DNA from: an uncultured Ignavibacteria bacterium
Lineage (GTDB): Bacteria > Bacteroidota > Ignavibacteria > Tepidaquicellales > OLB5
Direction of reading: 5' to 3'
DNA length: 64,000 nucleotides
Assembly (NCBI GenBank): GCA_937873695.1
Contig: CALMYL010000010.1
Span: forward strand, 1-64,000
Positions 1 to 64,000 of the stretch are shown in pieces. The notes beneath the pieces are model-generated. The model was not told where the DNA came from. It searched no databases and saw only the letters and a program-made list of their open reading frames with translations. Numbering within the stretch: the first letter of the stretch is position 1; every line of letters begins with the position of its first letter. Both the position numbers and the translations under genes were made by a program.

Positions 1-166
1 ACTTTGATATGAATAGTGATAGTGACATAACTCAAAAAGCGACCTCCCCAACCCCTCCAAAGGAGGGGCTTGAAAAGCAAAAGACTTTGATATGAATAGT
101 GATAGTGGCATAACTCAAAAAGCGACCTCCCCAACCCCTCCAAAGGAGGGGCTTGAAAAGCAGAAG
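1..166. repeat. Tandem 83-bp direct repeat carrying palindrome copies
   Basis: Two head-to-tail units of 83 bp (1-83 and 84-166) differ at only two positions. Each contains the palindrome cccctccaaaggagggg preceded by gacctccccaa (41-69 and 124-152). The second unit runs into the DUF559 gene and would be translated as its N-terminus. The repeat may continue past the left edge. Confidence 0.9.
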
Positions 167-595
167 CCTGGCTATATTACGGCTAATCCGTTGAGCTATA
201 TTATCATCAAGCAGATCAGAGATGAACTGAAAAAGAACCCTACTGAAGCAGAAATCATAATTTGGGAATATTTAAAGAATAAAAAGACTGGACACAAGAT
301 TAGAAGACAGCATATAGTTGATAATTTTATTGCTGATTTCATTTGTCTACCTAAAAAACTAGTTATTGAAATTGACGGTAAGATCCATAAATTTCAAAAA
401 GAATATGATCAAATGAGAACTGAAAGACTCACCGAGTTGGGATTTAAAATTATAAGATTCACAAACGAAGTGGTTAAAGCCAAACCCAATGAAGTCTTTT
501 CACAGATCAAGCATATACTTGATGATACCGTAGATCCAAACTCCCCTCCTTTGGAGGGGCTGGGGGAGGTCAAAGAAAAGGATTACAATTACTGA
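92..595 (+). CDS. DUF559 (VSR-like) endonuclease-domain protein
   Basis: This 167-residue protein carries a DUF559 domain, a PD-(D/E)XK-type fold related to very-short-patch-repair nucleases. Visible hallmarks are NPTEAEIIIWEYLKN (from residue 49), KIRRQHIVDNFIADF and the nuclease core LVIEIDGKIH, followed by RTERLTELGFKIIRFTN. Its substrate is unknown. The first 30 or so residues and the last 20 (NSPPLEGLGEV) are translations of the flanking palindromic repeat, not part of the domain. The only ATG start lies inside the repeat at 92. A TTG at 191 would begin just before the domain but has no clear ribosome-binding site. It stands alone, without a methylase partner, so a restriction role is not supported. 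Confidence 0.8.
   Translation: MNSDSGITQKATSPTPPKEGLEKQKPGYITANPLSYIIIKQIRDELKKNPTEAEIIIWEYLKNKKTGHKIRRQHIVDNFIADFICLPKKLVIEIDGKIHKFQKEYDQMRTERLTELGFKIIRFTNEVVKAKPNEVFSQIKHILDDTVDPNSPPLEGLGEVKEKDYNY
543..571. repeat. Inverted copy of the palindromic repeat at the nuclease 3' end
   Basis: The sequence is the reverse complement of the copies at 41-69 and 124-152 with about two mismatches. It lies inside the last codons of the DUF559 gene, so the gene is bracketed by opposed repeats. Confidence 0.85.
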
Positions 596-647
596 ATTGC
601 TTAAGTAAATTTAAGAACTCCTATCTTTTAGAAATGTTTGAGGTCAT

Positions 648-1163
648 TTGAAAAAAGTCATAACATCATTCGGTTCTGCATTCATCAAGCCGGATGAAAC
701 CTTGTATTCCGAAATTGAAGCAATTGGCAAATATATAGCCGAAGCAGGTTACAGCGTTTGCAGCGGCGGATACTACGGCTCAATGGAAGCAATTTCAAAA
801 GGGGCAAAAACAGCCGGCGGTAAGACTATAGGTGTGACGGTCAATGGCTGGGATACAGTGCCGAACAATTACATTGATGAGGTTGCAGCAATGCCTAATC
901 TAATGGAAAGAATTGTTGAACTCATCGGCATTGCAGATGCATACGTGATATTTAAGGGCGGTACTGGTACCCTTGTTGAAATTTCAGTTGCGCTCGAATT
1001 AATGCACAAAAGATCAATGCCGGAAAAGAGGATGATATTTTATACTGATTTCTGGAAAAATATGATTGAAATTTTGAAGCAGGATTCTGAAAAACTGAAA
1101 GATATGATAAACAGGAATGTGTTTTTTATCGATAATCCTGAAAATATCAAGGATCTGTTCTAA
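648..1163 (+). CDS. LOG/TIGR00725-like Rossmann-fold protein
   Basis: This 171-residue protein belongs to the LOG/lysine-decarboxylase-like family. An N-terminal Rossmann beta strand (KKVITSFGS) is followed by SGGYYGSMEAISKGA and then FKGGTGTLVEIS, the family's PGGxGTxxE phosphate-binding motif in a slightly changed form. Some LOG proteins release cytokinin bases from nucleotide monophosphates and others bind nucleotides; the substrate here cannot be told. The start is TTG at 648, with aggt just upstream. It is a single gene, about 50 bases after the DUF559 gene. Confidence 0.75.
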   Translation: MKKVITSFGSAFIKPDETLYSEIEAIGKYIAEAGYSVCSGGYYGSMEAISKGAKTAGGKTIGVTVNGWDTVPNNYIDEVAAMPNLMERIVELIGIADAYVIFKGGTGTLVEISVALELMHKRSMPEKRMIFYTDFWKNMIEILKQDSEKLKDMINRNVFFIDNPENIKDLF

Positions 1164-1235
1164 TCCTGACTTCTTACAAACTTTTATTTATGAAATTTTA
1201 CAGCTAAATTAGTAAAATTCCAGGAGGTAAAAGCC

Positions 1236-2516
1236 ATGAAAAAGAGTCTTGTATTGTTTGCCTTACTTTTTTGTGTAAATTTTTCAGGACCTGTTCTGTT
1301 TTCACAGTGGGTTGAGCTTAACAGTGGAGTAAGCGCAAAACTTAATTCCATCAGTTCCATAAAGGATATAACTACCTGGGTTTGCGGCAACAATGGTACT
1401 ATCATAAAAAGCACCAATATGGGCGATAGCTGGTCAGACGGAAATCTTTCCGGAATTCCGCCTGCAGTTACACTTAATCACATATACAGCCTGAATCATG
1501 ACCTTGTGTTTTGCGCAGGTAACGATGGGTCAACCACCTTCCTTTACAAAACTGTTAATAGCGGTATTTCATGGAATATTGTTAAACAGCAGTCAAACGG
1601 CAGATTTAACGCAATCCATTTCATTGATAACAGCACAGGTATCCTTATAGGAGACCCTGTTGGCGGAAGATGGTCTATCTGGAAAACAATAAATGGCGGC
1701 AGTACATGGGATTCGGCCGGCTGCTATTTGCAGCAGAACGGAAATGAGAAGGGTTTCGCAAATTCATTGTGGGCATCCGGAAATAATATATGGTTTGGTA
1801 CAGATAATTTCAGAATATATAATACCGATGACTATGCATTAAGCTGGCAGGCTCTTTCAACAGGCTCTGAAAAAAACTCAGCTTCCTTGTGGTTTGATTT
1901 TGACTTCAATATTGGTTTATCAGGCAGCATTAATCTTATCAAGACTGTAAACAACGGCAATAATTGGAACACCGAACCGCTTCCGGGCAGCGGTAATATA
2001 ACCGGGGTTAGCGGCAGCGCTCACTCAAGGTTTAACTGGGTAATAAGAGCCGATAACAGGATCTATCTGAATCCGCATAACAGCAATAACTGGCAGCATG
2101 ATTACACCGCGCCTGACGGTAATTATACATATATTTCCATTGAAAGAAACGGTTATTTCAGCGGAGCGGTATTTGCATTAAGAGATAACGGGGGAATTTC
2201 GCGGACATATTTTCTTTCACTTGGAATTAATACGATCTCTTCAAGTGTTCCCGAAAAATTCAAACTCGATCAAAACTACCCCAATCCGTTTAACCCTGTA
2301 ACAAAAATCAGGTTTGAAATTCCTGAATCGGGCCATGTGAAGCTTATTGTTTTTGATATTACTGGCAGAGAAATTGAAACAATTGTGAACGGAAAAATGG
2401 AACCGGGAATTTTTGAGGCAGATTTCAATGCATCAAAACTAAATAGCGGAGTTTATTTTTACAGAATGAGTACTGAAAAATTTTCTGAAACAAAAAAAAT
2501 GGTATTAATTAAATAG
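1236..2516 (+). CDS. YCF48-like beta-propeller protein with T9SS sorting domain
   Basis: This 426-residue secreted protein has a signal peptide (SLVLFALLFCVNFSGPVLFS) and then repeated propeller blades with G-x-S/T-W turns (GDSWSDG, GISWNIV, GSTWDSA, GNNWNTE) as in YCF48/BNR-like propellers. The last 80 residues form a type A T9SS sorting domain: NYPNPFNPVTKIRFEIP, DITGREIE, GVYFYRMS and a terminal KKMVLIK. It should be exported to the periplasm, cross the outer membrane by T9SS and be released or anchored at the surface. A strong aggaggt ribosome-binding site lies 8 bases before the ATG. Its ligand is unknown. Two paralogues lie at 6822-8120 and 10962-12242. Confidence 0.85.
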   Translation: MKKSLVLFALLFCVNFSGPVLFSQWVELNSGVSAKLNSISSIKDITTWVCGNNGTIIKSTNMGDSWSDGNLSGIPPAVTLNHIYSLNHDLVFCAGNDGSTTFLYKTVNSGISWNIVKQQSNGRFNAIHFIDNSTGILIGDPVGGRWSIWKTINGGSTWDSAGCYLQQNGNEKGFANSLWASGNNIWFGTDNFRIYNTDDYALSWQALSTGSEKNSASLWFDFDFNIGLSGSINLIKTVNNGNNWNTEPLPGSGNITGVSGSAHSRFNWVIRADNRIYLNPHNSNNWQHDYTAPDGNYTYISIERNGYFSGAVFALRDNGGISRTYFLSLGINTISSSVPEKFKLDQNYPNPFNPVTKIRFEIPESGHVKLIVFDITGREIETIVNGKMEPGIFEADFNASKLNSGVYFYRMSTEKFSETKKMVLIK

Positions 2517-2561
2517 ATCATTAAGGCATCTGGTATACCACCTGGCGCTTTTATGATCCGT

Positions 2562-3059
2562 TTATTTTCTCTTGTAGCTTATTTCTGTAGCTTTTGCTTC
2601 TTCGCCATTAGGAGTAACATTGTAGGCTGTTAAAACGATATTGTTGTTATCTATGATATCCAGTTCACTTCTCCATCCCCATTTTTCAGTACCTTGTTCG
2701 TTTGTGTCATAGTACCCCATAACGTTCAATTTCTCTGACCCGAAAGAGCTTTCTGAATGCATTATTGCTGTACCCATATGGAAACTATCCACCCATACTG
2801 ATTGGTACACCCCGCGCATACAGTCAAATCCGTAAATTGTGATGCCTTCAAGGGTCTTGCCCTGCATACTGCCTGTGTATTCATGGATAATGAACCTTCC
2901 TCCCAGAATTGATCTTATTTTACCGGTCATTTTTGATTCATCCCCAATCACTCCGGGTTCAAACCAGGTTTTTGCAGTTCCTTCCCACTCCCCTTCAAGC
3001 TCTTTAAGCTGTTTGTGAACGCCTTCTTTGATTGATTCACTGAATTTGAATTTTGCCAT
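2562..3059 (-). CDS. DUF1579 family protein
   Basis: A protein of about 165 residues of the DUF1579 family, a lipocalin-like beta-barrel fold of unknown function. Typical features are LKELEGEWEGTAKTWFEPG, a central GGRFIIHEYTGSMQGKTLEGITIYGFD and a C-terminal strand ending in YKRK. I chose the ATG at 3059 (MAKFKFSES) because the 19 residues that an upstream start at 3116 would add do not resemble the family. It has no signal peptide, so it is probably cytoplasmic. It converges with the T9SS gene to its left. Confidence 0.75.
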   Translation of the reverse strand: MAKFKFSESIKEGVHKQLKELEGEWEGTAKTWFEPGVIGDESKMTGKIRSILGGRFIIHEYTGSMQGKTLEGITIYGFDCMRGVYQSVWVDSFHMGTAIMHSESSFGSEKLNVMGYYDTNEQGTEKWGWRSELDIIDNNNIVLTAYNVTPNGEEAKATEISYKRK

Positions 3060-3201
3060 ATTGATCTCGTGGATATTATTATAATTATATTTTGTTAAAT
3101 CAAAAAGGAGTTTCATAAACTAATATGCTACTCCTCTGATTATTGCTTTAAAACACTTTGTCTTACTTCGTCTAATGCTGTTAGTTATAATGCTGTTACC
3201 A

Positions 3202-6200
3202 TCAGAATCTGATTTTACTTACGCCATCAACCAGAAAATCGAAACCAAAGAGCATTGTGAAATAGAACTGCCATTCCTTGCCGTATGTAACCGTCTGGTT
3301 AGCCCCTGTGGTTGAGGGGAAAACATTTGAGAACTGATCTAAACCGTAACTGGCATTAAATGTAAATGCAGTTGGGTACACATAATATGAATATGTCAGC
3401 AGTCTCAGCTCAAACCCGACATCTTTTCTGAAATCCTTAAGTTTTGTGGCTTTTCCGTTCCATGCATTACCGATATCGCCGTAAACCGAGAAATACAGCT
3501 TATCAAAGTAGAACTGGAGGAAATTGAAATCAAGATCGGTCGCTATGGGGAATCTATACGTTAAATTAGCCGTTGCGTATCTGTTACCGCCTAAGGCATA
3601 GAAAGGATAGCCTTTCATGTTCGGGAAGCCCGAAGCGTAGAAATCGAAGAAATTATCCTGCTGCGGTCCGAAAATTGTTCCTGCGCGCAGCCTGAGACTA
3701 AGTGAATGCGAATTGTTAAACAATCCAAATCCCTGCAGCAAGTCGCCTTCCAGCCTGTGGAATTTAGCCTTTTCAAAAGCTTCTGTGACATTCCCCTGGT
3801 CATCTATTACGAGTTCCGGATTCAGATCGTTTATTTCATAATCATACTTCAGCCTGAAATACCTGCCTATAGGGTTAATATCATCATTTTTATTGGGCAG
3901 AAAGCTGCTGTATGAATATGCCAGTGACAGATCTCTTCCCTTAAAATAATTGGTGGATGAAGCCGAAACCTGCCTGTTAATGGATGGTATTACAAATGTG
4001 CTTAACTTTGAAGCATATGAAGAGTAGGTAAAACCCGCTCTCATGTTATGATTAGCGTTAATTATCTTGAATGCCATTCCGAATTCAAACTGAAGAAGGT
4101 CGTATGTAACATCAACCGGCAAAGTGTCAAGTCCGGCTACAAGATCAGCTTCTGTTTTTCTTGATACATTGTACCCTGCAAGCTGGAATGACGGAGAAAA
4201 ACCAAGTTTCTTTAAAAAGAAATCTTTCAGGAACGGTACACCGTTGTTATAATCAAATTGCAGGAAGAGGTCGCGCTCAAAATTGCGGTTTATAGATGCA
4301 CCGCCAAATATACCCATTCTGCCAAGCACATCCTGAGAATAGAAATAAAGTCCGGGTTTTATGATATCAAGGAACTTGCCGCCCTTGGTGTAATTATCAA
4401 ATCTCAATACCGGAATAATAAAAAGCGGCGTAGCAACATTATTATACTTTGTTGAAGAATATGATTTAACGCTGTCATCTTTAAAATCTTTAAGTCTTGG
4501 GAAATCAAATTTGTTCTTGGAAAAGCTTGTATTCTCACTGTTTTCCTGTGAATATTTAGGTAATACTTTATCAGGTCTTTTGTAATTAGCGTTCTTTTCT
4601 GTTATTAATGAATCAAGTACGGTAAAGTCTTTCAGCTCATTTATCTTATATCCGCCGGTCTGCCAAGTTGAAAACGTCAGGTTTGTTCCATCAGCAGAAG
4701 GCATGAAAGCCCCGCCAATAACATTAGTAAGCTGCTGCATGTAAACTATATTGCTCTCTTTTGACATTCTTGAGTTATTGATAAGGTCATACTTGTAAAT
4801 ATTGTAAATGCCGGTTCTATCAGATGCGAAAAATATTGATGCGCCGTCTTTTGAATATACGGGGCTGCGGAAATCAATTGCGGGGTCACTGAACATAAAA
4901 GAAACTTCCCTTGTATCTACATTTATCTCGCATATCTTACGTGAATCTTCCTTGCTGTAATCGTACACAATCGTATTGTTTACGGGTGACCATTTAGGCG
5001 CATAAACCTGTTCGCCATTTGTATAAGTTGTTATCTGCTTTATCTGATCTTTACTAATCACTTTGCCGTTTGGCGCGGGTGCTATGAACAGATTTTGGGT
5101 TCCGTCATTATTCCGCACAAAGCAAATCCATTTGCCGTCACCTGAATATGCCGGGGCGTGAGCTCTAAGACCGTTTGATAGCTGGGTTTCTTCTTCCTTA
5201 GCGATATCATATTCATACATATCAAAAACTACAGCATCGTGAATGTTTGGTTTATTTCTGCGTGAAAATATTATCTTCTTCCCGTCGGGTGACCAGCTAT
5301 AAGCGCCGCTGACTGATGCAATTAATAATTCATCATCTTTACCTGAGCCTACATTGTGAATGAACATAGATGTTGAGCCGTAATCATATTCCTTATTTGA
5401 AAGATACGTTATCTTTTTGCCGTCAGGCGAAAACTGAGGATAGTAGTTAGCAAATCCTACATCGGCAATAATCTTTCCTTCTACCTGTAGTTGTTTAATT
5501 CCTGCAACTTTTTCTTTATAATCCTGCTTTAAGTACGCTTTCCACTCATTGTAAAGACCACTGCCATCTTTGCCAATTGCTTTTTTGAATGCACCTTCGG
5601 AGTTAATTCTGGTCAGGTCTCCCAGATTTTCTGATACTTCGCGAAGTTTATCCTCACCGTATTTTTCTGCAATGTATCTTGTAAGCGCGAAACCGGAATT
5701 ATATATTGATTCAGCCTTGTATGTTGTAACTGAAGCGAACTGTCCCATATCTTCCCATGAAAGCATTTTATCGCCAAGTACGCGCATACGGAGTATCATA
5801 TCCCTGTGCGCATCCCAATAATCATATCCAAGCTGTTGGCGCTGGTATTGTGCTGTTCCTTCTGCATACCATGCAGGCACTCCAACACCCGAGATCGGGT
5901 ATGAAATAATTGTATTAGGATAGCCGTACAGTACATCAGGTCTGCGTTCTTTTTCGTAGTTTAAGAACTGAATGTAGAGTGAAGGAAACTTTGTTGAGAA
6001 CTTCATTGAAGCCTGAACCTGTATTACGTGTGTGTATTCGTGAGTAATAACATTCCTTAACCAGTTATGCGTACCTCGCAGGTCAAAATCAAGCGAAGCA
6101 GAAGCAATTTCTATCCTGTTACCGTAATAATCAGTAGCTCCGTTGGAAATATCAGATTCATCGTTGATTATCCAAGAGGTCTTGTCTTCAGGGGCATATT

Positions 6201-6399
6201 TATACAATGATGTTATTGGGCCGTAAATTTCTTCAGCAATCTTTGCTGTAAGTTTAGCCGTTCTTTCTGTTCCTTTGTGATAATGGATATAGAAATGGTC
6301 GGTTTCAATTGTGAACCACTCAAGCTCGGGATTTGGCTCAAACTGTGAAAATGTAACGGTTGAGATCAGTAATAGTAATAACAGGATTCTGGATATCAT
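3202..6399 (-). CDS. Secreted MA-type metallopeptidase, TolB-like propeller and outer-membrane barrel fusion
   Basis: This 1065-residue protein has three parts. A signal peptide (residues 1-18) is followed by a peptidase MA-like (gluzincin) domain with HEYTH at 120-124 and the likely third zinc ligand in WYAEGTAQY (E180). Residues about 285-580 hold PD40/TolB-type blades (YPQFSPDGKKITYLS, YSWSPDGKKIIFSRR, APAYSGDGKWICFVR, SPVYSKDGASIFFAS). The C-terminal 400 residues are rich in alternating aromatic strands and end in F (SKIRF), like an outer-membrane beta-barrel. It probably sits in the outer membrane with the peptidase and propeller outside the barrel. The substrate is unknown. It stands alone between two intergenic gaps. 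Confidence 0.75.
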   Translation of the reverse strand: MISRILLLLLLISTVTFSQFEPNPELEWFTIETDHFYIHYHKGTERTAKLTAKIAEEIYGPITSLYKYAPEDKTSWIINDESDISNGATDYYGNRIEIASASLDFDLRGTHNWLRNVITHEYTHVIQVQASMKFSTKFPSLYIQFLNYEKERRPDVLYGYPNTIISYPISGVGVPAWYAEGTAQYQRQQLGYDYWDAHRDMILRMRVLGDKMLSWEDMGQFASVTTYKAESIYNSGFALTRYIAEKYGEDKLREVSENLGDLTRINSEGAFKKAIGKDGSGLYNEWKAYLKQDYKEKVAGIKQLQVEGKIIADVGFANYYPQFSPDGKKITYLSNKEYDYGSTSMFIHNVGSGKDDELLIASVSGAYSWSPDGKKIIFSRRNKPNIHDAVVFDMYEYDIAKEEETQLSNGLRAHAPAYSGDGKWICFVRNNDGTQNLFIAPAPNGKVISKDQIKQITTYTNGEQVYAPKWSPVNNTIVYDYSKEDSRKICEINVDTREVSFMFSDPAIDFRSPVYSKDGASIFFASDRTGIYNIYKYDLINNSRMSKESNIVYMQQLTNVIGGAFMPSADGTNLTFSTWQTGGYKINELKDFTVLDSLITEKNANYKRPDKVLPKYSQENSENTSFSKNKFDFPRLKDFKDDSVKSYSSTKYNNVATPLFIIPVLRFDNYTKGGKFLDIIKPGLYFYSQDVLGRMGIFGGASINRNFERDLFLQFDYNNGVPFLKDFFLKKLGFSPSFQLAGYNVSRKTEADLVAGLDTLPVDVTYDLLQFEFGMAFKIINANHNMRAGFTYSSYASKLSTFVIPSINRQVSASSTNYFKGRDLSLAYSYSSFLPNKNDDINPIGRYFRLKYDYEINDLNPELVIDDQGNVTEAFEKAKFHRLEGDLLQGFGLFNNSHSLSLRLRAGTIFGPQQDNFFDFYASGFPNMKGYPFYALGGNRYATANLTYRFPIATDLDFNFLQFYFDKLYFSVYGDIGNAWNGKATKLKDFRKDVGFELRLLTYSYYVYPTAFTFNASYGLDQFSNVFPSTTGANQTVTYGKEWQFYFTMLFGFDFLVDGVSKIRF

Positions 6400-6613
6400 A
6401 AAAAATATTTTAAATTTAGCTTATTAAGTAAATAAACGCATAAATACACTTTAATCGTTTCCCGGCTGTTTTGGGTACGAAAAAGACAAGATTAACTGAA
6501 AATCACAGTTATATCAATGATAAAAAATATAGAAAAATTGAGAATTTATTAAAAACGGGTAGATTTGTATGCTATAATGTAGTATTAAATATTTAACAAA
6601 TTTAGTTGTAATT

Positions 6614-6648
6614 GAATAAAAAGTAAAGGGGCAGAATTTTTCCGCCCC
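6614..6648 (-). terminator. Likely terminator of the T9SS gene at 6822-8120
   Basis: A 9-bp stem with one mismatch (6628-6636 with 6640-6648) and a 3-base loop is followed on the minus strand by a T-rich tail. It lies about 170 bases beyond the stop of the gene at 6822. Confidence 0.6.
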
Positions 6649-6687
6649 CGATATGGCGCCACAATAAGGGTGCACTTTAATACTTGG

Positions 6688-6805
6688 TAAGGTTTACCCG
6701 TTTGTAAGGTTTATTTCCAATGATATAAGGTTTTGCTGCAGTGTTAAGGTTTTATGCGAATTCAGTAAGGTTATGATTCCAATTCATTAAGGTTCATTTA
6801 AGGTT
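6688..6805. repeat. Array of seven taaggtt heptamers
   Basis: Perfect taaggtt occurs at 6688, 6705, 6726, 6745, 6766, 6788 and 6799, mostly 17-22 bases apart, with a near copy (taagggt) at 6664. The array lies in the 422-base gap 6400-6821, in what would be the 3' untranslated region of the gene at 6822-8120. Apart from the terminator and this array I see nothing else in the gap. Confidence 0.8.
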
Positions 6806-6821
6806 ATTGTTAATGGTTATG

Positions 6822-8120
6822 TTATTTTATTAAGGACATTTTTTTCACCATACTGAAATCATTGGTAACAAGTCTGTACATGTATATACCGCTTGAAAAT
6901 TTAGCGGCATTCCAGTTTACTTCATAAGTTCCCGGCGTTAGCTGCTGATTCACCAGAGATTCCACTTCCCGCCCCAGCAGGTCGTATACGGCGAGCCTTA
7001 CATTAGCAAGCTTTGGAATTGCAAATTTTATGTTTGTTGTCGGATTAAACGGATTAGGATAATTTTGCTCCAGGTTAAATGAATTTGGTATCTCAGTTGA
7101 GATCTGATTGATACCTATTACTCCGCCGGTTGTAGTTTTAAATACCCTTCCTTTAGTGCCGGCAACATAACCAACATCTGGATTAAGAAAATATTCGGAA
7201 AAAAGAGTATCATTGCCCTGCTGAAGAACTTCCTGCCAGGAATTGCCGCCATCACTTGTTTTTAATATACCGCGGTCTTTACTGATGTATCCTATGAGCG
7301 AATTCGGGAACCTTATGGAATACAATGATTCACTTGTACCTGCTGAAACTTCCTGCCATGAATTACCCTGGTCTGTAGTTTTTATCATTCTTCCTTCAAG
7401 ACCAACAGCAAACCCGGTTAGGTTGTTAATGAATGTAATATCTCTGAAGGTAATATGTGAAGTCAGATAAAATACCTGCCAGTTTATTCCCGCATTTGAT
7501 GTTTTATATATTTTGCCGCTATCCGATAGTAATATCCCCGTATTAACATCAAAAAAGTGTATTTTTTTGTATGATAAATAATCTGAAGGACCATCGGCAA
7601 CAAAGAAGAGCAGATCCCAGTTGTTTCCGCCGTTTACCGTTGTGAAAATTCCATTATAGCTTGAAAGATAACCTGTAAGAGTGTTTGCAAAATATATATT
7701 ATAAAAATGCGTATACCCCGGAGTAAAATAATTAATTATTACGCTCCAGTTTAAACCGGCATCAGTAGTTTTTAACAGCTTACCTGAAGAGGCATAAGAG
7801 CCCCCGACGGCAAAACCTGTATTGTTATCAAAAAAGTAAAAACTCTTTACTCTCAAATTACTATCAAGCAGTACTCTTTGCCAGTTCGCTCCGCCGTTGG
7901 TAGTTCTCAGGATTTCACCTCCGACAAAATTGTTGTTAATAGGTAAAGGAGCTGCAGAACCGATAAGGCCTGTATTTTCATTTAGAAAATGTACGGCGCT
8001 TAAATAGAATGTTGAAGTTGAATTTTGTTCTACCCATTGAGAAGCAATCTTGCCGGGGAGAAACAGACATGAAATAACAAGCGATAACATAAGGCAGCGC
8101 TTGAGTGTGAGCTGATACAT
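6822..8120 (-). CDS. YCF48-like beta-propeller protein with T9SS sorting domain
   Basis: This 432-residue secreted protein has an N-terminal signal peptide ending near KIAS. It then has about eight propeller blades with the YCF48 signature (GGANWQRV, GLNWSVI, GNNWDLL, GINWQVF, GNSWQEV twice) alternating with NTG turns. The final 80 residues are a T9SS sorting domain (NYPNPFNPTTNIKFAIP, DLLGREVESL, SSGIYMYRL, KKMSLIK). The signal peptide starts a little late (MYQLTLKRCLMLSL), with an aggtaattt site upstream of the ATG. A promoter-like site about 205 bases upstream implies a long leader. It is a paralogue of 1236-2516 and 10962-12242; the ligand is unknown. Confidence 0.85.
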   Translation of the reverse strand: MYQLTLKRCLMLSLVISCLFLPGKIASQWVEQNSTSTFYLSAVHFLNENTGLIGSAAPLPINNNFVGGEILRTTNGGANWQRVLLDSNLRVKSFYFFDNNTGFAVGGSYASSGKLLKTTDAGLNWSVIINYFTPGYTHFYNIYFANTLTGYLSSYNGIFTTVNGGNNWDLLFFVADGPSDYLSYKKIHFFDVNTGILLSDSGKIYKTSNAGINWQVFYLTSHITFRDITFINNLTGFAVGLEGRMIKTTDQGNSWQEVSAGTSESLYSIRFPNSLIGYISKDRGILKTSDGGNSWQEVLQQGNDTLFSEYFLNPDVGYVAGTKGRVFKTTTGGVIGINQISTEIPNSFNLEQNYPNPFNPTTNIKFAIPKLANVRLAVYDLLGREVESLVNQQLTPGTYEVNWNAAKFSSGIYMYRLVTNDFSMVKKMSLIK

Positions 8121-8325
8121 AAATTACCTCCATAATTTTATGTTGCGGCCAAGTAAAAGGCTAAGCCCGTACAAAAAATTTAATTGATTCTCCTTTTTAA
8201 ATTAAATGAATAATTTAAGCAGTAGCTCTTTTTTGAGATGATTTATGTTTAGTTGTTAAAAATGAAAAAAGGTAGTGTTTTGTTTTATATCGCGGTTTTA
8301 GTTATTACTTTAATTTTACGATATT

Positions 8326-8356
8326 CAAATATAATACAACAATTCAGAAAAAGCAA
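8326..8356 (-). promoter_or_regulatory. Promoter-like TTG-N20-TATATTTG
   Basis: On the minus strand TTG (8354-8356) is followed after exactly 20 bases by TATATTTG (8326-8333). This fits the Bacteroidota -33/-7 consensus. It would drive the T9SS gene starting at 8120 with a leader of about 200 bases. Confidence 0.55.
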
Positions 8357-8404
8357 CTATCTTTAACAAAAATTATTCCCTAACATATTTACGGCATTAT
8401 TAGC

Positions 8405-8412
8405 TATCTTTG
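8405..8412 (+). promoter_or_regulatory. -7 promoter box TATCTTTG next to the helicase start
   Basis: TATCTTTG matches TAnnTTTG and ends only 5 bases before the ATG at 8418, so the transcript would start at or next to the start codon. No good -33 box is seen, which lowers confidence. Confidence 0.4.
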
Positions 8413-8417
8413 TAAAT

Positions 8418-10427
8418 ATGTCAGAATTTACAGACGAGATCAAAGACATCTTCTCCCCTTCAGGATTACTTTCAGGATTGGAAGGATTTGAATACCGCTC
8501 ACAGCAGCAGCAAATGGCGGTCAGTATAGCGGATTCACTGGAATCAGGTGAGCATAATATAATCGAAGCTCCGACAGGCGTTGGTAAATCACTGGCTTAC
8601 CTTGTGCCTGCAATACTGTTTGCGCTGCAAAATGAACGCAAAGCTATAATATCGACCTGTACAATCAACCTGCAGGAACAGCTTATCAATAAAGATATAC
8701 CTGCACTTGCTAAGATACTGCCTGTTGAATTCAAGTATGAAATTCTAAAAGGCCGGAACAATTATATTTGCACTAAACGCCTGAATAAGGCAATGATTGA
8801 GAAGAATTCCTTATTTATGACAAGCGAGCAGCAAACCCTGCAGAAGATATATGATTTTGTGAACAAAGAAGGCAAAGGTACAAGACAGGATATACCATTC
8901 CCCGTTGATGATGCAGTATGGACTGAAATTTTCGCAGAAGAAGGCGTATGCACGCAGAAATCATGCGGCGGAGCAGATACAAACTGTCACTACCAGCAGG
9001 CTAAACAAAGAATGAAAGATGCCGACCTGCTTGTGCTGAATCATCATTTATTTTTTACATTGTTCGGATTTTACGAGCGCGATTCTGAAGGTTACCTTTA
9101 CTTCAATGACTTTGTCATATTTGATGAAGCACATACAGTCGAGCAGATAGCGGCTGAAAGAGTTTCGCCATCGGTATCAAAAGAGCAGATAAGGTTCTGG
9201 CTGAATAAGTTATACAATCCCCGTACACAAAAAGGCTTTTTTTCAATGAAGCCTGCAGACAGATTAAAGAAAGCAATTGAAAATACTTACCAGGATAATG
9301 AGCATTTTTTCAAAATGCTGCATTCGCATGTTAATAATGTATACTCAGCACAGGCGCATAAAAGCGCAATCAGGATAAAGCAGCCGATAACTCTTGGTGT
9401 TGAACTGATGGAATCGTTACTTGAACTTACAATTGAGCTTAAGAAGGCTACTCCCCTGGCCAAGAATGATATTGAAGCAGATGAAATCAAAAATTATTTC
9501 ACCAAGTTCACAAGAATAAGAAACAATCTCGTATTTTTCCTTGAGCAGAAAAGTGATGAATATGTATACTGGATTGAGTATAAAGGCAGGGCAAGGAATA
9601 ATATTGATCTTTGCATATCACCTATTGATATGGCGGAGTACTTCCGCGAAAATATTTTCGCCAAGAACAGGCAATCCGTAATGACATCCGCAACACTTTC
9701 GACAAATAATACACTTGAGTTTTTTAAAAATTCAATCGGCGCTGTAGAAGTGCGCGGCGAAATTATCGAAACTCCGTTTGATTACGGCAGACAAATGAAG
9801 ATACATGTATACAGAGACATTCCGGAACCCGAAAAAGGCGCGAAGAAGAATATAAGTGAACTGCTGAATGAAAGTGACTTTGAAAAGATTCTTACAGGCA
9901 AAATAAAAGAGTGCGTAGAAAAAACAAGCGGCGGAGCACTTGTGCTTTTTACAAGCAATAAGCTGCTCAAATCAGCTTACAATAAACTGCTCGAAGAGTT
10001 TTTAGGTTCAGGTATCAATCTATATGCGCAGCATAACGGAATGCCGAATAACCGAATATTGCAGGAGTTCCGGGATGATGAAAATTCTGTTTTATTTGGT
10101 GTTGATAGTTTCTGGATGGGTGTTGATATACCGGGTCACAGCCTGCGGAATGTAATTGTTACAAAACTTCCCTTTGAAGTACCTGACCACCCGGTTATTG
10201 AAGCGAAGCTTGAATTCCTGCTGCAGAAGGGCGGCAACCCGTTTATGGATTACTCATTGCCAACTGCAATATTGAAATTTAAGCAGGGTGTAGGCAGACT
10301 CATACGAAGCAGGAATGATGAAGGTATTATCTGCATACTTGATAGCCGCATAATAAAAAAGCATTACGGCAGGCATTTCCTAAGCTCACTGCCTGAGTGT
10401 GAAGTGATAATTGAAAGTGATGATTGA
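8418..10427 (+). CDS. dinG: DinG/XPD-type ATP-dependent DNA helicase
   Basis: This 669-residue superfamily 2 helicase of the XPD/DinG type unwinds DNA 5' to 3' during repair or at R-loops. Walker A is APTGVGKS (GVGKS at 54-58), the Walker B DEAH lies near residue 235, and QGVGRLIRS is motif VI. Four cysteines (about 117, 178, 183 and 190; GVCTQKSCGG and TNCHY) fit the iron-sulphur cluster of this family. It has no N-terminal exonuclease domain, so it is not the DinG/epsilon fusion of Firmicutes. It is transcribed alone, and the ATG at 8418 is the natural start. Confidence 0.85.
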   Translation: MSEFTDEIKDIFSPSGLLSGLEGFEYRSQQQQMAVSIADSLESGEHNIIEAPTGVGKSLAYLVPAILFALQNERKAIISTCTINLQEQLINKDIPALAKILPVEFKYEILKGRNNYICTKRLNKAMIEKNSLFMTSEQQTLQKIYDFVNKEGKGTRQDIPFPVDDAVWTEIFAEEGVCTQKSCGGADTNCHYQQAKQRMKDADLLVLNHHLFFTLFGFYERDSEGYLYFNDFVIFDEAHTVEQIAAERVSPSVSKEQIRFWLNKLYNPRTQKGFFSMKPADRLKKAIENTYQDNEHFFKMLHSHVNNVYSAQAHKSAIRIKQPITLGVELMESLLELTIELKKATPLAKNDIEADEIKNYFTKFTRIRNNLVFFLEQKSDEYVYWIEYKGRARNNIDLCISPIDMAEYFRENIFAKNRQSVMTSATLSTNNTLEFFKNSIGAVEVRGEIIETPFDYGRQMKIHVYRDIPEPEKGAKKNISELLNESDFEKILTGKIKECVEKTSGGALVLFTSNKLLKSAYNKLLEEFLGSGINLYAQHNGMPNNRILQEFRDDENSVLFGVDSFWMGVDIPGHSLRNVIVTKLPFEVPDHPVIEAKLEFLLQKGGNPFMDYSLPTAILKFKQGVGRLIRSRNDEGIICILDSRIIKKHYGRHFLSSLPECEVIIESDD

Positions 10428-10431
10428 GATA

Positions 10432-10842
10432 TCAATAGATCCTGACTGAATCAAGTAAAAAAGTATTTTCAGGATTAATTAATTTTATCTTGTAATATCC
10501 GGGTTTTTCCGGTAATACATTATATGTTTCACAATAACCCGCGATTGCCTGAAGGCAGGCAGTATTCAAAATGTGTTTTCCTATTATTTTAATCGAAATA
10601 CCTTCGTTTATCGGGTTAACTTCATAATGTGAAACACTATAGCACAGATCAGGTCCAAGAGTGCCCAAAATTCCAATTCTCAATGAATCTAAAAGTGATA
10701 ATGAATCAGGAATATTCAGCGCATCAACTCTAGCATGGAAGTATTCTACATCTTTAGTTTCTTTGTTTACAAGAATATTGTTTGTATCACATGAAGCCAA
10801 AGTACTAATAAATGAAAGTAAGATAAGATATTGCCGTATCAT
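10432..10842 (-). CDS. Small putative lipoprotein, unknown function
   Basis: About 136 residues. From the ATG at 10842 it begins with a lipoprotein signal (MIRQYLILLSFISTLASC) whose lipobox is LASC, which decides this start over the longer frame from 10923. The mature part has no family I recognise. It contains a Cys-Tyr pattern (GPDLCYSVSHYEV, TACLQAIAGYCETYN) that could form disulphides. It should be anchored in the inner or outer membrane. Its stop lies 4 bases from the helicase stop, so the two genes converge. Confidence 0.65.
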   Translation of the reverse strand: MIRQYLILLSFISTLASCDTNNILVNKETKDVEYFHARVDALNIPDSLSLLDSLRIGILGTLGPDLCYSVSHYEVNPINEGISIKIIGKHILNTACLQAIAGYCETYNVLPEKPGYYKIKLINPENTFLLDSVRIY

Positions 10843-10961
10843 TTTAGTATGTGTAATTTTTCTGATATTTTTTTTAATCGGCATGAACTGAGCCGGATTC
10901 TGAATTTTCACCACAGTTAACACTTAATCAGTCTTAGTAACAAAGTTGCTCAACAATTTCG

Positions 10962-12242
10962 TTATTTTATCAAAACCATTTTTTTAGTCTCTGCAAAATC
11001 CCCTGCCTGTAATTTATAAAAATATATACCGCTTGGATAATCCGAAGCGTTCCATTCATATTTATAACTTCCAGGTGAGAGTTGTTCATTCACTAAAACT
11101 TGAATTTCCCTGCCAATCTGATCAAATACGGTCAGTTTCGAAAATGATGAGTAAGGAATATCAAAGTTAATACTTGTTACCGGATTAAATGGATTAGGGA
11201 AGTTTTGAGAAAGTGAAAATGTTTGAGGAATTTCTGTACTTGTTTGCTGAACAGCGGTAACTCCGCCGTTGGTAGTTTTTAAAATTGTTCCTGCATCGCC
11301 TACACAATAACCTACAGTATCATTCAAAAATTTAATGTCATAATAGACTATGTTTGTAAATGAAGCAGAGGCATTCATCCAGTTAATTCCTCCGTTGGTT
11401 GTTTTATAAATCTTACCGTACCCTGCAGAATATCCTGTATTTGCTGAAGGAAAGCTGAATGCTCCTTGCAGACCTCCGGGGCAGCACTGAGCTATACTCC
11501 AATTAAATCCACCGTTGGTAGACTTCCATATATATCCGCCTTCGCCTCCTGTGAAGCCTGTATTAGCATCTCTAAAAATAACGGAATATGCATTTCCGCC
11601 GAGCGGATTATATGACCAGTTTGTTCCACCGTTGGTTGTAACATAATGAAATCCATGTAGCGGAATTGATGTCCTGCGGGTTACAAAATGTCCGGTCAGT
11701 TCATTAACAAAATTCACCTCTGTAATGTATTCGGTAGGAACTAAAAATGTTTTTCTAACCCAATTCAGTCCGCTATTTGTGGTTTTATAAATTGCTGTAG
11801 CAGTTCCGTAAAACTCAACATCTACTAATGCTATCGAATACCATATATTTTCAGAATAGAAATTGCATCTGAAAAAACCCTGCAAAGAATCCATTACAAC
11901 AAAGTTTCCTGACCAGTTTTCGCCTGAATTCGTAGTCTTGTAAATGACTCCTTCTGTTCCTGTCCCTCCAATTGCATAACCTGTCTGTAAATTAAAGAAC
12001 TTAAGGGTGTAAAGAGCACCAAAATTTGAACTATTTTTTGAAATCCAGTTTAGACCGCCATTGGTAGATTTCAGAATGGTGCCGCTAAATCCGCATACTA
12101 AAACAGTATTTTCATCCAAAATAGCTAATGATTTTAGTGAAGAACCTGAACCACTGAATTGTTGAACCCATGATTGTGAGTAAGAAATGCCGTAAGTTAA
12201 GAATATAATTGTAAGTAAAACGTTAATCTTGGGGTGTTTCAT
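10962..12242 (-). CDS. YCF48-like beta-propeller protein with T9SS sorting domain
   Basis: This 426-residue protein has a signal peptide (INVLLTIIFLTYGISYS) and seven or so blades with GGLNWISK, GENWSGN, GLNWVRK, GTNWSYN, GFNWSIA and GINWMNA turns. Its T9SS sorting domain reads NFPNPFNPVTSINFDIP, FDQIGREIQVL, SGIYFYKLQ and KKMVLIK. The sequence between blades is unusually regular (KTTNGG repeated). A cggagggt ribosome-binding site lies just before the ATG. It is the third member of this local paralogue set. Its target ligand is not known; these are probably surface or secreted proteins. Confidence 0.85.
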   Translation of the reverse strand: MKHPKINVLLTIIFLTYGISYSQSWVQQFSGSGSSLKSLAILDENTVLVCGFSGTILKSTNGGLNWISKNSSNFGALYTLKFFNLQTGYAIGGTGTEGVIYKTTNSGENWSGNFVVMDSLQGFFRCNFYSENIWYSIALVDVEFYGTATAIYKTTNSGLNWVRKTFLVPTEYITEVNFVNELTGHFVTRRTSIPLHGFHYVTTNGGTNWSYNPLGGNAYSVIFRDANTGFTGGEGGYIWKSTNGGFNWSIAQCCPGGLQGAFSFPSANTGYSAGYGKIYKTTNGGINWMNASASFTNIVYYDIKFLNDTVGYCVGDAGTILKTTNGGVTAVQQTSTEIPQTFSLSQNFPNPFNPVTSINFDIPYSSFSKLTVFDQIGREIQVLVNEQLSPGSYKYEWNASDYPSGIYFYKLQAGDFAETKKMVLIK

Positions 12243-12285
12243 TAGGTTACCCTCCGTTTAAACGTATTAAACATAAATTCTTGTA

Positions 12286-12293
12286 CAAATATA
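12286..12293 (-). promoter_or_regulatory. -7 promoter box TATATTTG
   Basis: TATATTTG on the minus strand lies about 43 bases before the ATG at 12242. No TTG was found at the expected -33 spacing, so it is a weaker call than the sites at 8326 and 37694. Confidence 0.4.
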
Positions 12294-12350
12294 ACATGAA
12301 TTGTAAAAAAATGTTCTGTATAAAACGGGCTGATTAGTAGGTAACATATA

Positions 12351-12755
12351 CTACGCCCTCACCCATTTCAGCTCCATGGGGCCAGCCGAGAGTATCATTT
12401 CGCCGTGTTCAAAGCGGTATTTGCGGATCTCCGTTCCGCCTACCAGACTCTGTACAATGGCACCTTCAACATGATGCTTTATGACATGCTTTTCTTCATC
12501 TATTTCGTATTTCCCGAAATAGCCCATGTAACCAAGATTTTTTAAAGCCCATGCTAGATCCTTTAACTTCAACTTCTTTTCAGGCATATGCTCCAAAGGC
12601 AAGTCATGTGGCATCATTATCTGCGCTGACATATATTCTTCATCATAGAATAATATCGCTTTTACATGTCTGCCGAAAGGGAAAATTATTGTATCTTCGT
12701 GTCTGACAATTACTGACTTTAATTTCCACCTGCCTAAAAATTTTTGCTTTATCAT
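12351..12755 (-). CDS. Lipocalin-like domain protein
   Basis: This 134-residue protein resembles the lipocalin-like family PF13924. It starts with the typical FLGRWKLKSVIVRHEDT, has a middle ILFYDEEYMSAQIM and a glycine-rich GYMGYFGKYEIDEE, and ends with SAGPMELKWVRA. It is probably a small beta-barrel that binds a hydrophobic molecule, but the ligand is unknown. It has no signal peptide. Its stop is about 108 bases from the next gene's start on the left. Confidence 0.7.
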   Translation of the reverse strand: MIKQKFLGRWKLKSVIVRHEDTIIFPFGRHVKAILFYDEEYMSAQIMMPHDLPLEHMPEKKLKLKDLAWALKNLGYMGYFGKYEIDEEKHVIKHHVEGAIVQSLVGGTEIRKYRFEHGEMILSAGPMELKWVRA

Positions 12756-12782
12756 GTTTGAATAAATTTATATTTTTATACT

Positions 12783-12817
12783 CCCCTCTCCTTTGGAGAG
12801 GGGCCGGGGGTGAGGTC
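12783..12817. repeat. Dispersed palindrome, inverted orientation
   Basis: cccctctcctttggagagggg (12783-12803) is followed by ccgggggtgaggtc. This matches the reverse complement of the copy at 24655-24692 almost exactly. It lies between the stop of the gene at 12828 and the start of the gene at 12755. Confidence 0.85.
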
Positions 12818-12827
12818 TTTTTTTATT

Positions 12828-13952
12828 TTAACGTATCCTGTAAATCTTATCATCCCCTGATTTCGGAGAACCCCTGCCATCTTTATTACTGCTTGAAAAA
12901 TATATAAAGCCGTCCGGACCCTCGGTAATATCCCGAATCCTGCCATACTCCGTGGCAATTTTGGTGAATGATAATGCCTTCGTCCTGTCATTGGGGTCAA
13001 TTTTTACTACCATTATTCCATTCCCGCGCAGGCAACCAAAAAGGAAAGTATCTTTGAACTCAGCCAGCTTGCCTGATTTGTACACAAGCCCTGATGCAGG
13101 GGCTTCTGCGGGAGTAAATACAAGTATGGGTGAAACCATCCCTTCTTTGCTGTCGGTATGTGATACTTCCGGCCAGCCGTAATTGCCGCCTTTTACAATA
13201 ACATTAACCTCATCACCGCCGCCCGGTCCGTCAAATCCGCTGGGACCGTGCTCGGTCTGCCACATAATGTCCGTGCCGGGTACCCAGTCAATTCCCTGGG
13301 GATTGCGGTGACCGTAACTCCACACCGGCGAATTAGCAAACGGGTTATCCGCAGGTATTGTGCCATCGGGATTGATTCTGAGTATTTTTCCTTGAAGTTT
13401 ATCCAAATCCTGCGCAAATTTCCTTTCACCTGCATCGCCCGTTGTTATGTAAAGCTTATTATCGGGTCCGAATTTGATACGGCACCCTGCATGGAATCTT
13501 GCTGCAGGAATATTATCGAATATTGTCGTTTCTTCAGTTAATGAACTGCCATTATCTTTATATCTGACCACTTTGACCCACAAATCGCCCTCCTTTTCGT
13601 AAGCAAAGCTTACATAAATGAGCTTATTTGAAGCATATTCAGGGTCAAGAGTTAACCCCATAAGCCCTTCTTCAGAGCCGCTGGATACTTCTGAGAACGT
13701 TTTAATTGGCTCATCCTGCAATATACCACCGGTAATAACTCTCATTCTGCCTGGGCGTTCGTTTACCAGAATTCTTTCGTTAGAGATAAAAACAATACTC
13801 CATGGTACTTCAAGATCCTGCACAAATACTTCAGTTTGTGCGGCAGTTTTTTCTGAATTTTTAAAGCCGTTTTTATTGTTTTCACTTTCAGACTTGCAGC
13901 CCCCTGAAAACAAAAATGTAACAGATAGTATCAGATTTAATAATATATTCAT
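12828..13952 (-). CDS. PQQ-dependent sugar dehydrogenase-like (GSDH) lipoprotein
   Basis: This 374-residue protein has a lipoprotein signal (SVTFLFSGGC, lipobox SGGC) and a six-bladed GSDH/glucose-sorbosone dehydrogenase propeller. Signature pieces are LEVPWSIVFIS, EGLMGLTLDPEYASN, HAGCRIKFGPDNKLYITTGD, GKILRINPDGTIP, YGHRNPQGIDW and TEHGPSG. Members oxidise aldose sugars with PQQ in the periplasm, though many homologues have unproven substrates. The HNW/AxH catalytic region is present (FHAGCRI, GHRNPQG). No PQQ synthesis genes are in this window. Confidence 0.75.
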   Translation of the reverse strand: MNILLNLILSVTFLFSGGCKSESENNKNGFKNSEKTAAQTEVFVQDLEVPWSIVFISNERILVNERPGRMRVITGGILQDEPIKTFSEVSSGSEEGLMGLTLDPEYASNKLIYVSFAYEKEGDLWVKVVRYKDNGSSLTEETTIFDNIPAARFHAGCRIKFGPDNKLYITTGDAGERKFAQDLDKLQGKILRINPDGTIPADNPFANSPVWSYGHRNPQGIDWVPGTDIMWQTEHGPSGFDGPGGGDEVNVIVKGGNYGWPEVSHTDSKEGMVSPILVFTPAEAPASGLVYKSGKLAEFKDTFLFGCLRGNGIMVVKIDPNDRTKALSFTKIATEYGRIRDITEGPDGFIYFSSSNKDGRGSPKSGDDKIYRIR

Positions 13953-14153
13953 AACTGTAATAATATTTAAAGTTAGCTAACTAATACTAATAATGAAATA
14001 CATATATGAGGTTAAAGGTTGCAGTTTTACATTTGCTTTAAATGAAGCTGATTATTACAATAAATTTTAAAATTTGACTTATTTTTTGAAACTAAATCCA
14101 GTAATTTACCGTCATAATAACTATAAAGTACCATTTTTATCTCAAAAAGAAAT

Positions 14154-15497
14154 ATGAAGATATTTAAACTCTCAGTATTAATTATTGCGCTGAATATTAC
14201 AGGCTCACTTTATTCCCAGGAAATACAGGTTTCCTTAAAGGAAGCTATTGAGCATGCCTACAAAAATGACCCGAATATAAATAAGCTTGAAAATACTATT
14301 GAATTGCAGGAAAGCAGCCTGCGTGCTAATTATGGTAATTTATTCCCTGACCTGAAATTCTCAACCGGGTGGACACGCTCAAATACCGTGATCAACAACA
14401 GCTTTATAAACCAGAACGGTATACCTATTCCTGAGAGCAACGAAACATCAAACAACTTCTCACTTTCGTTAAGATCAGATGTAACAATTTTTGACGGAAT
14501 GACAAATTTTGATAAGATAGATCTTGCCAAGCAGACTAAAACCCAGTACCAGATACAGCTCCGCCAGCTGAAGCAGGATATTGCAGTGAAGATTATTTCA
14601 AGTTACATAGCCGTTCTAAAAAATCAGCAGATAGTCGTTATAAACGAAGCAACGCTGGCTGATTCACGTGCGCAGCTTGATCGTATTAAAATATTCGTTG
14701 AAGTGGGAAAAAGAACTCTTTCTGATGTTTATCAGCAGGATGTTGTTGTGGCACAGAATGAACTATTGGTTGAGCAGGCTAAAAATAACCTGAATAAATC
14801 AATTAGTGACCTCGCATATAACTCAAACCTGCCGCTTGAAAAAAATTACGCAGTAAACCCGTCTGAATTCAACACAGAAATTGCCTATGAGAACCTTGAA
14901 GCTTATGTTATACAGAATCAGAACACTGAAGGACTCGTCAGCAACGCTTTCAGGAACAGGTATGATATCAAAGCCAGAGTGCAGAACCTTGATCTGCTTC
15001 AAACCAATATTGATATCGCGAGGGGAACTCAGTACTTCCCTACTTTGACCGGATTCGGTTCATATTCCATGAACGGGAATAAGATTGACAATGTGACAAA
15101 TCAGCGTACATTTACCATTGGTTTAAACTTAAGTTACCCGATCTTTCAGGGATTCCAGCTTGATTATCAGAGACAAATTGCGTTAATAAATTATAAATCA
15201 GCCCAGGAAGATATTAAACTGGTTAAAAACCAGGTAGAGCTTCAGATAAAAAAAGCTATCCAGGACCTGAGATCATTACTTAAACAGATAGAAATTACTG
15301 ACAGGAATCTGGTGAACGCGCAGCAGAACAAACTGCTCGCTGAAGAGTCCTACAGGGTTGGTATTGGTACCGTACTTGACGTAAATACCGCAACAACCAA
15401 CCTGAACAATATTTTGATTAATAAATCAAACCTGATATACGATTTTATCAATGCCCAAAAAACTTTAGAGTATTACCAGGGAATATTGAATTATTAA
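14154..15497 (+). CDS. TolC-family outer-membrane efflux protein
   Basis: This 447-residue TolC-type trimeric channel subunit has an N-terminal signal peptide (ending TGSLYSQ) and two long alpha-helical hairpin repeats. Visible marks include SLKEAIEHAYKNDPNI, a conserved N-terminal YGNLFPDLKFSTGWT, TNFWQ-like helical stretches and ESYRVGIGTVLDVNTATTNL near the C-terminus. It forms the outer-membrane exit duct of a tripartite exporter. The next two genes supply the adaptor and the ATPase, so it probably works with them. It starts the export cluster, with no other gene upstream on this strand for 3.7 kb. Confidence 0.85.
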   Translation: MKIFKLSVLIIALNITGSLYSQEIQVSLKEAIEHAYKNDPNINKLENTIELQESSLRANYGNLFPDLKFSTGWTRSNTVINNSFINQNGIPIPESNETSNNFSLSLRSDVTIFDGMTNFDKIDLAKQTKTQYQIQLRQLKQDIAVKIISSYIAVLKNQQIVVINEATLADSRAQLDRIKIFVEVGKRTLSDVYQQDVVVAQNELLVEQAKNNLNKSISDLAYNSNLPLEKNYAVNPSEFNTEIAYENLEAYVIQNQNTEGLVSNAFRNRYDIKARVQNLDLLQTNIDIARGTQYFPTLTGFGSYSMNGNKIDNVTNQRTFTIGLNLSYPIFQGFQLDYQRQIALINYKSAQEDIKLVKNQVELQIKKAIQDLRSLLKQIEITDRNLVNAQQNKLLAEESYRVGIGTVLDVNTATTNLNNILINKSNLIYDFINAQKTLEYYQGILNY

Positions 15498-15553
15498 ACA
15501 TGCTGCAAAAAGTATCAAATTGATATAAAAGGAGAAATTTAAAATATATTTTT

Positions 15554-16861
15554 ATGGCAGATATTAAACCCGTAGTTAAGAAAAAGAAAAAAAGCAAAAA
15601 AGTACTCCTGTTTTCAATAATAGGAGTAGTTTTGTTGCTTATTATTGTTGCTGTGATCGCATCAGGTAAAAAAGATAAGATAGTCACTGTCCAGTCTGAA
15701 AAGGTAGTGAAACGCAGCATTACACAGGTGGTTTCCGGAACCGGTACAATCAACCCTGAAACTAAGGTCGATATCTCGGCTGAAATAAGCGGTGAAATTG
15801 TACAGCTTCCTTACAAGGAAGGCGATACCGTAAAAAAAGGCGACCTTCTTGTGAAAATTAAGGCTGAAACATACGGCGCAAGGATTAACCAGCAGCAGGC
15901 AGGCGTACAGTACTCACGTACACAAGTTGAAGTTGCTGAAAACAATCTTAAAAAAGCTGAGCTGGAGCTTCAGAGAACTGAGCAGCTTTTCCAAAGCGGA
16001 CTTGTCTCGCAGTCAGATCTTGATAACGCAAGAATTGCTTACCAGGTTGCAGTATCAAATGTAAAAAGTTCTAATGCCAATGTTAGGCAAAACCAGGCTT
16101 TGCTGCAGCAAAGCTCACAGGATCTTTCAAAAGCCACAATACGCTCTAACATGGATGGTATTGTGACAAAGCTGAATAATGAGATCGGTGAAAAAGTTGT
16201 AGGTACCCAGCAAATGGCGGGAAGTGTTATTATGACTGTATCAGACCTTTCAACCATGGATGCTGAAATTGAAGTGAGCGAAACAGATATCACAAGCGTT
16301 AAACTTGGTGATACCGCAGAAGTTGAAGTTGACGCGTTCCCCGACAGGTTGATAAAGGGTTACGTGTACGAAATTTCCAATTCGGCCAAATCAAAAGGCA
16401 CAGGTACACAGGAACAGGTAATTAATTTTATTGTTAAGATCAGGATCATTGACCAGGACGTTCAGCTTAAGCCGGGAATGTCATGCAATGCTGATATTAA
16501 AGTTAATTCCAAGGCAGATGTTATTGCTATTCCTATACAGTGCGTTACAGCCCGTGAAGAGGAAAAACAGGAGAACACTGAAAATGAGGATGTAAAAAGG
16601 AAGTCAGATGAAAACCTTAAGAAAAAAGAAAAGCCCAAGGAAGTTGTTTTCATTGTTGAAGAAGGCTCGCCTACAAAAGTGAAAATGGTTCAGGTTAAAA
16701 CAGGTATATCAGATGATAAGTATATTGAAGTTCTTGAAGGCTTGCAGCCTGAGCAGGTTGTTGTGAAGGGTCCGTACAAAGCAATAAGTAAGGAGCTTGA
16801 AGAAGGAACTGTAATAAAAGTTGATAACGAAATTAAGAAAAAGACTGATAAGGAAGAGTAA
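15554..16861 (+). CDS. MacA/HlyD-type periplasmic adaptor
   Basis: This 435-residue membrane fusion protein has an N-terminal membrane segment (about 20-37) followed by a barrel-sandwich/lipoyl half (SGTGTINPETKVDISA, GEIVQLPYKEGDTVKKG), an alpha-helical hairpin (residues about 110-190) and a beta-barrel region. It couples an inner-membrane ABC pump to the TolC channel. The region before the last domain has a lysine/glutamate-rich linker (EEEKQENTENEDVKRKSDEN), which is unusually long and charged. It follows the TolC gene after 56 bases and precedes the ATPase by 24 bases. Confidence 0.85.
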   Translation: MADIKPVVKKKKKSKKVLLFSIIGVVLLLIIVAVIASGKKDKIVTVQSEKVVKRSITQVVSGTGTINPETKVDISAEISGEIVQLPYKEGDTVKKGDLLVKIKAETYGARINQQQAGVQYSRTQVEVAENNLKKAELELQRTEQLFQSGLVSQSDLDNARIAYQVAVSNVKSSNANVRQNQALLQQSSQDLSKATIRSNMDGIVTKLNNEIGEKVVGTQQMAGSVIMTVSDLSTMDAEIEVSETDITSVKLGDTAEVEVDAFPDRLIKGYVYEISNSAKSKGTGTQEQVINFIVKIRIIDQDVQLKPGMSCNADIKVNSKADVIAIPIQCVTAREEEKQENTENEDVKRKSDENLKKKEKPKEVVFIVEEGSPTKVKMVQVKTGISDDKYIEVLEGLQPEQVVVKGPYKAISKELEEGTVIKVDNEIKKKTDKEE

Positions 16862-16885
16862 TCCTCCGGAAGGAACAGCATCACA

Positions 16886-17614
16886 GTGGAAGAAATCATA
16901 AAAACCAAAGATATTGTTAAGCTATACGTTATGGGTACCGAAGAGCTTTATGCTCTCAAAGGTGTATCAATGACAATTCACAAAAATGAGTATGTCGCAA
17001 TCATGGGTCCTTCGGGTTCGGGTAAATCTACATTCATGAATATTATAGGATGCCTTGATACACCAACATCCGGCTCATATGAGCTAAGCGGGCAGAATGT
17101 AAGCGAAATGGATGATAATGAGCTTGCAACAGTCAGGAATAAGGAAATTGGATTCGTTTTCCAGACTTTTAATCTCCTCCCCCGCTCAAATGCCCTTCAT
17201 AACGTTGAGCTGCCTTTGATATATTCCGGTATTTCGCGCAGTACAAGAATTGAAATGGCAGAGCAGGCTCTTGTGAATGTTGGTTTGCAGGATAGAATGA
17301 CCCATAAGCCAAATGAACTTTCCGGCGGGCAAAGACAGCGCGTTGCAATTGCCAGAGCGCTGGTGAATAACCCATCAATAATCCTGGCTGATGAGCCGAC
17401 CGGTAATCTTGATTCAAAGACCGGTGATGAAATAATGGAATTATTTGATAACCTGCATTCGCTTGGAAATACTATTATTTTAGTAACCCATGAAGATTTT
17501 ATAGCTGAACATGCACACAGGGTTATTAAACTTAGAGATGGATTGATTGAAACCGATAAGATCACAGAAAAAGGTCTGAAGTATCAAAATAACAAGGCAG
17601 CAGTAACTGCTTAA
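16886..17614 (+). CDS. MacB/LolD-type ABC transporter ATPase
   Basis: This 242-residue ATPase has a complete motif set: Walker [11 protein letters not shown]-loop (VFQTFNLLP), signature [15 protein letters not shown], Walker [12 protein letters not shown] and the H-loop VTHE. It belongs to the lolD/macB/ftsE branch, whose members drive mechanotransmission rather than classic substrate import. Its start is GTG at 16886. It is encoded separately from the permeases, unlike MacB of E. coli, and probably serves one or both permeases at 19193 and 21284. Confidence 0.85.
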
Positions 17615-17660
17615 AGTTAATTGTGTAAAAATAATTTTTCATTAAACAAATGAGGTAATT

Positions 17661-19175
17661 TTGGTAAAGGGTTATTTTAGGATTTTCGCTTTTTTAACTT
17701 TCTTAACGGGCGCATTATATGCGCAGGATTTCGGGAAAGTGCATGAACTTGTTATCCAGGGCATTGATGCGGAATACAACATGGATTTTTCGCTTGCATT
17801 GACGAAATTCCAGGAAGCCAAAAGCATTGCTCCCAATGACCTTAGGGGTCCGTTCTTTGAATCCACTATCTATTTCTGGAAAAGCACGCTCACAAGGAAT
17901 AAAACTGAATATGAAACATTCATGAATTTATCTGATAAGATAGTTGAGAAATGTGAAGAGATTATAGATAAAAATGAAAACGATCTGGATGCGCGGCTTT
18001 ACCTTGGGTGGATCTATACAATGCGCTCATTTGCGCTTGCATATATTGACCAAAGTTACCTTAAAGGCGCCTCTGAAATAAAAGACGGGAACAATCATCT
18101 CCAGTTTGTAATTGAAAAGAATCCTAATTATAACGATGCTGCTTTAGGACTTGGTGTATATAACTTTATTACAAGCTTCATTCCCCGTAAGCTGCAATTC
18201 CTGACTTCTATTCTTGGATTTGAAGGCGACCGGGAGAAAGGAAGAAAGTACCTTGAACAGGCATCAGAAAAGGGAACCTATACTAAAAGTGAAGCGAAAT
18301 TCTACTTAACAATACTTTCATGGCGCGAGGAGAATTATCCTGCCGCTGAAAGTTATGCGGCCCAGTTAAAGCAGCAATACCCGCAGAGTCCCGCCGTATG
18401 GATGTTATGGGGCGGGCTGTTGTCTCAGCAGGATAAAATGGCTGAGGCTGTTGAAGCGTATGAGCAGTCTCTTGAGTATAACAAAGGCAAAAATTCAGAG
18501 ATTATCTTCAGAACCGCGTACGGCGCCCTCGGCAGTGCTTATTTCAGAATGAATGATTACAGTAAATCAGCGGAATACGGAAAATTATTTATTTCATATC
18601 TAACCAAAGATGATAACATGAATAACCGGCTTTACAGTACCGGTGTTTCGCTGGAATTTATGGGTGATAGGAACGCGGCTTTGGAATACTACCGCAAGGC
18701 AAGAACTGACATGAAGGATGATAACCAGTGGGAAAAATACTGGCTGAGAAAGCTCAGGGAAAGAGAAGCAGCTCCCCTGACGGTTACTGATTCATTATTA
18801 ATTGCTGCAGATAACAACCGCGCAACCGGCAAACTAACTGAAGCTGCCAAAGACTACAGCACTTTGACGAATACGCAGAATGCGAATTATAACGATGATA
18901 TTAAAGCGCAGATCAATCAGGGTCTTGGCCAATTGTATTACAAACAGAAAGATTACAATAAAGCAATTGAGCAGTTTAAATTGAACTCATCGCTTAATCC
19001 CCAAAACGAAAAATGGCTGGTGCCTGAATCATACTTCCAGATAGGCAGATGTTATTTAAAACTTGGAAATAAATCTGAGGCTCAGAAATATTTTGATAAG
19101 GCGCTTGATATTGACTATGATTACGACTTTAAAGATTCAATGGACGGTAAAATTAAGAATGAACTCACTAAATAA
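17661..19175 (+). CDS. Secreted tetratricopeptide-repeat protein
   Basis: This 504-residue protein starts at TTG 17661, with gaggtaa just before it, and has a signal peptide (FRIFAFLTFLTGALYA). It then has several TPR helices, such as AALGLGVYNF, MLWGGLLSQQDKMAEAVEAYEQSL, GALGSAYFRMNDYSKSAEY, and two strong C-terminal repeats with YYKQKDYNKAIEQFKLNSSLNP and YFQIGRCYLKLGNKSEAQKYF. It should be a periplasmic scaffold. Lying between the ATPase and the first permease, it may be part of the same machine. Its partner is unknown. Confidence 0.75.
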   Translation: MVKGYFRIFAFLTFLTGALYAQDFGKVHELVIQGIDAEYNMDFSLALTKFQEAKSIAPNDLRGPFFESTIYFWKSTLTRNKTEYETFMNLSDKIVEKCEEIIDKNENDLDARLYLGWIYTMRSFALAYIDQSYLKGASEIKDGNNHLQFVIEKNPNYNDAALGLGVYNFITSFIPRKLQFLTSILGFEGDREKGRKYLEQASEKGTYTKSEAKFYLTILSWREENYPAAESYAAQLKQQYPQSPAVWMLWGGLLSQQDKMAEAVEAYEQSLEYNKGKNSEIIFRTAYGALGSAYFRMNDYSKSAEYGKLFISYLTKDDNMNNRLYSTGVSLEFMGDRNAALEYYRKARTDMKDDNQWEKYWLRKLREREAAPLTVTDSLLIAADNNRATGKLTEAAKDYSTLTNTQNANYNDDIKAQINQGLGQLYYKQKDYNKAIEQFKLNSSLNPQNEKWLVPESYFQIGRCYLKLGNKSEAQKYFDKALDIDYDYDFKDSMDGKIKNELTK

Positions 19176-19192
19176 TTTTTTGAAATTTGTAA

Positions 19193-20419
19193 TTGAATTT
19201 CTTCACTGAAATAAAAGAAGCTGTTATAATCTCACTGAATTCAATCAGGGCTAATAAAGTACGTTCATTTTTAGCTACGCTTGGAATTGTTATAGGAATT
19301 ATGACTGTCACAATTCTGCAAACGGCAATTGAAGGAATTAATACCGCATTCGAAAAAAGTATTTCCGCAGTAGGTGCAGATGTGCTCTACATACAAAAGT
19401 TTGAGTGGTTCGGCAAGGATGACTGGGAAGTTTACCGCAACAGGCGCGATATTACCTGGCAGGATTATGAATCGTTTGCTGAAAATATGAATAACGCTGA
19501 ATCCATTTGCCCCACAGTCGGCTCGGCAGGATTGGTTACTTACCAGGATTTCACAAGCGAGAATATTCCAGTGTTTGGAACGACAGAAGAATACCAGAAA
19601 ACGCTTGGTCTGGATGTGGATGAAGGCAGATTTTTTACAAAACGCGAGTCAGATGGCGGCTGGGGCGTTTGTGTTATAGGTTATGATATAAAGGAATCTT
19701 TTTTCCAGGGTGTTGATCCAATTGGTAAAGTCATACAGGTAAACGGGCACAATTTTAAGGTTATTGGCACATATGAAAAAATGGGTTCAATGCTTGGACT
19801 CTTCAGTCTCGATAACAGGATAATAATTCCAATAAAAAAATTCTTTAAAATTTTCGGAACAAGACGCTCATTGACTATTAATGTAAAGGCTCCCACTGTT
19901 GAGGCTCTGGAAGATACCAAAGAGGAAGTACGCTCTGTTATGAAGCGCGCACGCAGGATACCGATTGGCGGAAAAGATGATTTTGGCGTGAACCAGCAGG
20001 AAGCTTTTAAACAGACATATGAATCATTAACGGGTCTGATTAAGACTATTGGTACTGCTATAACTTTGCTTTCGCTTATTGTTGGCTCAATTGGAATTGC
20101 TAATATCATGTTTGTAAGCGTTAAGGAACGCACAAAAGAGATAGGAATCAGAAAAGCAATTGGCGCAAAACGGGTGACTATCATGCTTCAATTCCTGATT
20201 GAGGCTGTTACAATATGCGTAGTTGGCGGAATGGTTGGACTCATGATAGCATTTCCGCTGAGTCTGGTTATTAACGCAGTATTACTGCCAACAGTAATGC
20301 CGTTATGGGTGGTTGTACTTGCACTTGGTATTTCAGCATTTGCCGGTATTGTGGCGGGATTCTTCCCTGCCCTCTCGGCATCAAAACTTGATCCTGTGGA
20401 TGCATTGAGATATGAGTAA
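19193..20419 (+). CDS. MacB-type ABC permease, first copy
   Basis: This 408-residue FtsX-like permease starts at TTG 19193. It has a first membrane segment (about 24-45), a large periplasmic MacB_PCD domain, and three C-terminal segments ending with ASKLDPVDALRYE, the typical end of this family. KVRSFLATLGIVIGIMTV and VKERTKEIGIRKAIGAKR are family signatures. It works with an ATPase of the type at 16886. It lies 17 bases after the TPR gene and is a paralogue of 21284-22519. Confidence 0.85.
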   Translation: MNFFTEIKEAVIISLNSIRANKVRSFLATLGIVIGIMTVTILQTAIEGINTAFEKSISAVGADVLYIQKFEWFGKDDWEVYRNRRDITWQDYESFAENMNNAESICPTVGSAGLVTYQDFTSENIPVFGTTEEYQKTLGLDVDEGRFFTKRESDGGWGVCVIGYDIKESFFQGVDPIGKVIQVNGHNFKVIGTYEKMGSMLGLFSLDNRIIIPIKKFFKIFGTRRSLTINVKAPTVEALEDTKEEVRSVMKRARRIPIGGKDDFGVNQQEAFKQTYESLTGLIKTIGTAITLLSLIVGSIGIANIMFVSVKERTKEIGIRKAIGAKRVTIMLQFLIEAVTICVVGGMVGLMIAFPLSLVINAVLLPTVMPLWVVVLALGISAFAGIVAGFFPALSASKLDPVDALRYE

Positions 20420-20451
20420 TAAATCCTGAACGAAGTGAAGGATCTCACAAA

Positions 20452-20883
20452 TTGAACATAAATCTAATTAGATTTTACTTTTCTGGAATAATAGTTCTTT
20501 TATTTTGCACTCTGGCTGTAAATTCACAGATCATCGATAAAGATACCAGTGATGTTATAATACGCAGAACCAAAAAAGATATTCCCGCTGAATACAACAT
20601 CAGCGATGTGATAATCAAGCTTGATAAGCTTCAGACAAAATATATTATAAGAGTAGATCTGGATATCCCGCTAAAAACAACTCTCAAGCTTTCTGTAAGT
20701 GATACCACTGGGAACACTTTGATGTATCTTATCAATGACCAGACCCTAAAACCTGGCGTATTCAGGGTCAGATGGGAAATGGAATTCTGCAGGTCAAGTG
20801 ACTGCACTTATCCCCCGGGCAGATACTTGTGCGAGTTTGAAACGGACCAGTTTATTTTTCAAAGAGATTTTTATATTAAATAG
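20452..20883 (+). CDS. Small secreted protein with FlgD/T9SS-like Ig-type fold, function unknown
   Basis: This 143-residue protein has a signal peptide (LLFCTLAVNS). The mature part resembles the FlgD Ig-like or T9SS sorting fold: VDLDIPLKTTLKLSVSDTTG, LMYLINDQTLKPGVFRVRW and PPGRYLCEFETDQFIFQRDFYIK. It lacks the NPFNP motif and a lysine-rich tail, so it is not a typical sorting domain. Two cysteines (about 113 and 118) lie in CRSSDC. It starts at TTG 20452, 32 bases after the permease, and probably belongs to the same transcript. Confidence 0.6.
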   Translation: MNINLIRFYFSGIIVLLFCTLAVNSQIIDKDTSDVIIRRTKKDIPAEYNISDVIIKLDKLQTKYIIRVDLDIPLKTTLKLSVSDTTGNTLMYLINDQTLKPGVFRVRWEMEFCRSSDCTYPPGRYLCEFETDQFIFQRDFYIK

Positions 20884-20965
20884 ATTGTTAATTTAATAAA
20901 AATTGAATTGCGGCTTGCCAAAGGCACTCCTTCGGAGAAAGCCGATATAATATATAATATTTGAT

Positions 20966-21094
20966 CCACGAGCTAAAGCTCGTGGCTACTCAAAAAAGGG
21001 CAACACTTTTAAATACAATTTGCATGGTTTTTGATTAGCCCCGACCTTTAGGTCGGGGGATTAGGATACTCCCTAAATTTGGGACTTTAGTCCC
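20966..21094. repeat. Three palindromic elements between the export genes
   Basis: ccacgagctaaagctcgtgg (20966-20985), ccccgacctttaggtcgggg (21039-21058) and gggactttagtccc (21081-21094) are perfect palindromes. The middle one has the tagccccg...cgggg form that recurs at 47458 and 48309. Confidence 0.85.
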
Positions 21095-21123
21095 GGATAA
21101 AAAATAATAAAGAGAAAACATTT

Positions 21124-21270
21124 ATGCCGGTAATAAAATCAACAGCAGCAACACAACTACTTGTTCGAAAGAAGAAGAAAAAAAATAAATCTGTTGATAA
21201 GTCAGATGCACAAAAAACACGCATCAAAAGCATAAAGAAGTCATTGAACGGTAAAGTTAAAAACAGGTAA
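21124..21270 (+). CDS. 48-residue basic protein, function unknown
   Basis: A short frame from ATG 21124 to TAA 21268-21270 encodes 48 residues, of which about a third are Lys or Arg (RKKKKKNKS, KTRIKSIKKSLNGKVKNR). It lies between two permease genes, 13 bases before the second. No family is recognised and the ribosome-binding site is weak. It could be a small nucleic-acid-binding or membrane-interacting peptide, or a chance frame. Confidence 0.35.
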   Translation: MPVIKSTAATQLLVRKKKKKNKSVDKSDAQKTRIKSIKKSLNGKVKNR

Positions 21271-21283
21271 ATATAACAATAAA

Positions 21284-22519
21284 GTGAACATCAAGGAATC
21301 ATTCTTTTCGGCCCTCAATTCCATAAGAGCAAATAAGCTTAGGGCATCGCTTACCCTGCTTGGAATTGTTATCGGTGTATTTTCGATAATAGGCGTAATG
21401 ACGCTGCTTGATGCTTTACAAAAAGGAATTGACAGCGGGCTCAGCCAGCTTGGTACAAGCACCTTCCAGGTGCAGAAATGGCCGGCGACGTTTGTCAGCG
21501 GTCCCGGAAAGTGGCGCAAGTATGAAAAGCGCAAACCCATCACAATTGATGAAGGATACAGGCTTAAAGAGCTTGCTGTATTGCCAAAGTATATCGGACT
21601 TGAAGACTGGTCAGGGGGAAAGTCAGTTAAATACGGCTCAGAACAAACAAACCCAAATTTTCAAATGGGCGGAGTGACAACGGAATTCCTCCCTGCGAAC
21701 AATCACACTTTAAGTGAAGGGAGGTTCTTCACAGAAGAGGAAGTTAAATCAACCCGTAACATTGCAGTAGTTGGAATGGAAGTTGTTGATAAATTGTTCC
21801 CTTTCACTTCCCCGCTTGATAAAGAAATTGAAATTGATGGCAATCGTTTTACAATAATCGGTGTGCTCACCGCAAAAGGTGAAAACCTTGGACAAAGCCA
21901 GGATAACCTTGTCTTAGTACCGCTATATACGATTGATAAAATATACGGTGCGCGGAAAGATCGTTCATTGAATATTACAGTATCAGCTTACAGTAAAGCG
22001 CAGCTTGATGAGACACAGGAAGAAGTAATCGGACTCATGCGGCAGATTCGCAAAGTACCCCCGGGTGAAGAGAACGATTTTGATATATGGTCAAATGAAT
22101 CACTTGTGCGCGAAGCTAATAATTTTACCGTATATTTTAAATACGGCGCAGGTGTTATTTCGTTCATTTCATTAATTGCTGCGGGAATCGGCATAATGAA
22201 CATTATGCTCGTTACCGTAACAGAGCGCACCAAAGAAATCGGTATCAGAATGGCAATTGGCGCTAAGCGGAGTAATATATTAACTCAATTCCTGTTCGAA
22301 GCAATCCTGCTTTGTGAGTTGGGAGGTTTGATCGGCATTGCCGTTGGAATTGGCATAGGTAATCTGTTGGGCTCTATATTCAACTTCCCGGTTACTATTC
22401 CGTATGACTGGGTTGCAATAGGCGTGATAGTCTGCTCGTTAATTGGAATAATTTTCGGCACCTACCCTGCTTTCAAAGCAGCCAAGCTCAATCCGATTGA
22501 TGCATTGAGGTATGAATAA
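21284..22519 (+). CDS. MacB-type ABC permease, second copy
   Basis: This 411-residue FtsX-like permease starts at GTG 21284. The N-terminal segment KLRASLTLLGIVIGVFSIIGV is followed by a large periplasmic domain and C-terminal segments with VTERTKEIGIRMAIGAKR and the ending AAKLNPIDALRYE. It resembles the permease at 19193 over its whole length but differs in the periplasmic domain, so the two may form a heterodimer with the single upstream ATPase or act on different cargo. It closes the export cluster. Confidence 0.85.
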   Translation: MNIKESFFSALNSIRANKLRASLTLLGIVIGVFSIIGVMTLLDALQKGIDSGLSQLGTSTFQVQKWPATFVSGPGKWRKYEKRKPITIDEGYRLKELAVLPKYIGLEDWSGGKSVKYGSEQTNPNFQMGGVTTEFLPANNHTLSEGRFFTEEEVKSTRNIAVVGMEVVDKLFPFTSPLDKEIEIDGNRFTIIGVLTAKGENLGQSQDNLVLVPLYTIDKIYGARKDRSLNITVSAYSKAQLDETQEEVIGLMRQIRKVPPGEENDFDIWSNESLVREANNFTVYFKYGAGVISFISLIAAGIGIMNIMLVTVTERTKEIGIRMAIGAKRSNILTQFLFEAILLCELGGLIGIAVGIGIGNLLGSIFNFPVTIPYDWVAIGVIVCSLIGIIFGTYPAFKAAKLNPIDALRYE

Positions 22520-22526
22520 AAGCTAT

Positions 22527-22556
22527 AACCACGAATTTCACTAATTGCACGAATTT
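22527..22556. repeat. Left arm of an inverted pair flanking the gene at 22567
   Basis: aaccacgaatttcactaatt... pairs with a 26-bp arm at 22965-22990, with about two mismatches in the reverse complement. Related text (aaccacgaatttcacgaatt) occurs at about 47380. Confidence 0.8.
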
Positions 22557-22566
22557 GTTTTGAATA

Positions 22567-22956
22567 ATGAAAATTTTCCCGTTATTAGTATTTGTTTTTA
22601 TCAATTACCAAACTAATGGTCAAACAGATTCCATTTCTTATAATTACCTCTACGTAACAGATAGCAAGATTACTTCAGAGATTAAAAAAGAAGCAAAAGG
22701 ATATATTAATCCATTTGGGCCTGTTTCAACAATAAAGTTTGAGATACCTTATTCAATGGTACTAAAAATCTCGTTATTTAAGGGCAAGCAAATTAGTGAT
22801 GTTAAATTTGAAAAAGACCTATTTGAAAATACACTAGATTCGGGTTTATATAAAATTGATTTTGATTGTTTGAAGTATTATGATTCGGGAGTTTACTTCT
22901 TCAAGTTTGAAAGACCAGATACTACTTATGTCATAAGAACTTTATTAGTTAATTAG
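22567..22956 (+). CDS. Minimal secreted protein made almost only of a T9SS-like sorting domain
   Basis: This 129-residue protein has a signal peptide (IFPLLVFVFINYQTNGQ). It then runs almost at once into a sorting-like domain: GYINPFGPVSTIKFEIP resembles the NPFNPVTxIxFxIP motif, followed by LKISLFKG, LDSGLYKIDFD and GVYFFKFERPDTTYVIRTLLVN. It therefore lacks a cargo domain. It may be a remnant, or a small protein using the fold by itself. It is enclosed by inverted repeats at 22527-22556 and 22965-22990, and the second repeat begins right after its stop. Confidence 0.55.
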   Translation: MKIFPLLVFVFINYQTNGQTDSISYNYLYVTDSKITSEIKKEAKGYINPFGPVSTIKFEIPYSMVLKISLFKGKQISDVKFEKDLFENTLDSGLYKIDFDCLKYYDSGVYFFKFERPDTTYVIRTLLVN

Positions 22957-22964
22957 ATTTCCTT

Positions 22965-22990
22965 TTCGTGTAATTTGTGAAATTCGTGGT
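22965..22990. repeat. Right arm of the inverted pair flanking the gene at 22567
   Basis: ttcgtgtaatttgtgaaatt... is the reverse complement of the arm at 22527-22556 with about two mismatches over 26 bases. Confidence 0.8.
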
Positions 22991-23134
22991 AAGTTTTTTT
23001 ATAATAAAATATGACTTTTATCGTTTCTACTTTCATACGCGCTTATCTATACACAAGTGTACAGATTAAATTTTTGATTTAATTGACATTTCAAACATAT
23101 TTCCTTAACTTTACATCATAAAATCAACCAAAAT

Positions 23135-23575
23135 TTGAATATATTACTTCAAATAAAATTACTGCTTAAGAGCGAATTTCTGGCAAAAGTTATATGGGTT
23201 TTGAATAACTTTCTGACCATGGAGTTCTACCGCAAACTGTGCAATAATCTTTATTGGAAGCGCCTCAAACCTCATACTGCGTCATATAACACAAGATTCT
23301 GGATGATTATTTTCACGGCAATATCTATGATATGGCTGGCATTTTTCTACAATCCCACTGACCCGGCTAACGCAAATTCTTCAGGTTTCATAATTCTGCT
23401 TTTTGCGCTCATCTTCAAACGCTCGGGTATTTCGTTTCAGTCAATTGCTAAAAATATATCAAAATCTGTTAACCATAAAATAGATCTGATAACATATCGT
23501 ATTCTTGATTCCCTGAATATTTCCCTGTGGCGTTCACAGGAAACATATTTACGGAAATCCACACTTCTGATCTAA
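23135..23575 (+). CDS. Small membrane protein, unknown function
   Basis: This 146-residue protein starts at TTG 23135. Two hydrophobic segments are visible (MIIFTAISMIWLAFFY and GFIILLFALIF), joined by a short polar loop, and the flanks are basic. No family is recognised. It lies alone between the sorting-domain gene and hpnC. The TTG start has no clear ribosome-binding site, so this call is tentative. Confidence 0.4.
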   Translation: MNILLQIKLLLKSEFLAKVIWVLNNFLTMEFYRKLCNNLYWKRLKPHTASYNTRFWMIIFTAISMIWLAFFYNPTDPANANSSGFIILLFALIFKRSGISFQSIAKNISKSVNHKIDLITYRILDSLNISLWRSQETYLRKSTLLI

Positions 23576-23703
23576 TTTCAATTACTAATTCGGTTATTAT
23601 TTAATCTGTATTTAACAATGCAGGCAATAATTACACATAACACTAAGGTTAAAGCACTCATGGTAAGTTTGATGGATTTCATCTTACCGGTGTTTTATGC
23701 AAA

Positions 23704-24642
23704 ATGATAAAGAGCAAAGATAACACTGTTAATACAGGAAGCAATAACAGTTCAAACAGTGCTGATTCAGTAAAAAAAGATGAACTTTACAATAGTTCTT
23801 TCAAATACTGCGAAGATATCGCAAAAGGGCATTACGAAAACTTTCCGGTAGCATCACTGCTGCTGCCTAAGGATAAGCGCAAATATGTTTATGCCATTTA
23901 CGCTTTTGCAAGGGCTGCAGATGATTTTGCCGATGAAGAAGGCATTGAAGGCGGCGTTCCTAAAAGACTGGCACTGCTTGATGAATGGAACGGAAAGCTT
24001 AAGGATTGTTACAACGGCAAGGCATATGATCCGATATTCATTGCCCTGGGCAAAACGGTTAAGGATTGTGAAATACCTATCAAGCCCTTGGAAGACTTGT
24101 TGAACGCTTTCAGGCAGGATGTTGTTAAGAGCAGATATAACAACTTCGATGATGTTTTGGATTACTGCACACGTTCAGCTAATCCGGTTGGCAGGCTTGT
24201 ACTGATGATATTTGGCTGCCATGATGAAGAGTTCTTTAAATATTCTGATAAAATATGCACTGCGCTGCAGCTAACGAACTTCTGGCAGGATGTTGAGGTT
24301 GACTTAAGGAAAGACAGGATATACCTGCCTGAAGAGGATATCAAACAGTTCGGTTATTCATATAAGGAGCTTGAGCTGAAGCAGGATAACGATAATTTCA
24401 GGAAACTGATGAAGTATGAAGTGGACAGAACACAGGAAATATTCGATGAAGGCAGAATGCTGATCGAACTGACATCCGGTAGCGAAAACACAAAGAAGCT
24501 TTCAAAAGAGTTAAAATTGACATGGCTTGGCGGTACAACAATTTTAAAGAAGATACAGGAATTAAACTATAACGTATTGGTTCAAAGACCCCAAATATCA
24601 GGGTTTGATAAATTAAAGATTTTTTTAAGTTCACGATTCTAA
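23704..24642 (+). CDS. hpnC: Squalene synthase HpnC (presqualene diphosphate to hydroxysqualene)
   Basis: This 312-residue phytoene/squalene synthase-family enzyme has the first aspartate motif in ARAADDFADEE (73-78) and the second in LTNFWQDVEVDLRKDRIYLPEED (around 195). In the HpnCDE route HpnC turns presqualene diphosphate into hydroxysqualene. The first 25 residues are serine- and asparagine-rich and probably disordered. The gene comes first of three (hpnC-hpnD-hpnE), and this order is what separates it from carotenoid phytoene synthase. Two dispersed palindromes lie between it and hpnD. Confidence 0.85.
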   Translation: MIKSKDNTVNTGSNNSSNSADSVKKDELYNSSFKYCEDIAKGHYENFPVASLLLPKDKRKYVYAIYAFARAADDFADEEGIEGGVPKRLALLDEWNGKLKDCYNGKAYDPIFIALGKTVKDCEIPIKPLEDLLNAFRQDVVKSRYNNFDDVLDYCTRSANPVGRLVLMIFGCHDEEFFKYSDKICTALQLTNFWQDVEVDLRKDRIYLPEEDIKQFGYSYKELELKQDNDNFRKLMKYEVDRTQEIFDEGRMLIELTSGSENTKKLSKELKLTWLGGTTILKKIQELNYNVLVQRPQISGFDKLKIFLSSRF

Positions 24643-24654
24643 ATTAAAGCATGA

Positions 24655-24712
24655 GACCTCACCCCCGGTCCCCTCTCCTTAAAGGAGAGGGGTGCCAAGA
24701 GGCGGGGTGAGA
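24655..24712. repeat. Nested palindrome between hpnC and hpnD
   Basis: gacctcacccccggt leads into cccctctccttaaaggagagggg (24670-24692), and a further ggcggggtgag arm pairs with the outer ctcacccc. The outer and inner dyads make a large hairpin. It is the same family as at 12783 and 57266. Its effect on the operon is unknown. Confidence 0.85.
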
Positions 24713-24768
24713 TGTAAATAAGCAGAGTATAGCAAAAGCAATAATTTCAGCAACTATCACAGAATCAT

Positions 24769-25611
24769 TTGTCAACAGAACACATTGAAATAACGCAATC
24801 GAGCAAAACGAATTTCCTTTATTCGTTCTCGCTGCTGCCTAAGGATAAGTTCGAGGCAATCAATACTGTCTACGCTTTTTGCAGGCAGACCGATGATATT
24901 GTTGATAATGAAATGGATACTACAGAGCTGAAGTTCAAAAAGATACGTGAGTGGAAAAATGAGTTTGAGAAAGCTTTAAAAGGCTCATCAAGTTATGCAC
25001 TACTTAACCAGGTCACTAAAATAATAAGGAATTTCAATATTCCGGTTGAGCCGTTCTTTGAGCTTATTAAAGGAATGGAAGCTGACCTGCAGGTCTCTCG
25101 TTACAAAGATTTTAACACTCTATACCAGTATTGTTTCCGCGCTGCGGCAACAGTTGGACTCATGTGCATCGAAATCTTTGGCTATAAGACTGAAAGCGCC
25201 AAGCAGTATGCTGTTAATCTCGGCATAGCGCTTCAATTAACAAATATATTAAGGGATGTAAAATTTGACGCTCTTAACGGAAGGATTTATCTGCCTGAAG
25301 AAGATATGAAAAAGTTCGGCTACACCGAAGATGATCTGATGAACTTCAGATATAATGAATCATTTGTGGAGCTTATGAAATACGAATGCAAACGCGCCAG
25401 GGAGTATTTTGAAAAAGCTAACAATGCGTTCGCAAAAGAAGACCGTAAACAGCTCTTCCCTGCACGAATAATGCAGAAGATATATTTCAACATTCTCGAG
25501 AAAATTGAGAAAATGAATTACAATGTGTTCAGCAGGAAAGCAAAAGTATCAAAACTAAAAAAATTGTATTATACATTCGGGGTTTATGTTAAGTATAAAC
25601 TGGCATATTGA
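24769..25611 (+). CDS. hpnD: Presqualene diphosphate synthase HpnD
   Basis: This 280-residue enzyme condenses two farnesyl diphosphates to presqualene diphosphate. It has the aspartate motifs CRQTDDIVDNEMD (around 42-46) and LTNILRDVKFDALNGRIYLPEED (around 162-163). It starts at TTG 24769. The length suits HpnD. Its final codons overlap the start of hpnE by 4 bases (ttga), which supports coupled translation. Confidence 0.85.
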   Translation: MSTEHIEITQSSKTNFLYSFSLLPKDKFEAINTVYAFCRQTDDIVDNEMDTTELKFKKIREWKNEFEKALKGSSSYALLNQVTKIIRNFNIPVEPFFELIKGMEADLQVSRYKDFNTLYQYCFRAAATVGLMCIEIFGYKTESAKQYAVNLGIALQLTNILRDVKFDALNGRIYLPEEDMKKFGYTEDDLMNFRYNESFVELMKYECKRAREYFEKANNAFAKEDRKQLFPARIMQKIYFNILEKIEKMNYNVFSRKAKVSKLKKLYYTFGVYVKYKLAY

Positions 25612-26921
25612 ATAAAAGCGTTTCAGTTATTGGCGGCGGCATTGCGGGTCTATCTTCAGCCGTTTTTCTCGCAAACAAAGGATTTAGGGTAACATTAATT
25701 GAAGCATCACCTAAATTCGGCGGAAGGGTTTATTCGTTCTTTGATAAGGCATCTGGTTTTCAGATAGATAACGGTCAGCATATTCTGGCTAGCTGGTATA
25801 AGAATACCTTCGATTATTTAAAACTCATCGGTACGTATGATAAACTCAGATTCCAGAAGCAGCTTGAAGTGATTTTTGCTGATGAGAAAGGTAACCGATA
25901 TTCGTTAAAAGCTTCAAAGCTCCCTCCCCCATTGCATTTAGCAGGCGGAATAATGGGATATAAGGCTCTTGGCTTAAGCGATAAACTGGCAATTGTCAGA
26001 TTGGTTAACCGGATCAAGAAAAATAAGTACTCAGAAGCTGATCTAAAGAGCGCAAATACAGATAAGTTATTTGAATTAAGTGCACAATCTGATAAAGCCA
26101 TCAATTACTTCTGGAAACCGTTCATAATAGCGGTATTTAACGCCGAACCCGCGAATACTTCAGCTTTCATGTTTGCCAACATGATCAGGATGGGATTTAT
26201 TGAAAAAGGCGGCTCGGAACTGGTTCTGCCAAATGAATTCTTGAGTGATATTTTCGTTGAACCGGCCATTGATTTTTTGAAGCAGAAAAACGCAGATATT
26301 ATTCTCAACAAAAGTGTAAGTGGATTCAAATTTAACAATGATAGCATATCTTCAATTATACTTGAAGATAGCACAGAAATTAAAACCGATTTTTACGTTA
26401 GTGCTGTACCGTTCTTTAATTTTAAAACGCTGCTGGGCGAATCATACCGGAAATATTTCAGCAGACTGAATGAACTCCGTTCATCACCAATTGTTAACAT
26501 TCACTTAAAATTTGATAAGGATATAAGTCATATTTTTACATCAGGTTTTATTGGATTGTTGGGTACTTCATCGCAGTGGGTGTTTAAGGTATCAAATGAC
26601 CAGGTTTGCGTCGTCATCAGCGCAGCTGAAAAGATAGCTGAAATGACCAAGGAAGAAATTGCCGGCCTGGCTGAAAATGAGCTGAAAATGTGCGTTACTG
26701 AACTGAAAGATCACTCAGTTATTAAAGCTAGAGTGATAAAGGAAATGAGAGCCACTTTTGTACCTGATAAGGAATCATTAAGCAGCAGACCCGCGGCAAA
26801 GACCGCTGTTACAAACCTCTTTTTGTCGGGTGACTGGACTGATACCGGACTCCCCTCGACAATTGAGGGCGCGGCAAAGAGCGGAAAGAATGCAGCAGAT
26901 GAAATATTGAGATCGAATTAA
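25608..26921 (+). CDS. hpnE: Hydroxysqualene dehydroxylase HpnE (FAD-dependent)
   Basis: This 437-residue flavoprotein reduces hydroxysqualene to squalene. The FAD-binding motif is SVIGGGIAGLSSAVFLANKG at the N-terminus, with the matching GRVYSF, and GDWTDTGLPSTIEGAAKSG is the conserved C-terminal FAD-contact region. It starts at TTG 25608 and overlaps hpnD. The three genes together make squalene; no squalene-hopene cyclase or other use of squalene is visible in this window. Confidence 0.85.
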   Translation: MNKSVSVIGGGIAGLSSAVFLANKGFRVTLIEASPKFGGRVYSFFDKASGFQIDNGQHILASWYKNTFDYLKLIGTYDKLRFQKQLEVIFADEKGNRYSLKASKLPPPLHLAGGIMGYKALGLSDKLAIVRLVNRIKKNKYSEADLKSANTDKLFELSAQSDKAINYFWKPFIIAVFNAEPANTSAFMFANMIRMGFIEKGGSELVLPNEFLSDIFVEPAIDFLKQKNADIILNKSVSGFKFNNDSISSIILEDSTEIKTDFYVSAVPFFNFKTLLGESYRKYFSRLNELRSSPIVNIHLKFDKDISHIFTSGFIGLLGTSSQWVFKVSNDQVCVVISAAEKIAEMTKEEIAGLAENELKMCVTELKDHSVIKARVIKEMRATFVPDKESLSSRPAAKTAVTNLFLSGDWTDTGLPSTIEGAAKSGKNAADEILRSN

Positions 26922-26998
26922 GCAAAAAGTTTAAGTATTAATAATAAAGTTTGAAATAAACATACAAACCAAAAAATACCTAAAGGAAGGGTAAAAAA

Positions 26999-28804
26999 AT
27001 GGGATATCAAAATCAGAACGAAGATACAAAAACCGGAAGTGCGCCGGTAAGTATCAGTTTGAAGAAATCTGAGAGCAAGGAAGCTGAAATTCAGCGATTA
27101 TTGCTTGAAGAAAGAATGCGTCTTGAAAAAGAATATGGCGTTGAATCCAAACCCATCGATCATTTCAAAAAACCGCTTGAAAACACTTTCACAAAAGACC
27201 AGAGAGCAAACACTACCATATTATTTGGAGGTTTAACATGGAAACATGAAAAGCTGGTTAAAGGTGTGTTACAGGGATTAGGTTATAAAGCCAGCGAGAT
27301 CCCTACTCCCAATAAAAAGGCCTTCCAGTTAGGTAAAGAGTACGGTAATAACGGGCAATGTAACCCTACTTATTTTACTGTTGGTAATTTAGTGCAATAC
27401 CTTCAGGACCTCGAAAAATCCGGAATGACAAAGGAACAGATCATTAATGATTATGTATTCTTCACAGCCGGTGCATGCGGACCCTGCCGTTTTGGTATGT
27501 ATGAAGCTGAATACCGTCTTGCATTGCGCAATTCCGGTTTCGATGGATTCAGGGTACTTATATTCCAGCAGACAGGCGGCTTGGAGCAGGATGAAATGGA
27601 AGCGGGACTTGAAATGAACCTCGACTTCTTCCTCGGCATACTGAACGCTATGAATATCGGTGATATTATTAATGATGTTGCTTACCAGATAAGGCCATTT
27701 GAGATCAATGCAGGTGAAACCGATAAAGTGCTTGCTGAATGTATGGATATGATGTATGAGAGAATGAAAACCAAAAAATATTTTGATTTCAACAGCAAGA
27801 TGGGATCATTTCTGAACAAGGTGCCCGGTTCAAACTATATTCAGAGATTTGTTGATCAGGTAATGAGTGATTACTACATTGAAACACTCACAGAAATACG
27901 CAACAAGTTCAATGAAGTGAAAGTCGACAGAACCAGGGTTAAACCAATCTGTAAAGTTACCGGTGAATTCTGGGCGCAGACCACAGAAGGTGACGGAAAC
28001 TTCAACATGTTCCCCTTCCTCGAAAGAGAAGGCGCTCAATTGCTAGTAGAGCCTATCGCAACATGGATACTTTACATGCTTCACCAGGCCAAGAACATGT
28101 ACCACGATAGAAAAGGTATCAAAGAAGGCGAAGAAGCTCCAAAAGCATTCCAGGTACTCAAGAAGTTAAAAAATCTGACAGATTACAAAAAAACAGTAAC
28201 AATACTTTCTATTGCAGAAAGTGTATTTGACCGTGAATATAACAGAATAAGAAAAGTATTCAACGAAATGCCTCATGAGCTGGCAAGCCAGCTTGAAATG
28301 CAGAGATTGGGTCACCCATTCTACAATTCAAGAGTTGAAGGCGGCGAGGGGCATTTGGAAATCGCCAAAAACATATACTATGTGAACAAAGATCTTTGTC
28401 ATATGGTGCTTTCTCTTAAACCATTCGGTTGTATGCCTTCAACACAGTCAGATGGCGTTCAGTCTGCCGTAACTTCAATGTTCAAGGATATGATATTTAT
28501 TCCCATTGAAACATCAGGTGAAGGTGATGTTAATGCTCATTCAAGAGTGCAGATGGCTCTTGGCGAAGCTAAAGCCAAGGCAAAAGCAGAATTCAAGAAA
28601 TGCATTGATGAAACAGGGTATACAATTGAAGAGATCAAAGCGTACGTTGATGCGAATGATTACCTGCAAAGACCTTTCTACCATGTTGCCCACAGAAAAG
28701 GCGTAATCGGCGTTGCTGCAAATTTCGTTCTTGATGTTGCCGATAAAATGAAAAAAGACGGGATCAAATCTGTAGTGTCAAAATCAGATGCTGTTAAAGC
28801 ATAA
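26999..28804 (+). CDS. 2-hydroxyacyl-CoA dehydratase-like protein (HgdB/DUF2229-type)
   Basis: This 601-residue cytoplasmic protein resembles the 2-hydroxyacyl-CoA dehydratase D-component branch. It contains cysteines set in conserved surroundings: GNNGQCNPTYFTVGNL, TAGACGPCRFGMYEAEY and KPFGCMPSTQSDGVQS, likely iron-sulphur ligands. An aggaagg site precedes the ATG. In many relatives this part is fused behind an activator domain; here it is a separate gene 30 bases before the activator. Its substrate is not known, and it may be a reductase rather than a dehydratase (double-cubane cluster family). Confidence 0.75.
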   Translation: MGYQNQNEDTKTGSAPVSISLKKSESKEAEIQRLLLEERMRLEKEYGVESKPIDHFKKPLENTFTKDQRANTTILFGGLTWKHEKLVKGVLQGLGYKASEIPTPNKKAFQLGKEYGNNGQCNPTYFTVGNLVQYLQDLEKSGMTKEQIINDYVFFTAGACGPCRFGMYEAEYRLALRNSGFDGFRVLIFQQTGGLEQDEMEAGLEMNLDFFLGILNAMNIGDIINDVAYQIRPFEINAGETDKVLAECMDMMYERMKTKKYFDFNSKMGSFLNKVPGSNYIQRFVDQVMSDYYIETLTEIRNKFNEVKVDRTRVKPICKVTGEFWAQTTEGDGNFNMFPFLEREGAQLLVEPIATWILYMLHQAKNMYHDRKGIKEGEEAPKAFQVLKKLKNLTDYKKTVTILSIAESVFDREYNRIRKVFNEMPHELASQLEMQRLGHPFYNSRVEGGEGHLEIAKNIYYVNKDLCHMVLSLKPFGCMPSTQSDGVQSAVTSMFKDMIFIPIETSGEGDVNAHSRVQMALGEAKAKAKAEFKKCIDETGYTIEEIKAYVDANDYLQRPFYHVAHRKGVIGVAANFVLDVADKMKKDGIKSVVSKSDAVKA

Positions 28805-28834
28805 CTATTCTTGAACTAAGAAATTAATTTTTAT

Positions 28835-31800
28835 ATGACAAATAACGTTAATAATAACGGTAAATCACCACTCTTTATCGGGTTCGATGTCGGTTCAACT
28901 ACTGTAAAAGCTGTTGTAATGGATATTGATAACGATAAGATACTGTGGTCCGATTACCAGCGCCATGATACCAAGCAGCCCGAAAAATCACTCGAGCTTC
29001 TGAAAGATATTGAAGATAAACTCGGCAAGGATGCTCTTGAAGGTGCAAGGATATTCATAACCGGCTCAGGCGGAAGCAATATCGGCCGTTTCCTTGGAGC
29101 TAAGTTCGTTCAGGAAGTGAATGCAGTATCGCTCGCGGTGGAAAAATTCTACCCCAAAACACTTTCTGTTATTGAGCTCGGCGGACAGGATGCGAAGATA
29201 ATTGTATTCAAAGAAGACCCTGAAACCGGCAAAAAGAAGAAGATCCCTTCAATGAACGATAAATGTGCCGGAGGAACAGGCGCGGTAATTGATAAGATCA
29301 ACGCTAAGTTAAAAATTCCGGCAGCGGAGCTTTGCAACATGGGTTATTACGGATTAAAGCTCCACCCTGTTGCAGGAAAATGCGGCGTATTTGCTGAAAC
29401 CGATATAAATGGACTTCAAAAATCAGGTGTTCCCGCTGATGAGCTTATGGCTAGTCTGTTTGAATCGATAATTCAACAGAACATGTCTGTGTTAACACGC
29501 GGACATACATTAAGACCTGAAGTACTGCTCTTGGGAGGTCCTAATTGCTATATCAAAGGAATGATGGACTGCTGGAGAGCTAATATTCCTAAAATGTGGG
29601 ATGAAAGAAATGTTCCATATGATAAAACTGTGCCGATTGAAGAACTCATAAGAGTTCCTGATAACGCTCAGTATTTTGCGGCAATCGGAGCAATTGAATA
29701 CGGCAAGGAAGAAGAACCGGAAATCGGCAGATACAAAGGCTACGGCGATCTGGAATACTACATAAATGTTGGCAGAGCCGAAGAGAAGAAAAAACTGATG
29801 AAGCTCTCCGGCGGCGGTGGACTATATAAAGATGAAACTGAGCTGGATAACTTCAAAGAAAAATACAAAATTCCTAAATTCACCCCGGCAACTTTTAAAC
29901 CGGGTGAAGTTGTAAGGGGTTTCATCGGACTCGATGGCGGTTCAACATCAACTAAAGCCGCGCTAATATCAATGGATAAACAGGTGCTGGTAAAAGCTTA
30001 CCAGCTTTCCAAAGGTAACCCGATTGAAGATACCGTTGATATCCTCCAGAAACTGCATGACCAGGTAAAAGAACAGGGTGCAACCCTCGAAATACTTGGA
30101 ATAGGTACTACAGGATATGCCAAAGATATATTGAAAGACGTTTTGCATGGTGATGTTGCGCTGGTTGAAACAGTTGCTCATACACAGGCGGCACTTCATT
30201 TCTACCCCGATACCGACGTAATTGTTGATGTAGGCGGACAGGATATTAAATTGATTATACTTGACCAGGGACGCGTTACTGATTTTAAACTGAACACACA
30301 GTGTTCAGCCGGTAATGGTTATTTCCTGCAGTCAACTGCACAGGGCTTTGGCTACGCTGTTGAAGACTTTGCTGATATAGCATTTTCTGCAAAGCAGTAC
30401 CCTACTTTCGGGTACGGCTGCGCGGTATTCATGCAGTCCGATATTGTTGATTTCCAGCGACAGGGATGGAAGCCGGAAGAGATTATGGCGGGACTCGCAA
30501 ACGTACTGCCTAAAAATATCTGGCTGTATGTTTCGCAGATCCCCAACCTTGCAAAACTTGGAGAGAATTTTGTGCTTCAGGGCGGCACACAGCATAATCT
30601 TGCTGCGGTTAAAACACAGGTTGATTTTATTACTGATAGATTCAAGGGCAGCGGAATTGAGCCCAATGTGTTTGTTCACAAACACACCGGCGAAGCCGGA
30701 GCGATAGGCTGCGGTATTGAAGCGGCTAGGTTATATGAAAATGGTATGAGAACACAGTTCATAGGGCTTGATAAAGTCGCGAAGATTGTTTTCAAAACTA
30801 CCAGGGATGAAAAAACAAGGTGCTATTTCTGCAAGAATAAATGCTTAAGAACATTTATTGATGTAGCAACTGATGAACGGGCGATTCCTTTTGTAAAAGA
30901 TGAATCTGTTGTTCTGCCTAAAGAAAAAATAGTTAACCCTGATTCAAAAGTTCCGCTTGTTGAAGGAACCCAGAGGCTTATCATCGCAACCTGCGAAAAA
31001 GGTACCGTTGAAGATCTGAGTTCAATGAAGGATATCAAAAAAGGACTCGATGCGATAAAGGATATAACACCAAACATGGTTGAGTATGCTGCCGTTGAAG
31101 TATGGAAATCACAATCACCCAAAAAGGTAATGGATGAGATCCCCGGACTCAGCAAGATGGAAGAACTTAAGATGAAGTTCGATAAGAAGGCAAAGGAAGC
31201 ATTTGATGCACGCGTTGAGCTTATGAAAAAGCGCAGCAAAGTTGTTATAGCAATGCCAAGAGTGCTTAATATGTATGCTCAGACACCGTTCTATACAGCT
31301 TATTTTGAATCACTTGGTGTAAACCCGGGTAATATCATATTTTCAGAATATACCAGTGAGGAACTTTACAAAGAAGGCGCAAAACGCGGAGCTATTGATC
31401 CGTGCTTCCCATCAAAAATTGGCATTCCGCACATTCATAACCTGATATATAAGATCCACAAGAAGAAGAAAATTGATTACATCTTCTTCCCTATTGTTGA
31501 TACAATACCTTCAGATCTTGTCTATGCACAGCAGCATCATGCCTGTCCAACTGTTACAGCAACTGTTGAGGCCGCAAAAGCCGCTTTCATTAAAGAAAGT
31601 GATATGTTCAAAGATGTTGGTATAGAATATGTTAATACATATTTATATATGACTGAAAGAAAGCTTTGCGCAAAACAGATGTTTGATGAATGGGGTCCGA
31701 AACTGGGCCTAAGCAAGGAAGAGAACGACCGCGCTATTGAACAGGCTTACTGGGCATTGGATAAATACCACGTTGATATGCGCAAAGAGGCACGCAAGGC

Positions 31801-32524
31801 ATTAGAACAGCTTGAGAAGGATAATAAGATAGGTATTGTGGTGCTTGCAAGACCTTATCACAACGATCCGGGCTTAAACCACGAAATACTCGAGGAATTC
31901 CAGAAACTTGGATATCCCGTGTTCAATCAGGATTCATTACCAACCGATGAAGATATGCTTGAAAGGCTCTTTGGCGATGAAATCAAAGCCGGGCTGATAA
32001 AGGGCGGTATGGATGTGAGCGATGTCTGGAAGAACTCATACAGCGAAAACACAACCCGAAAAGTATGGGCAGCCAAATACGCAGCACGGCATCCAAACCT
32101 TGTCGCATTGGAGCTTTCATCATTCAAATGCGGCCATGATGCCCCGATATATACTGTGGTCGAAGAGATCGTATCCAACAGCGGTACACCATACTTCTCA
32201 TTCAAAGATATTGATGAGAATAAGCCCACCGGCTCAATTAAGATACGTGTTGAAACCATACATTACTTCCTGAAACGCTACAGGGAAGATATGATCTCAA
32301 AAGCGAAGAAGATTATGACTATAGAAGAAAAAATGAAAGAATTCGAAGAGAAAATTAGAAAGCAATACGAGCTTCAGGAAAAACTTGACGTGATCCACAA
32401 ACGCCAGGGCACAGGTAAATATCATAACGGCAGCTTGAATTCAAATGCTGTTGATATTGACCTGAGCAAAGTTAAGAAAGCCGAAAATTCAGAAGTTAAA
32501 GTTACAGAAGAATTGGAAGCTTAA
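28835..32524 (+). CDS. Acyl-CoA dehydratase activase-type protein with two ASKHA ATPase domains
   Basis: This 1229-residue protein has two BadF/BcrA-type ATPase domains in tandem: GFDVGSTTVKAVVMD (from about residue 11) and GLDGGSTSTKAALISMD (about 366). Each has a GxG phosphate loop and cysteines for a shared iron-sulphur cluster (KCAGGTGAVID, GKCGVFAETD; QCSAGNGYFLQS, GYGCAVFMQSD). Then comes a CxxCxxxC site (CYFCKNKC) and a DUF2229-type C-terminal half (VIAMPRVLNMYAQTPFYTAYF and DPCFPSKIGIPHIHNL). It should use ATP to push electrons to the partner at 26999. The substrate is unknown. Confidence 0.75.
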   Translation: MTNNVNNNGKSPLFIGFDVGSTTVKAVVMDIDNDKILWSDYQRHDTKQPEKSLELLKDIEDKLGKDALEGARIFITGSGGSNIGRFLGAKFVQEVNAVSLAVEKFYPKTLSVIELGGQDAKIIVFKEDPETGKKKKIPSMNDKCAGGTGAVIDKINAKLKIPAAELCNMGYYGLKLHPVAGKCGVFAETDINGLQKSGVPADELMASLFESIIQQNMSVLTRGHTLRPEVLLLGGPNCYIKGMMDCWRANIPKMWDERNVPYDKTVPIEELIRVPDNAQYFAAIGAIEYGKEEEPEIGRYKGYGDLEYYINVGRAEEKKKLMKLSGGGGLYKDETELDNFKEKYKIPKFTPATFKPGEVVRGFIGLDGGSTSTKAALISMDKQVLVKAYQLSKGNPIEDTVDILQKLHDQVKEQGATLEILGIGTTGYAKDILKDVLHGDVALVETVAHTQAALHFYPDTDVIVDVGGQDIKLIILDQGRVTDFKLNTQCSAGNGYFLQSTAQGFGYAVEDFADIAFSAKQYPTFGYGCAVFMQSDIVDFQRQGWKPEEIMAGLANVLPKNIWLYVSQIPNLAKLGENFVLQGGTQHNLAAVKTQVDFITDRFKGSGIEPNVFVHKHTGEAGAIGCGIEAARLYENGMRTQFIGLDKVAKIVFKTTRDEKTRCYFCKNKCLRTFIDVATDERAIPFVKDESVVLPKEKIVNPDSKVPLVEGTQRLIIATCEKGTVEDLSSMKDIKKGLDAIKDITPNMVEYAAVEVWKSQSPKKVMDEIPGLSKMEELKMKFDKKAKEAFDARVELMKKRSKVVIAMPRVLNMYAQTPFYTAYFESLGVNPGNIIFSEYTSEELYKEGAKRGAIDPCFPSKIGIPHIHNLIYKIHKKKKIDYIFFPIVDTIPSDLVYAQQHHACPTVTATVEAAKAAFIKESDMFKDVGIEYVNTYLYMTERKLCAKQMFDEWGPKLGLSKEENDRAIEQAYWALDKYHVDMRKEARKALEQLEKDNKIGIVVLARPYHNDPGLNHEILEEFQKLGYPVFNQDSLPTDEDMLERLFGDEIKAGLIKGGMDVSDVWKNSYSENTTRKVWAAKYAARHPNLVALELSSFKCGHDAPIYTVVEEIVSNSGTPYFSFKDIDENKPTGSIKIRVETIHYFLKRYREDMISKAKKIMTIEEKMKEFEEKIRKQYELQEKLDVIHKRQGTGKYHNGSLNSNAVDIDLSKVKKAENSEVKVTEELEA

Positions 32525-32549
32525 GAATCAAATAAGTAATATTCAAATC

Positions 32550-32578
32550 AGCCGGTTAAGCAATTAACCGGCTTTTTT
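32550..32578 (+). terminator. Terminator after the activase operon
   Basis: A 10-bp stem (32550-32559 with 32564-32573) has a 4-base loop and a run of T after it. It ends the plus-strand operon just before the converging gene at 32577. Confidence 0.9.
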
Positions 32579-34043
32579 ATTTGCTGAAATTGTATAATTC
32601 TACTTTAGTTGGTGCAAGGAAGTAAGTTGTTCTTTCGTTCATTTTATACATTTTTCTGAGACCATCTATGTAACTCTGATATCGGGAAGTATCTACCGCG
32701 CTGTAATCGAACACTACCCAGAATCTTTCGGGGTCTTGCACTGAAATGGAATCAAGAACTTCATTCCAGCCATATCGTACGTACACAGGATCAGGAATTG
32801 ATAATTTTTCCTGCTTTTTGTAGTAATTTATGACCCAGCCGTTGAAGTGAGGTTCAACGTAAATTCTTTCACCCGGTTTGAATTCAGAATTAATCTTCGT
32901 TATTAATGACCTGTAGTCATCATTCTTGAATCCAAATTTATAGTGAATAGTGACTCCGTAAATATTGACTGCTATAAGTAAACCAACTATTGCAGTTGTG
33001 AAATATTTATTGTTCCATTTAGCAATTCCGTATACAACAAATAAGGAAATGTATGGTACTAAAATACTCAAATATCTGTAAAACTCAATCTTTTGCCTCA
33101 ATGAGATAACCCCTGCCAGAAATAACGTTACAAATAGAACGAACATGATCAATATTGGATTGCTGTTCAGGCTCTTTTTCTTCAAAAACAATCCTATAAT
33201 GGCAATGAGTATGACAAGAGCAGCGAAATAGGTTATGTATCTGACAACCGTAAGATTTGAGTAATAGTAGTATAAACCAAGATTCAGATCTCGTATATAA
33301 TTTACATATTCATGCATCACTAAGCCTATGGTTTGCGGTGAACGCCATGACTGTCCCCTGCTGAAATGTGAGATCAGCTCCGGTACCCACACGAGATAAA
33401 CCAATCCAATAAAAAACAGCAAATACAAATATGCTATATACTGCTTTGGATTTTTTCGGTAACTATAAACAATATATAACAATTCTGCAGCTAATATAAA
33501 AAAAGAAAAGTAATGTGTATAAATAGCGGCGACTGAGAACAGAACAAATGGTATTGCATACTTCTCTTTGAATATCCTGTGATAGTCGTGGGGTTTATCC
33601 ATCAATTTCAGAAGAAAATAAACTGAACCCAGATTAAGGAACAGGTTCATTGCAGCCATGCGGACTTCCTGTCCGTAATACAGGTTGAGCGGCGAAACAG
33701 AATACAGCAATATCACAAGCATTGCTTTAGAAGGATCTAAATATCTTTTGCTGAGAGAATAAAGGAAGAATACGGATGATGATGTGAATAATGCAGAAAG
33801 CAGGCGCATAGCGGCAACCGAATCACCAAAAACAAAATTCCATATTTTTAATGTAAAATAGAATAAAGGAGGGTGTATATCGTTGGAAGTTCTGACTATG
33901 ATCCCGTAGAATGAATCAAGGCTTAAGTGCCAGGAAAAAACTTCATCAAACCAAAGATTCTTCTGGGATATAAAGGCCAGCCTGAGAGACAGGCAAACCG
34001 TAAAGACAAGGAAAACGAGAATTTTCTCTGTTTTTGCGGTCAT
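32577..34043 (-). CDS. GT39-type (ArnT/PMT-like) membrane glycosyltransferase
   Basis: This 488-residue polytopic membrane protein has many hydrophobic helices and the hallmark catalytic LWFDEVFSWHLSLDSF near residue 32 and NDIHPPLFYFTLKIW. These match the dolichyl-phosphate-mannose/ArnT-type family, which transfers sugars from polyprenyl phosphate donors in the periplasm. The acceptor is unknown. Its start overlaps the yjbQ stop by 4 bases, so it is the third gene of a coaX-yjbQ-GT39 set. Confidence 0.7.
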   Translation of the reverse strand: MTAKTEKILVFLVFTVCLSLRLAFISQKNLWFDEVFSWHLSLDSFYGIIVRTSNDIHPPLFYFTLKIWNFVFGDSVAAMRLLSALFTSSSVFFLYSLSKRYLDPSKAMLVILLYSVSPLNLYYGQEVRMAAMNLFLNLGSVYFLLKLMDKPHDYHRIFKEKYAIPFVLFSVAAIYTHYFSFFILAAELLYIVYSYRKNPKQYIAYLYLLFFIGLVYLVWVPELISHFSRGQSWRSPQTIGLVMHEYVNYIRDLNLGLYYYYSNLTVVRYITYFAALVILIAIIGLFLKKKSLNSNPILIMFVLFVTLFLAGVISLRQKIEFYRYLSILVPYISLFVVYGIAKWNNKYFTTAIVGLLIAVNIYGVTIHYKFGFKNDDYRSLITKINSEFKPGERIYVEPHFNGWVINYYKKQEKLSIPDPVYVRYGWNEVLDSISVQDPERFWVVFDYSAVDTSRYQSYIDGLRKMYKMNERTTYFLAPTKVELYNFSK

Positions 34044-34459
34044 TCACCAATAAATTGAAAAATGACTTTGCGGTTACGGGGTCTTTCATCAAAATCAATA
34101 AGTATCACCTGCTGCCAGGTACCCAGAAGAAGCTCGCCATTTACAAAGGGAATGGTTTGTGAACAGCCAAAAAGTGTAGAACGCAGGTGTGCATGTCCGT
34201 TGTGATCTCCCCATGTATTATTATGATGGTATTTCTTTGCTGAGGGAATAAATTTCTCAAGAATTTCAGGCAGGTCCTTTCTTAATCCGGGTTCATATTC
34301 AATAGTACTGATAGATGCAGTAGAACCCACCACAAATACTGTAACATTGCCGTTTTTGAGGCCTGTTCTTTCAAGGGAATTAAATAGTGAATCTGAAAGA
34401 TTGACGATATCACAGTCACCCTTTGTATTAAATGAATGATTTTCTGTTATTATATTCAT
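34040..34459 (-). CDS. YjbQ-family protein (secondary thiamine-phosphate synthase-like)
   Basis: This 139-residue YjbQ/UPF0047 protein has the conserved core GNVTVFVVGSTASISTIEYEPG, the histidine patch NNTWGDHNGHAHLRSTLFG and LGTWQQVILIDFDERPRNR. Relatives can make thiamine phosphate weakly in vitro, but the true role is unproved. Its start overlaps the coaX stop by 4 bases, which suggests coupled translation. Confidence 0.8.
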   Translation of the reverse strand: MNIITENHSFNTKGDCDIVNLSDSLFNSLERTGLKNGNVTVFVVGSTASISTIEYEPGLRKDLPEILEKFIPSAKKYHHNNTWGDHNGHAHLRSTLFGCSQTIPFVNGELLLGTWQQVILIDFDERPRNRKVIFQFIGE

Positions 34460-35229
34460 GATCCAGATTTCCGTTGTTTCCCGGAATTTAGAATGATATT
34501 AATACCTTCTAAAACAGCGTTCTTTTTAGAAATATACTTAAAATCCAGTTTACTTACCAGTAATCCCGAAGATCCGCCTGTGAGAACTATAAGAAGTTTA
34601 TGGCCATACTTCTTTCTAACCGCAGCTACGATTCCTTCAGTTGCAAATTTCATATAGTTCACCAAACCTGATCGTATAGCATCAAATGTATTTCTGCCAA
34701 TCAAAGGAGCATTTGAGGATAATTCAGTATAGTCCAGCAATGGGAGTCTGCCGGTATTCTTATTCAGCGCCCTTGAAGAGGTCATTACGCCGGGAGCGAT
34801 TATCCCTCCGACAAAATCACCATTCTTAAGAACAAGATCATAAGTGTTGGCAGTACCAAGATCAATGATAAGAACATTTGACTTTCCTTTTGCCTCAGCG
34901 TATCCGCACACAGCATTGCAAATTCTATCTGCACCCAGCGTATAAGAGTTTAGGATTTTAATATTTATAGGTAATTTACTTTTATTATTGATAATTACAG
35001 GTGAAATCTTGAACTTCTTTCTAACAATATCATCAATGTGATTTGTGCGATCTGAAGCGACAGATGAAATCCCAATTCTTCTTAGATCCTGCTTTTTAGG
35101 AAGCAATTTAAGTGCTTTCCTAAGTTCAGCTGAGGAATGTGAATTGAAGTTTTGAGAATAGATCATCCTGCTCTCTTTAAAGACAGCCAGATGCGTAAAA
35201 CTATTTCCAATATCAATTGCTAAGTTCAT
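34456..35229 (-). CDS. coaX: Type III pantothenate kinase
   Basis: This 257-residue kinase phosphorylates pantothenate in coenzyme A synthesis. Motifs are NLAIDIGNSFTHLAVF (phosphate 1), GADRICNAVCGYAEAKG and IDLGTANTYDLVLKNGDF, then GGIIAPGVMTSSRALN. This ASKHA enzyme is the type III form, which is insensitive to CoA feedback in studied examples. It leads a tight operon with yjbQ and GT39. A terminator separates it from the gene to its right. Confidence 0.85.
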   Translation of the reverse strand: MNLAIDIGNSFTHLAVFKESRMIYSQNFNSHSSAELRKALKLLPKKQDLRRIGISSVASDRTNHIDDIVRKKFKISPVIINNKSKLPINIKILNSYTLGADRICNAVCGYAEAKGKSNVLIIDLGTANTYDLVLKNGDFVGGIIAPGVMTSSRALNKNTGRLPLLDYTELSSNAPLIGRNTFDAIRSGLVNYMKFATEGIVAAVRKKYGHKLLIVLTGGSSGLLVSKLDFKYISKKNAVLEGINIILNSGKQRKSGS

Positions 35230-35231
35230 AT

Positions 35232-35264
35232 TTTAAAAAAAATGCCTGTATATGACAGGCATTT
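35232..35264 (-). terminator. Terminator after the bifunctional-nuclease gene
   Basis: A 10-bp stem (35240-35249 with 35255-35264) with a loop is followed by T-rich sequence on the minus strand. It separates the gene at 35292 from coaX. Confidence 0.8.
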
Positions 35265-35291
35265 AGAAAAAAAGTCAATTTCTGAAGTAAT

Positions 35292-35906
35292 CTACCTGCT
35301 TAATTCAAGTTTTTTGATCTCATCCCTAAGTGATGCTGCTTTCTCATAATCTTCACTGTCTATTGCAGTCTTCAGATCAGTCTGCAGCTTATTCAGCCTT
35401 CGTGTATAAGGATCAGCAGGCTTTTCGTGGAGATCAGCTGTATCTGATTGCTTAAACAGATCTTCTTCCAGGCCTTCCTCATCGCCTTCTTTATCAGGAA
35501 GGAAAGCCACTTCATTCATAACATCTTCATTAACATAAATAGGAACAGCAAATTTAAGAGCGAGCGCAATAGCGTCTGAAGGTCTTGAATCCACTTCATC
35601 TACGCTTCCTACATCCATCTTAATTTTTGCGAAAAATGTACCGTCCCTTAATTCATTAATATAAACATACGAAATTGAGAAACCCAATTGTTCAATGATA
35701 TTCTTTATCAGGTCATGGGTTAGCGGCCTTGGTGGTTTGATGCCTTCAAGTTCAAGGGCAATATGCTGGGCTTCGAAACTGCCAATAATGATAGGTAAAC
35801 GCCTGTCACCGCCAATTTCCTTAAGTATCAAAGCATATCCTCCTCCACCGGGCGCCGGTGTAGGCGAAAGTCCTAAAATATCAACCTGAATTTTGTCGTT
35901 ATCCAT
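35292..35906 (-). CDS. Bifunctional nuclease family (DUF151) protein with UVR motif
   Basis: This 204-residue protein has a BFN/DUF151 domain (IIGSFEAQHIALELEGIKPPR, RPSDAIALALKFAVPIYV) in the first 130 residues, and a C-terminal UVR-type helical motif (LQTDLKTAIDSEDYEKAASLRDEIKKLE). The BFN fold is a nuclease in plants but its bacterial role is not settled. The UVR helix is known from UvrB/UvrC contacts and suggests protein binding. It lies 20 bases after etfA and may share that transcript. Confidence 0.8.
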   Translation of the reverse strand: MDNDKIQVDILGLSPTPAPGGGGYALILKEIGGDRRLPIIIGSFEAQHIALELEGIKPPRPLTHDLIKNIIEQLGFSISYVYINELRDGTFFAKIKMDVGSVDEVDSRPSDAIALALKFAVPIYVNEDVMNEVAFLPDKEGDEEGLEEDLFKQSDTADLHEKPADPYTRRLNKLQTDLKTAIDSEDYEKAASLRDEIKKLELSR

Positions 35907-35926
35907 TAAATTCTGATATTTTCATT

Positions 35927-36904
35927 TTAATTTGAGAGAACCTTTTTGAACTCTTCTGTTAATGCAGGCATAATTTCAAGCGCATCTGCAACTATGCCAT
36001 AATCTGCTATCTGAAAAATCGGAGCGTCTTTATCTTTATTTATGGCAACAATACATTTTGAAGATGACATACCTGCCAAATGCTGAATTGCTCCGCTGAT
36101 ACCAACCGCAATATACAGGCTTGGTGAAACAGTCTTTCCTGTCTGTCCAACCTGGTCTGAGTGAGGTCTCCAGCCGGCATCCACAATCGCTCTGGATGCA
36201 CCCGCGGCCCCTCCAAGCACTTTTGCAAGGTCTTCAACCAGGTAGAAGTTTTCAGGACCTTTTAATCCCCTTCCACCTGAAACCACAACATCAGCTTCTG
36301 TTACATCAAGTTTTTCATTACTTACCACAACCTCTTTTACTTGTACTGCAAAATCAGTCTCGCTTAATGAAATATCTACTTTTTCAGTTTCAGCAGATAC
36401 TCCGTCAATCTTTACTGCCTTAAAAACATTCGGTCTGAGGGTAAATATCTTTACAGGTGAAGTAACTTTCACATCAATGAACGCTTTACCTGCATAAACA
36501 GGTCTTGTGGCTGTAATGTTTCCGTCTTCGGCACTGATTTCTGTGCAGTCAGCTACAAGTCCTGCTTCCAGCTTCGCTGAAACCCTTGGGGAGATATCTT
36601 TGCCCATTGCTGATGCTGAAAGTATAATTATATCAGCACCCCTTAGTTTGGCAGTCTCCGCCAGTATTTTAGAATAAGCAGTTGTAGAGTAATTTTCAAG
36701 TTTTGCATCTTCTGATACAACTACTTTCTTGATTCCATATGCACCAAGCTCACCTGCAATTGATGAAACATTATTGCCTATAAGTAAAACTTCAATATCA
36801 GAACCAATATCATTCGCAAGTTTTAAAGCAGTTGATGCGGTTTCAAACCCGGAATTCTTGATCTTATTTTCGCGTGATTCAACAAATGCAAGAATTTTGC
36901 TCAT
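35927..36904 (-). CDS. etfA: Electron transfer flavoprotein alpha subunit
   Basis: This 325-residue subunit holds the FAD in the C-terminal domain. FAD-site marks are VVSGGRGLKGPENFYLVEDLAKVLGGAAGASRAIVDAGW and QVGQTGKTVSPSLYIAVGISGAIQH. It passes electrons from acyl-CoA dehydrogenases to the membrane. It overlaps the etfB stop by 1 base (taatg). Confidence 0.9.
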   Translation of the reverse strand: MSKILAFVESRENKIKNSGFETASTALKLANDIGSDIEVLLIGNNVSSIAGELGAYGIKKVVVSEDAKLENYSTTAYSKILAETAKLRGADIIILSASAMGKDISPRVSAKLEAGLVADCTEISAEDGNITATRPVYAGKAFIDVKVTSPVKIFTLRPNVFKAVKIDGVSAETEKVDISLSETDFAVQVKEVVVSNEKLDVTEADVVVSGGRGLKGPENFYLVEDLAKVLGGAAGASRAIVDAGWRPHSDQVGQTGKTVSPSLYIAVGISGAIQHLAGMSSSKCIVAINKDKDAPIFQIADYGIVADALEIMPALTEEFKKVLSN

Positions 36905-37650
36905 TATATAACCTTCGCTTCCTCTCTTAACAGTTTTACAAGTTCAGGTACTGCAGAAACATCAGTCCCAACGATCTTACCCTTTGGTTTTGATTTAGGC
37001 ATCTTCATGCCGGTAATTTCAGTCTTATTTTCAGTGTAAGTAGGCTGTCTTTCTTCAATTGCTCTTGATTTGGCAGCCATAATGCCTTTAAGATTTGGGT
37101 ATCTCGGATTGTTAAGTCCGCGCTGAGCGCTTAATGCGACAGGTAATGTTGCTTCTACTATTTCCTTGCCGCCTTCAATTTCGCGTTCACACGTAACTTT
37201 GTTACCTTCAATAGATAAGGAAACAACAACACTGATGGATGGAATGCCTAGCATTTCTGCTGTGATATTTCCTACCTGCATATCATCATAATCAATTGAT
37301 TGCTTTCCGAACAGAACTACATCAGCGTTCATTTCCTTCAGTACATCAGCAAGATTTCGGGCAACGGTGTATGAATCCATTTCAGCATCTGTTTTAACCA
37401 GGATGCCCTTTTCGATCCCCATAGCGTAAGCCTTCTTGATCGCTTCTTTATTACTTTCTTTACCTACTGATATAACAACCGTCTCTCCGCCGTTCTTTTC
37501 TTTCAGTTGTAATGCAGCTTCAACCGCAAATTCATCATATGGGTTAATAATGTACGTTACACCTGCAGGGTCAATAGTCTTTCCGTCAGGACCGATCTTC
37601 ACCTTTGTGGTTGTATCAGGAACCTGCGAAACACAAACCGCTATCTTCAT
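36904..37650 (-). CDS. etfB: Electron transfer flavoprotein beta subunit
   Basis: This 248-residue ETF beta subunit starts with MKIAVCVSQVPDTTTKVKIG. It has VTYIINPYDEFAVEAALQLKE, a signature of the ETF beta fold, and SAQRGLNNPRYPNLKGIMAAK. It binds AMP and pairs with EtfA. A canonical promoter-like site lies about 45 bases upstream. No acyl-CoA dehydrogenase or ETF:quinone oxidoreductase is visible in this window. Confidence 0.9.
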   Translation of the reverse strand: MKIAVCVSQVPDTTTKVKIGPDGKTIDPAGVTYIINPYDEFAVEAALQLKEKNGGETVVISVGKESNKEAIKKAYAMGIEKGILVKTDAEMDSYTVARNLADVLKEMNADVVLFGKQSIDYDDMQVGNITAEMLGIPSISVVVSLSIEGNKVTCEREIEGGKEIVEATLPVALSAQRGLNNPRYPNLKGIMAAKSRAIEERQPTYTENKTEITGMKMPKSKPKGKIVGTDVSAVPELVKLLREEAKVI

Positions 37651-37693
37651 TGTTTTACCTTCCTCTTAAGTATGCAAATTTTGCTAATATTTA

Positions 37694-37724
37694 CAAAAAT
37701 AACGATTTTTTGATAAATTTTCAA
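37694..37724 (-). promoter_or_regulatory. Promoter-like TTG-N20-TATTTTTG for etfBA
   Basis: On the minus strand TTG (37722-37724) is separated by exactly 20 bases from TATTTTTG (37694-37701), about 44 bases before the etfB ATG. It has the same spacing as the sites at 8326 and 43409. Confidence 0.6.
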
Positions 37725-37761
37725 TCTCCAAATATATACACAATAAGAGACAGAAATGCAA

Positions 37762-37784
37762 AAGGAACAGATATACTGTTCCTT
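37762..37784 (-). terminator. Possible terminator after the protease gene
   Basis: A 9-bp perfect stem (37762-37770 with 37776-37784) with a 5-base loop lies about 27 bases past the protease stop. The tail after it is only moderately T-rich. Confidence 0.5.
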
Positions 37785-37810
37785 CTGCTGTTTTATACAT
37801 CCTTAAATGA

Positions 37811-40072
37811 CTATTTTACAAGTACCATTCTTTTAACCTGCATCAGATTCTCTCCTTCGAGTGAGTAAAAATAAATACCTGAAGCCAGGTTTGAACCGTC
37901 AAAATCAACGCTGTACTTTCCGGCTTCAAAATTTCTATCAGCAAGCACATAAACAACTTCACCCAGAGCATTATAGATCTTGATCCTTAAACTGCTCTTT
38001 TGAGGTACATCAAAATTAATGATCGTAGAGGGATTGAACGGGTTTGGATAGTTATTATATAACATAAATGAAGCCGGAATGCTGCTGCTTATTTGTGTTA
38101 TGCCAATTGTAGATCTTCTTATGGTTAACAGGTTTGAACCGGATGATAATATTGTATCTACTCCGTTTGTTGAAGCCGCCCTCCAGGAACACCTGACTGA
38201 ATCGCCGGTGTAGCCAAATATTGTGCCTAAGCTATCCAGAAAACTCTTCCTGACAGATATTATTGTATCAAGACCTCCATTATTGCTGGTATAAGTGTAT
38301 TCAGCGCCGGCTCCAAGTTTCTTGATCTTATACATATACTTTATTGAACTTCCGGGTGCGGATTTACCCCAAACAAAATCTGTTGTTGAAGGATCTTGCG
38401 CGGAAACCATTATTGTTGTATTTGTAGGCGGTGAAATAAGCGTAAAAGCATTTAAAGGCAATCCTGCTACTTTGATATAATTCAGCAAAGTATAAGTATT
38501 TGAACCATACTGATTAGTCGCAGTAAGGCTAACTGTGTAAGCTCCGGTCTGAGTATAACTTATATTGGCCGGATTCTTTACATTGGAGGTTGACGGTGTA
38601 CCCCCGGGGAAACTCCAGCTCCATGAAGTAGGCACGTTCATTGAAAGATCAAAGAAATTAATGCTGCCTCCGCCCAATGGCAAATTTGAAGTATCAGATG
38701 TAAAGTTTGATACCGGGGCAACTCCGGTTAAAGCAGGAATGCCATCAAGAGTTATGACATTTGAATTTGTCGGGTCAAGCCAGTCTTTCAGCTGGTTTCC
38801 CGCAGAACCCCCATAACCCCATGATTGCGAGAACTTACCGAATACTTTCGTTACAGCCTGTGGATTTTCACACTGCGATGTAACACCACCCAGGTTTTGT
38901 CCTACTACTCTTTTGTTCTGGTCATACAGCGGGCAACCGGATGAACCGCCTTCTGTCATGCCAAAATCCCATACAACTTGCCAAAAACCATTTACCAGTC
39001 TTCCTCCAAAACCATTGGAGTTTGTAGCGGGGTTATTATCAATTGATATTTTTTTGTTGGCTCCGCCAGGGTGATGGATCGCAACTTCATTTGTCGGCTG
39101 ATTGCCGCTCCTATCCCACCCGTTAAAATATCCATTGAAAGAAGCAGGCAAAGTTCCGTTCAGTAAAACCAGCCTGAAATCAGTTGCATAATTAGATGCC
39201 TTTAATGTTGCCCCTGAAATAGTCTGTGATAATGAACCGGCAGATCCATAGCAAGTAGGATTTTCATAATTAAAGAAGAAAACCATACTTGAGTGATTAT
39301 CAGGAGCGCAATGTTCTGCCGTTAAGTAAAGCAAACTCCTATCCTGTGTCGTATTATTGATCAGTGAACCTGTACACAGGTAGCCGCTGCCGCCCTGAAT
39401 GAATGTTATCCTGGTAACTGACCTTTTTTGCTCAACCCAGGGTGCGCCGATTGGACAATTAATATTTATGTTACATGAAAGTTCGGCTGGGCTCAGCAAA
39501 CCGTAAATATCCTTATATGCATGAACAACCTGCGAGATCCTGATTACCCCTTTGCTTTTTGAGTATTGGGGCTCATAGTATTCCAATATTGTTGTTTCTC
39601 CCCTGGTGGGAGCTGTTGAAAAATATTTGTCAGCAGTATTATTTAAATCAGAAAAGGCACCAAGAAGCTCGCTTTTATCTTCATTATAAAGATAAAAAAG
39701 TGCGCCCTTGGGCATATAAAACTCCTTGTAGAACAGGTTAATTGATGCTGCATTTTCAGATCTAATAGCCAGTCTCCAAACCCTGCTGCCATCGGGAAGT
39801 ATATACCAGCTGCCTGAATTAGTTAAGTCGTAATCAACTTCAAAAACTTTACCGTACCTGTAGGGTACATCAGTATAAGCTGAATTTATTCTGTCTTCAT
39901 TAATCATACCTTCAACATCAAAACCCGGCAAAGTTTTAGTCTCGAATTTTTTTCCAAGATCTGTCAGTGAACTCAACGGAAGACCTCCGGAATTCACCTG
40001 CGAAAAGACAATCATTTGTGACAGAAGAAGCATAAGTACGAGGGATGAGGCTGCAATGAGTTTTATATTCAT
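37811..40072 (-). CDS. Secreted trypsin-like serine protease with PKD and T9SS sorting domains
   Basis: This 753-residue protein begins with a signal peptide (SSLVLMLLLSQMIVFS). The trypsin-like domain has the triad H254 (LTAEHC), D298 (ATDFR) and S378 (GGSSGCPL). A PKD domain follows at about residues 456-536 (NVPTSWSWSFPGGTPSTSN, GAYTVSLTATNQYG), and a T9SS sorting domain ends the chain (NYPNPFNPSTIINFDVP, GEVVYVLAD, SGIYFYSLE, VKRMVLVK). It resembles lysyl endopeptidases and should be a secreted or surface protease. It sits alone with its own terminator. Confidence 0.85.
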   Translation of the reverse strand: MNIKLIAASSLVLMLLLSQMIVFSQVNSGGLPLSSLTDLGKKFETKTLPGFDVEGMINEDRINSAYTDVPYRYGKVFEVDYDLTNSGSWYILPDGSRVWRLAIRSENAASINLFYKEFYMPKGALFYLYNEDKSELLGAFSDLNNTADKYFSTAPTRGETTILEYYEPQYSKSKGVIRISQVVHAYKDIYGLLSPAELSCNININCPIGAPWVEQKRSVTRITFIQGGSGYLCTGSLINNTTQDRSLLYLTAEHCAPDNHSSMVFFFNYENPTCYGSAGSLSQTISGATLKASNYATDFRLVLLNGTLPASFNGYFNGWDRSGNQPTNEVAIHHPGGANKKISIDNNPATNSNGFGGRLVNGFWQVVWDFGMTEGGSSGCPLYDQNKRVVGQNLGGVTSQCENPQAVTKVFGKFSQSWGYGGSAGNQLKDWLDPTNSNVITLDGIPALTGVAPVSNFTSDTSNLPLGGGSINFFDLSMNVPTSWSWSFPGGTPSTSNVKNPANISYTQTGAYTVSLTATNQYGSNTYTLLNYIKVAGLPLNAFTLISPPTNTTIMVSAQDPSTTDFVWGKSAPGSSIKYMYKIKKLGAGAEYTYTSNNGGLDTIISVRKSFLDSLGTIFGYTGDSVRCSWRAASTNGVDTILSSGSNLLTIRRSTIGITQISSSIPASFMLYNNYPNPFNPSTIINFDVPQKSSLRIKIYNALGEVVYVLADRNFEAGKYSVDFDGSNLASGIYFYSLEGENLMQVKRMVLVK

Positions 40073-40202
40073 AAATTTTTTGAATTAAATTTAGATATTT
40101 TTAAATATGATTTGATCTTCAGAATCATCGTAGTTAATAATAGTTGACAATATATCATAAATTATTTGTTAAGAAAATCCATTTTACAAATTTCCGGTAA
40201 AC

Positions 40203-40228
40203 AAAAAAGCCGTTTTCACGGCTTTTTT
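40203..40228 (-). terminator. Terminator after the lipoprotein gene at 40250
   Basis: A 10-bp stem (40203-40212 with 40219-40228) includes the runs of A and T, so it may work in both directions. It lies 22 bases past the stop at 40250. Confidence 0.85.
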
Positions 40229-40249
40229 GTAGACACATGAAATTTAATT

Positions 40250-41020
40250 TTATTTCTTATAGTTTTTCATTATCTCTTCCATCTCTTTTGTCTTATCTTT
40301 CAGGTCCTGAAGGTTCTTCCCGCCATCTTTCATATTTTTCATATCCTCTAGCATATTTGTCATATCCATATACTTCACATCTTGCGGAGCTTTAAACATA
40401 TCATCTGTCACTTTAACATCTTTCTCAAATTTGGTGGCCTTCATGTAAGTTTTTCCGTCAGCAGATCCCATTCTTAAAGGTACAGTTTTTTCATATAGAC
40501 TCACTGTAAAATTCTTTTCTTTGTGTTTATAAATTTCGCACTTATAGCCTATGATTTCTTCTTCACCGATCTTTTCCATCTGATCAATATAATCACGGAA
40601 GGAATTTACATCAACATTATCCTTTGTATCACTGAATTTCTTCTTATCAAATTTCATACCCATCTTAACGCCCGCAATATCACTTACTGTGTAAACTATA
40701 TCGCCACCGTCAAAATATGCTGTAGCTGAAAACTTCTTTCCGTCCGCATCAAACGTACTGGTTGAACGGCACTTCTTTCCGTCGTAAATTGCACTTACAG
40801 TGCCGTTGCCTTTTTCCTTTCCGGTCACTTCAAATTCAACCATAAACGGTTTATCTTTAGAAAATGATGTCTTATCTGTAGTTTCTTTGCTATCTGATTT
40901 ATTATCATCAGATTTCGAAGTTGAGTCTTCCTTTTTACCGCAGCCGGAGATCATGAATGTTGACATGAGAAGAACCAGCATGACTCTGAAAACAGGTTTC
41001 ATTGAATTTAATTTTTCCAT
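40250..41020 (-). CDS. Lipoprotein with DUF4412-like domain
   Basis: This 256-residue protein has a lipoprotein signal (VMLVLLMSTFMISGC, lipobox ISGC). A Ser/Lys/Asp-rich linker (EDSTSKSDDNKSDSKE) is followed by a beta-rich domain: KDKPFMVEFEVTGKEKGNGTV, CEIYKHKEKNFTVSLYEKTVP. The end is a lysine/glutamate helix (MLEDMKNMKDGGKNLQDL). It resembles DUF4412-type periplasmic proteins of unknown function. The start could be ATG 41020 or the internal Met at 41002. No operon partner is evident. Confidence 0.65.
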   Translation of the reverse strand: MEKLNSMKPVFRVMLVLLMSTFMISGCGKKEDSTSKSDDNKSDSKETTDKTSFSKDKPFMVEFEVTGKEKGNGTVSAIYDGKKCRSTSTFDADGKKFSATAYFDGGDIVYTVSDIAGVKMGMKFDKKKFSDTKDNVDVNSFRDYIDQMEKIGEEEIIGYKCEIYKHKEKNFTVSLYEKTVPLRMGSADGKTYMKATKFEKDVKVTDDMFKAPQDVKYMDMTNMLEDMKNMKDGGKNLQDLKDKTKEMEEIMKNYKK

Positions 41021-41067
41021 TACAATTTGTTTAATTTATTATTTCCTTGGTTTCTTATAGCTGATCA

Positions 41068-41757
41068 TTAATTCTTATAAAGAGGTCGTATTACATAATC
41101 TATTGGATCTACCAATCCTGCTTCCTGAAATCCCTTAAGTCTCAAGGCGCATGAGTCGCACTCACCGCAAGCTTTTTCCTCATTCTGATAACAAGACCAT
41201 GATAGCCTGAAAGGAGCATTAAGTAATGCGCCTTTCATTATTATTTCATACTTTTTCATGTGAATGATCGGAGATTCGATCTTAATATTAGTATCCGGTT
41301 TTGTTCCCAAAGAGATCATTTTGTTAAATGCGTCATAAAAAACTTCCCTGCAATCAGGATATCCGCTAGAATCTTCTTCAACTGCACCAATAAATATCTT
41401 TTTCGCTCCAATCACCTCAGCCCAGCTTACCGCAATTGCAAGAATATTTGCATTCCTGAACGGTACATAAGATGTCGGCACTTCTTGATTGTGAATATTT
41501 GCCTTGGATACTTCAATTGACTTATCTGTTAATGATGAACCTCCAATCTTTGCAAGGTAATCTATATTCACCATAAGTCTTTCAGCCACATTATAGTGAT
41601 CAGCTATATCATTAAATGATTTCAGTTCTCTTTTTTCTGTCCTTTGTCCATAATTGATATGGAGAAAAGCCAATTCATATTCTCGTGAGGCGATTGCCGC
41701 TGTCACAAGTGAATCCATACCGCCACTTACCAGGATTATTGCTTTATCAAAGCTCAA
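41068..41757 (-). CDS. queC: 7-cyano-7-deazaguanine synthase
   Basis: This 229-residue enzyme converts 7-carboxy-7-deazaguanine to preQ0. The PP-loop is [15 protein letters not shown] and the zinc cysteines are in [20 protein letters not shown]. It is the third gene in queD-queE-queC, 3 bases after queE. No preQ1 riboswitch is seen upstream of the operon. Confidence 0.9.
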
Positions 41758-41760
41758 CTT

Positions 41761-42414
41761 TTACACTCCCCTTGTTTCAGGATGCCAGATATATTTATGC
41801 ATCTGAAGCTGAAAGCGGACATTAAGTTTATCTTTCAATATCCACTCGGCTAATTCAATATTATCAACTTTATCAAAAACAGGTGAAAGCAATACCTGTT
41901 CAACCCTCTTTGCAATATCGTATTTAACAAGAATTTCTTTCACCCAATCATAATCTTCTCTGCTGCCAATAACAAATTTTACTTCGTCTGTGGGTTTTAA
42001 ATACTGAATATTTTCATACCTGTTTTTCTTTTCCATTTTGCTGTAGGGTGTCTTTAAATCCATAATTATCTTAACACGCTTATCGATATTTTCAATGGGT
42101 AAAGAGCCTCCTGTTTCGATCAAAACTTCATGACCCAAATCGCAAAGTCTCTTCATAAGTATATGAACATTTTCCTGAACCAAAGGTTCTCCGCCGGTAA
42201 TCTCTACCAGCTTACATCCAAAAGATTTCACTTCATCAACAATATCGTCAATTGTCCTGTCAACTCCTTCGTAGAATGCATACTCAGTATCGCAATACAC
42301 ACAGCGTATGTTACAATACGTAAGGCGCACAAATACACATGGCAATCCAGCCTTGGTTGATTCACCCTGGATTGAATAAAAGATTTCGTTTATTTTAAGT
42401 ACTTCGGAATCCAT
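41761..42414 (-). CDS. queE: 7-carboxy-7-deazaguanine synthase
   Basis: This 217-residue radical SAM enzyme converts 6-carboxytetrahydropterin to 7-carboxy-7-deazaguanine. The cluster motif is TYCNIRCVYCDTEYAFYEG (CxxxCxxC), and EITGGEPLVQENVH and MDLKTPYSKMEKKN follow. It begins directly after the queD stop with no gap, which suggests coupled translation. Confidence 0.9.
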   Translation of the reverse strand: MDSEVLKINEIFYSIQGESTKAGLPCVFVRLTYCNIRCVYCDTEYAFYEGVDRTIDDIVDEVKSFGCKLVEITGGEPLVQENVHILMKRLCDLGHEVLIETGGSLPIENIDKRVKIIMDLKTPYSKMEKKNRYENIQYLKPTDEVKFVIGSREDYDWVKEILVKYDIAKRVEQVLLSPVFDKVDNIELAEWILKDKLNVRFQLQMHKYIWHPETRGV

Positions 42415-42855
42415 TTACAGCAGCATTCCCTTCGCCAGTAACCTTGATTTTTCTGCATAGCTATTCGGACTCTCGTATATCTTCACTGTCAGTTCTTCGA
42501 ATTTATGACCTTTGATATCGAGCAATTCATCTGTTAGCTTATCAGTAAAATCAGCGCAGATATTTTCAACTGTAGAGTGGTAATCAACTACAACTTTTTT
42601 CATTTTGTTTTTGGTAAGGAAATTCAATACTTTTTTATCACCCTTCCAACATAGGAATGCATGGTCATATTTTTCAATAATCGGCTTAACAATCTTATTA
42701 AGGTCAAAAAAATCAATGACCATACCGTTCTTATCCAGTCCGCCCGTAATTTCAACATTCATGCGGTATGAATGACCGTGGACATTTTTGCATAAACCCT
42801 TGTGAAACGGCAAACGGTGACCCATTTCCCAGTGGTATTGTTTTGAGATTTTCAT
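42415..42855 (-). CDS. queD: 6-carboxytetrahydropterin synthase
   Basis: This 146-residue PTPS-fold enzyme starts queuosine/preQ0 synthesis. Zinc ligands sit in HRLPFHKGLCKNVHGHSYRM, and DHAFL and CADFTDKL carry the active-site region. A TAACTTTG box on the minus strand ends 7 bases before the ATG, so the mRNA should have almost no leader. Confidence 0.85.
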   Translation of the reverse strand: MKISKQYHWEMGHRLPFHKGLCKNVHGHSYRMNVEITGGLDKNGMVIDFFDLNKIVKPIIEKYDHAFLCWKGDKKVLNFLTKNKMKKVVVDYHSTVENICADFTDKLTDELLDIKGHKFEELTVKIYESPNSYAEKSRLLAKGMLL

Positions 42856-42862
42856 AATTCAG

Positions 42863-42880
42863 CAAAGTTAACTAAATTTG
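42863..42880. promoter_or_regulatory. Divergent -7 promoter boxes of queD and the acetyltransferase gene
   Basis: TAACTTTG on the minus strand (42870-42863) points to queD and TAAATTTG on the plus strand (42873-42880) points to the gene at 42913. Both match TAnnTTTG. The expected -33 TTG is weak (ttt) on each side. Confidence 0.45.
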
Positions 42881-42912
42881 AAAGTAATATAAAGGAAATA
42901 ACAATATGTCAC

Positions 42913-43389
42913 ATGGGCTGCGAAATACTTGAAGCAAATACTCCCGAATTAATAAATGAGACGAAAACACTTTTCAGAGAATACGAGAAATGGCTCAACG
43001 TATCCCTGTGTTTCCAGGGATTTGAAGAAGAAGTAAACACCCTCCCCGGCAAATACGCTCCGCCGGATGGCAGACTATACATTGTGAAGTTTGATGGCAA
43101 ATATTCCGGCTGCATTGCTCTTCGCAAGATTGAAAACGACGTTTGCGAAATGAAACGGCTCTTCCTGAAAGAAGAATTGCGGGGTAAAGGTATCGGCAAT
43201 ACTTTGGTAACTAAGATAATCAGTGATGCCAGGAATATTGGATACAAGATAATGCGCCTTGATACCATCAAGGAAAAGATGCCGAAGGCGGTTGAAATTT
43301 ACACTAAACACGGATTTGTTGAAACTGAGCCATATTATCACAATCCGAACCCCCACACACTGTTTATGGAGCTTGATCTCACTAAATAG
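42913..43389 (+). CDS. GNAT-family N-acetyltransferase
   Basis: This 158-residue acetyltransferase carries the acetyl-CoA site MKRLFLKEELRGKGIGNTLV (R-x-x-G-x-G/A), with the preceding GKYSGCIALRKIENDV and the following IMRLDTIKE. The substrate is unknown. It is divergent from queD and lies upstream of the tmRNA gene. Confidence 0.8.
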   Translation: MGCEILEANTPELINETKTLFREYEKWLNVSLCFQGFEEEVNTLPGKYAPPDGRLYIVKFDGKYSGCIALRKIENDVCEMKRLFLKEELRGKGIGNTLVTKIISDARNIGYKIMRLDTIKEKMPKAVEIYTKHGFVETEPYYHNPNPHTLFMELDLTK

Positions 43390-43408
43390 CCCTTTCTTCT
43401 TTATGGAA

Positions 43409-43439
43409 TTGTTTAACACCTGTATTTGTTATATTTTTG
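43409..43439 (+). promoter_or_regulatory. Promoter of the tmRNA gene
   Basis: TTG (43409-43411) is followed after 20 bases by TATTTTTG (43432-43439), so transcription would start near 43446, about 23 bases before the mature 5' end. This fits processing of a precursor. Confidence 0.6.
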
Positions 43440-43468
43440 TAAGCTTCTAAATACATTGTTCTTTTAAT

Positions 43469-43829
43469 GGGGATGAATTTGGTTTCGACGGGAATGCAGA
43501 TGTTCAAGACAGCATTCCGTGTTCTCAGCAAGCACGTTAAAAAGGCTGAAAAGTCAAAATAAACGACAACTATAATTACGCTTTAGCTGCTTAATAAATA
43601 AGCCGCTCGTCTTTTACCGCTTCCACCGCTCATTTGGATGGTAAAAGGCGCCAAACTTTTGAGCTGGCCGTAAGGTGTACTTGAGCCGAGCGGCGAGATA
43701 ACTTCAAGTGTAGGCTATGTGCCGCTATTTCAGCGATGCAGTACAGGGCTGAATTCCAAACGCTGAATATGAATGTAGACGTCTTGATGGTCTCGTTTTC
43801 GGACCCGGGTTCGACTCCCGGCATCTCCA
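43469..43829 (+). ncRNA. ssrA: tmRNA (trans-translation RNA)
   Basis: The 5' acceptor strand ggggatg (43469) pairs with catctcc at 43822-43828, and the T-arm ggttcgactcccg lies at about 43808-43820. The resume codon region is gtc-aaa at 43553-43558. The open frame then reads KINDNYNYALAA and ends at taa 43592-43594, an ALAA-type degradation tag. CCA is not encoded after the discriminator A. A promoter-like site lies at 43409. It rescues stalled ribosomes with SmpB, which is not in this window. Confidence 0.95.
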
Positions 43830-43882
43830 CTAATTTTTTAATTGTACACTCCCCTTCCATCAAAACATAATTATAATTTATT

Positions 43883-44404
43883 ATGAAATTCGATCTATAC
43901 AGATCAATTGAGATATTAGCCAGCACGCCCGCAGTGCTGGAAGCACTGCTGAGTAACTTAAGCGATGAGTGGCTGCACTCAAATGAGGGACCCGATACAT
44001 GGAGCCCGTACGATATCGCCGGGCACTTAGTGCACGGGGAGCGAAGCGACTGGATGGAAAGAACCAACATCATCCTGTTTGGCGATGATAAACGCTTCAG
44101 CAAGTTTGACCGCTTTGCCCAGTTTACCGAAAGCAAAGGGAAAACTATACATGTCCTGCTTGCGGAATTCCGCAAGCTGCGTGAAAAGAACATTGAACAT
44201 GTAAAGAGCCTCCTGTTAACCGATGATAAACTTAACATGACGGGCATCCACCCGGCATTTGGCGAAGTAACCCTAAGGCAGCTTCTGGCAACATGGACTG
44301 TACATGACATGAACCATCTGGCGCAGATATCACGGGTACTCGCAAAGCAGTACCGTGAGGAAACCGGTCCGTGGATTGAATACTTACCATTACTTTCTAA
44401 ATAA
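43883..44404 (+). CDS. DinB-superfamily protein
   Basis: This 173-residue four-helix-bundle protein of the DinB type has the metal histidines at HLVHGE (near 48-52) and HDMNHLAQ (near 139). These proteins are often thiol-dependent metal enzymes or stress proteins; the substrate is unknown. It begins with MKFDLYRSIEILASTPAVLEALL. It lies about 50 bases after the tmRNA. Confidence 0.8.
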   Translation: MKFDLYRSIEILASTPAVLEALLSNLSDEWLHSNEGPDTWSPYDIAGHLVHGERSDWMERTNIILFGDDKRFSKFDRFAQFTESKGKTIHVLLAEFRKLREKNIEHVKSLLLTDDKLNMTGIHPAFGEVTLRQLLATWTVHDMNHLAQISRVLAKQYREETGPWIEYLPLLSK

Positions 44405-44428
44405 ATTTTGAAAAGGTTTATATAAGAT

Positions 44429-44459
44429 CAAAGGTGAGTTTTTAGCTCACCTTTGTTTT
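44429..44459 (+). terminator. Terminator after the DinB gene
   Basis: A 10-bp stem (44429-44438 with 44446-44455) with a 7-base loop is followed by tttt. It lies between converging genes (DinB and yidC) and may also help end yidC. Confidence 0.75.
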
Positions 44460-44476
44460 AATTCAAATTTATAAAA

Positions 44477-46303
44477 CTACTTCTTACCCTTGTTCTTCAA
44501 TACTTGTTCCTGCTTTACTATAACTGCTCCCTCTTCGCCTTCTTTCTTTCCCTTCTTCTGAACGAAATACTGCTCAATAATGGAAAGTAAGTTGAACATG
44601 AAGTAATACAGGTTCAATCCTGCCGGAAGCGTTGTGAACAGGAACGTTAACATGATTGGCATGATATAAACCATAGCCATCTGCTTGGGATCCTTCACGG
44701 TCATCTTCTGCTGAACGAACATTGTTGCGCCCATTAGCAATGCAAGACCTGATAAGTAATCAACTCCGAAGAGTGGTATTTTGAACGGTAACTGCAGAAT
44801 TACATCAGGTACTGCAAGGTCGTGAATCCACAGGCCAAAGTATGCCTGGCGAAGCTCAATGGTGCTGCTGAATACACCGAAGAGCGCATAGAGTATAGGA
44901 AGCTGCAGCAGCATTGGCAGGCATCCGCCTGCGGGATTTATCTTCTCTTCCTTATACATCTTCATCAGCATTTGCTGCTGTTTCTGCGGGTCATCTTTAT
45001 ACTTCTCTTTCAGCGCGTTCATCTTAGGCTGAAGCTCACCCATCTTCTTCATGGATTTCATCTGGTAGCGCGTGAACGGTGTAAGCACTACCTTCATCAC
45101 AATCGAGAAAATGATAATCACGATTCCCCAATTCGAAATGAACTTATGCAGGAATAAGAAGAACGGCAGTATAGCATACTGCGCTATTGGTCTTACAAGG
45201 AAATCCAGTGAGAACCGCATTGTTGACTGCAGGTTCATATCGTAACCCTTAAGAATCTCGTAATCAACCGGACCCAGGTAAACATTAAACTTATTCCTTT
45301 CAGACTTATCATTCTTAATAGCCATCTTAAGGGCTATTGAATAATTTTTTTCATGCCCGTTATTTGGCAGATCTGAATATGTTCCGGTGATATAACTGCC
45401 ATCAGCCTTCTTGCCATCGGGGATAAGGAACACTGTGAAGTACTTTATCCTTGAACTTACCCAGTTTGTCTGACCGTTCAGGTCTGACTTCAGCGGCTCA
45501 TCCTTTTTGGTAACATCAAGTACTTCAAGCTCATCACCCATTTCGGCGAATGCCTGCGCGTGACCACCCTCGCCATCACTGCGGTACTCGGTAAGCTTAA
45601 GCGAGTTCTCCCAGGCAAGCTGGTATTCATAATTGGAAATATACTTGCCTGAGTTTTCCAGACCAATTTCAACACCGAACATGTATGTATCGTTTTTGAA
45701 TGTAAAGGTCTTTGTAATTTTTGCGCCGTTTGTATCAACGGGCATTTCGAAAACTATCTTAAACTCTTCATTACCGGAAACAGTTTTCCTTTCCCATGCT
45801 TTGTAATTGGAATTAAAATAAAGGTCCTTCGTATTTATCAGTTTGCCCTCTGTAGAGTTGAACAGAACATTAAGCTCTCCCCCTTTATCAAGGTAAAGCA
45901 ACTGCACAGGGAAACCATCCCATGTTTTGAATCCCTTAACTTCATACTTTATCAGCGAGCCGCCTTTGGTAGAAAACTCAGCGTGATATTTATCGGTTTC
46001 AATAATGATTACTTTGTCTTCGCCCTTTTCAAACTTGCCAAACAATGCGCCGTATTTTTCGGAAACGGGTTGTGTTACTTTTGATGTATCGCCTGTGACA
46101 TTCTTCTTCACCGTATCCTGCAGCACCTGCTGCTGCTTTTTCTGCTGCTCATCCTGAACTTTCTTTAAGCTATCCTGGTTGACCTGCTGTTCTGTTTTCT
46201 GTTCATCTTTATTAACAGGCGGGGTGTTCTTATTCTGGAAATACAGCCAGCCTATCAGGATGACGCCTATTAAAACAAAACCAATTATCGAATTTCTATC
46301 CAT
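44477..46303 (-). CDS. yidC: Membrane protein insertase YidC
   Basis: This 608-residue insertase has an N-terminal membrane segment (IIGFVLIGVILIGWLYF), a long periplasmic beta-sandwich domain (about 60-330), and a C-terminal five-helix core with the hydrophilic groove residue in LTPFTRYQMKSMKKMGELQPK, plus GGCLPMLLQLPILYALFGVF and GLNLYYFMFNLLSIIEQYFV. It inserts membrane proteins alone or with Sec. It follows yidD by 7 bases and ends with a basic tail (KNKGKK). Confidence 0.9.
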   Translation of the reverse strand: MDRNSIIGFVLIGVILIGWLYFQNKNTPPVNKDEQKTEQQVNQDSLKKVQDEQQKKQQQVLQDTVKKNVTGDTSKVTQPVSEKYGALFGKFEKGEDKVIIIETDKYHAEFSTKGGSLIKYEVKGFKTWDGFPVQLLYLDKGGELNVLFNSTEGKLINTKDLYFNSNYKAWERKTVSGNEEFKIVFEMPVDTNGAKITKTFTFKNDTYMFGVEIGLENSGKYISNYEYQLAWENSLKLTEYRSDGEGGHAQAFAEMGDELEVLDVTKKDEPLKSDLNGQTNWVSSRIKYFTVFLIPDGKKADGSYITGTYSDLPNNGHEKNYSIALKMAIKNDKSERNKFNVYLGPVDYEILKGYDMNLQSTMRFSLDFLVRPIAQYAILPFFLFLHKFISNWGIVIIIFSIVMKVVLTPFTRYQMKSMKKMGELQPKMNALKEKYKDDPQKQQQMLMKMYKEEKINPAGGCLPMLLQLPILYALFGVFSSTIELRQAYFGLWIHDLAVPDVILQLPFKIPLFGVDYLSGLALLMGATMFVQQKMTVKDPKQMAMVYIMPIMLTFLFTTLPAGLNLYYFMFNLLSIIEQYFVQKKGKKEGEEGAVIVKQEQVLKNKGKK

Positions 46304-46310
46304 TGTTTAT

Positions 46311-46568
46311 TTAATTCACTTTTAATTTTTTTTCGGGAACAGGGTCATATCCTCCTGAGAAGAAGGGATTGCATTTAAGTATCCTTACCGAAGCAAGCCA
46401 GAATCCTTTGAAGAACCCGTGCTTTTCAAGCGCTTCCACGGCATAGGTTGAGCACGTTGGATAGTGCCTGCATGATGGCGGAAACAGCGGTGATATAAAA
46501 TACTTGTATAACTTTACAAGTAAGATCAGCAGGTATTTGGGGTTCAGATATTTCAGTGGATTATTGAT
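46311..46568 (-). CDS. yidD: Membrane protein insertion efficiency factor YidD, no canonical start codon
   Basis: The frame holds the full YidD core: [57 protein letters not shown]. It ends at 46311, 7 bases before yidC. In this frame there is no ATG, GTG or TTG between the upstream stop at 46581 and the core, only ATC at 46568 and CTG at 46556. I give ATC as a working start. A TTG at 46596 right after the rnpA stop lies in another frame, so a one-base indel could also explain this. Confidence 0.65.
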
Positions 46569-46597
46569 GTTATGTACCGGTTAAGACGTTTGACAAA

Positions 46598-46998
46598 TTA
46601 TTTTATTCTTTCAGAAATTTTCCCGAGAAGCTCTGGCATTCCCGATGAAATTTCAGCGAAGCTAAGTTCTGTGTGGCTTTTGTATGCTGAGTTTGAAAGA
46701 GTAAACAGAATTCTGAGGTAAAGCTCTTTATCCCGCGCGGCATTGAGTAATGTTAACTTATTGAGCCTGTATGATTCCTTTAACAGCCGCCTCAGGCGGT
46801 TACGCTCAGTGGATTTTTTAATTTTTTTTTTGATAACAAAAAACCGACTTTAACTGGAAAGCCGGTCTTTGGACCCGAAAAATCTAAAAATGCGTTAACG
46901 TATTTGGTTTCAAGTTTTGCTGATGCGGAAAGTATTTCTTCGAATACACCGAATCCCCTGATGATCTCCCCGCGTCCTAATGTAAATACCTTACTCAA
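46598..46998 (-). pseudogene. rnpA: Ribonuclease P protein component, frameshifted
   Basis: The N-terminal part from TTG 46998 ([38 protein letters not shown]) runs into a run of ten A (46822-46831 on the plus strand as T10) and then stops at 46792. In the next frame the rest of RnpA appears: [19 protein letters not shown], with the conserved RNR motif, ending at 46598. One more A would restore one frame of about 134 residues. Since rnpA is normally essential, this is more likely a sequencing or consensus error, or slippage on the poly(A), than real loss. It sits in the usual rpmH-rnpA-yidD-yidC order. Confidence 0.8.
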
Positions 46999-47055
46999 AG
47001 TTCAATGTTTTAAGTTAATTTTTGGATTAAACTTAAATTACCTTACAGGTTCAAG

Positions 47056-47214
47056 TTAGCGTGTAAACTTCTTTTCATCGCTGACTGTGAGCTTTTTTCT
47101 GCCTTTAGCTCTGCGGCTGGCTAAAACAGCTCTGCCGTTCTTGGTAGCCATTCTTTCCCTGAAACCGTGCTTGTTTTTCCTTTTTGTATTGCTTGGCTGA
47201 AACGTTCTTTTCAC
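47056..47214 (-). CDS. rpmH: Ribosomal protein L34
   Basis: This 52-residue L34 starts at GTG 47214. The sequence [20 protein letters not shown] is typical, followed by [20 protein letters not shown]. It is the start of the conserved block rpmH-rnpA-yidD-yidC. A ggag ribosome-binding site lies 6 bases before the GTG, at the end of a hairpin-rich leader (47220-47290). Confidence 0.95.
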
Positions 47215-47219
47215 AACTA

Positions 47220-47290
47220 CTCCTGTTTACCCCTTTGGGGTTTACCCTGTGGGTTTATCCCTATGGGAGGCCGCGATAGCGGCGGCTTGT
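47220..47290 (-). promoter_or_regulatory. rpmH leader with tandem mini-hairpins
   Basis: Reading the plus strand, cccctttgggg (47230-47240), ccctgtggg (47245-47253) and ccctatggg (47259-47267) occur about 14-15 bases apart, joined by ttta or ttaa-type links. gccgcgatagcggc (47270-47283) follows. In the minus-strand transcript they are stems right before the rpmH ribosome-binding site. Confidence 0.75.
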
Positions 47291-47457
47291 TTATAAAAAT
47301 TTACTTTTAATAAAACGCTAAAATAATGAAAAATTTCAACACTTTCAAGGCTTGAAAAGCAGGATAAATAAAAGCTTTAACCACGAATTTCACGAATTTT
47401 TTAAATATTGTGATTCCGTAGAATCTGGTTACCTATCAAATAGTGTTTTTTGTGTAG

Positions 47458-47477
47458 CCCCGCCCTTCAGGGCGGGG
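47458..47477. repeat. Palindrome of the tagccccg...cgggg family
   Basis: Perfect 20-bp palindrome preceded by tgtgtag. Related copies lie at 21039, 48309 and 57419. Confidence 0.85.
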
Positions 47478-47538
47478 ATCAGAGAAAAAAAATGAATGGG
47501 CTTTAGCCCTGATTGGATTAACCTATAGTGGTAACATA

Positions 47539-47564
47539 GATTTCGCCACTGTCAGAGCCAGTCC
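47539..47564. repeat. Direct repeat, first copy
   Basis: The 26 bases gatttcgccactgtcagagc and six more recur at 48410-48435 without change. A looser relative (gtcggagccagacc) lies at 56122. Confidence 0.8.
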
Positions 47565-47725
47565 TTCGGCACTTCGTGGCTTCCAGCCCTCTCCTTTGGG
47601 CCGAAGGCCTTGTTTCTAAGGGAGGGCAGCCACGCCAAATGCGTGGCGGGAGGGGTCGATTTGAAAGTCATTCCCCTCACTCCCAGTACTTCGATCTCTC
47701 CCTTCGGGGCCCTCCCCCTCCCTCA

Positions 47726-47966
47726 TTCTCATTATGATTCTCACGATGAATACGATTTTTTATTTTGCGGGGGATTCATCTTGCGAATGTCCGTTACGCG
47801 CTATAATCGCAATATTCTCACGATGAATCCATTCTCAATATGAATAATTGATGGTGAGAATACGCTTGCTCCGTGAGAATCATGATGAGAAAACCCCCAA
47901 AACAACCCGTAAACAGCACCTCCAAAATTCTCATGATGATTATTCATGTTGAGAAAACTGATCACC
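47726..47966. repeat. Cluster of ATTCTCA and TGAGAAT motifs
   Basis: ATTCTCA occurs at 47726, 47738, 47814, 47831 and 47937, and TGAGAAT or TGAGAAA at 47855, 47874, 47886 and 47960. Three are followed by cgatgaat or atatgaat. The high density in 240 bases is far above what I see elsewhere in the window. Confidence 0.75.
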
Positions 47967-48308
47967 CTGTGAAAAACAACAAAGAAAAGGAAAATTAATT
48001 TTAATGCGGTTATTATGGACATATAAAATAAAGGATAAATTTGAAATAAATATGCCTTCTGCATACTACTTGTAATATAATATATGCTAATGGCATTGTC
48101 AAGTCAATCAGTAAGTCACATTCTGCGAAGCAGTGCCTGCAAGCCAAAGAGCTGCTTAAAACAGGGGAAAAAATCAAAACCTTCCTTCGCTTGCGCTCAG
48201 TAAGGCGTGGCAAAAGACTACCAACTTACAAAAAACGCAAGTCGTAGCCAAGGCTCTAAGGCTCAAAGGTGCACAAAGAATCAAGAAAATATTACCATTT
48301 TTGAGTAG

Positions 48309-48328
48309 CCCCGCCCTTTAGGGCGGGG
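48309..48328. repeat. Palindrome of the tagccccg...cgggg family
   Basis: A 20-bp palindrome preceded by gagtag and followed by ggttag, in the same form as at 47458. Confidence 0.85.
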
Positions 48329-48409
48329 GTTAGAATAACCCATGAATGAAAAGCCCTGAAAGGGCGGAATATTCCGTTACAGATCAAAGTTTATAAAATA
48401 ACTAATTTT

Positions 48410-48435
48410 GATTTCGCCACTGTCAGAGCCAGTCC
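48410..48435. repeat. Direct repeat, second copy
   Basis: Identical to 47539-47564, 871 bases away. Confidence 0.8.
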
Positions 48436-48593
48436 ATAGGCTTCCAGAGCTTGTTTTTATCTTGCTTTCATAATTCGATGGGCTTTGCCCATCGCTGATG
48501 TATTGCGCCCTTTCAGGGCTCTCCCCCAAAAAAAATATCACCGGATGATACCCATGTAACCCCTTTTACGGCTATTTTGGTATAAAAGGAGAA

Positions 48594-48921
48594 ATGAAAA
48601 TGAAATATTTATTTATCTTACTAATATCGGCGGGCTCGGTTTATGGGCAGGAACCGGTTTACTTCAGGGTTTACGCTGAAGTAAAAAAATGATCCGGTGT
48701 TTACACGGATACTGAATGAAACCAACCTGGAAGATGTATTCCCTGAAAAATTTCAGTTGGTGGTAAATACCGCTGATAAAGAACCGTTTGTGGTTATTGG
48801 CAGGTATGACTCACCCGACGCGGAGCTGGACCCAAACGCATACAGGTATGACTGGCTCTTTTTCAGTCCGGCTGCCCGCGGAATGATATTGAAGTGCAGG
48901 AATAAAATAAATTTACATTAG
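48594..48921 (+). pseudogene. Small secreted protein gene split by a frameshift
   Basis: From ATG 48594, after an aaaggag site, a 32-residue frame has a signal peptide (LFILLISAGSVYGQ) and stops at a TGA after a run of seven A. In the next frame the reading continues as DPVFTRILNETNLEDVFPEK to the stop at 48919-48921, so together they make about 108 residues. The second part could also start at GTG 48697. No family is recognised. Sequencing error, true decay and slippage all fit. Confidence 0.6.
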
Positions 48922-49056
48922 AATGCAGCAATTTTGTGGTGGGGGTGGGTTTAGAATCCGTAGGTTGAAATGAACAAGTTTGAAGGCTATAAAATCTTTC
49001 TTAATATCACATTAACTGCCTAATACTAACGACTACACTAATTTCATGAATTTAAC

Positions 49057-49064
49057 TATATTTG
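49057..49064 (+). promoter_or_regulatory. -7 promoter box TATATTTG
   Basis: TATATTTG ends 4 bases before the ATG at 49069. A good -33 box is not seen. The mRNA would be nearly leaderless. Confidence 0.35.
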
Positions 49065-49068
49065 TAAT

Positions 49069-49275
49069 ATGCAAATAGATAAAATGAAAGTAATTCTAGG
49101 TCTCGAGAAAGAAATAGAACAATTTAATGAAAAAATTGAGGAAGTAAAAAATATGCCGAAAGATATGGTTTACGTTAGTAGTGAACCAAACGAAACAGCA
49201 GAGGATTATATTAAAATTTTAGAGAATAGTATAAAGTTAAGAGAAATGGCAATCCATGCATTGAAAAAACTGTAA
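49069..49275 (+). CDS. 68-residue coiled-coil-like protein, unknown function
   Basis: A short protein rich in Glu, Lys, Leu and Ile with heptad-like spacing (LEKEIEQFNEKIEEVKNM, then ILENSIKLREMAIHALKKL), probably two helices joined by a loop. No family is recognised. It has a TAnnTTTG box just upstream and converges with the SIR2 gene. It may be a small partner or antitoxin of a neighbour, but nothing in the sequence shows that. Confidence 0.5.
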   Translation: MQIDKMKVILGLEKEIEQFNEKIEEVKNMPKDMVYVSSEPNETAEDYIKILENSIKLREMAIHALKKL

Positions 49276-49285
49276 TTTGTAAGGT

Positions 49286-50200
49286 TTATTTTCTCTTTCC
49301 ACCCGGCTCATACCCCCTATATCTTAACTCATTTATTGCCAAACGAAGAATCTGTTCAATATAATCATAACTGCCTTTTGGAAACCAAATAGGTGTTATC
49401 CCAAAACTAAGAAGATAAGCATTTCGTTTTGATAATTCTTCTTCAGTATCTGGAGCCGATTCCAAAGAAAAGTGCGGTGGTCTATCAACATCACCAATTT
49501 CCTTTTTTATAGCCTGAAATACCTGCATTGTTCTATCATGATTTAAACTGCAACCTATAAACAATAAATTACTGGTGCGGTAATGAAATGAAAGTAATTT
49601 TGGAATAGGCTTTGTTAAATCTAAAGTACCTTTACCATAAGCATCATCATATTGGTTTTTACCCAAAATACACTGTGCCGGAATTCTAATATCTCCATGC
49701 AGTTTTACTACTGTTGTTTTATTTTGATCAGGCAAATCAGAAATATTTGCAATATCGATTAATTGAATATTGTTTTCAACACCTGTATCATAAGCTTGTT
49801 CAATTAAATGATCATAATTAGTTGTAATAATTGTATCTGTAAATAATTCAGCTAGTCTTAAAATTGTCTCAGTGAGTTTTCCCGTTTTAGAAAATACATC
49901 CTTAATTTCCTGAATAAATGCATCCCGATAGCCCTTCTTTTCTATTTCTTCAATTACTTCTTCATACTGGCCACTATTCAGCAATGAATCAATATGTGTT
50001 GCGCCTAGCCCTGAAGTCCTGCCTTGTTGTTTCAAATGTTCTTTCCATGTGGGAAAACCTCCTTCAACAGATATACCGGCACCTACAAAGGGCACAACAT
50101 TTCTTTCAATTATACATTTTTCAAGTTGTTCAAATCTTTCTTCGTTACGCTGAAACCAATGGTCATCTGTAAAATGTTCTTTGATATAATCGGCACACAA
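49286..50200 (-). CDS. SIR2-family NAD-hydrolase-type domain protein
   Basis: This 304-residue frame, from TTG 50200, holds a SIR2-type domain: NVVPFVGAGIS (GAGIS at 40-44), TTNYDH (127-132), VVKLHGD with the likely catalytic H168, and FIGCSLNHD. Such SIR2 domains in defence systems destroy NAD. The frame stays open upstream from 50200 to 50305, reading GIDDLTQPCKALYASDLEAY, then meets a TAG (50306-50308) and continues in the same frame to an ATG at 50470 that overlaps the hsdS end. The start at 50200 may thus be a secondary one. It follows hsdS in the same direction. Confidence 0.7.
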   Translation of the reverse strand: MCADYIKEHFTDDHWFQRNEERFEQLEKCIIERNVVPFVGAGISVEGGFPTWKEHLKQQGRTSGLGATHIDSLLNSGQYEEVIEEIEKKGYRDAFIQEIKDVFSKTGKLTETILRLAELFTDTIITTNYDHLIEQAYDTGVENNIQLIDIANISDLPDQNKTTVVKLHGDIRIPAQCILGKNQYDDAYGKGTLDLTKPIPKLLSFHYRTSNLLFIGCSLNHDRTMQVFQAIKKEIGDVDRPPHFSLESAPDTEEELSKRNAYLLSFGITPIWFPKGSYDYIEQILRLAINELRYRGYEPGGKRK

Positions 50201-50305
50201 AACCTGACATTTTCTTTCTTTACGGAAAACTTCAAATTCCTGATTATAAGCTTCCAGGTCGCTGGCATAAAGTGCTTTACATGGTTGTGTTAAATCATCA
50301 ATTCC

Positions 50306-50470
50306 CTATTTCTTTCTTACATCAGTTCCTACTTCACCATCTATCCATTCATTAAAATCAGCATAATTCTCAAATAGGTGATGTTGGTCTTCATTACACC
50401 AGATTTTCTTTACTGGTTTGACCATAGTTTCTACAACAGCATCTTTATATATGGAATCTAGAACACGCAT
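50306..50470 (-). pseudogene. N-terminal part of the SIR2 gene before an amber stop
   Basis: ATG 50470 overlaps the hsdS stop by 13 bases (atgcgtgttctag). Its 54 codons (RVLDSIYKDAVVETMVKP..., ENYADFNEWIDGEVGTDVRK) end at TAG 50306-50308. The next codons are in the same frame as the SIR2 domain. It could be a broken gene, a readthrough site, or a separate small protein. Confidence 0.6.
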
Positions 50471-52206
50471 TGAACAGCTTGTTTAACTATAGTTTTAGAA
50501 AGTAAGACTTTAAAATCTTGTGATGTTTGAAGCTTTTCTTTTAAAGAATCACACAATGTAAAGAGTTCTTCTACTCTTGCAACAATACGGTTTTGTTCAG
50601 CAATAGGTGGAAGTGGAATGATGAATGTTTTTACATCAGTTGCCGATAAATTAGGTTGGGCTGTACCATTGTCATGTTTTCGGACCAAATCATTTCCTAA
50701 AGGACTTAAAAAGTAATTTAATAAGAAGTTATAGCTGATTCCAGAGAATGGCCTAACAATACAAAGAGATGAAGCAATTGCACCTTTATCTATTCTATCA
50801 ACTATAGCACATTTACCAAGAGAACCTCGAAGGCAATATAGAATATCATTTGCTTCAATTTGTCCACTTCGTAATAGGGAATATCTATCTTCTGTTATGT
50901 AGTTTAGCGAATCGTATTTGAGAAATCTTTCTCCTAGATTCGCGGCAGTTATAAATGGAATTCCAGACTCAACATAATGTTCTTTTGACGGATAGTTTTT
51001 ACCTCGGTCACCATTTATTAATATCGAGATATCTGCTATTCTACACCAGCTCCAACTTGTAGGTATAGAAAATGGTATTTCCTTAGATTCTATTGGAGGG
51101 AGTTTTTTTTCATCCTTTATTATACCTTTATCATTCAGATGTAGTTTCTCAATATTGATTTTTTTCAACAATTCACCTGCCGGTTCATCGTTCGGCTCTT
51201 GTTTAACTAACTTTCCCATCACTGCCAGTTGAAGTATAGTTTGTTTGAGTTGTTCAATACTGTCTTCTGTGCAAAACAAAACATCAAAATGTGTTGACAT
51301 GCGCACCCATGCAGATTGTAATTCATTGGCATCTGCAGCTTGAGTTAAAGTTTCAAGTAAAGTTTTAACTAATACTTGATGAGTTTTTAAGTTAGAGAAT
51401 TGTTCCTTTTCGAGTTTATCGCACAAATTCATAAGCTCATCAACTTTGGCTACTATGCGTGACTGCTCTTCAATTGGTGGTAAAGGAACCGCAATGCATT
51501 CCCATTTGGATCTGTTAATTATTGGAGTCGCTGAACCTGTTGACTTTTCTAATATTAAATTTTGAAATAGATTTGAATTCAAAGCTAAATATAAATAGGT
51601 TGACTTTACTAGCAAAGGCCTAATAGAGTTTAGTTGTTGATTAAATGTAATTTTAGATTTTACGATTGCACATTTACCGATTGAACCACCAATACAAACC
51701 ATTACAATATCACCATTTTCAGCCGACGAACTAAATTTACTGCTTAGTTCTGTTAAAAACTTATCTGTCTCCTGAATACTACCATTCTTATTTATCTGGC
51801 CAGGGCCAATAAACGGTATTTCTCCTCCATCGAAATACTCCAGAATAGTTGTTTTAGGTGTTGAACCTGTCTGCGTAGTACCTAAACTCACAAGCCTTGA
51901 CCATGTCCATCCATTTGGTAATTGAAATGGTTTTTCATTTGAAGCAATTATTGATTCTGTAACTTGTTTTCCACTCGGAATCAATTTATTTTTTTCTTTG
52001 GTAATTCTCTCTAATAATTTAGTTGCTGGCTCATCTTTTGAATCCTGTGTTGTCAATTTGCCTTGTATAGCTAAGTCTAGTATTAGTTTGCGTAAGCTTG
52101 CAATGCCTTCTAAACTTATATTTTCAATATTATCAACCCGACCTTTAGCTTTTAAGCCTAAAGCATGTACCCAAACATCAAAACCACTTATAATCGGATT
52201 ACTCAT
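50458..52206 (-). CDS. hsdS: Type I restriction specificity subunit
   Basis: This 582-residue HsdS has two target-recognition domains, each ending in the coiled-coil spacer typical of HsdS (IAVPLPPIEEQSRIVAKVDELMNLCDKLE and FIIPLPPIAEQNRIVARVEELFTLCDSL). It chooses the DNA sequence for the HsdM2S methylase and HsdR2M2S nuclease. Its final bases overlap the start of the SIR2 gene. It follows hsdM with a 1-base gap. Confidence 0.9.
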   Translation of the reverse strand: MSNPIISGFDVWVHALGLKAKGRVDNIENISLEGIASLRKLILDLAIQGKLTTQDSKDEPATKLLERITKEKNKLIPSGKQVTESIIASNEKPFQLPNGWTWSRLVSLGTTQTGSTPKTTILEYFDGGEIPFIGPGQINKNGSIQETDKFLTELSSKFSSSAENGDIVMVCIGGSIGKCAIVKSKITFNQQLNSIRPLLVKSTYLYLALNSNLFQNLILEKSTGSATPIINRSKWECIAVPLPPIEEQSRIVAKVDELMNLCDKLEKEQFSNLKTHQVLVKTLLETLTQAADANELQSAWVRMSTHFDVLFCTEDSIEQLKQTILQLAVMGKLVKQEPNDEPAGELLKKINIEKLHLNDKGIIKDEKKLPPIESKEIPFSIPTSWSWCRIADISILINGDRGKNYPSKEHYVESGIPFITAANLGERFLKYDSLNYITEDRYSLLRSGQIEANDILYCLRGSLGKCAIVDRIDKGAIASSLCIVRPFSGISYNFLLNYFLSPLGNDLVRKHDNGTAQPNLSATDVKTFIIPLPPIAEQNRIVARVEELFTLCDSLKEKLQTSQDFKVLLSKTIVKQAVQCVF

Positions 52207-52207
52207 C

Positions 52208-53686
52208 TTATTTGCCGCCTTTATTTAAGGCTTCTGCCAAAACAGCTTTTAGCTGATTCCTTAAGACGGAGATTTCCTTTTGTTCTTTGTTATAGAAGGA
52301 AAGCAATACCTCCGGGTCATGAGTTATTTGTTCGCCTACATGAGGATTCTTGATATCAAGATTATAGTTACGTTCAATAATATTTATCGCTGATACTTTC
52401 CAGGCCTGTTCTGTTTCTACTCTTGCTCTAAAATCATCTTCTTCATTACCCCACCATTCTATTTCGTTTTGAAACTCTTCAAAACGCATGGGTTTGGTTT
52501 TATTATAGTTTACAACACCCTCCGGATAAGGATGTTCATAATACCAAACATGTTCAGTAGGTTTTCCTTTGGTGAAGAATAAGATATTTGTTTTAATCCC
52601 TGTATAAGGATTAAAAACTCCATTTGGTAATCGGACTATGGTATGCAGATTACATTCTGCAAAGAGTTTTTCCTTTATACGTGTTTGAATTCCCTCGCCA
52701 AACAAAAAGCCATCAGGCAATACAACTGCCGCGCGCCCTTCATTTTTTAGAATATGAATAATTAAGGTTAGAAATAATTCCGCGGTACTACGAGTTCTAA
52801 AAGTAGCAGGGAAATTATTTTCAATACCATCTTCTTCCATACCGCCAAAAGGCGGATTGGTTACAATTACATTCACTCTGTCGCTACTTGTATAATCTCG
52901 GTATGGCCGGGCTAGCGTATTATCGTGCTTAATATTTATAGGGACATCAATGCCATGCAATATCATATTAGTGGTGCAGAGCATATGCGGCAACGATTTC
53001 TTTTCCACACCACGTATTGAGTTAACTAAAATCTCTTCATCTGCGGGTGACTTTACAAAATGTTGCCTTTTATATTCAATTACATTTGTGAGAAAACCGC
53101 CAGTTCCGCAAGCTGGGTCAAGAACTGTTTCTTCTAATTTTGGAGCAACTCTGTTTACAATGAAAGTAGTTACCGCACGAGGTGTATAAAACTCACCTGC
53201 ATTACCAGCACTTTGTAAATCTTTGAGTATTTGCTCATATATATTTCCAAAAGTGTGACGGTCAGCAGAAGCATTGAAATTAATTTCACAAATTTTATTA
53301 ATTACCTGTCGCAATAATGTACCAGATTTCATGTAATTGTATGCATCTTCAAATACATTTTTTATGACTAGTGCTCTATTTCCATCCTCACCATCTATTC
53401 TCAATTTGGTTTTTAAAGAAGGAAACAACTGAAGATTTACAAAATCAAGTAAACCTTCGCCCGTCATGCCTTCGGGATCTTTTGCCCAGTTTCGCCAGCG
53501 CAGATGCTCGGGTAACGGTGATTTATAATTATCTTCAGTCAATTCCAGTTCATACTCTCTGTCATCTACAATCTTTAAGAAGAAAAGCCAAACCATTTGG
53601 CTGATGCGCTGCGCGTCACCATCAACGCCAACATCCTTACGCATTATATCCTGAATGGATTTTATTATACCTGAAACATTACTCAT
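52208..53686 (-). CDS. hsdM: Type I restriction N6-adenine methylase subunit
   Basis: This 492-residue HsdM has the AdoMet motif DPACGTGGFL (190-199) and the catalytic NPPF (277-280), with the N-terminal helical domain (QRISQMVWLFFLKIVDDRE). It methylates adenines with HsdS. It overlaps hsdR by 4 bases. Confidence 0.9.
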   Translation of the reverse strand: MSNVSGIIKSIQDIMRKDVGVDGDAQRISQMVWLFFLKIVDDREYELELTEDNYKSPLPEHLRWRNWAKDPEGMTGEGLLDFVNLQLFPSLKTKLRIDGEDGNRALVIKNVFEDAYNYMKSGTLLRQVINKICEINFNASADRHTFGNIYEQILKDLQSAGNAGEFYTPRAVTTFIVNRVAPKLEETVLDPACGTGGFLTNVIEYKRQHFVKSPADEEILVNSIRGVEKKSLPHMLCTTNMILHGIDVPINIKHDNTLARPYRDYTSSDRVNVIVTNPPFGGMEEDGIENNFPATFRTRSTAELFLTLIIHILKNEGRAAVVLPDGFLFGEGIQTRIKEKLFAECNLHTIVRLPNGVFNPYTGIKTNILFFTKGKPTEHVWYYEHPYPEGVVNYNKTKPMRFEEFQNEIEWWGNEEDDFRARVETEQAWKVSAINIIERNYNLDIKNPHVGEQITHDPEVLLSFYNKEQKEISVLRNQLKAVLAEALNKGGK

Positions 53687-56028
53687 GCTGATAATCTTTC
53701 TCTAAATAATTCGTTTTCTAATTCTCTTATTGCGTTTTCATAGTTAACTTTACCCTTGAAAACATCATTTATAATTTCCAAAGGGGTGCCAATATCGCTA
53801 AAAGGCTTTAATTTAAGTACCTTTGCGTTTTCAATACTTTGTACACCTTTATCAGCATACATTTCAAGTAAACTGTTAAGAACTTCTTTTGCCTGTCTGC
53901 CATATTTAGTAAAGTAATCCCTTTTCTTTACATTCAATGCACGTTCTTTTCTGGTTAAAGGCGGCTGACCAAATGCAACATGGCAAATTAAGTCAAAGTC
54001 GCCATATTCTTTGCCTACAATTTCGGCTAGGTTTTCCAATATTACGCCATGCTCTTCAAGCAGTTGAATAATTGCCTGTTTTTTGCTTGCATCATCCCAA
54101 TTACGCAGGAAATCATCAAGAGAGGCGAATTCTTCTTTAATTTTTTTCTTTGTAAAATCTTTGTAAGATTCTGTTGTTAATTGACCATCTTCACCTAGAT
54201 ATTCAATTCTTTCGTATTTAATTTTGGCGGGTACACCGCTAACCATAATTTTTATTCTGCCTGTTCCTTCATCATCGCCGTTATCCTCAGTGTCATCAGC
54301 ATCTTCTCCTTCCGGGTCCGGAGGTACAGGGTCATCATCAGGTTGCGGTTCATAAATGACTACAGGGTCACCATCAAATTCAGGATCTTTGAAGTGTTCA
54401 GTCGCCTTTTTAAAATCCATTATCGTAAAGAAAAACTTATTAAAGTCTTCGTCAATTCGTGTTCCTCTTCCAATAATTTGCTTGAAAATGGTCATAGATT
54501 TTATTGTTTTATCTATAACTATCAATTTACATGTTTTGGCATCAACTCCTGTAGTCATTAGGTCAGAAGTTGTAGCGATTACAGGATACCTGCTTTCAGG
54601 ATCAATAAAATTATCAAGCTCAGCTTTTCCTTCAACACTATCGCCGGTTATCCGCATAACATATTTTGGATTATCTGTAGCTAATTTACCTGCTGCATTT
54701 ACAATTGCTTTACGCATCCGTTCAGCATGTTCAATATCTTCGCAAAAAATAATTGTTTTTGAAAAGGGGTCAGTAGCATTCAAAAACTGCATTACTCTTT
54801 TTGCTACTAATTTTGTCCTCTGATTTAGTATCAATATCCTATCCATATCTGATTGATTGTAGGTGCGATTTTCTATCTCTGCGCCTAAATCATCAGTCAT
54901 ACCCGGTGGAGGTGTCCAGCCATCAACATCTTTATCAATATCAATTCTAACCACTTTGTAAGGCGCAAGAAAACCATCTTGAATACCTTGCTTTAAACTG
55001 TATGTATAAACAGGGTCATTGAAATATGTTAGATTAGAAACGTATTCAGTTTCTTTTGGAGTTGCAGTCATTCCTATTTGAATGGCGTTTTTGTAGTAAT
55101 CCAATATTTCGCGCCACGAAGAGTCTTCGGCTGCACTACCCCTGTGGCACTCATCAACAATAATAAGGTCAAAAAAATCAGGTGATACACTTTTAAATAT
55201 TTTGTCTACTTCGTCTGGTCCGGTAAGTGCTTGATATAACCCTAAATGTATTTCATACGAAGGATCAATTTTCCGGTTCTTGATTTTTGTCATAACCGAA
55301 CCAAAAGGTTTAAAATCATTAACCAAAGTTTGATCCGCTAAAATATTTCTATCTACCAAAAACAAAATTCTTTTTGCAGCTTTTGCTTTCCATAAACGCC
55401 AAATGATTTGAAATGTTGTATATGTTTTGCCAGTACCAGTTGCCATAACCAAAAGGATTCTTTTCTGTCCCCTAGCAACTGCTTCAATTGTACGATTAAT
55501 TGCTTCTTCCTGATAATATCTTGGCTTTTTAGTTGAACCATCTAAATAATATGGTTCTAATACAAGTTTTTCATTTGTTTCTTTTATATTGTGAAACTTT
55601 TTATACTTTTCCCAAAGATCGGCAGGGGTAGGAAAATTTTCAAGAGGGAATTCTGTTTCAATATCTTCGCCTATTTCAGCTACTCTATTAAAGTAAGCAA
55701 AGGCATCACCATTCGAACTAAATGCACTTGGTACTCCCAATATTTCAGCATATCCTAAAGCTTGCTGTAATCCATGACTAACTGTATGGTTATTGTCTTT
55801 GGCTTCTATAACTGCAATTCTTGTCCCGGGTTCAATAGAAAGAACGTAATCAGCAAACTTTTTCTTTTTCTTATTACGGGCAGACATTTCACCACGTACA
55901 ATAATAGGTCCGGGAGTAAGTGTCACTTCACGTCTAATTTGTGTGTACATATCCCAACCAGCTTTTTTAATTGCAGGTGTTAAATATTGATCACAAATAT
56001 CAATTTCGCTAAGTTCTTTTTTATTCAT
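53683..56028 (-). CDS. hsdR: Type I restriction endonuclease subunit
   Basis: This 781-residue HsdR has a PD-(D/E)XK nuclease (D60 and E75-A-K77, VIEAKDNN), an SF2 helicase with Walker A MATGTGKT (198-202) and DECH (292-295), QIIGRGTRIDED as motif VI, and a C-terminal EcoEI-type domain. It moves DNA and cuts far from the site. It leads the hsdR-hsdM-hsdS-SIR2 operon on the minus strand. Confidence 0.9.
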   Translation of the reverse strand: MNKKELSEIDICDQYLTPAIKKAGWDMYTQIRREVTLTPGPIIVRGEMSARNKKKKKFADYVLSIEPGTRIAVIEAKDNNHTVSHGLQQALGYAEILGVPSAFSSNGDAFAYFNRVAEIGEDIETEFPLENFPTPADLWEKYKKFHNIKETNEKLVLEPYYLDGSTKKPRYYQEEAINRTIEAVARGQKRILLVMATGTGKTYTTFQIIWRLWKAKAAKRILFLVDRNILADQTLVNDFKPFGSVMTKIKNRKIDPSYEIHLGLYQALTGPDEVDKIFKSVSPDFFDLIIVDECHRGSAAEDSSWREILDYYKNAIQIGMTATPKETEYVSNLTYFNDPVYTYSLKQGIQDGFLAPYKVVRIDIDKDVDGWTPPPGMTDDLGAEIENRTYNQSDMDRILILNQRTKLVAKRVMQFLNATDPFSKTIIFCEDIEHAERMRKAIVNAAGKLATDNPKYVMRITGDSVEGKAELDNFIDPESRYPVIATTSDLMTTGVDAKTCKLIVIDKTIKSMTIFKQIIGRGTRIDEDFNKFFFTIMDFKKATEHFKDPEFDGDPVVIYEPQPDDDPVPPDPEGEDADDTEDNGDDEGTGRIKIMVSGVPAKIKYERIEYLGEDGQLTTESYKDFTKKKIKEEFASLDDFLRNWDDASKKQAIIQLLEEHGVILENLAEIVGKEYGDFDLICHVAFGQPPLTRKERALNVKKRDYFTKYGRQAKEVLNSLLEMYADKGVQSIENAKVLKLKPFSDIGTPLEIINDVFKGKVNYENAIRELENELFRERLSA

Positions 56029-56121
56029 AACCTATATGAGTTTTTGTAATCCACTAAATTACCAATAAGTTAATATAAAGTAAACGGTTAAGTGAGTGCC
56101 TTGGTTCAGACCCCCTCTCAT

Positions 56122-56141
56122 GTCGGAGCCAGACCTTCGGC
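56122..56141. repeat. Relative of the gtcagagccag repeat
   Basis: gtcggagccagaccttcggc resembles the start of the direct repeat at 47551 and 48422. It lies between hsdR and the CapA-like gene. Confidence 0.5.
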
Positions 56142-56176
56142 CGGCTTCGCCGTACTCCCACGTGTCTTACGGCCTT

Positions 56177-57331
56177 TCAGGGGGTGATGTTTTTTATCGT
56201 AATCTTTCCATCCGGGGAGATATCCAGCGGGGTATCGGGGAAATCGTTTTGGGTCATAGCTTTCATAAGATTTACAGCACCATAATCATCATCATAGACC
56301 GGAAAACCACGCCTTATCTGTTTAAAAGGAAAAATCCTGCCGTGGGAGAAATCGCCGGTTTTTGTAATGTAGAGTTTTAAAATCGGAGCGAGTCCCAGGT
56401 TACCGCTTAAGCCAAACTTTCCGTATGTGCAAAAGTTACCCAGCGAATACGCGATGAATTTATTTTTGTAAAGCTCCACACCGCGCGGCACATGTGGTCC
56501 CTGCCCGAAAACAATATCCGCTCCCGCGTCTATCATATCGTGGGCAAACTCGTAGCAGTTGCCTCTATCTTCGCCAAGGTAAAACTCGCGTTTGCGGTTT
56601 ACATGTGTAGCCCCGCTGCCCTCGGCTCCCCCATGGAAAGCCACAATGAGGATATCACACTCTTTCCTCAGCTCACTTACAATTTTGGCGGCTTTTTTGT
56701 GATCGTTGATGCTTAGCGTTCCGTTATTGGGCGCAAAGCCGGTAAACCCGAATTTAATTCCATCCTTAATGAATACGGCAGTTGGCGCGCTTATTTGCCC
56801 GGCATATTTTATGCCGTATTGCTTGAGCGTGTTCTGTGTTGAGGTGCGGCCAATATCACCCATATCACCGCTGTGATTATTGGCGAGGTTCATCATGTCG
56901 AAGCCGGCATCCTTTATGTAGCCCGCGTAATGCTCAGGCATGCGGAATGCCACGCAATTATCGGGATTGGCGCACACCTTAGGTGTGCCGCCGGAGTTGA
57001 GCAGTGTGCCTTCAAGGTTGCCAATTGTCACATCGGCAAGCTCCAGGAATTCTTTGGCTTGGCTGAGTATATCGCGCCCGTCACCGGGCGGCAGCGATGC
57101 CGCGGAGGGGTAGTTGGTGCCCAGCATCATATCCCCCACCATGATTATGGAGTAAACGGAGTCGGGGTTGGTTTGGGTGGTGGTGGTGGGTTTTTCGTTT
57201 TTATTTTTTTCGGTTAAGGTGTTATCTTTGGTGCATGAAAAAGCCAGCAAACAAAGCAGTAAAATGACCTCACCCCCAACCCCTCTCCCAAGGAGAGGGG
57301 GGATGATAATTTTCTTTAATTTGGCTTTCAT
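56177..57331 (-). CDS. CapA/PgsA-like lipoprotein with a repeat-invaded signal peptide
   Basis: This 384-residue CapA-family protein has a metallophosphatase-like fold: MVGDMMLGTNYPS, NLEGTLLNSG, NLANNHSGDMG, FHGGAEGSG and DIVFGQGPHVPRGVELYKN. The signal peptide is MKAKLKKIII, then PPLLGRGVGGEV, then ILLLCLLAFSC with lipobox AFSC. The middle 12 residues are the palindrome repeat read in frame. Without them, the remainder is a normal lipoprotein signal. CapA proteins help make poly-gamma-glutamate or other polymers; the function here is not known. Confidence 0.8.
   Translation of the reverse strand: MKAKLKKIIIPPLLGRGVGGEVILLLCLLAFSCTKDNTLTEKNKNEKPTTTTQTNPDSVYSIIMVGDMMLGTNYPSAASLPPGDGRDILSQAKEFLELADVTIGNLEGTLLNSGGTPKVCANPDNCVAFRMPEHYAGYIKDAGFDMMNLANNHSGDMGDIGRTSTQNTLKQYGIKYAGQISAPTAVFIKDGIKFGFTGFAPNNGTLSINDHKKAAKIVSELRKECDILIVAFHGGAEGSGATHVNRKREFYLGEDRGNCYEFAHDMIDAGADIVFGQGPHVPRGVELYKNKFIAYSLGNFCTYGKFGLSGNLGLAPILKLYITKTGDFSHGRIFPFKQIRRGFPVYDDDYGAVNLMKAMTQNDFPDTPLDISPDGKITIKNITP
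57266..57300. repeat. Nested palindrome inside the CapA signal-peptide codons
   Basis: gacctcacccccaa leads into cccctctcccaaggagagggg, the same family as at 12783 and 24655. It is 35-36 bases long, so it adds 12 codons in frame. Confidence 0.85.
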
Positions 57332-57383
57332 GAAGATATACGTTTAAAATTTGTTGAATGGTTATCGATGTACTCTATAAGTC

Positions 57384-57580
57384 AGGGCTGAAGCCCTTTT
57401 TTTGTTGTTTCCTTGGATCCCCGCCATGAATGGCGGGGTTAGGACCGTCGTGATTTTTGTCATGCTGAACTTGTTTCAGCATCCTGGCTTTTTTGCCAGT
57501 CCCGCACCAGCGGGATGTCCCCCTACTCTATAATTTTCGGGTTTGGCAGCAGACCCTGAAACGAGTTCCGTTCCTCCACT
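57384..57580. repeat. Composite palindromic repeats
   Basis: agggctgaagccct (57384-57397), ccccgccatgaatggcgggg (57419-57438), and a longer piece with gctgaacttgtttcagc (57464-57480) pair in part with cctgaaacgagttc (57555-57568). tcccgcaccagcggga also lies inside. The 273-base gap holds no gene. Confidence 0.7.
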
Positions 57581-57604
57581 CGTGTGGAGTAAGGCACAGC
57601 AGGG

Positions 57605-58486
57605 TTACAAAGTTTTTTTCTTCTGGGGTTTGCCGGTGACTTTGGCTTTTTCCATAAATGTTGTGGGCTTGCGGTAATACAAAAATGCACCCAGTCCAAT
57701 CAGCACAACGGAAATGAGCTGCGCTTCTGAGAGTCCGAGCATGTACCGCGGATTTAAGCGGATGAACTCTACCAATAGCCTTGATGCCCCTGAGAGCATT
57801 AAGTACAGCCCGAAGAGTTTGCCATCACCTAAAAATACGCTGCGCTTTTTCCACAGCAGCCAGAAGATGAGGCCGCCGATTATGAACTCATACATTGGTG
57901 TGGGGTGGCATAGAGTGTTATCCGGCACCACGCCGCCAAACTTGGCGGCAATATCGCTGCCACGGAACGCGACTGATGGCGGGAGCGTGCCTTTGGAATA
58001 ATCGGTGCCCCACGGTACCCATGACATGAACTCCGAGACGGGCAGGCCGTAGTCGCCATCACCCGAGAGGTGACAGCCAACCCTTGCTATGCCGTAACCT
58101 ATCGCCAGCGATGGCGCTGCCGCATCGCATACACGGAGGAACGGTACTTTCTTAACACGGGTGTAAATGTAAATCAGCGCAGTTGCGAGAATGAGTCCCC
58201 CGTAGAACGTTAGCCCCGCGGGCGAGAATAATCCTTCGGTGGAAAAGATCTGCGATGCCGGCATGGTGGAAAATGATTTCCATTCTTCGATGACATAGAG
58301 GAGTTTAGAACCGATGACTCCCCCCACCAGCGCGAGGAATGTTATGTTAACGGCTGCGCCTTCATCAAGCTTTTTGCGCTTGAACTCGCGCTGCAAGAGC
58401 CAGCTTGCCACGATGAAACAAATGCCCAGCATTAAGCCGTAGCTGTAAACAGGTATCGGCCCCAGTTGAAATAGTTTAGGAATCAT
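57605..58486 (-). CDS. lgt: Prolipoprotein diacylglyceryl transferase
   Basis: This 293-residue polytopic enzyme puts the diacylglycerol on lipobox cysteines. Motifs are YGLMLGICFIVASWLLQREF, SPAGLTFYGGLI, GIARVGCHLSGDGDYGLP and DNTLCHPTPMYE, with several membrane helices and a basic tail. Its start overlaps the upstream gene by 11 bases, so the two are coupled. Lipoproteins in this window (CapA-like, GSDH-like, 40250) depend on it. Confidence 0.9.
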   Translation of the reverse strand: MIPKLFQLGPIPVYSYGLMLGICFIVASWLLQREFKRKKLDEGAAVNITFLALVGGVIGSKLLYVIEEWKSFSTMPASQIFSTEGLFSPAGLTFYGGLILATALIYIYTRVKKVPFLRVCDAAAPSLAIGYGIARVGCHLSGDGDYGLPVSEFMSWVPWGTDYSKGTLPPSVAFRGSDIAAKFGGVVPDNTLCHPTPMYEFIIGGLIFWLLWKKRSVFLGDGKLFGLYLMLSGASRLLVEFIRLNPRYMLGLSEAQLISVVLIGLGAFLYYRKPTTFMEKAKVTGKPQKKKTL

Positions 58487-58895
58487 GATCTGAGATAATT
58501 TCTATAAAACTTTTTTTGGATAGATGCGAAAGTTTCAGCGGCTCTGACTTTGATCTTTGAATTGCCATCTTAAATTTGGTTTTATCGGAATCCTTTTTAT
58601 CGATGGTCACGCAGTACTCGGTGAGCTTGTAATCATAGAGCCTGTATTCATATCCCGCGGTACCGCTTGAGGATAGATCGCCCACAGGTGCGGTAAAGCC
58701 CAGGATGTTAAAGAAAATATTTTTATCCTCCACATGGTTTTCCATCTTCAATATATAGCGGAAGGTGAGGAATTCCTTGGTAGTCTGAAAGCGGAAAGAG
58801 ATATAATCTTTCTTTTTTACTTCGTCGTGCTCCTTAGAGATATTCAGGATATATTCAAACTTTTTTGGAGGCGGTTTAACTTTTTTGGTACGCAC
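58476..58895 (-). CDS. Hypothetical protein between hisS and lgt
   Basis: This 139-residue protein begins with a basic stretch (MRTKKVKPPPKKF) and has a beta-rich body: FEYILNISKEHDEVKKKDYISFRF, TFRYILKMENHVEDKNIFFNIL. It has no signal or membrane segment. It directly follows hisS with no gap and overlaps lgt by 11 bases, so it is translated with them. No family is recognised. Confidence 0.6.
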   Translation of the reverse strand: MRTKKVKPPPKKFEYILNISKEHDEVKKKDYISFRFQTTKEFLTFRYILKMENHVEDKNIFFNILGFTAPVGDLSSSGTAGYEYRLYDYKLTEYCVTIDKKDSDKTKFKMAIQRSKSEPLKLSHLSKKSFIEIISDHDS

Positions 58896-60146
58896 TTAGT
58901 TTATGGCCTCCGCAATTTTATCGAAATCAACTTCACTTTGTGAGCTCGTGCTCATATTCTTTAATTGTCCTTTTCCTTTGGTAAGTTCATCTTCACCAAG
59001 GATGTAAACATTTTTTACGCCCAATTTGTTCGCATCGCGCATTTGCGCTTTGAAGCTGCGGTTAAGCATATCGGTTTCACATGCAATATTATTTTTCCGC
59101 AGTGCCTGCATGAGCTCAAATGCCTTATCGCGCGCGGCATCGTTTAATGAAATGAAATATATCTGAGGCTTGTTTGGTTCACCGAAAGTGAAGCCGTTCT
59201 TTTCGGCGACGATGAGAACGCGCTCCAGTCCGCTGCCAAATCCAACGCCCGGGCAGGGCTTACCGCCCAGTTGTTCTATGAGTCCGTCGTACCTTCCGCC
59301 GCCGCCCAAGGCGTCCTGGGAGCCAAGATCCTCGGATACAAACTCGAATGTGGTATCGGTGTAGTAGTCGAGTCCCCGTACGAGGCGGAAATCAACTTCG
59401 AGATTGACCGAAAGTTTGGTGAGTTCATTTACAACTTTATCAAAACGGCTGCGGGATTCCGTGCCTAAGTGATCAAGTATCTTCGGGGCTGCATCAGTTA
59501 TCGTTCTATCGCCGGGATTCTTTGAGTCAAGTATTCTGAGCGCGTTGGTTTCAAATCTGCGTTTGCTGTCATCGGATAGCGCCGTGAGGTTATCTTTGAG
59601 GTAATCGCGCAGCTTGGCAACATATGCGTTTCTTTCATCCGGCTTGCCAATGGAATTAATTTTAACCTTAAAATTATTCACTCCGCAGCGGTTGTAGACT
59701 TCTTTTGCGAGCAGGATGAGCTCAACATCGGTGTAGAAGCTATCGCTGCCGAGGATTTCACCGCCAAACTGGGTGTGCTCGCGGTAGCGGCCCGCCTGCG
59801 GGCGCTCATAGCGGAACATATTTGTGATGTAATATAATTTGTGCAGGGGCGCATCGTTTAACATCGAGTTTTCCACGAATGCACGCATAACAGGCGCGGT
59901 TCCTTCAGGTCTGAGCGTTAATGAATCGCCGCTTTTATCATCGAAAGTGTACATTTCCTTGCCAACAATATCGGTATCGGTGCCTACTCCCCTTTTGAAT
60001 AGCTCGGTGTATTCAAATGTGGGTGTGCGCACTTCTGAGAAGTTATATAAGGCAGTAACATCGCGGATGACGCGCTCAGCATAGTGCCATTTGTAAATAT
60101 CCTTCGGTAATATATCCTTGGTGCCTTTAGGCTTCCTGAAATTCAT
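58896..60146 (-). CDS. hisS: Histidyl-tRNA synthetase
   Basis: This class II synthetase of about 416 residues (MNFRKPKGTKDILPKD) has motif 2 in RYERPQAGRYREHTQFGGEILG, HisA motif LVRGLDYYTDTTFEF, and GGGGRYDGL and GVGFGSGLERV. I chose ATG 60146 over TTG 60170 because the family starts at the NFRKPKGT stretch. It heads the operon with the hypothetical gene and lgt. Confidence 0.9.
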   Translation of the reverse strand: MNFRKPKGTKDILPKDIYKWHYAERVIRDVTALYNFSEVRTPTFEYTELFKRGVGTDTDIVGKEMYTFDDKSGDSLTLRPEGTAPVMRAFVENSMLNDAPLHKLYYITNMFRYERPQAGRYREHTQFGGEILGSDSFYTDVELILLAKEVYNRCGVNNFKVKINSIGKPDERNAYVAKLRDYLKDNLTALSDDSKRRFETNALRILDSKNPGDRTITDAAPKILDHLGTESRSRFDKVVNELTKLSVNLEVDFRLVRGLDYYTDTTFEFVSEDLGSQDALGGGGRYDGLIEQLGGKPCPGVGFGSGLERVLIVAEKNGFTFGEPNKPQIYFISLNDAARDKAFELMQALRKNNIACETDMLNRSFKAQMRDANKLGVKNVYILGEDELTKGKGQLKNMSTSSQSEVDFDKIAEAIN

Positions 60147-60273
60147 ATTTATGCTAAAATTATCCTGCAATATAAATTTAGTAATCGGTAAAATCTATGA
60201 AAATACGACCGTATATGGTAATTTCTAATCAATTCTGAAAGCAGTATATTCGTAAAAATTAAAGGATAAAATT

Positions 60274-60483
60274 ATGCTGAATATCAATAAAAACTATATT
60301 GTTGATGAAAACCAGGTGCCGATTGCGGTTCAGATACCTATAGATGAATTTGAAGCAATGGAAAGTACGATTGAGAATTTCGGATTATCGAAATTGATGG
60401 ATGAATCAATAAATGACGAATCATTTGAAAAGACGGCGGCAATTGAATATTATAATACCCTGAAGAAAAATGTGGAAGATTGA
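60274..60483 (+). CDS. Antitoxin of a RelE-type pair
   Basis: This 69-residue Phd/RelB-like antitoxin has the typical VDENQVPIAVQIPIDEFEAMESTIE and an acidic tail. It binds the toxin and represses its own promoter. The two genes overlap by 14 bases, which fits a toxin-antitoxin pair. An aaagga ribosome-binding site lies before the ATG. Confidence 0.75.
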   Translation: MLNINKNYIVDENQVPIAVQIPIDEFEAMESTIENFGLSKLMDESINDESFEKTAAIEYYNTLKKNVED

Positions 60484-60742
60484 ATATAAAAAGATATTCC
60501 TTAAAGAGCTTTCCGCGCTTCCGGGTGAATATAGAGAGAAGATTGAAAAACTTGTGTTCAATGAAATTGCTGAGCAGAATCCCTTTTCACTTGGTTTCAT
60601 AGAAAAAATGCAGGGATACAAAGATAAGTATAAGGTGAGAGTCGGTAATTACCGAATTGGTTTGACTATAGAGAAAGATAAAATGTTGATTACAGTTAAC
60701 AGAGTAGCACATAGAAAGGATATATATAAAATTTTCCCATGA
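60470..60742 (+). CDS. RelE/ParE-family toxin
   Basis: This 90-residue toxin has the RelE fold: KIEYKKIFLKELSALPGEYREK, KYKVRVGNYRIGLTIEKDK, and a C-terminal NRVAHRKDIYKIFP. RelE toxins cut mRNA in ribosomes and ParE hits gyrase; the target here is not clear. It overlaps the antitoxin, and the HAD gene overlaps its end by 4 bases. Confidence 0.8.
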   Translation: MWKIEYKKIFLKELSALPGEYREKIEKLVFNEIAEQNPFSLGFIEKMQGYKDKYKVRVGNYRIGLTIEKDKMLITVNRVAHRKDIYKIFP

Positions 60743-61419
60743 TAAAAGCAGTAGTTTTCGATCTGGATAATACACTCATTGATTTTATGAGGATGAAGAA
60801 CACGGCAGTTGAGGCAGCTACCAAGGCTATGATAGATGCCGGGCTGGACTTTCCGTATAAGGAAATAAGGTCTAAAATTGATGCCATTTATAATGAAAAA
60901 GGAATTGAGTACCAGCAGGTTTTCGATAACCTGCTGAATCATTTCATAGGCAGGATTGATTACAAGATACTTTCAGCGGGAATAGTAGCATACCGCACTG
61001 CCCGCGAAGCGGAGCTGAATACATATCCGCAGGTGATACCAACACTTGTGAAGCTGATAAAAATGGGAATCAAGCTGGGGGTAGTATCCGATGCGCCAAG
61101 TAAGGAAGCGTGGCTGAGGCTGACATATATCGGGCTGCACCATATGTTTGACGGCATTGTGACTTATGATGATTCGCGCGAACGCAAACCCTCGCCTGTA
61201 CCGTTTAACCTGATACTGGATAAGTTGGGAGTAAAGGCAGCGGATGCGCTTATGGTCGGTGACTGGGCAGAGCGTGATGTGGTTGGAGCCAAGAGTGTTG
61301 GGATGAAAACCGCTTTCGCGAAGTATGGCGATACGTTTGATACCAAGGTGCACGGGGCTGATTATGAGATTAACTCAGTGGCGGAGCTGGTGGAGATAGT
61401 GAAGAAGGAAAACACATAA
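60739..61419 (+). CDS. HAD-superfamily hydrolase
   Basis: This 226-residue phosphatase has motif I AVVFDLDNTLIDF, motif II in GVVSDAP, motif III in the conserved RKPSP, and motif IV GDWAERDVVGAK. The alpha-helical cap fits small-molecule phosphatases. Its start overlaps the toxin stop by 4 bases (atga), so it is translated with the toxin-antitoxin pair, which is unusual. Confidence 0.85.
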   Translation: MIKAVVFDLDNTLIDFMRMKNTAVEAATKAMIDAGLDFPYKEIRSKIDAIYNEKGIEYQQVFDNLLNHFIGRIDYKILSAGIVAYRTAREAELNTYPQVIPTLVKLIKMGIKLGVVSDAPSKEAWLRLTYIGLHHMFDGIVTYDDSRERKPSPVPFNLILDKLGVKAADALMVGDWAERDVVGAKSVGMKTAFAKYGDTFDTKVHGADYEINSVAELVEIVKKENT

Positions 61420-61421
61420 AT

Positions 61422-61446
61422 GATACCCGCGAAGGCGGGTATCTCG
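61422..61446. repeat. Palindrome before the GIY-YIG gene
   Basis: gatacccgcgaaggcgggtatc (61422-61443). The 24 bases 61423-61446 recur exactly, inverted, at 62371-62394. Confidence 0.9.
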
Positions 61447-61449
61447 ATC

Positions 61450-61743
61450 ATGAAGACATATTATGTGTACATACTAACGAACATTAATAAAACAGTTTTA
61501 TATATAGGATTCACAGATGATGTTATACGCAGGATACAAGAACATAAAAATAAAAAATACGAAGGTTTTACTAAATTCTACAATGTAAACAGATTAGTAT
61601 ATTTTGAAAGACATGATACTGTTGAAGAAGCTATGAGGAGAGAAAAACAATTGAAGAAATGGAACAGGAATTGGAAGAATAATCTAATAAATAAACTGAA
61701 TCCGGATTGGAAAGATCTATCAGAGAATTCTGAAAAAAGTTAA
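61450..61743 (+). CDS. Solitary GIY-YIG endonuclease-domain protein
   Basis: A GIY-YIG protein of about 97 residues: YYVYILTNINKTVLYIGFTDDVIRRIQEH, RLVYFERHDTVEEAMRREKQLKKW. I chose ATG 61450 because a start at 61420 would only add translated repeat (IPAKAGIS). This short group is often called UPF0213/GIY-YIG and is common near palindromes. No methylase or intron is present. It could nick DNA; the substrate is unknown. Confidence 0.8.
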   Translation: MKTYYVYILTNINKTVLYIGFTDDVIRRIQEHKNKKYEGFTKFYNVNRLVYFERHDTVEEAMRREKQLKKWNRNWKNNLINKLNPDWKDLSENSEKS

Positions 61744-61798
61744 CTGATTTAGAGTTTTTAGAATTGTTATTTAGAAATTCGAAAGATTAGAAATAGAA

Positions 61799-61839
61799 AT
61801 TCCCGCCTTCCATGCCATAGGCAGGCACGGCGCGGGAAT
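61799..61839. repeat. Imperfect palindrome between nuclease and acpS
   Basis: attcccgcc (61799-61807) pairs with gcgggaat (61832-61839) around a loop with aggcaggc. It is a looser relative of the cccgcgaaggcggg type. Confidence 0.6.
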
Positions 61840-61850
61840 GGATAATAGAC

Positions 61851-62213
61851 ATGATAAAAGGCGTAGGAATAGACATAATAGAAGTAGCGCGGATAAAGGG
61901 CATCATGGAAAAGTACGGTGATAAGTTCTTTAAGCGGATACTGACCGATAACGAGATAGCTTACTGCAAGAAATTCAGTGATGCGGAGCTGCATTTTGCA
62001 GGCAGGTTTGCATCAAAGGAAGCATACAGTAAAGCCATCGGCACTGGGATATCAAAAGATTTCGGGTGGAAAGATATTGAGATATTGAACGATGAAAGGG
62101 GCAAGCCGTATATAAATCATGTTAAGCAATCGGAATATTCAAAACTCAAGTTTCATATCAGTATTTCTCATACTAAGGAGTATGGCAGCGCGGTGGTTGT
62201 TTGTGAGGAGTAG
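61851..62213 (+). CDS. acpS: Holo-acyl-carrier-protein synthase
   Basis: This 120-residue enzyme transfers phosphopantetheine from CoA to acyl carrier protein. GVGIDIIEVARI with the metal aspartate, and RFASKEAYSKAIGTG with the metal glutamate, are present, followed by ISISHTKEYGSAVVV. It begins 12 bases after the palindrome at 61799-61839. Confidence 0.9.
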   Translation: MIKGVGIDIIEVARIKGIMEKYGDKFFKRILTDNEIAYCKKFSDAELHFAGRFASKEAYSKAIGTGISKDFGWKDIEILNDERGKPYINHVKQSEYSKLKFHISISHTKEYGSAVVVCEE

Positions 62214-62220
62214 CTTTACC

Positions 62221-62240
62221 TTCCCCGCGAAAGCGGGGAA
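62221..62240. repeat. Palindrome after acpS
   Basis: ttccccgcgaaagcggggaa is a perfect 20-bp palindrome and resembles the cccgcgaaggcggg family. Confidence 0.85.
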
Positions 62241-62370
62241 CTCTCGCTTCAATTATAATTTGATGTTTTCCTCAGAAAGGATTATTATGTACAGAAGTAA
62301 CTAAGTTTACAGAGTTGAAATTTAAACCATGATAAACTTTAACCGGAAGAATAATAGTTCAGTTCACAAC

Positions 62371-62401
62371 CGAGATACCCGCCTTCGCGGGTATTGTTTT
62401 T
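62371..62401 (+). terminator. Palindrome that also serves as a terminator
   Basis: gatacccgccttcgcgggtat is followed by tgtttttt. It is the exact inverse of 61423-61446 over 24 bases, so this repeat copy probably ends the acpS transcript. Confidence 0.7.
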
Positions 62402-63285
62402 TACACATCCAGCGGTCTTGCGACCATAATTCCGGTCTTCTTTGAGTCCCCTGCTACATATTCCTGAAGTTCCTCACCCGAAATTATCACACGTTTGCTC
62501 TTGCTTGAGGCATGCATAAAGTATGTACCGCCGCCTTCTTTGTAAACATAGCCGGTGTGAGTTACATCGAGTCCCCCGATGCTTGTTGTTGTAGCAATAA
62601 TATCCCCTGTCTGCATCTGGTCATATGATTTGGAGATATCCTTTGTGGGTATGTAATAATAATAGCGTGAGTTAATTGCATTTTCGGCTGCTACTATGCC
62701 ATCAAGCTCACTGCTGTTTGCCAGTTGCTTGTATGACTTGGTATGGGTGGACATAAAATCGATATTTTTGTTATACTGAACCCCGCCGATATCGGCAGTA
62801 ATGTTCTTAACAATACCCTTATCTTCATTATTGGTGATCCAGTCACAGAAATAATGCAGGCGGCTGGAGTAACCATCAATTTTGCCATCGCGATAGCGTA
62901 CTTTTTTGAGCTCAGCCTTATAATCATCAAAACTTGTTTTACCCTGCTTAATGCAGCGGGCAAAAACCAGGCAATTTTCAACAAATGTTACGCAATCTAA
63001 CCCGGTTAGGTTTACTACAAGACTCTCGCTCATATTTTTATCCAAGGTGCCCGCGACGTAGTCAGTATCAATAAATGATTTACCTACTTCACCGATTGCA
63101 TCACCGATTGACATTGATTTCACATCGCCATCAATTAAAAGCTTAAATTTCTTCCTACATATAACTTCATCATAGTCATCCCAAAAAGGGTTAGTCATTG
63201 ATTTAAGCGTACGTGGCACTGAGCTTAAAAATATAGCACTTAAAGCCGATGTTTTAATGAAATTTCTGCGTGTTAACTTTGACAT
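62401..63285 (-). CDS. DUF1460 (amidase-like) protein with Tat-type signal
   Basis: This 294-residue protein has a twin-arginine-like signal (LTRRNFIKTSALSAIFLSS) and a DUF1460/NlpC-like core with the likely catalytic cysteine in GLDCVTFVENCLVFA and histidine in HTGYV. The family includes putative N-acetylmuramoyl-L-alanine amidases. The terminal V of ARPLDV is followed by the stop at 62401. It may act on peptidoglycan in the periplasm. Confidence 0.75.
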   Translation of the reverse strand: MSKLTRRNFIKTSALSAIFLSSVPRTLKSMTNPFWDDYDEVICRKKFKLLIDGDVKSMSIGDAIGEVGKSFIDTDYVAGTLDKNMSESLVVNLTGLDCVTFVENCLVFARCIKQGKTSFDDYKAELKKVRYRDGKIDGYSSRLHYFCDWITNNEDKGIVKNITADIGGVQYNKNIDFMSTHTKSYKQLANSSELDGIVAAENAINSRYYYYIPTKDISKSYDQMQTGDIIATTTSIGGLDVTHTGYVYKEGGGTYFMHASSKSKRVIISGEELQEYVAGDSKKTGIMVARPLDV

Positions 63286-63368
63286 AAAATATAAATTATT
63301 GTGGAAATTTGTTCATATTATAGCTCAGTGTAAAACATAGAACCGAGATCCTTTCACTTCTTTCAGGA

Positions 63369-64000
63369 TTAGAAAGGTGCATCCTGCGGAGCGTAATAAG
63401 AAGGCTCAGTATCCCTAGCCCGGTTGGTGAACATAGCGTAATTGTGAATAAACGTCAGTTTGGCTTCGCCAATTGGACCGTTACGCTGCTTGCCGACTAT
63501 TACTTCTGCCAGTCCCTGTACTTCATGGAATTTGGGGTCATCCTTGCTGATATACACTTCGGGTCTGTTAATAAATATAACCACGTCAGCATCCTGCTCA
63601 ATAGCGCCTGATTCCCTAAGATCTGATAGCTGCGGACGTTTTTCCTTGCCTGCGCGCTCTTCCACCTTACGGCTTAACTGGGATAACGCTACTACGGGGA
63701 TATCAAGTTCCTTTGAAAGCTGCTTTAAGCCTCTTGTGATATATGCAATTTCAAGATGCCTATCGAGATTACCTTTGTTCGATACTTCCATGAGCTGAAG
63801 GTAATCGACCATTATCATATCAATGTTCTGCAAAGCTTTCATTCTGCGCGCCTTGGAGCGCAATTCAAGCAGACTAAGAGGTGAAGAGTCATCAATTACC
63901 ACATTTATCTTGCTGCTCATTAATCTGGGAGTCTGTTTGGCAATCTTAGCCCAGTCTGATTCCGGCAGCCGCCCTGTTTTAAGCTTTGAAATATCTACCT
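63369..64000 (-). CDS. dnaB: Replicative DNA helicase DnaB, C-terminal part, partial
   Basis: The reading frame runs beyond the right edge. The visible 210 residues include NVVIDDSSPLSLLELRSKARR, IDMIMVDYLQLM (motif H2), LKQLSKELDIPVVALSQLSRKVE, DLRESGAIEQDADVVIFINRPE and AEVIVGKQRNGPIG, all typical of the RecA-like ATPase half of DnaB. The Walker A part lies outside the window. Confidence 0.9.
   Translation of the reverse strand, partial: VDISKLKTGRLPESDWAKIAKQTPRLMSSKINVVIDDSSPLSLLELRSKARRMKALQNIDMIMVDYLQLMEVSNKGNLDRHLEIAYITRGLKQLSKELDIPVVALSQLSRKVEERAGKEKRPQLSDLRESGAIEQDADVVIFINRPEVYISKDDPKFHEVQGLAEVIVGKQRNGPIGEAKLTFIHNYAMFTNRARDTEPSYYAPQDAPF

Follow-up and report, generated by a model that had tools for sequence, protein, structure and literature searches.

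Y1 tyrosine transposases (RAYTs) are the partners of GTAG-type REPs, and a RAYT gene together with its flanking REPs constitutes a REPtron. Palindromic repeats are also known within coding sequences. The Rickettsia palindromic elements (RPEs) described by Ogata and Claverie lie in frame in unrelated conserved protein genes as well as between genes, and are tolerated in housekeeping enzymes (PMC2229807, PMC10969869). Outside Rickettsia, in-frame and intragenic REPs tagged with GTAG or CGTC were reported from several phyla in 2013 by De Gregorio, Rocco and Di Nocera (PMC3733652); they are short hairpins with an unpaired terminal tag, they occur singly and as head-to-head dimers, and intragenic copies occupy genes for repair and RNA modification (UvrA, tRNA pseudouridine synthases). 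The same survey describes the CGTC repeats, whose tag may be CCTC or TGTC, as not associated with transposase genes. In-frame palindromic insertion in Rickettsia is thus known already, as are intragenic REPs beyond it; what is new here is the nuclease DUF559 as a candidate mover of hairpin-tail repeats.

The locus described here lies in a 64,000-nucleotide stretch of DNA from an uncultured Ignavibacteria bacterium, which we refer to as the window; its features are listed in Table 1. Genomes compared with it are numbered one per species, with G000 denoting this genome. The CapA-like protein begins MKAKLKKIII-PPLLGRGVGGEV-ILLLCLLAFSC, and its second segment is encoded by a copy of a palindromic element that we call R1. 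The plus-strand letters of this copy are GACCTCACCCCCAACCCCTCTCCCAAGGAGAGGGGG, comprising the tail GACCTCACCCCC and the hairpin CCCCTCTCCCAAGGAGAGGGG, and these 36 nt are exactly the 12 codons of PPLLGRGVGGEV when read in frame. An NCBIfam match of the protein to a lasso-peptide epimerase scored far under the cut-off, and that identification was rejected.

Table 1. Positions of the DUF559 unit, the R1 copies and the CapA-like locus in the window.
Feature	Position	Strand	Remarks
R1-related tail-hairpin repeat ACCTCCCCAACCCCTCCAAAGGAGGGG	42..68	+	Upstream of the window DUF559
DUF559 (putative Vsr-like nuclease) open frame	74..592	+	PF04480, E=1e-28; Pfam domain at 212-520
Second upstream copy of ACCTCCCCAACCCCTCCAAAGGAGGGG repeat	125..151	+	Same repeat as at 42..68
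Inverted copy of ACCTCCCCAACCCCTCCAAAGGAGGGG repeat	543..570	-	Just downstream of DUF559 domain; R1 model 20.5 bits
R1 copy	12778..12816	-	No conserved gene found across copy
R1 copy	24656..24697	+	No conserved gene found across copy
CapA-like (PGA_cap) lipoprotein gene	56177..57331	-	384 aa; PGA_cap E=1e-46; reading frame unbroken through repeat
h-region and lipobox ILLLCLLAFSC	57233..57265	-	Downstream of insertion
R1 palindromic element in CapA-like gene	57266..57301	-	R1 model 46 bits, E=1.5e-5
Signal peptide n-region MKAKLKKIII	57302..57331	-	Precedes insertion (upstream)
lgt	57605..58486	-	lgt-CapA order conserved in genus

An initial sequence-only reading of this DNA took the CapA codons to be an exact copy of repeats at 12783 and 24655. 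The architecture is indeed the same and the 36 nt do encode 12 residues, but the copies are only about 90% alike, with 3 mismatches in 33 positions for the 12783 copy. The further claim, that the repeat was inserted in frame in a lipoprotein signal peptide, is borne out by the intact frame and by alignment of the signal peptide with those of relatives: the 12 residues are absent from all 29 aligned CapA orthologues, whose homology in nearly all cases begins at query residue 21-25. The n-region is joined directly to the h-region in the orthologues from the genus, with no intervening residues, and the insertion is carried by one genome only. Signal peptides are weakly conserved, which leaves some room for the 12 residues being native, or for a misplaced start codon, with a coincidental match to the repeat. 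The match at the DNA level nonetheless spans the entire tail and hairpin, the aligned orthologues lack the residues, and dropping the upstream ATG leaves no charged n-region; we find this explanation scarcely credible, and regard insertion of a REP-like element in the CapA-like gene as very nearly certain.

Even with its insert, the protein still starts with charged residues, has a hydrophobic core of 9-10 residues and keeps the AFSC cysteine, which makes a functional lipoprotein signal with a longer n-region plausible. Translation and tolerance of the insert are probable: R1 is poor in stop codons (a mean of 4.3 of 6 frames are open, versus 3.3 for random 37-mers), the frame is kept and the n-region would merely be lengthened. 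The order lgt-CapA is kept in 11 genomes of the genus, and in the four closest relatives (L019-L022, L441) a DUF559 gene, absent there in this genome, lies between the two genes, which makes the gap an insertion hot spot. Immediately upstream of the CapA gene, at window 57458-57484, there is also a CGTC/TGTC-like palindrome, TGTCATGCTGAACTTGTTTCAGCATCC, with a CCCCGCCATGAATGGCGGGG hairpin beside it at 57419.

The tail of R1 is unpaired and reads ACCTCACCCCC or, together with a corresponding apical pair, CCCTCACC; a 9-10-bp C/T-G/A hairpin adjoins it, and the consensus is (A/C)CCTCACCCCC-NN-CCCCTCTCC-loop-GGAGAGGGG-AGCAA. One end is CCTC, invariant in 39 copies, and the other a variable AGCAA; the stem begins with C-G (or T-A and then C-G), 8-10 nt away from CCTC. 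Tail and apex are coupled, with a C-G apical pair in all seven C-tail copies and a U-A pair in all 25 A-tail copies (p=3e-7), and in one subfamily of four copies the outer pair has switched on both sides from C-G to U-A. Copies are either single (~40 bp) or form ~100-bp head-to-head dimers ending in inverted CCTCACC; all nine close pairs in G000 have this orientation, each pair being 95-123 bp long and its two copies 14-15 or 20-21 bp apart, and six copies contain a second palindrome inside the loop. The pattern CCTCTCCN{1,12}GGAGAGG is found at 53 places in the 3.78-Mb genome, versus one for a reversed control pattern, and so greatly exceeds chance; a covariance model built from 32 longer-loop copies recovers 52-58 full copies. 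All 13 genomes of the genus contain R1 (7-93 copies each), and its occurrence elsewhere in the class is sporadic. We also note an Argonaute-like ORF, recognised by eye, at L048 882-2387 (G000:C1:18881-20386), which adjoins a region (C1:21.7-25.4 kb) crowded with R1 and other repeats.

Candidate host genes were taken as open frames running through R1 copies and then compared with orthologues. The search for further in-frame copies that the sequence-only reading had proposed finds them, by orthologue alignment, in this genome's RimO (TRAM region), QueG, RlmD, acyl-CoA synthetase and RecN; among relatives, R1 is in frame in UvrA (G002, G011), UvrC (G002, G005, G008, G010) and homoserine dehydrogenase (G011). 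Presence and absence in RlmD, acyl-CoA synthetase, RimO, QueG, UvrA and UvrC fall in variable segments of surface type that have been hit repeatedly, and in QueG the site is occupied in nearly every species, each time by another repeat-like peptide. Intragenic copies occur on either strand and in three or more frames. RecN is the cleanest case, its site being empty in well-aligned DNA of G005, G001, G009 and G007 and occupied by R1 in G002; in G000 (L406) the RecN copy has a second palindrome, GATCCCGCTAAGCAGAAAAGCGGGAC, nested in its loop, and the frame is still open. No target-site duplication, which together with terminal inverted repeats would mark a MITE, could be read at this clean empty site; the flanks of most other intragenic sites are too diverged for one to be read, and no exact insertion rule could be extracted. 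The peptide NVDPAKQKSGTAK(S/N)A of the nested palindrome in G000 RecN recurs in RecN of G002 and G011, at a different site. Most hosts act in repair (UvrA, UvrC, RecN) or RNA modification (RimO, RlmD, QueG), a suggestive pattern that echoes the 2013 report of intragenic REPs.

Insertion of R1 into conserved genes is supported by the CapA orthologues without the repeat, together with the in-frame copies in other conserved genes that have empty-site orthologues. These patterns could in principle arise with no dedicated mobile enzyme, through replication slippage or template switching at palindromes and gene conversion among copies, which would accord with the divergence of most R1 copies, the nested palindromes within loops and the repeated hits on the same loops. 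The conserved tail, the fixed dimer spacing and the exclusively head-to-head orientation argue instead for a defined unit, and make slippage a decidedly unlikely source.

R1 resembles the Rickettsia palindromic elements in that its copies lie in frame in conserved genes and are absent from orthologues (CapA, RecN, RlmD, acyl-CoA synthetase, QueG, RimO). It differs in length, at ~40 bp or a ~100-bp dimer compared with 105-146 bp (about 150 bp in a 2024 review) for RPEs, which also have their own conserved peptides; it has no sequence relation to them, is read in several frames from either strand, and is found in Ignavibacteria rather than Rickettsiales. The length (~40 bp against 105-150 bp) and the hosts set R1 apart from the RPEs by descent. 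The sequence-only reading had likened the element to RPEs as an unrelated one able to spread; the behaviour and the lack of sequence relation agree with this, and the ability to spread is probable from copy number and presence/absence patterns.

R1 also resembles the GTAG- and CGTC-tagged REPs, in the short hairpin with an unpaired tail, the singles and head-to-head dimers, and the intragenic copies in repair and RNA-modifying genes. The CCTC end is a variant that the tag rule of the 2013 survey allows for CGTC repeats (PMC3733652), but in R1 it is followed by an 8-10-nt unpaired ACCCCC spacer, the stem starts with C-G where CGTC REPs have an 8-9-bp stem with A-T as the first two pairs, and the other end is AGCAA with no CCA-like tail; we therefore rejected assignment to the CGTC type. 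Nor is R1 a GTAG-tagged REP or part of a REPtron, since it ends in CCTC and AGCAA with no GTAG, and a scan of 35 Y1_Tnp loci (108 kb) gave a single weak R1 match, at 23.8 bits, with no strong match besides. Although its behaviour is alike, R1 is thus filed under neither family, lacking the GTAG tag, the RAYT association and the CGTC stem. The same Y1 survey bears on whether R1 is simply one more REP that depends on a RAYT for its movement, as GTAG-type REPs do, and as might be thought from its REP-like dimers and from the abundance of Y1_Tnp genes in the genus (8 in G000), these too having flanking inverted repeats. Given in addition that G004 gave no Y1_Tnp match for its 93 copies of R1, we regard a RAYT as an improbable mover. 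A GTAG-tagged palindrome of the RAYT-associated REP type, GTAGCCCCGCCCTT[CT]AGGGCGGGG, does share the genome with R1, with two copies at window 47454-47477 and 48305-48328.

DUF559 genes, by comparison, are present in all 13 genomes of the genus, and hairpin-tail repeats enclose the majority of them, as in hairpin-GGGGTGGTA, DUF559, TACCACCCC-hairpin; the window gene has the reverse arrangement, tail-hairpin-DUF559-hairpin-tail. Hairpins on both sides, within flanks of 260 bp, mark 20 of 30 DUF559 loci; the same holds for 10 of 29 Y1 loci but for just 3 of 51 loci of other genes (p=7e-9 for DUF559 against other genes), and the three control exceptions are CapA loci in genomes where DUF559 genes adjoin CapA. 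Against segments 800 bp away, the counts are 20/28 versus 0/28 in the genus and 17/26 versus 0/26 in a phylum sample of 148 Bacteroidota genomes, 78 of them with DUF559. Similarity between DUF559 proteins also covaries with similarity between their flanking repeats when loci with unrelated wider flanks (non-homologous loci) are compared (Mantel r=0.53 in the genus and r=0.29 in the phylum, with 0/2000 permutations each).

Some of these units lie within other genes. UvrC of G008 contains a whole DUF559 domain, in frame, between R1 copies, and the layout R1 (+), R1 (-), DUF559, R1 (+), R1 (-) recurs in three species (G005, G008, G010), the outermost copies being partial in places. The same linker has R1 repeats or a dimer in G002, G004 and G011, with the contig ending there in G004 and G011, where a DUF559 domain may also be present, and is short in this genome; contigs break at repeats within UvrC of G003, G004 and G011. 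Across the Bacteroidota sample and the genus, DUF559 is also in frame inside LeuRS (at two different sites), MetH, HsdM and HsdR. The leucyl-tRNA synthetase cases are L354 (G007), L411, L413 and L435, with hairpins near most of them, and in MetH of two genomes (L424, L429) the domain sits between the two B12-binding domains. At L359 and L369 the DUF559 gene is enclosed by an inverted repeat pair in the manner of a transposon. The association does not extend to R1 proper in G000, where none of the four DUF559 genes is so bracketed in spite of 58 R1 copies, the nearest being the R1-related repeat at window 42-570; the single DUF559 gene of the R1-rich G004 has flanks that match R1 only weakly (18 bits).

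The window DUF559 has a predicted structure with a mean pLDDT of 87 that superimposes on 3hrl (Z 15.1, 1.3 A, 93 aligned), on the homing endonuclease I-Bth0305I (Z 12.3, 2.2 A, 94 aligned) and on Vsr (Z 10.2, 2.2 A, 98 aligned), and a sequence profile matches 3r3p, a mobile-intron protein (E=3e-6). Nine residues do not vary across 58 DUF559 sequences, among them copies that lie inside host genes, as would be expected if nuclease activity were under selection. The PF04480 domain, the Vsr fold and the conserved acidic and His residues identify the 74-592 product as a predicted DUF559/Vsr-like endonuclease; PADLOC matches of DUF559 were weak. A DUF559 protein of Caulobacter, VsrA, is needed for the SOS response in a methyltransferase mutant, where it may cause strand breaks (PMC12907096).

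The organization is like that of a REPtron in that an enzyme gene lies between inverted palindromes whose family also supplies the dispersed repeats; it is unlike one in that the enzyme is a PD-(D/E)XK Vsr-fold nuclease rather than a Y1 HUH transposase, and in that the units may sit in frame in host genes. With the free-standing Vsr-fold homing endonuclease I-Bth0305I, DUF559 shares its fold, a profile match and the habit of a mobile gene in conserved genes, but it has no surrounding intron or intein and occurs as an in-frame domain or small gene bracketed by palindromes. The resemblance raises the main competing explanation, that mobile DUF559 genes home into palindromes spread by another agent, so that the association reflects target choice. 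The R1 repeats or dimers in the UvrC linker of G002, G004 and G011, where G005, G008 and G010 also have DUF559, suggest that repeats may have come first. Against homing, complete hairpins, and not a split palindrome, stand on both sides; at unrelated loci, the kind of repeat goes with the DUF559 subtype; and the L359 and L369 genes lie inside an inverted pair. We consider homing into pre-existing palindromes rather unlikely.

The account that we favour, and hold to be somewhat probable as a whole, is that R1 is a REP-like insertion and that a DUF559 nuclease, with the homing-endonuclease fold of Vsr and I-Bth0305I, mobilises the class of repeats to which R1 belongs. The autonomous form would consist of a DUF559 gene between inverted hairpin-tail repeats, and could itself occupy host genes in frame. 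The nuclease may nick or break DNA at or near its hairpin-tail units or their targets, and host repair would fill the break with a copy of the unit; single repeats and dimers of ~100 bp would derive from it and be non-autonomous. Gene insertions would survive if in frame and in loops or linkers. One R1 copy entered the stretch coding for the CapA-like signal peptide in the lineage of this genome. That DUF559 itself moves R1-type repeats is a more tentative part of the proposal, a serious possibility that falls short of probable. More tentatively again, DUF559 nucleases may be the mobilisers of a large, partnerless class of bacterial palindromic repeats, forming a second REPtron-like system with a Vsr/homing-endonuclease fold in place of a Y1 transposase, whose units and repeats insert in frame in essential genes across Bacteroidota.

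We found no paper linking DUF559 to palindromic repeats in the open-licence PMC literature, although a prior description elsewhere is possible, and the sections of the 2013 survey that were consulted report no such link (PMC3733652). The link bears on a question left open there, since its CGTC repeats have no transposase partner. DUF559 genes that stand between such repeats, have an intact nuclease fold and covary with the repeats in type would supply the first concrete candidate mover for palindromic repeats that are not RAYT-associated, such as those of the CGTC type and the Rickettsia elements, and the question of the mover becomes testable in culturable Bacteroidota. If the in-frame copies are translated, as appears probable, loops of core enzymes (UvrC, UvrA, RecN, RimO, RlmD, QueG, LeuRS, MetH) have been repeatedly remodelled by mobile DNA read in frame, which would affect protein annotation and studies of protein evolution.
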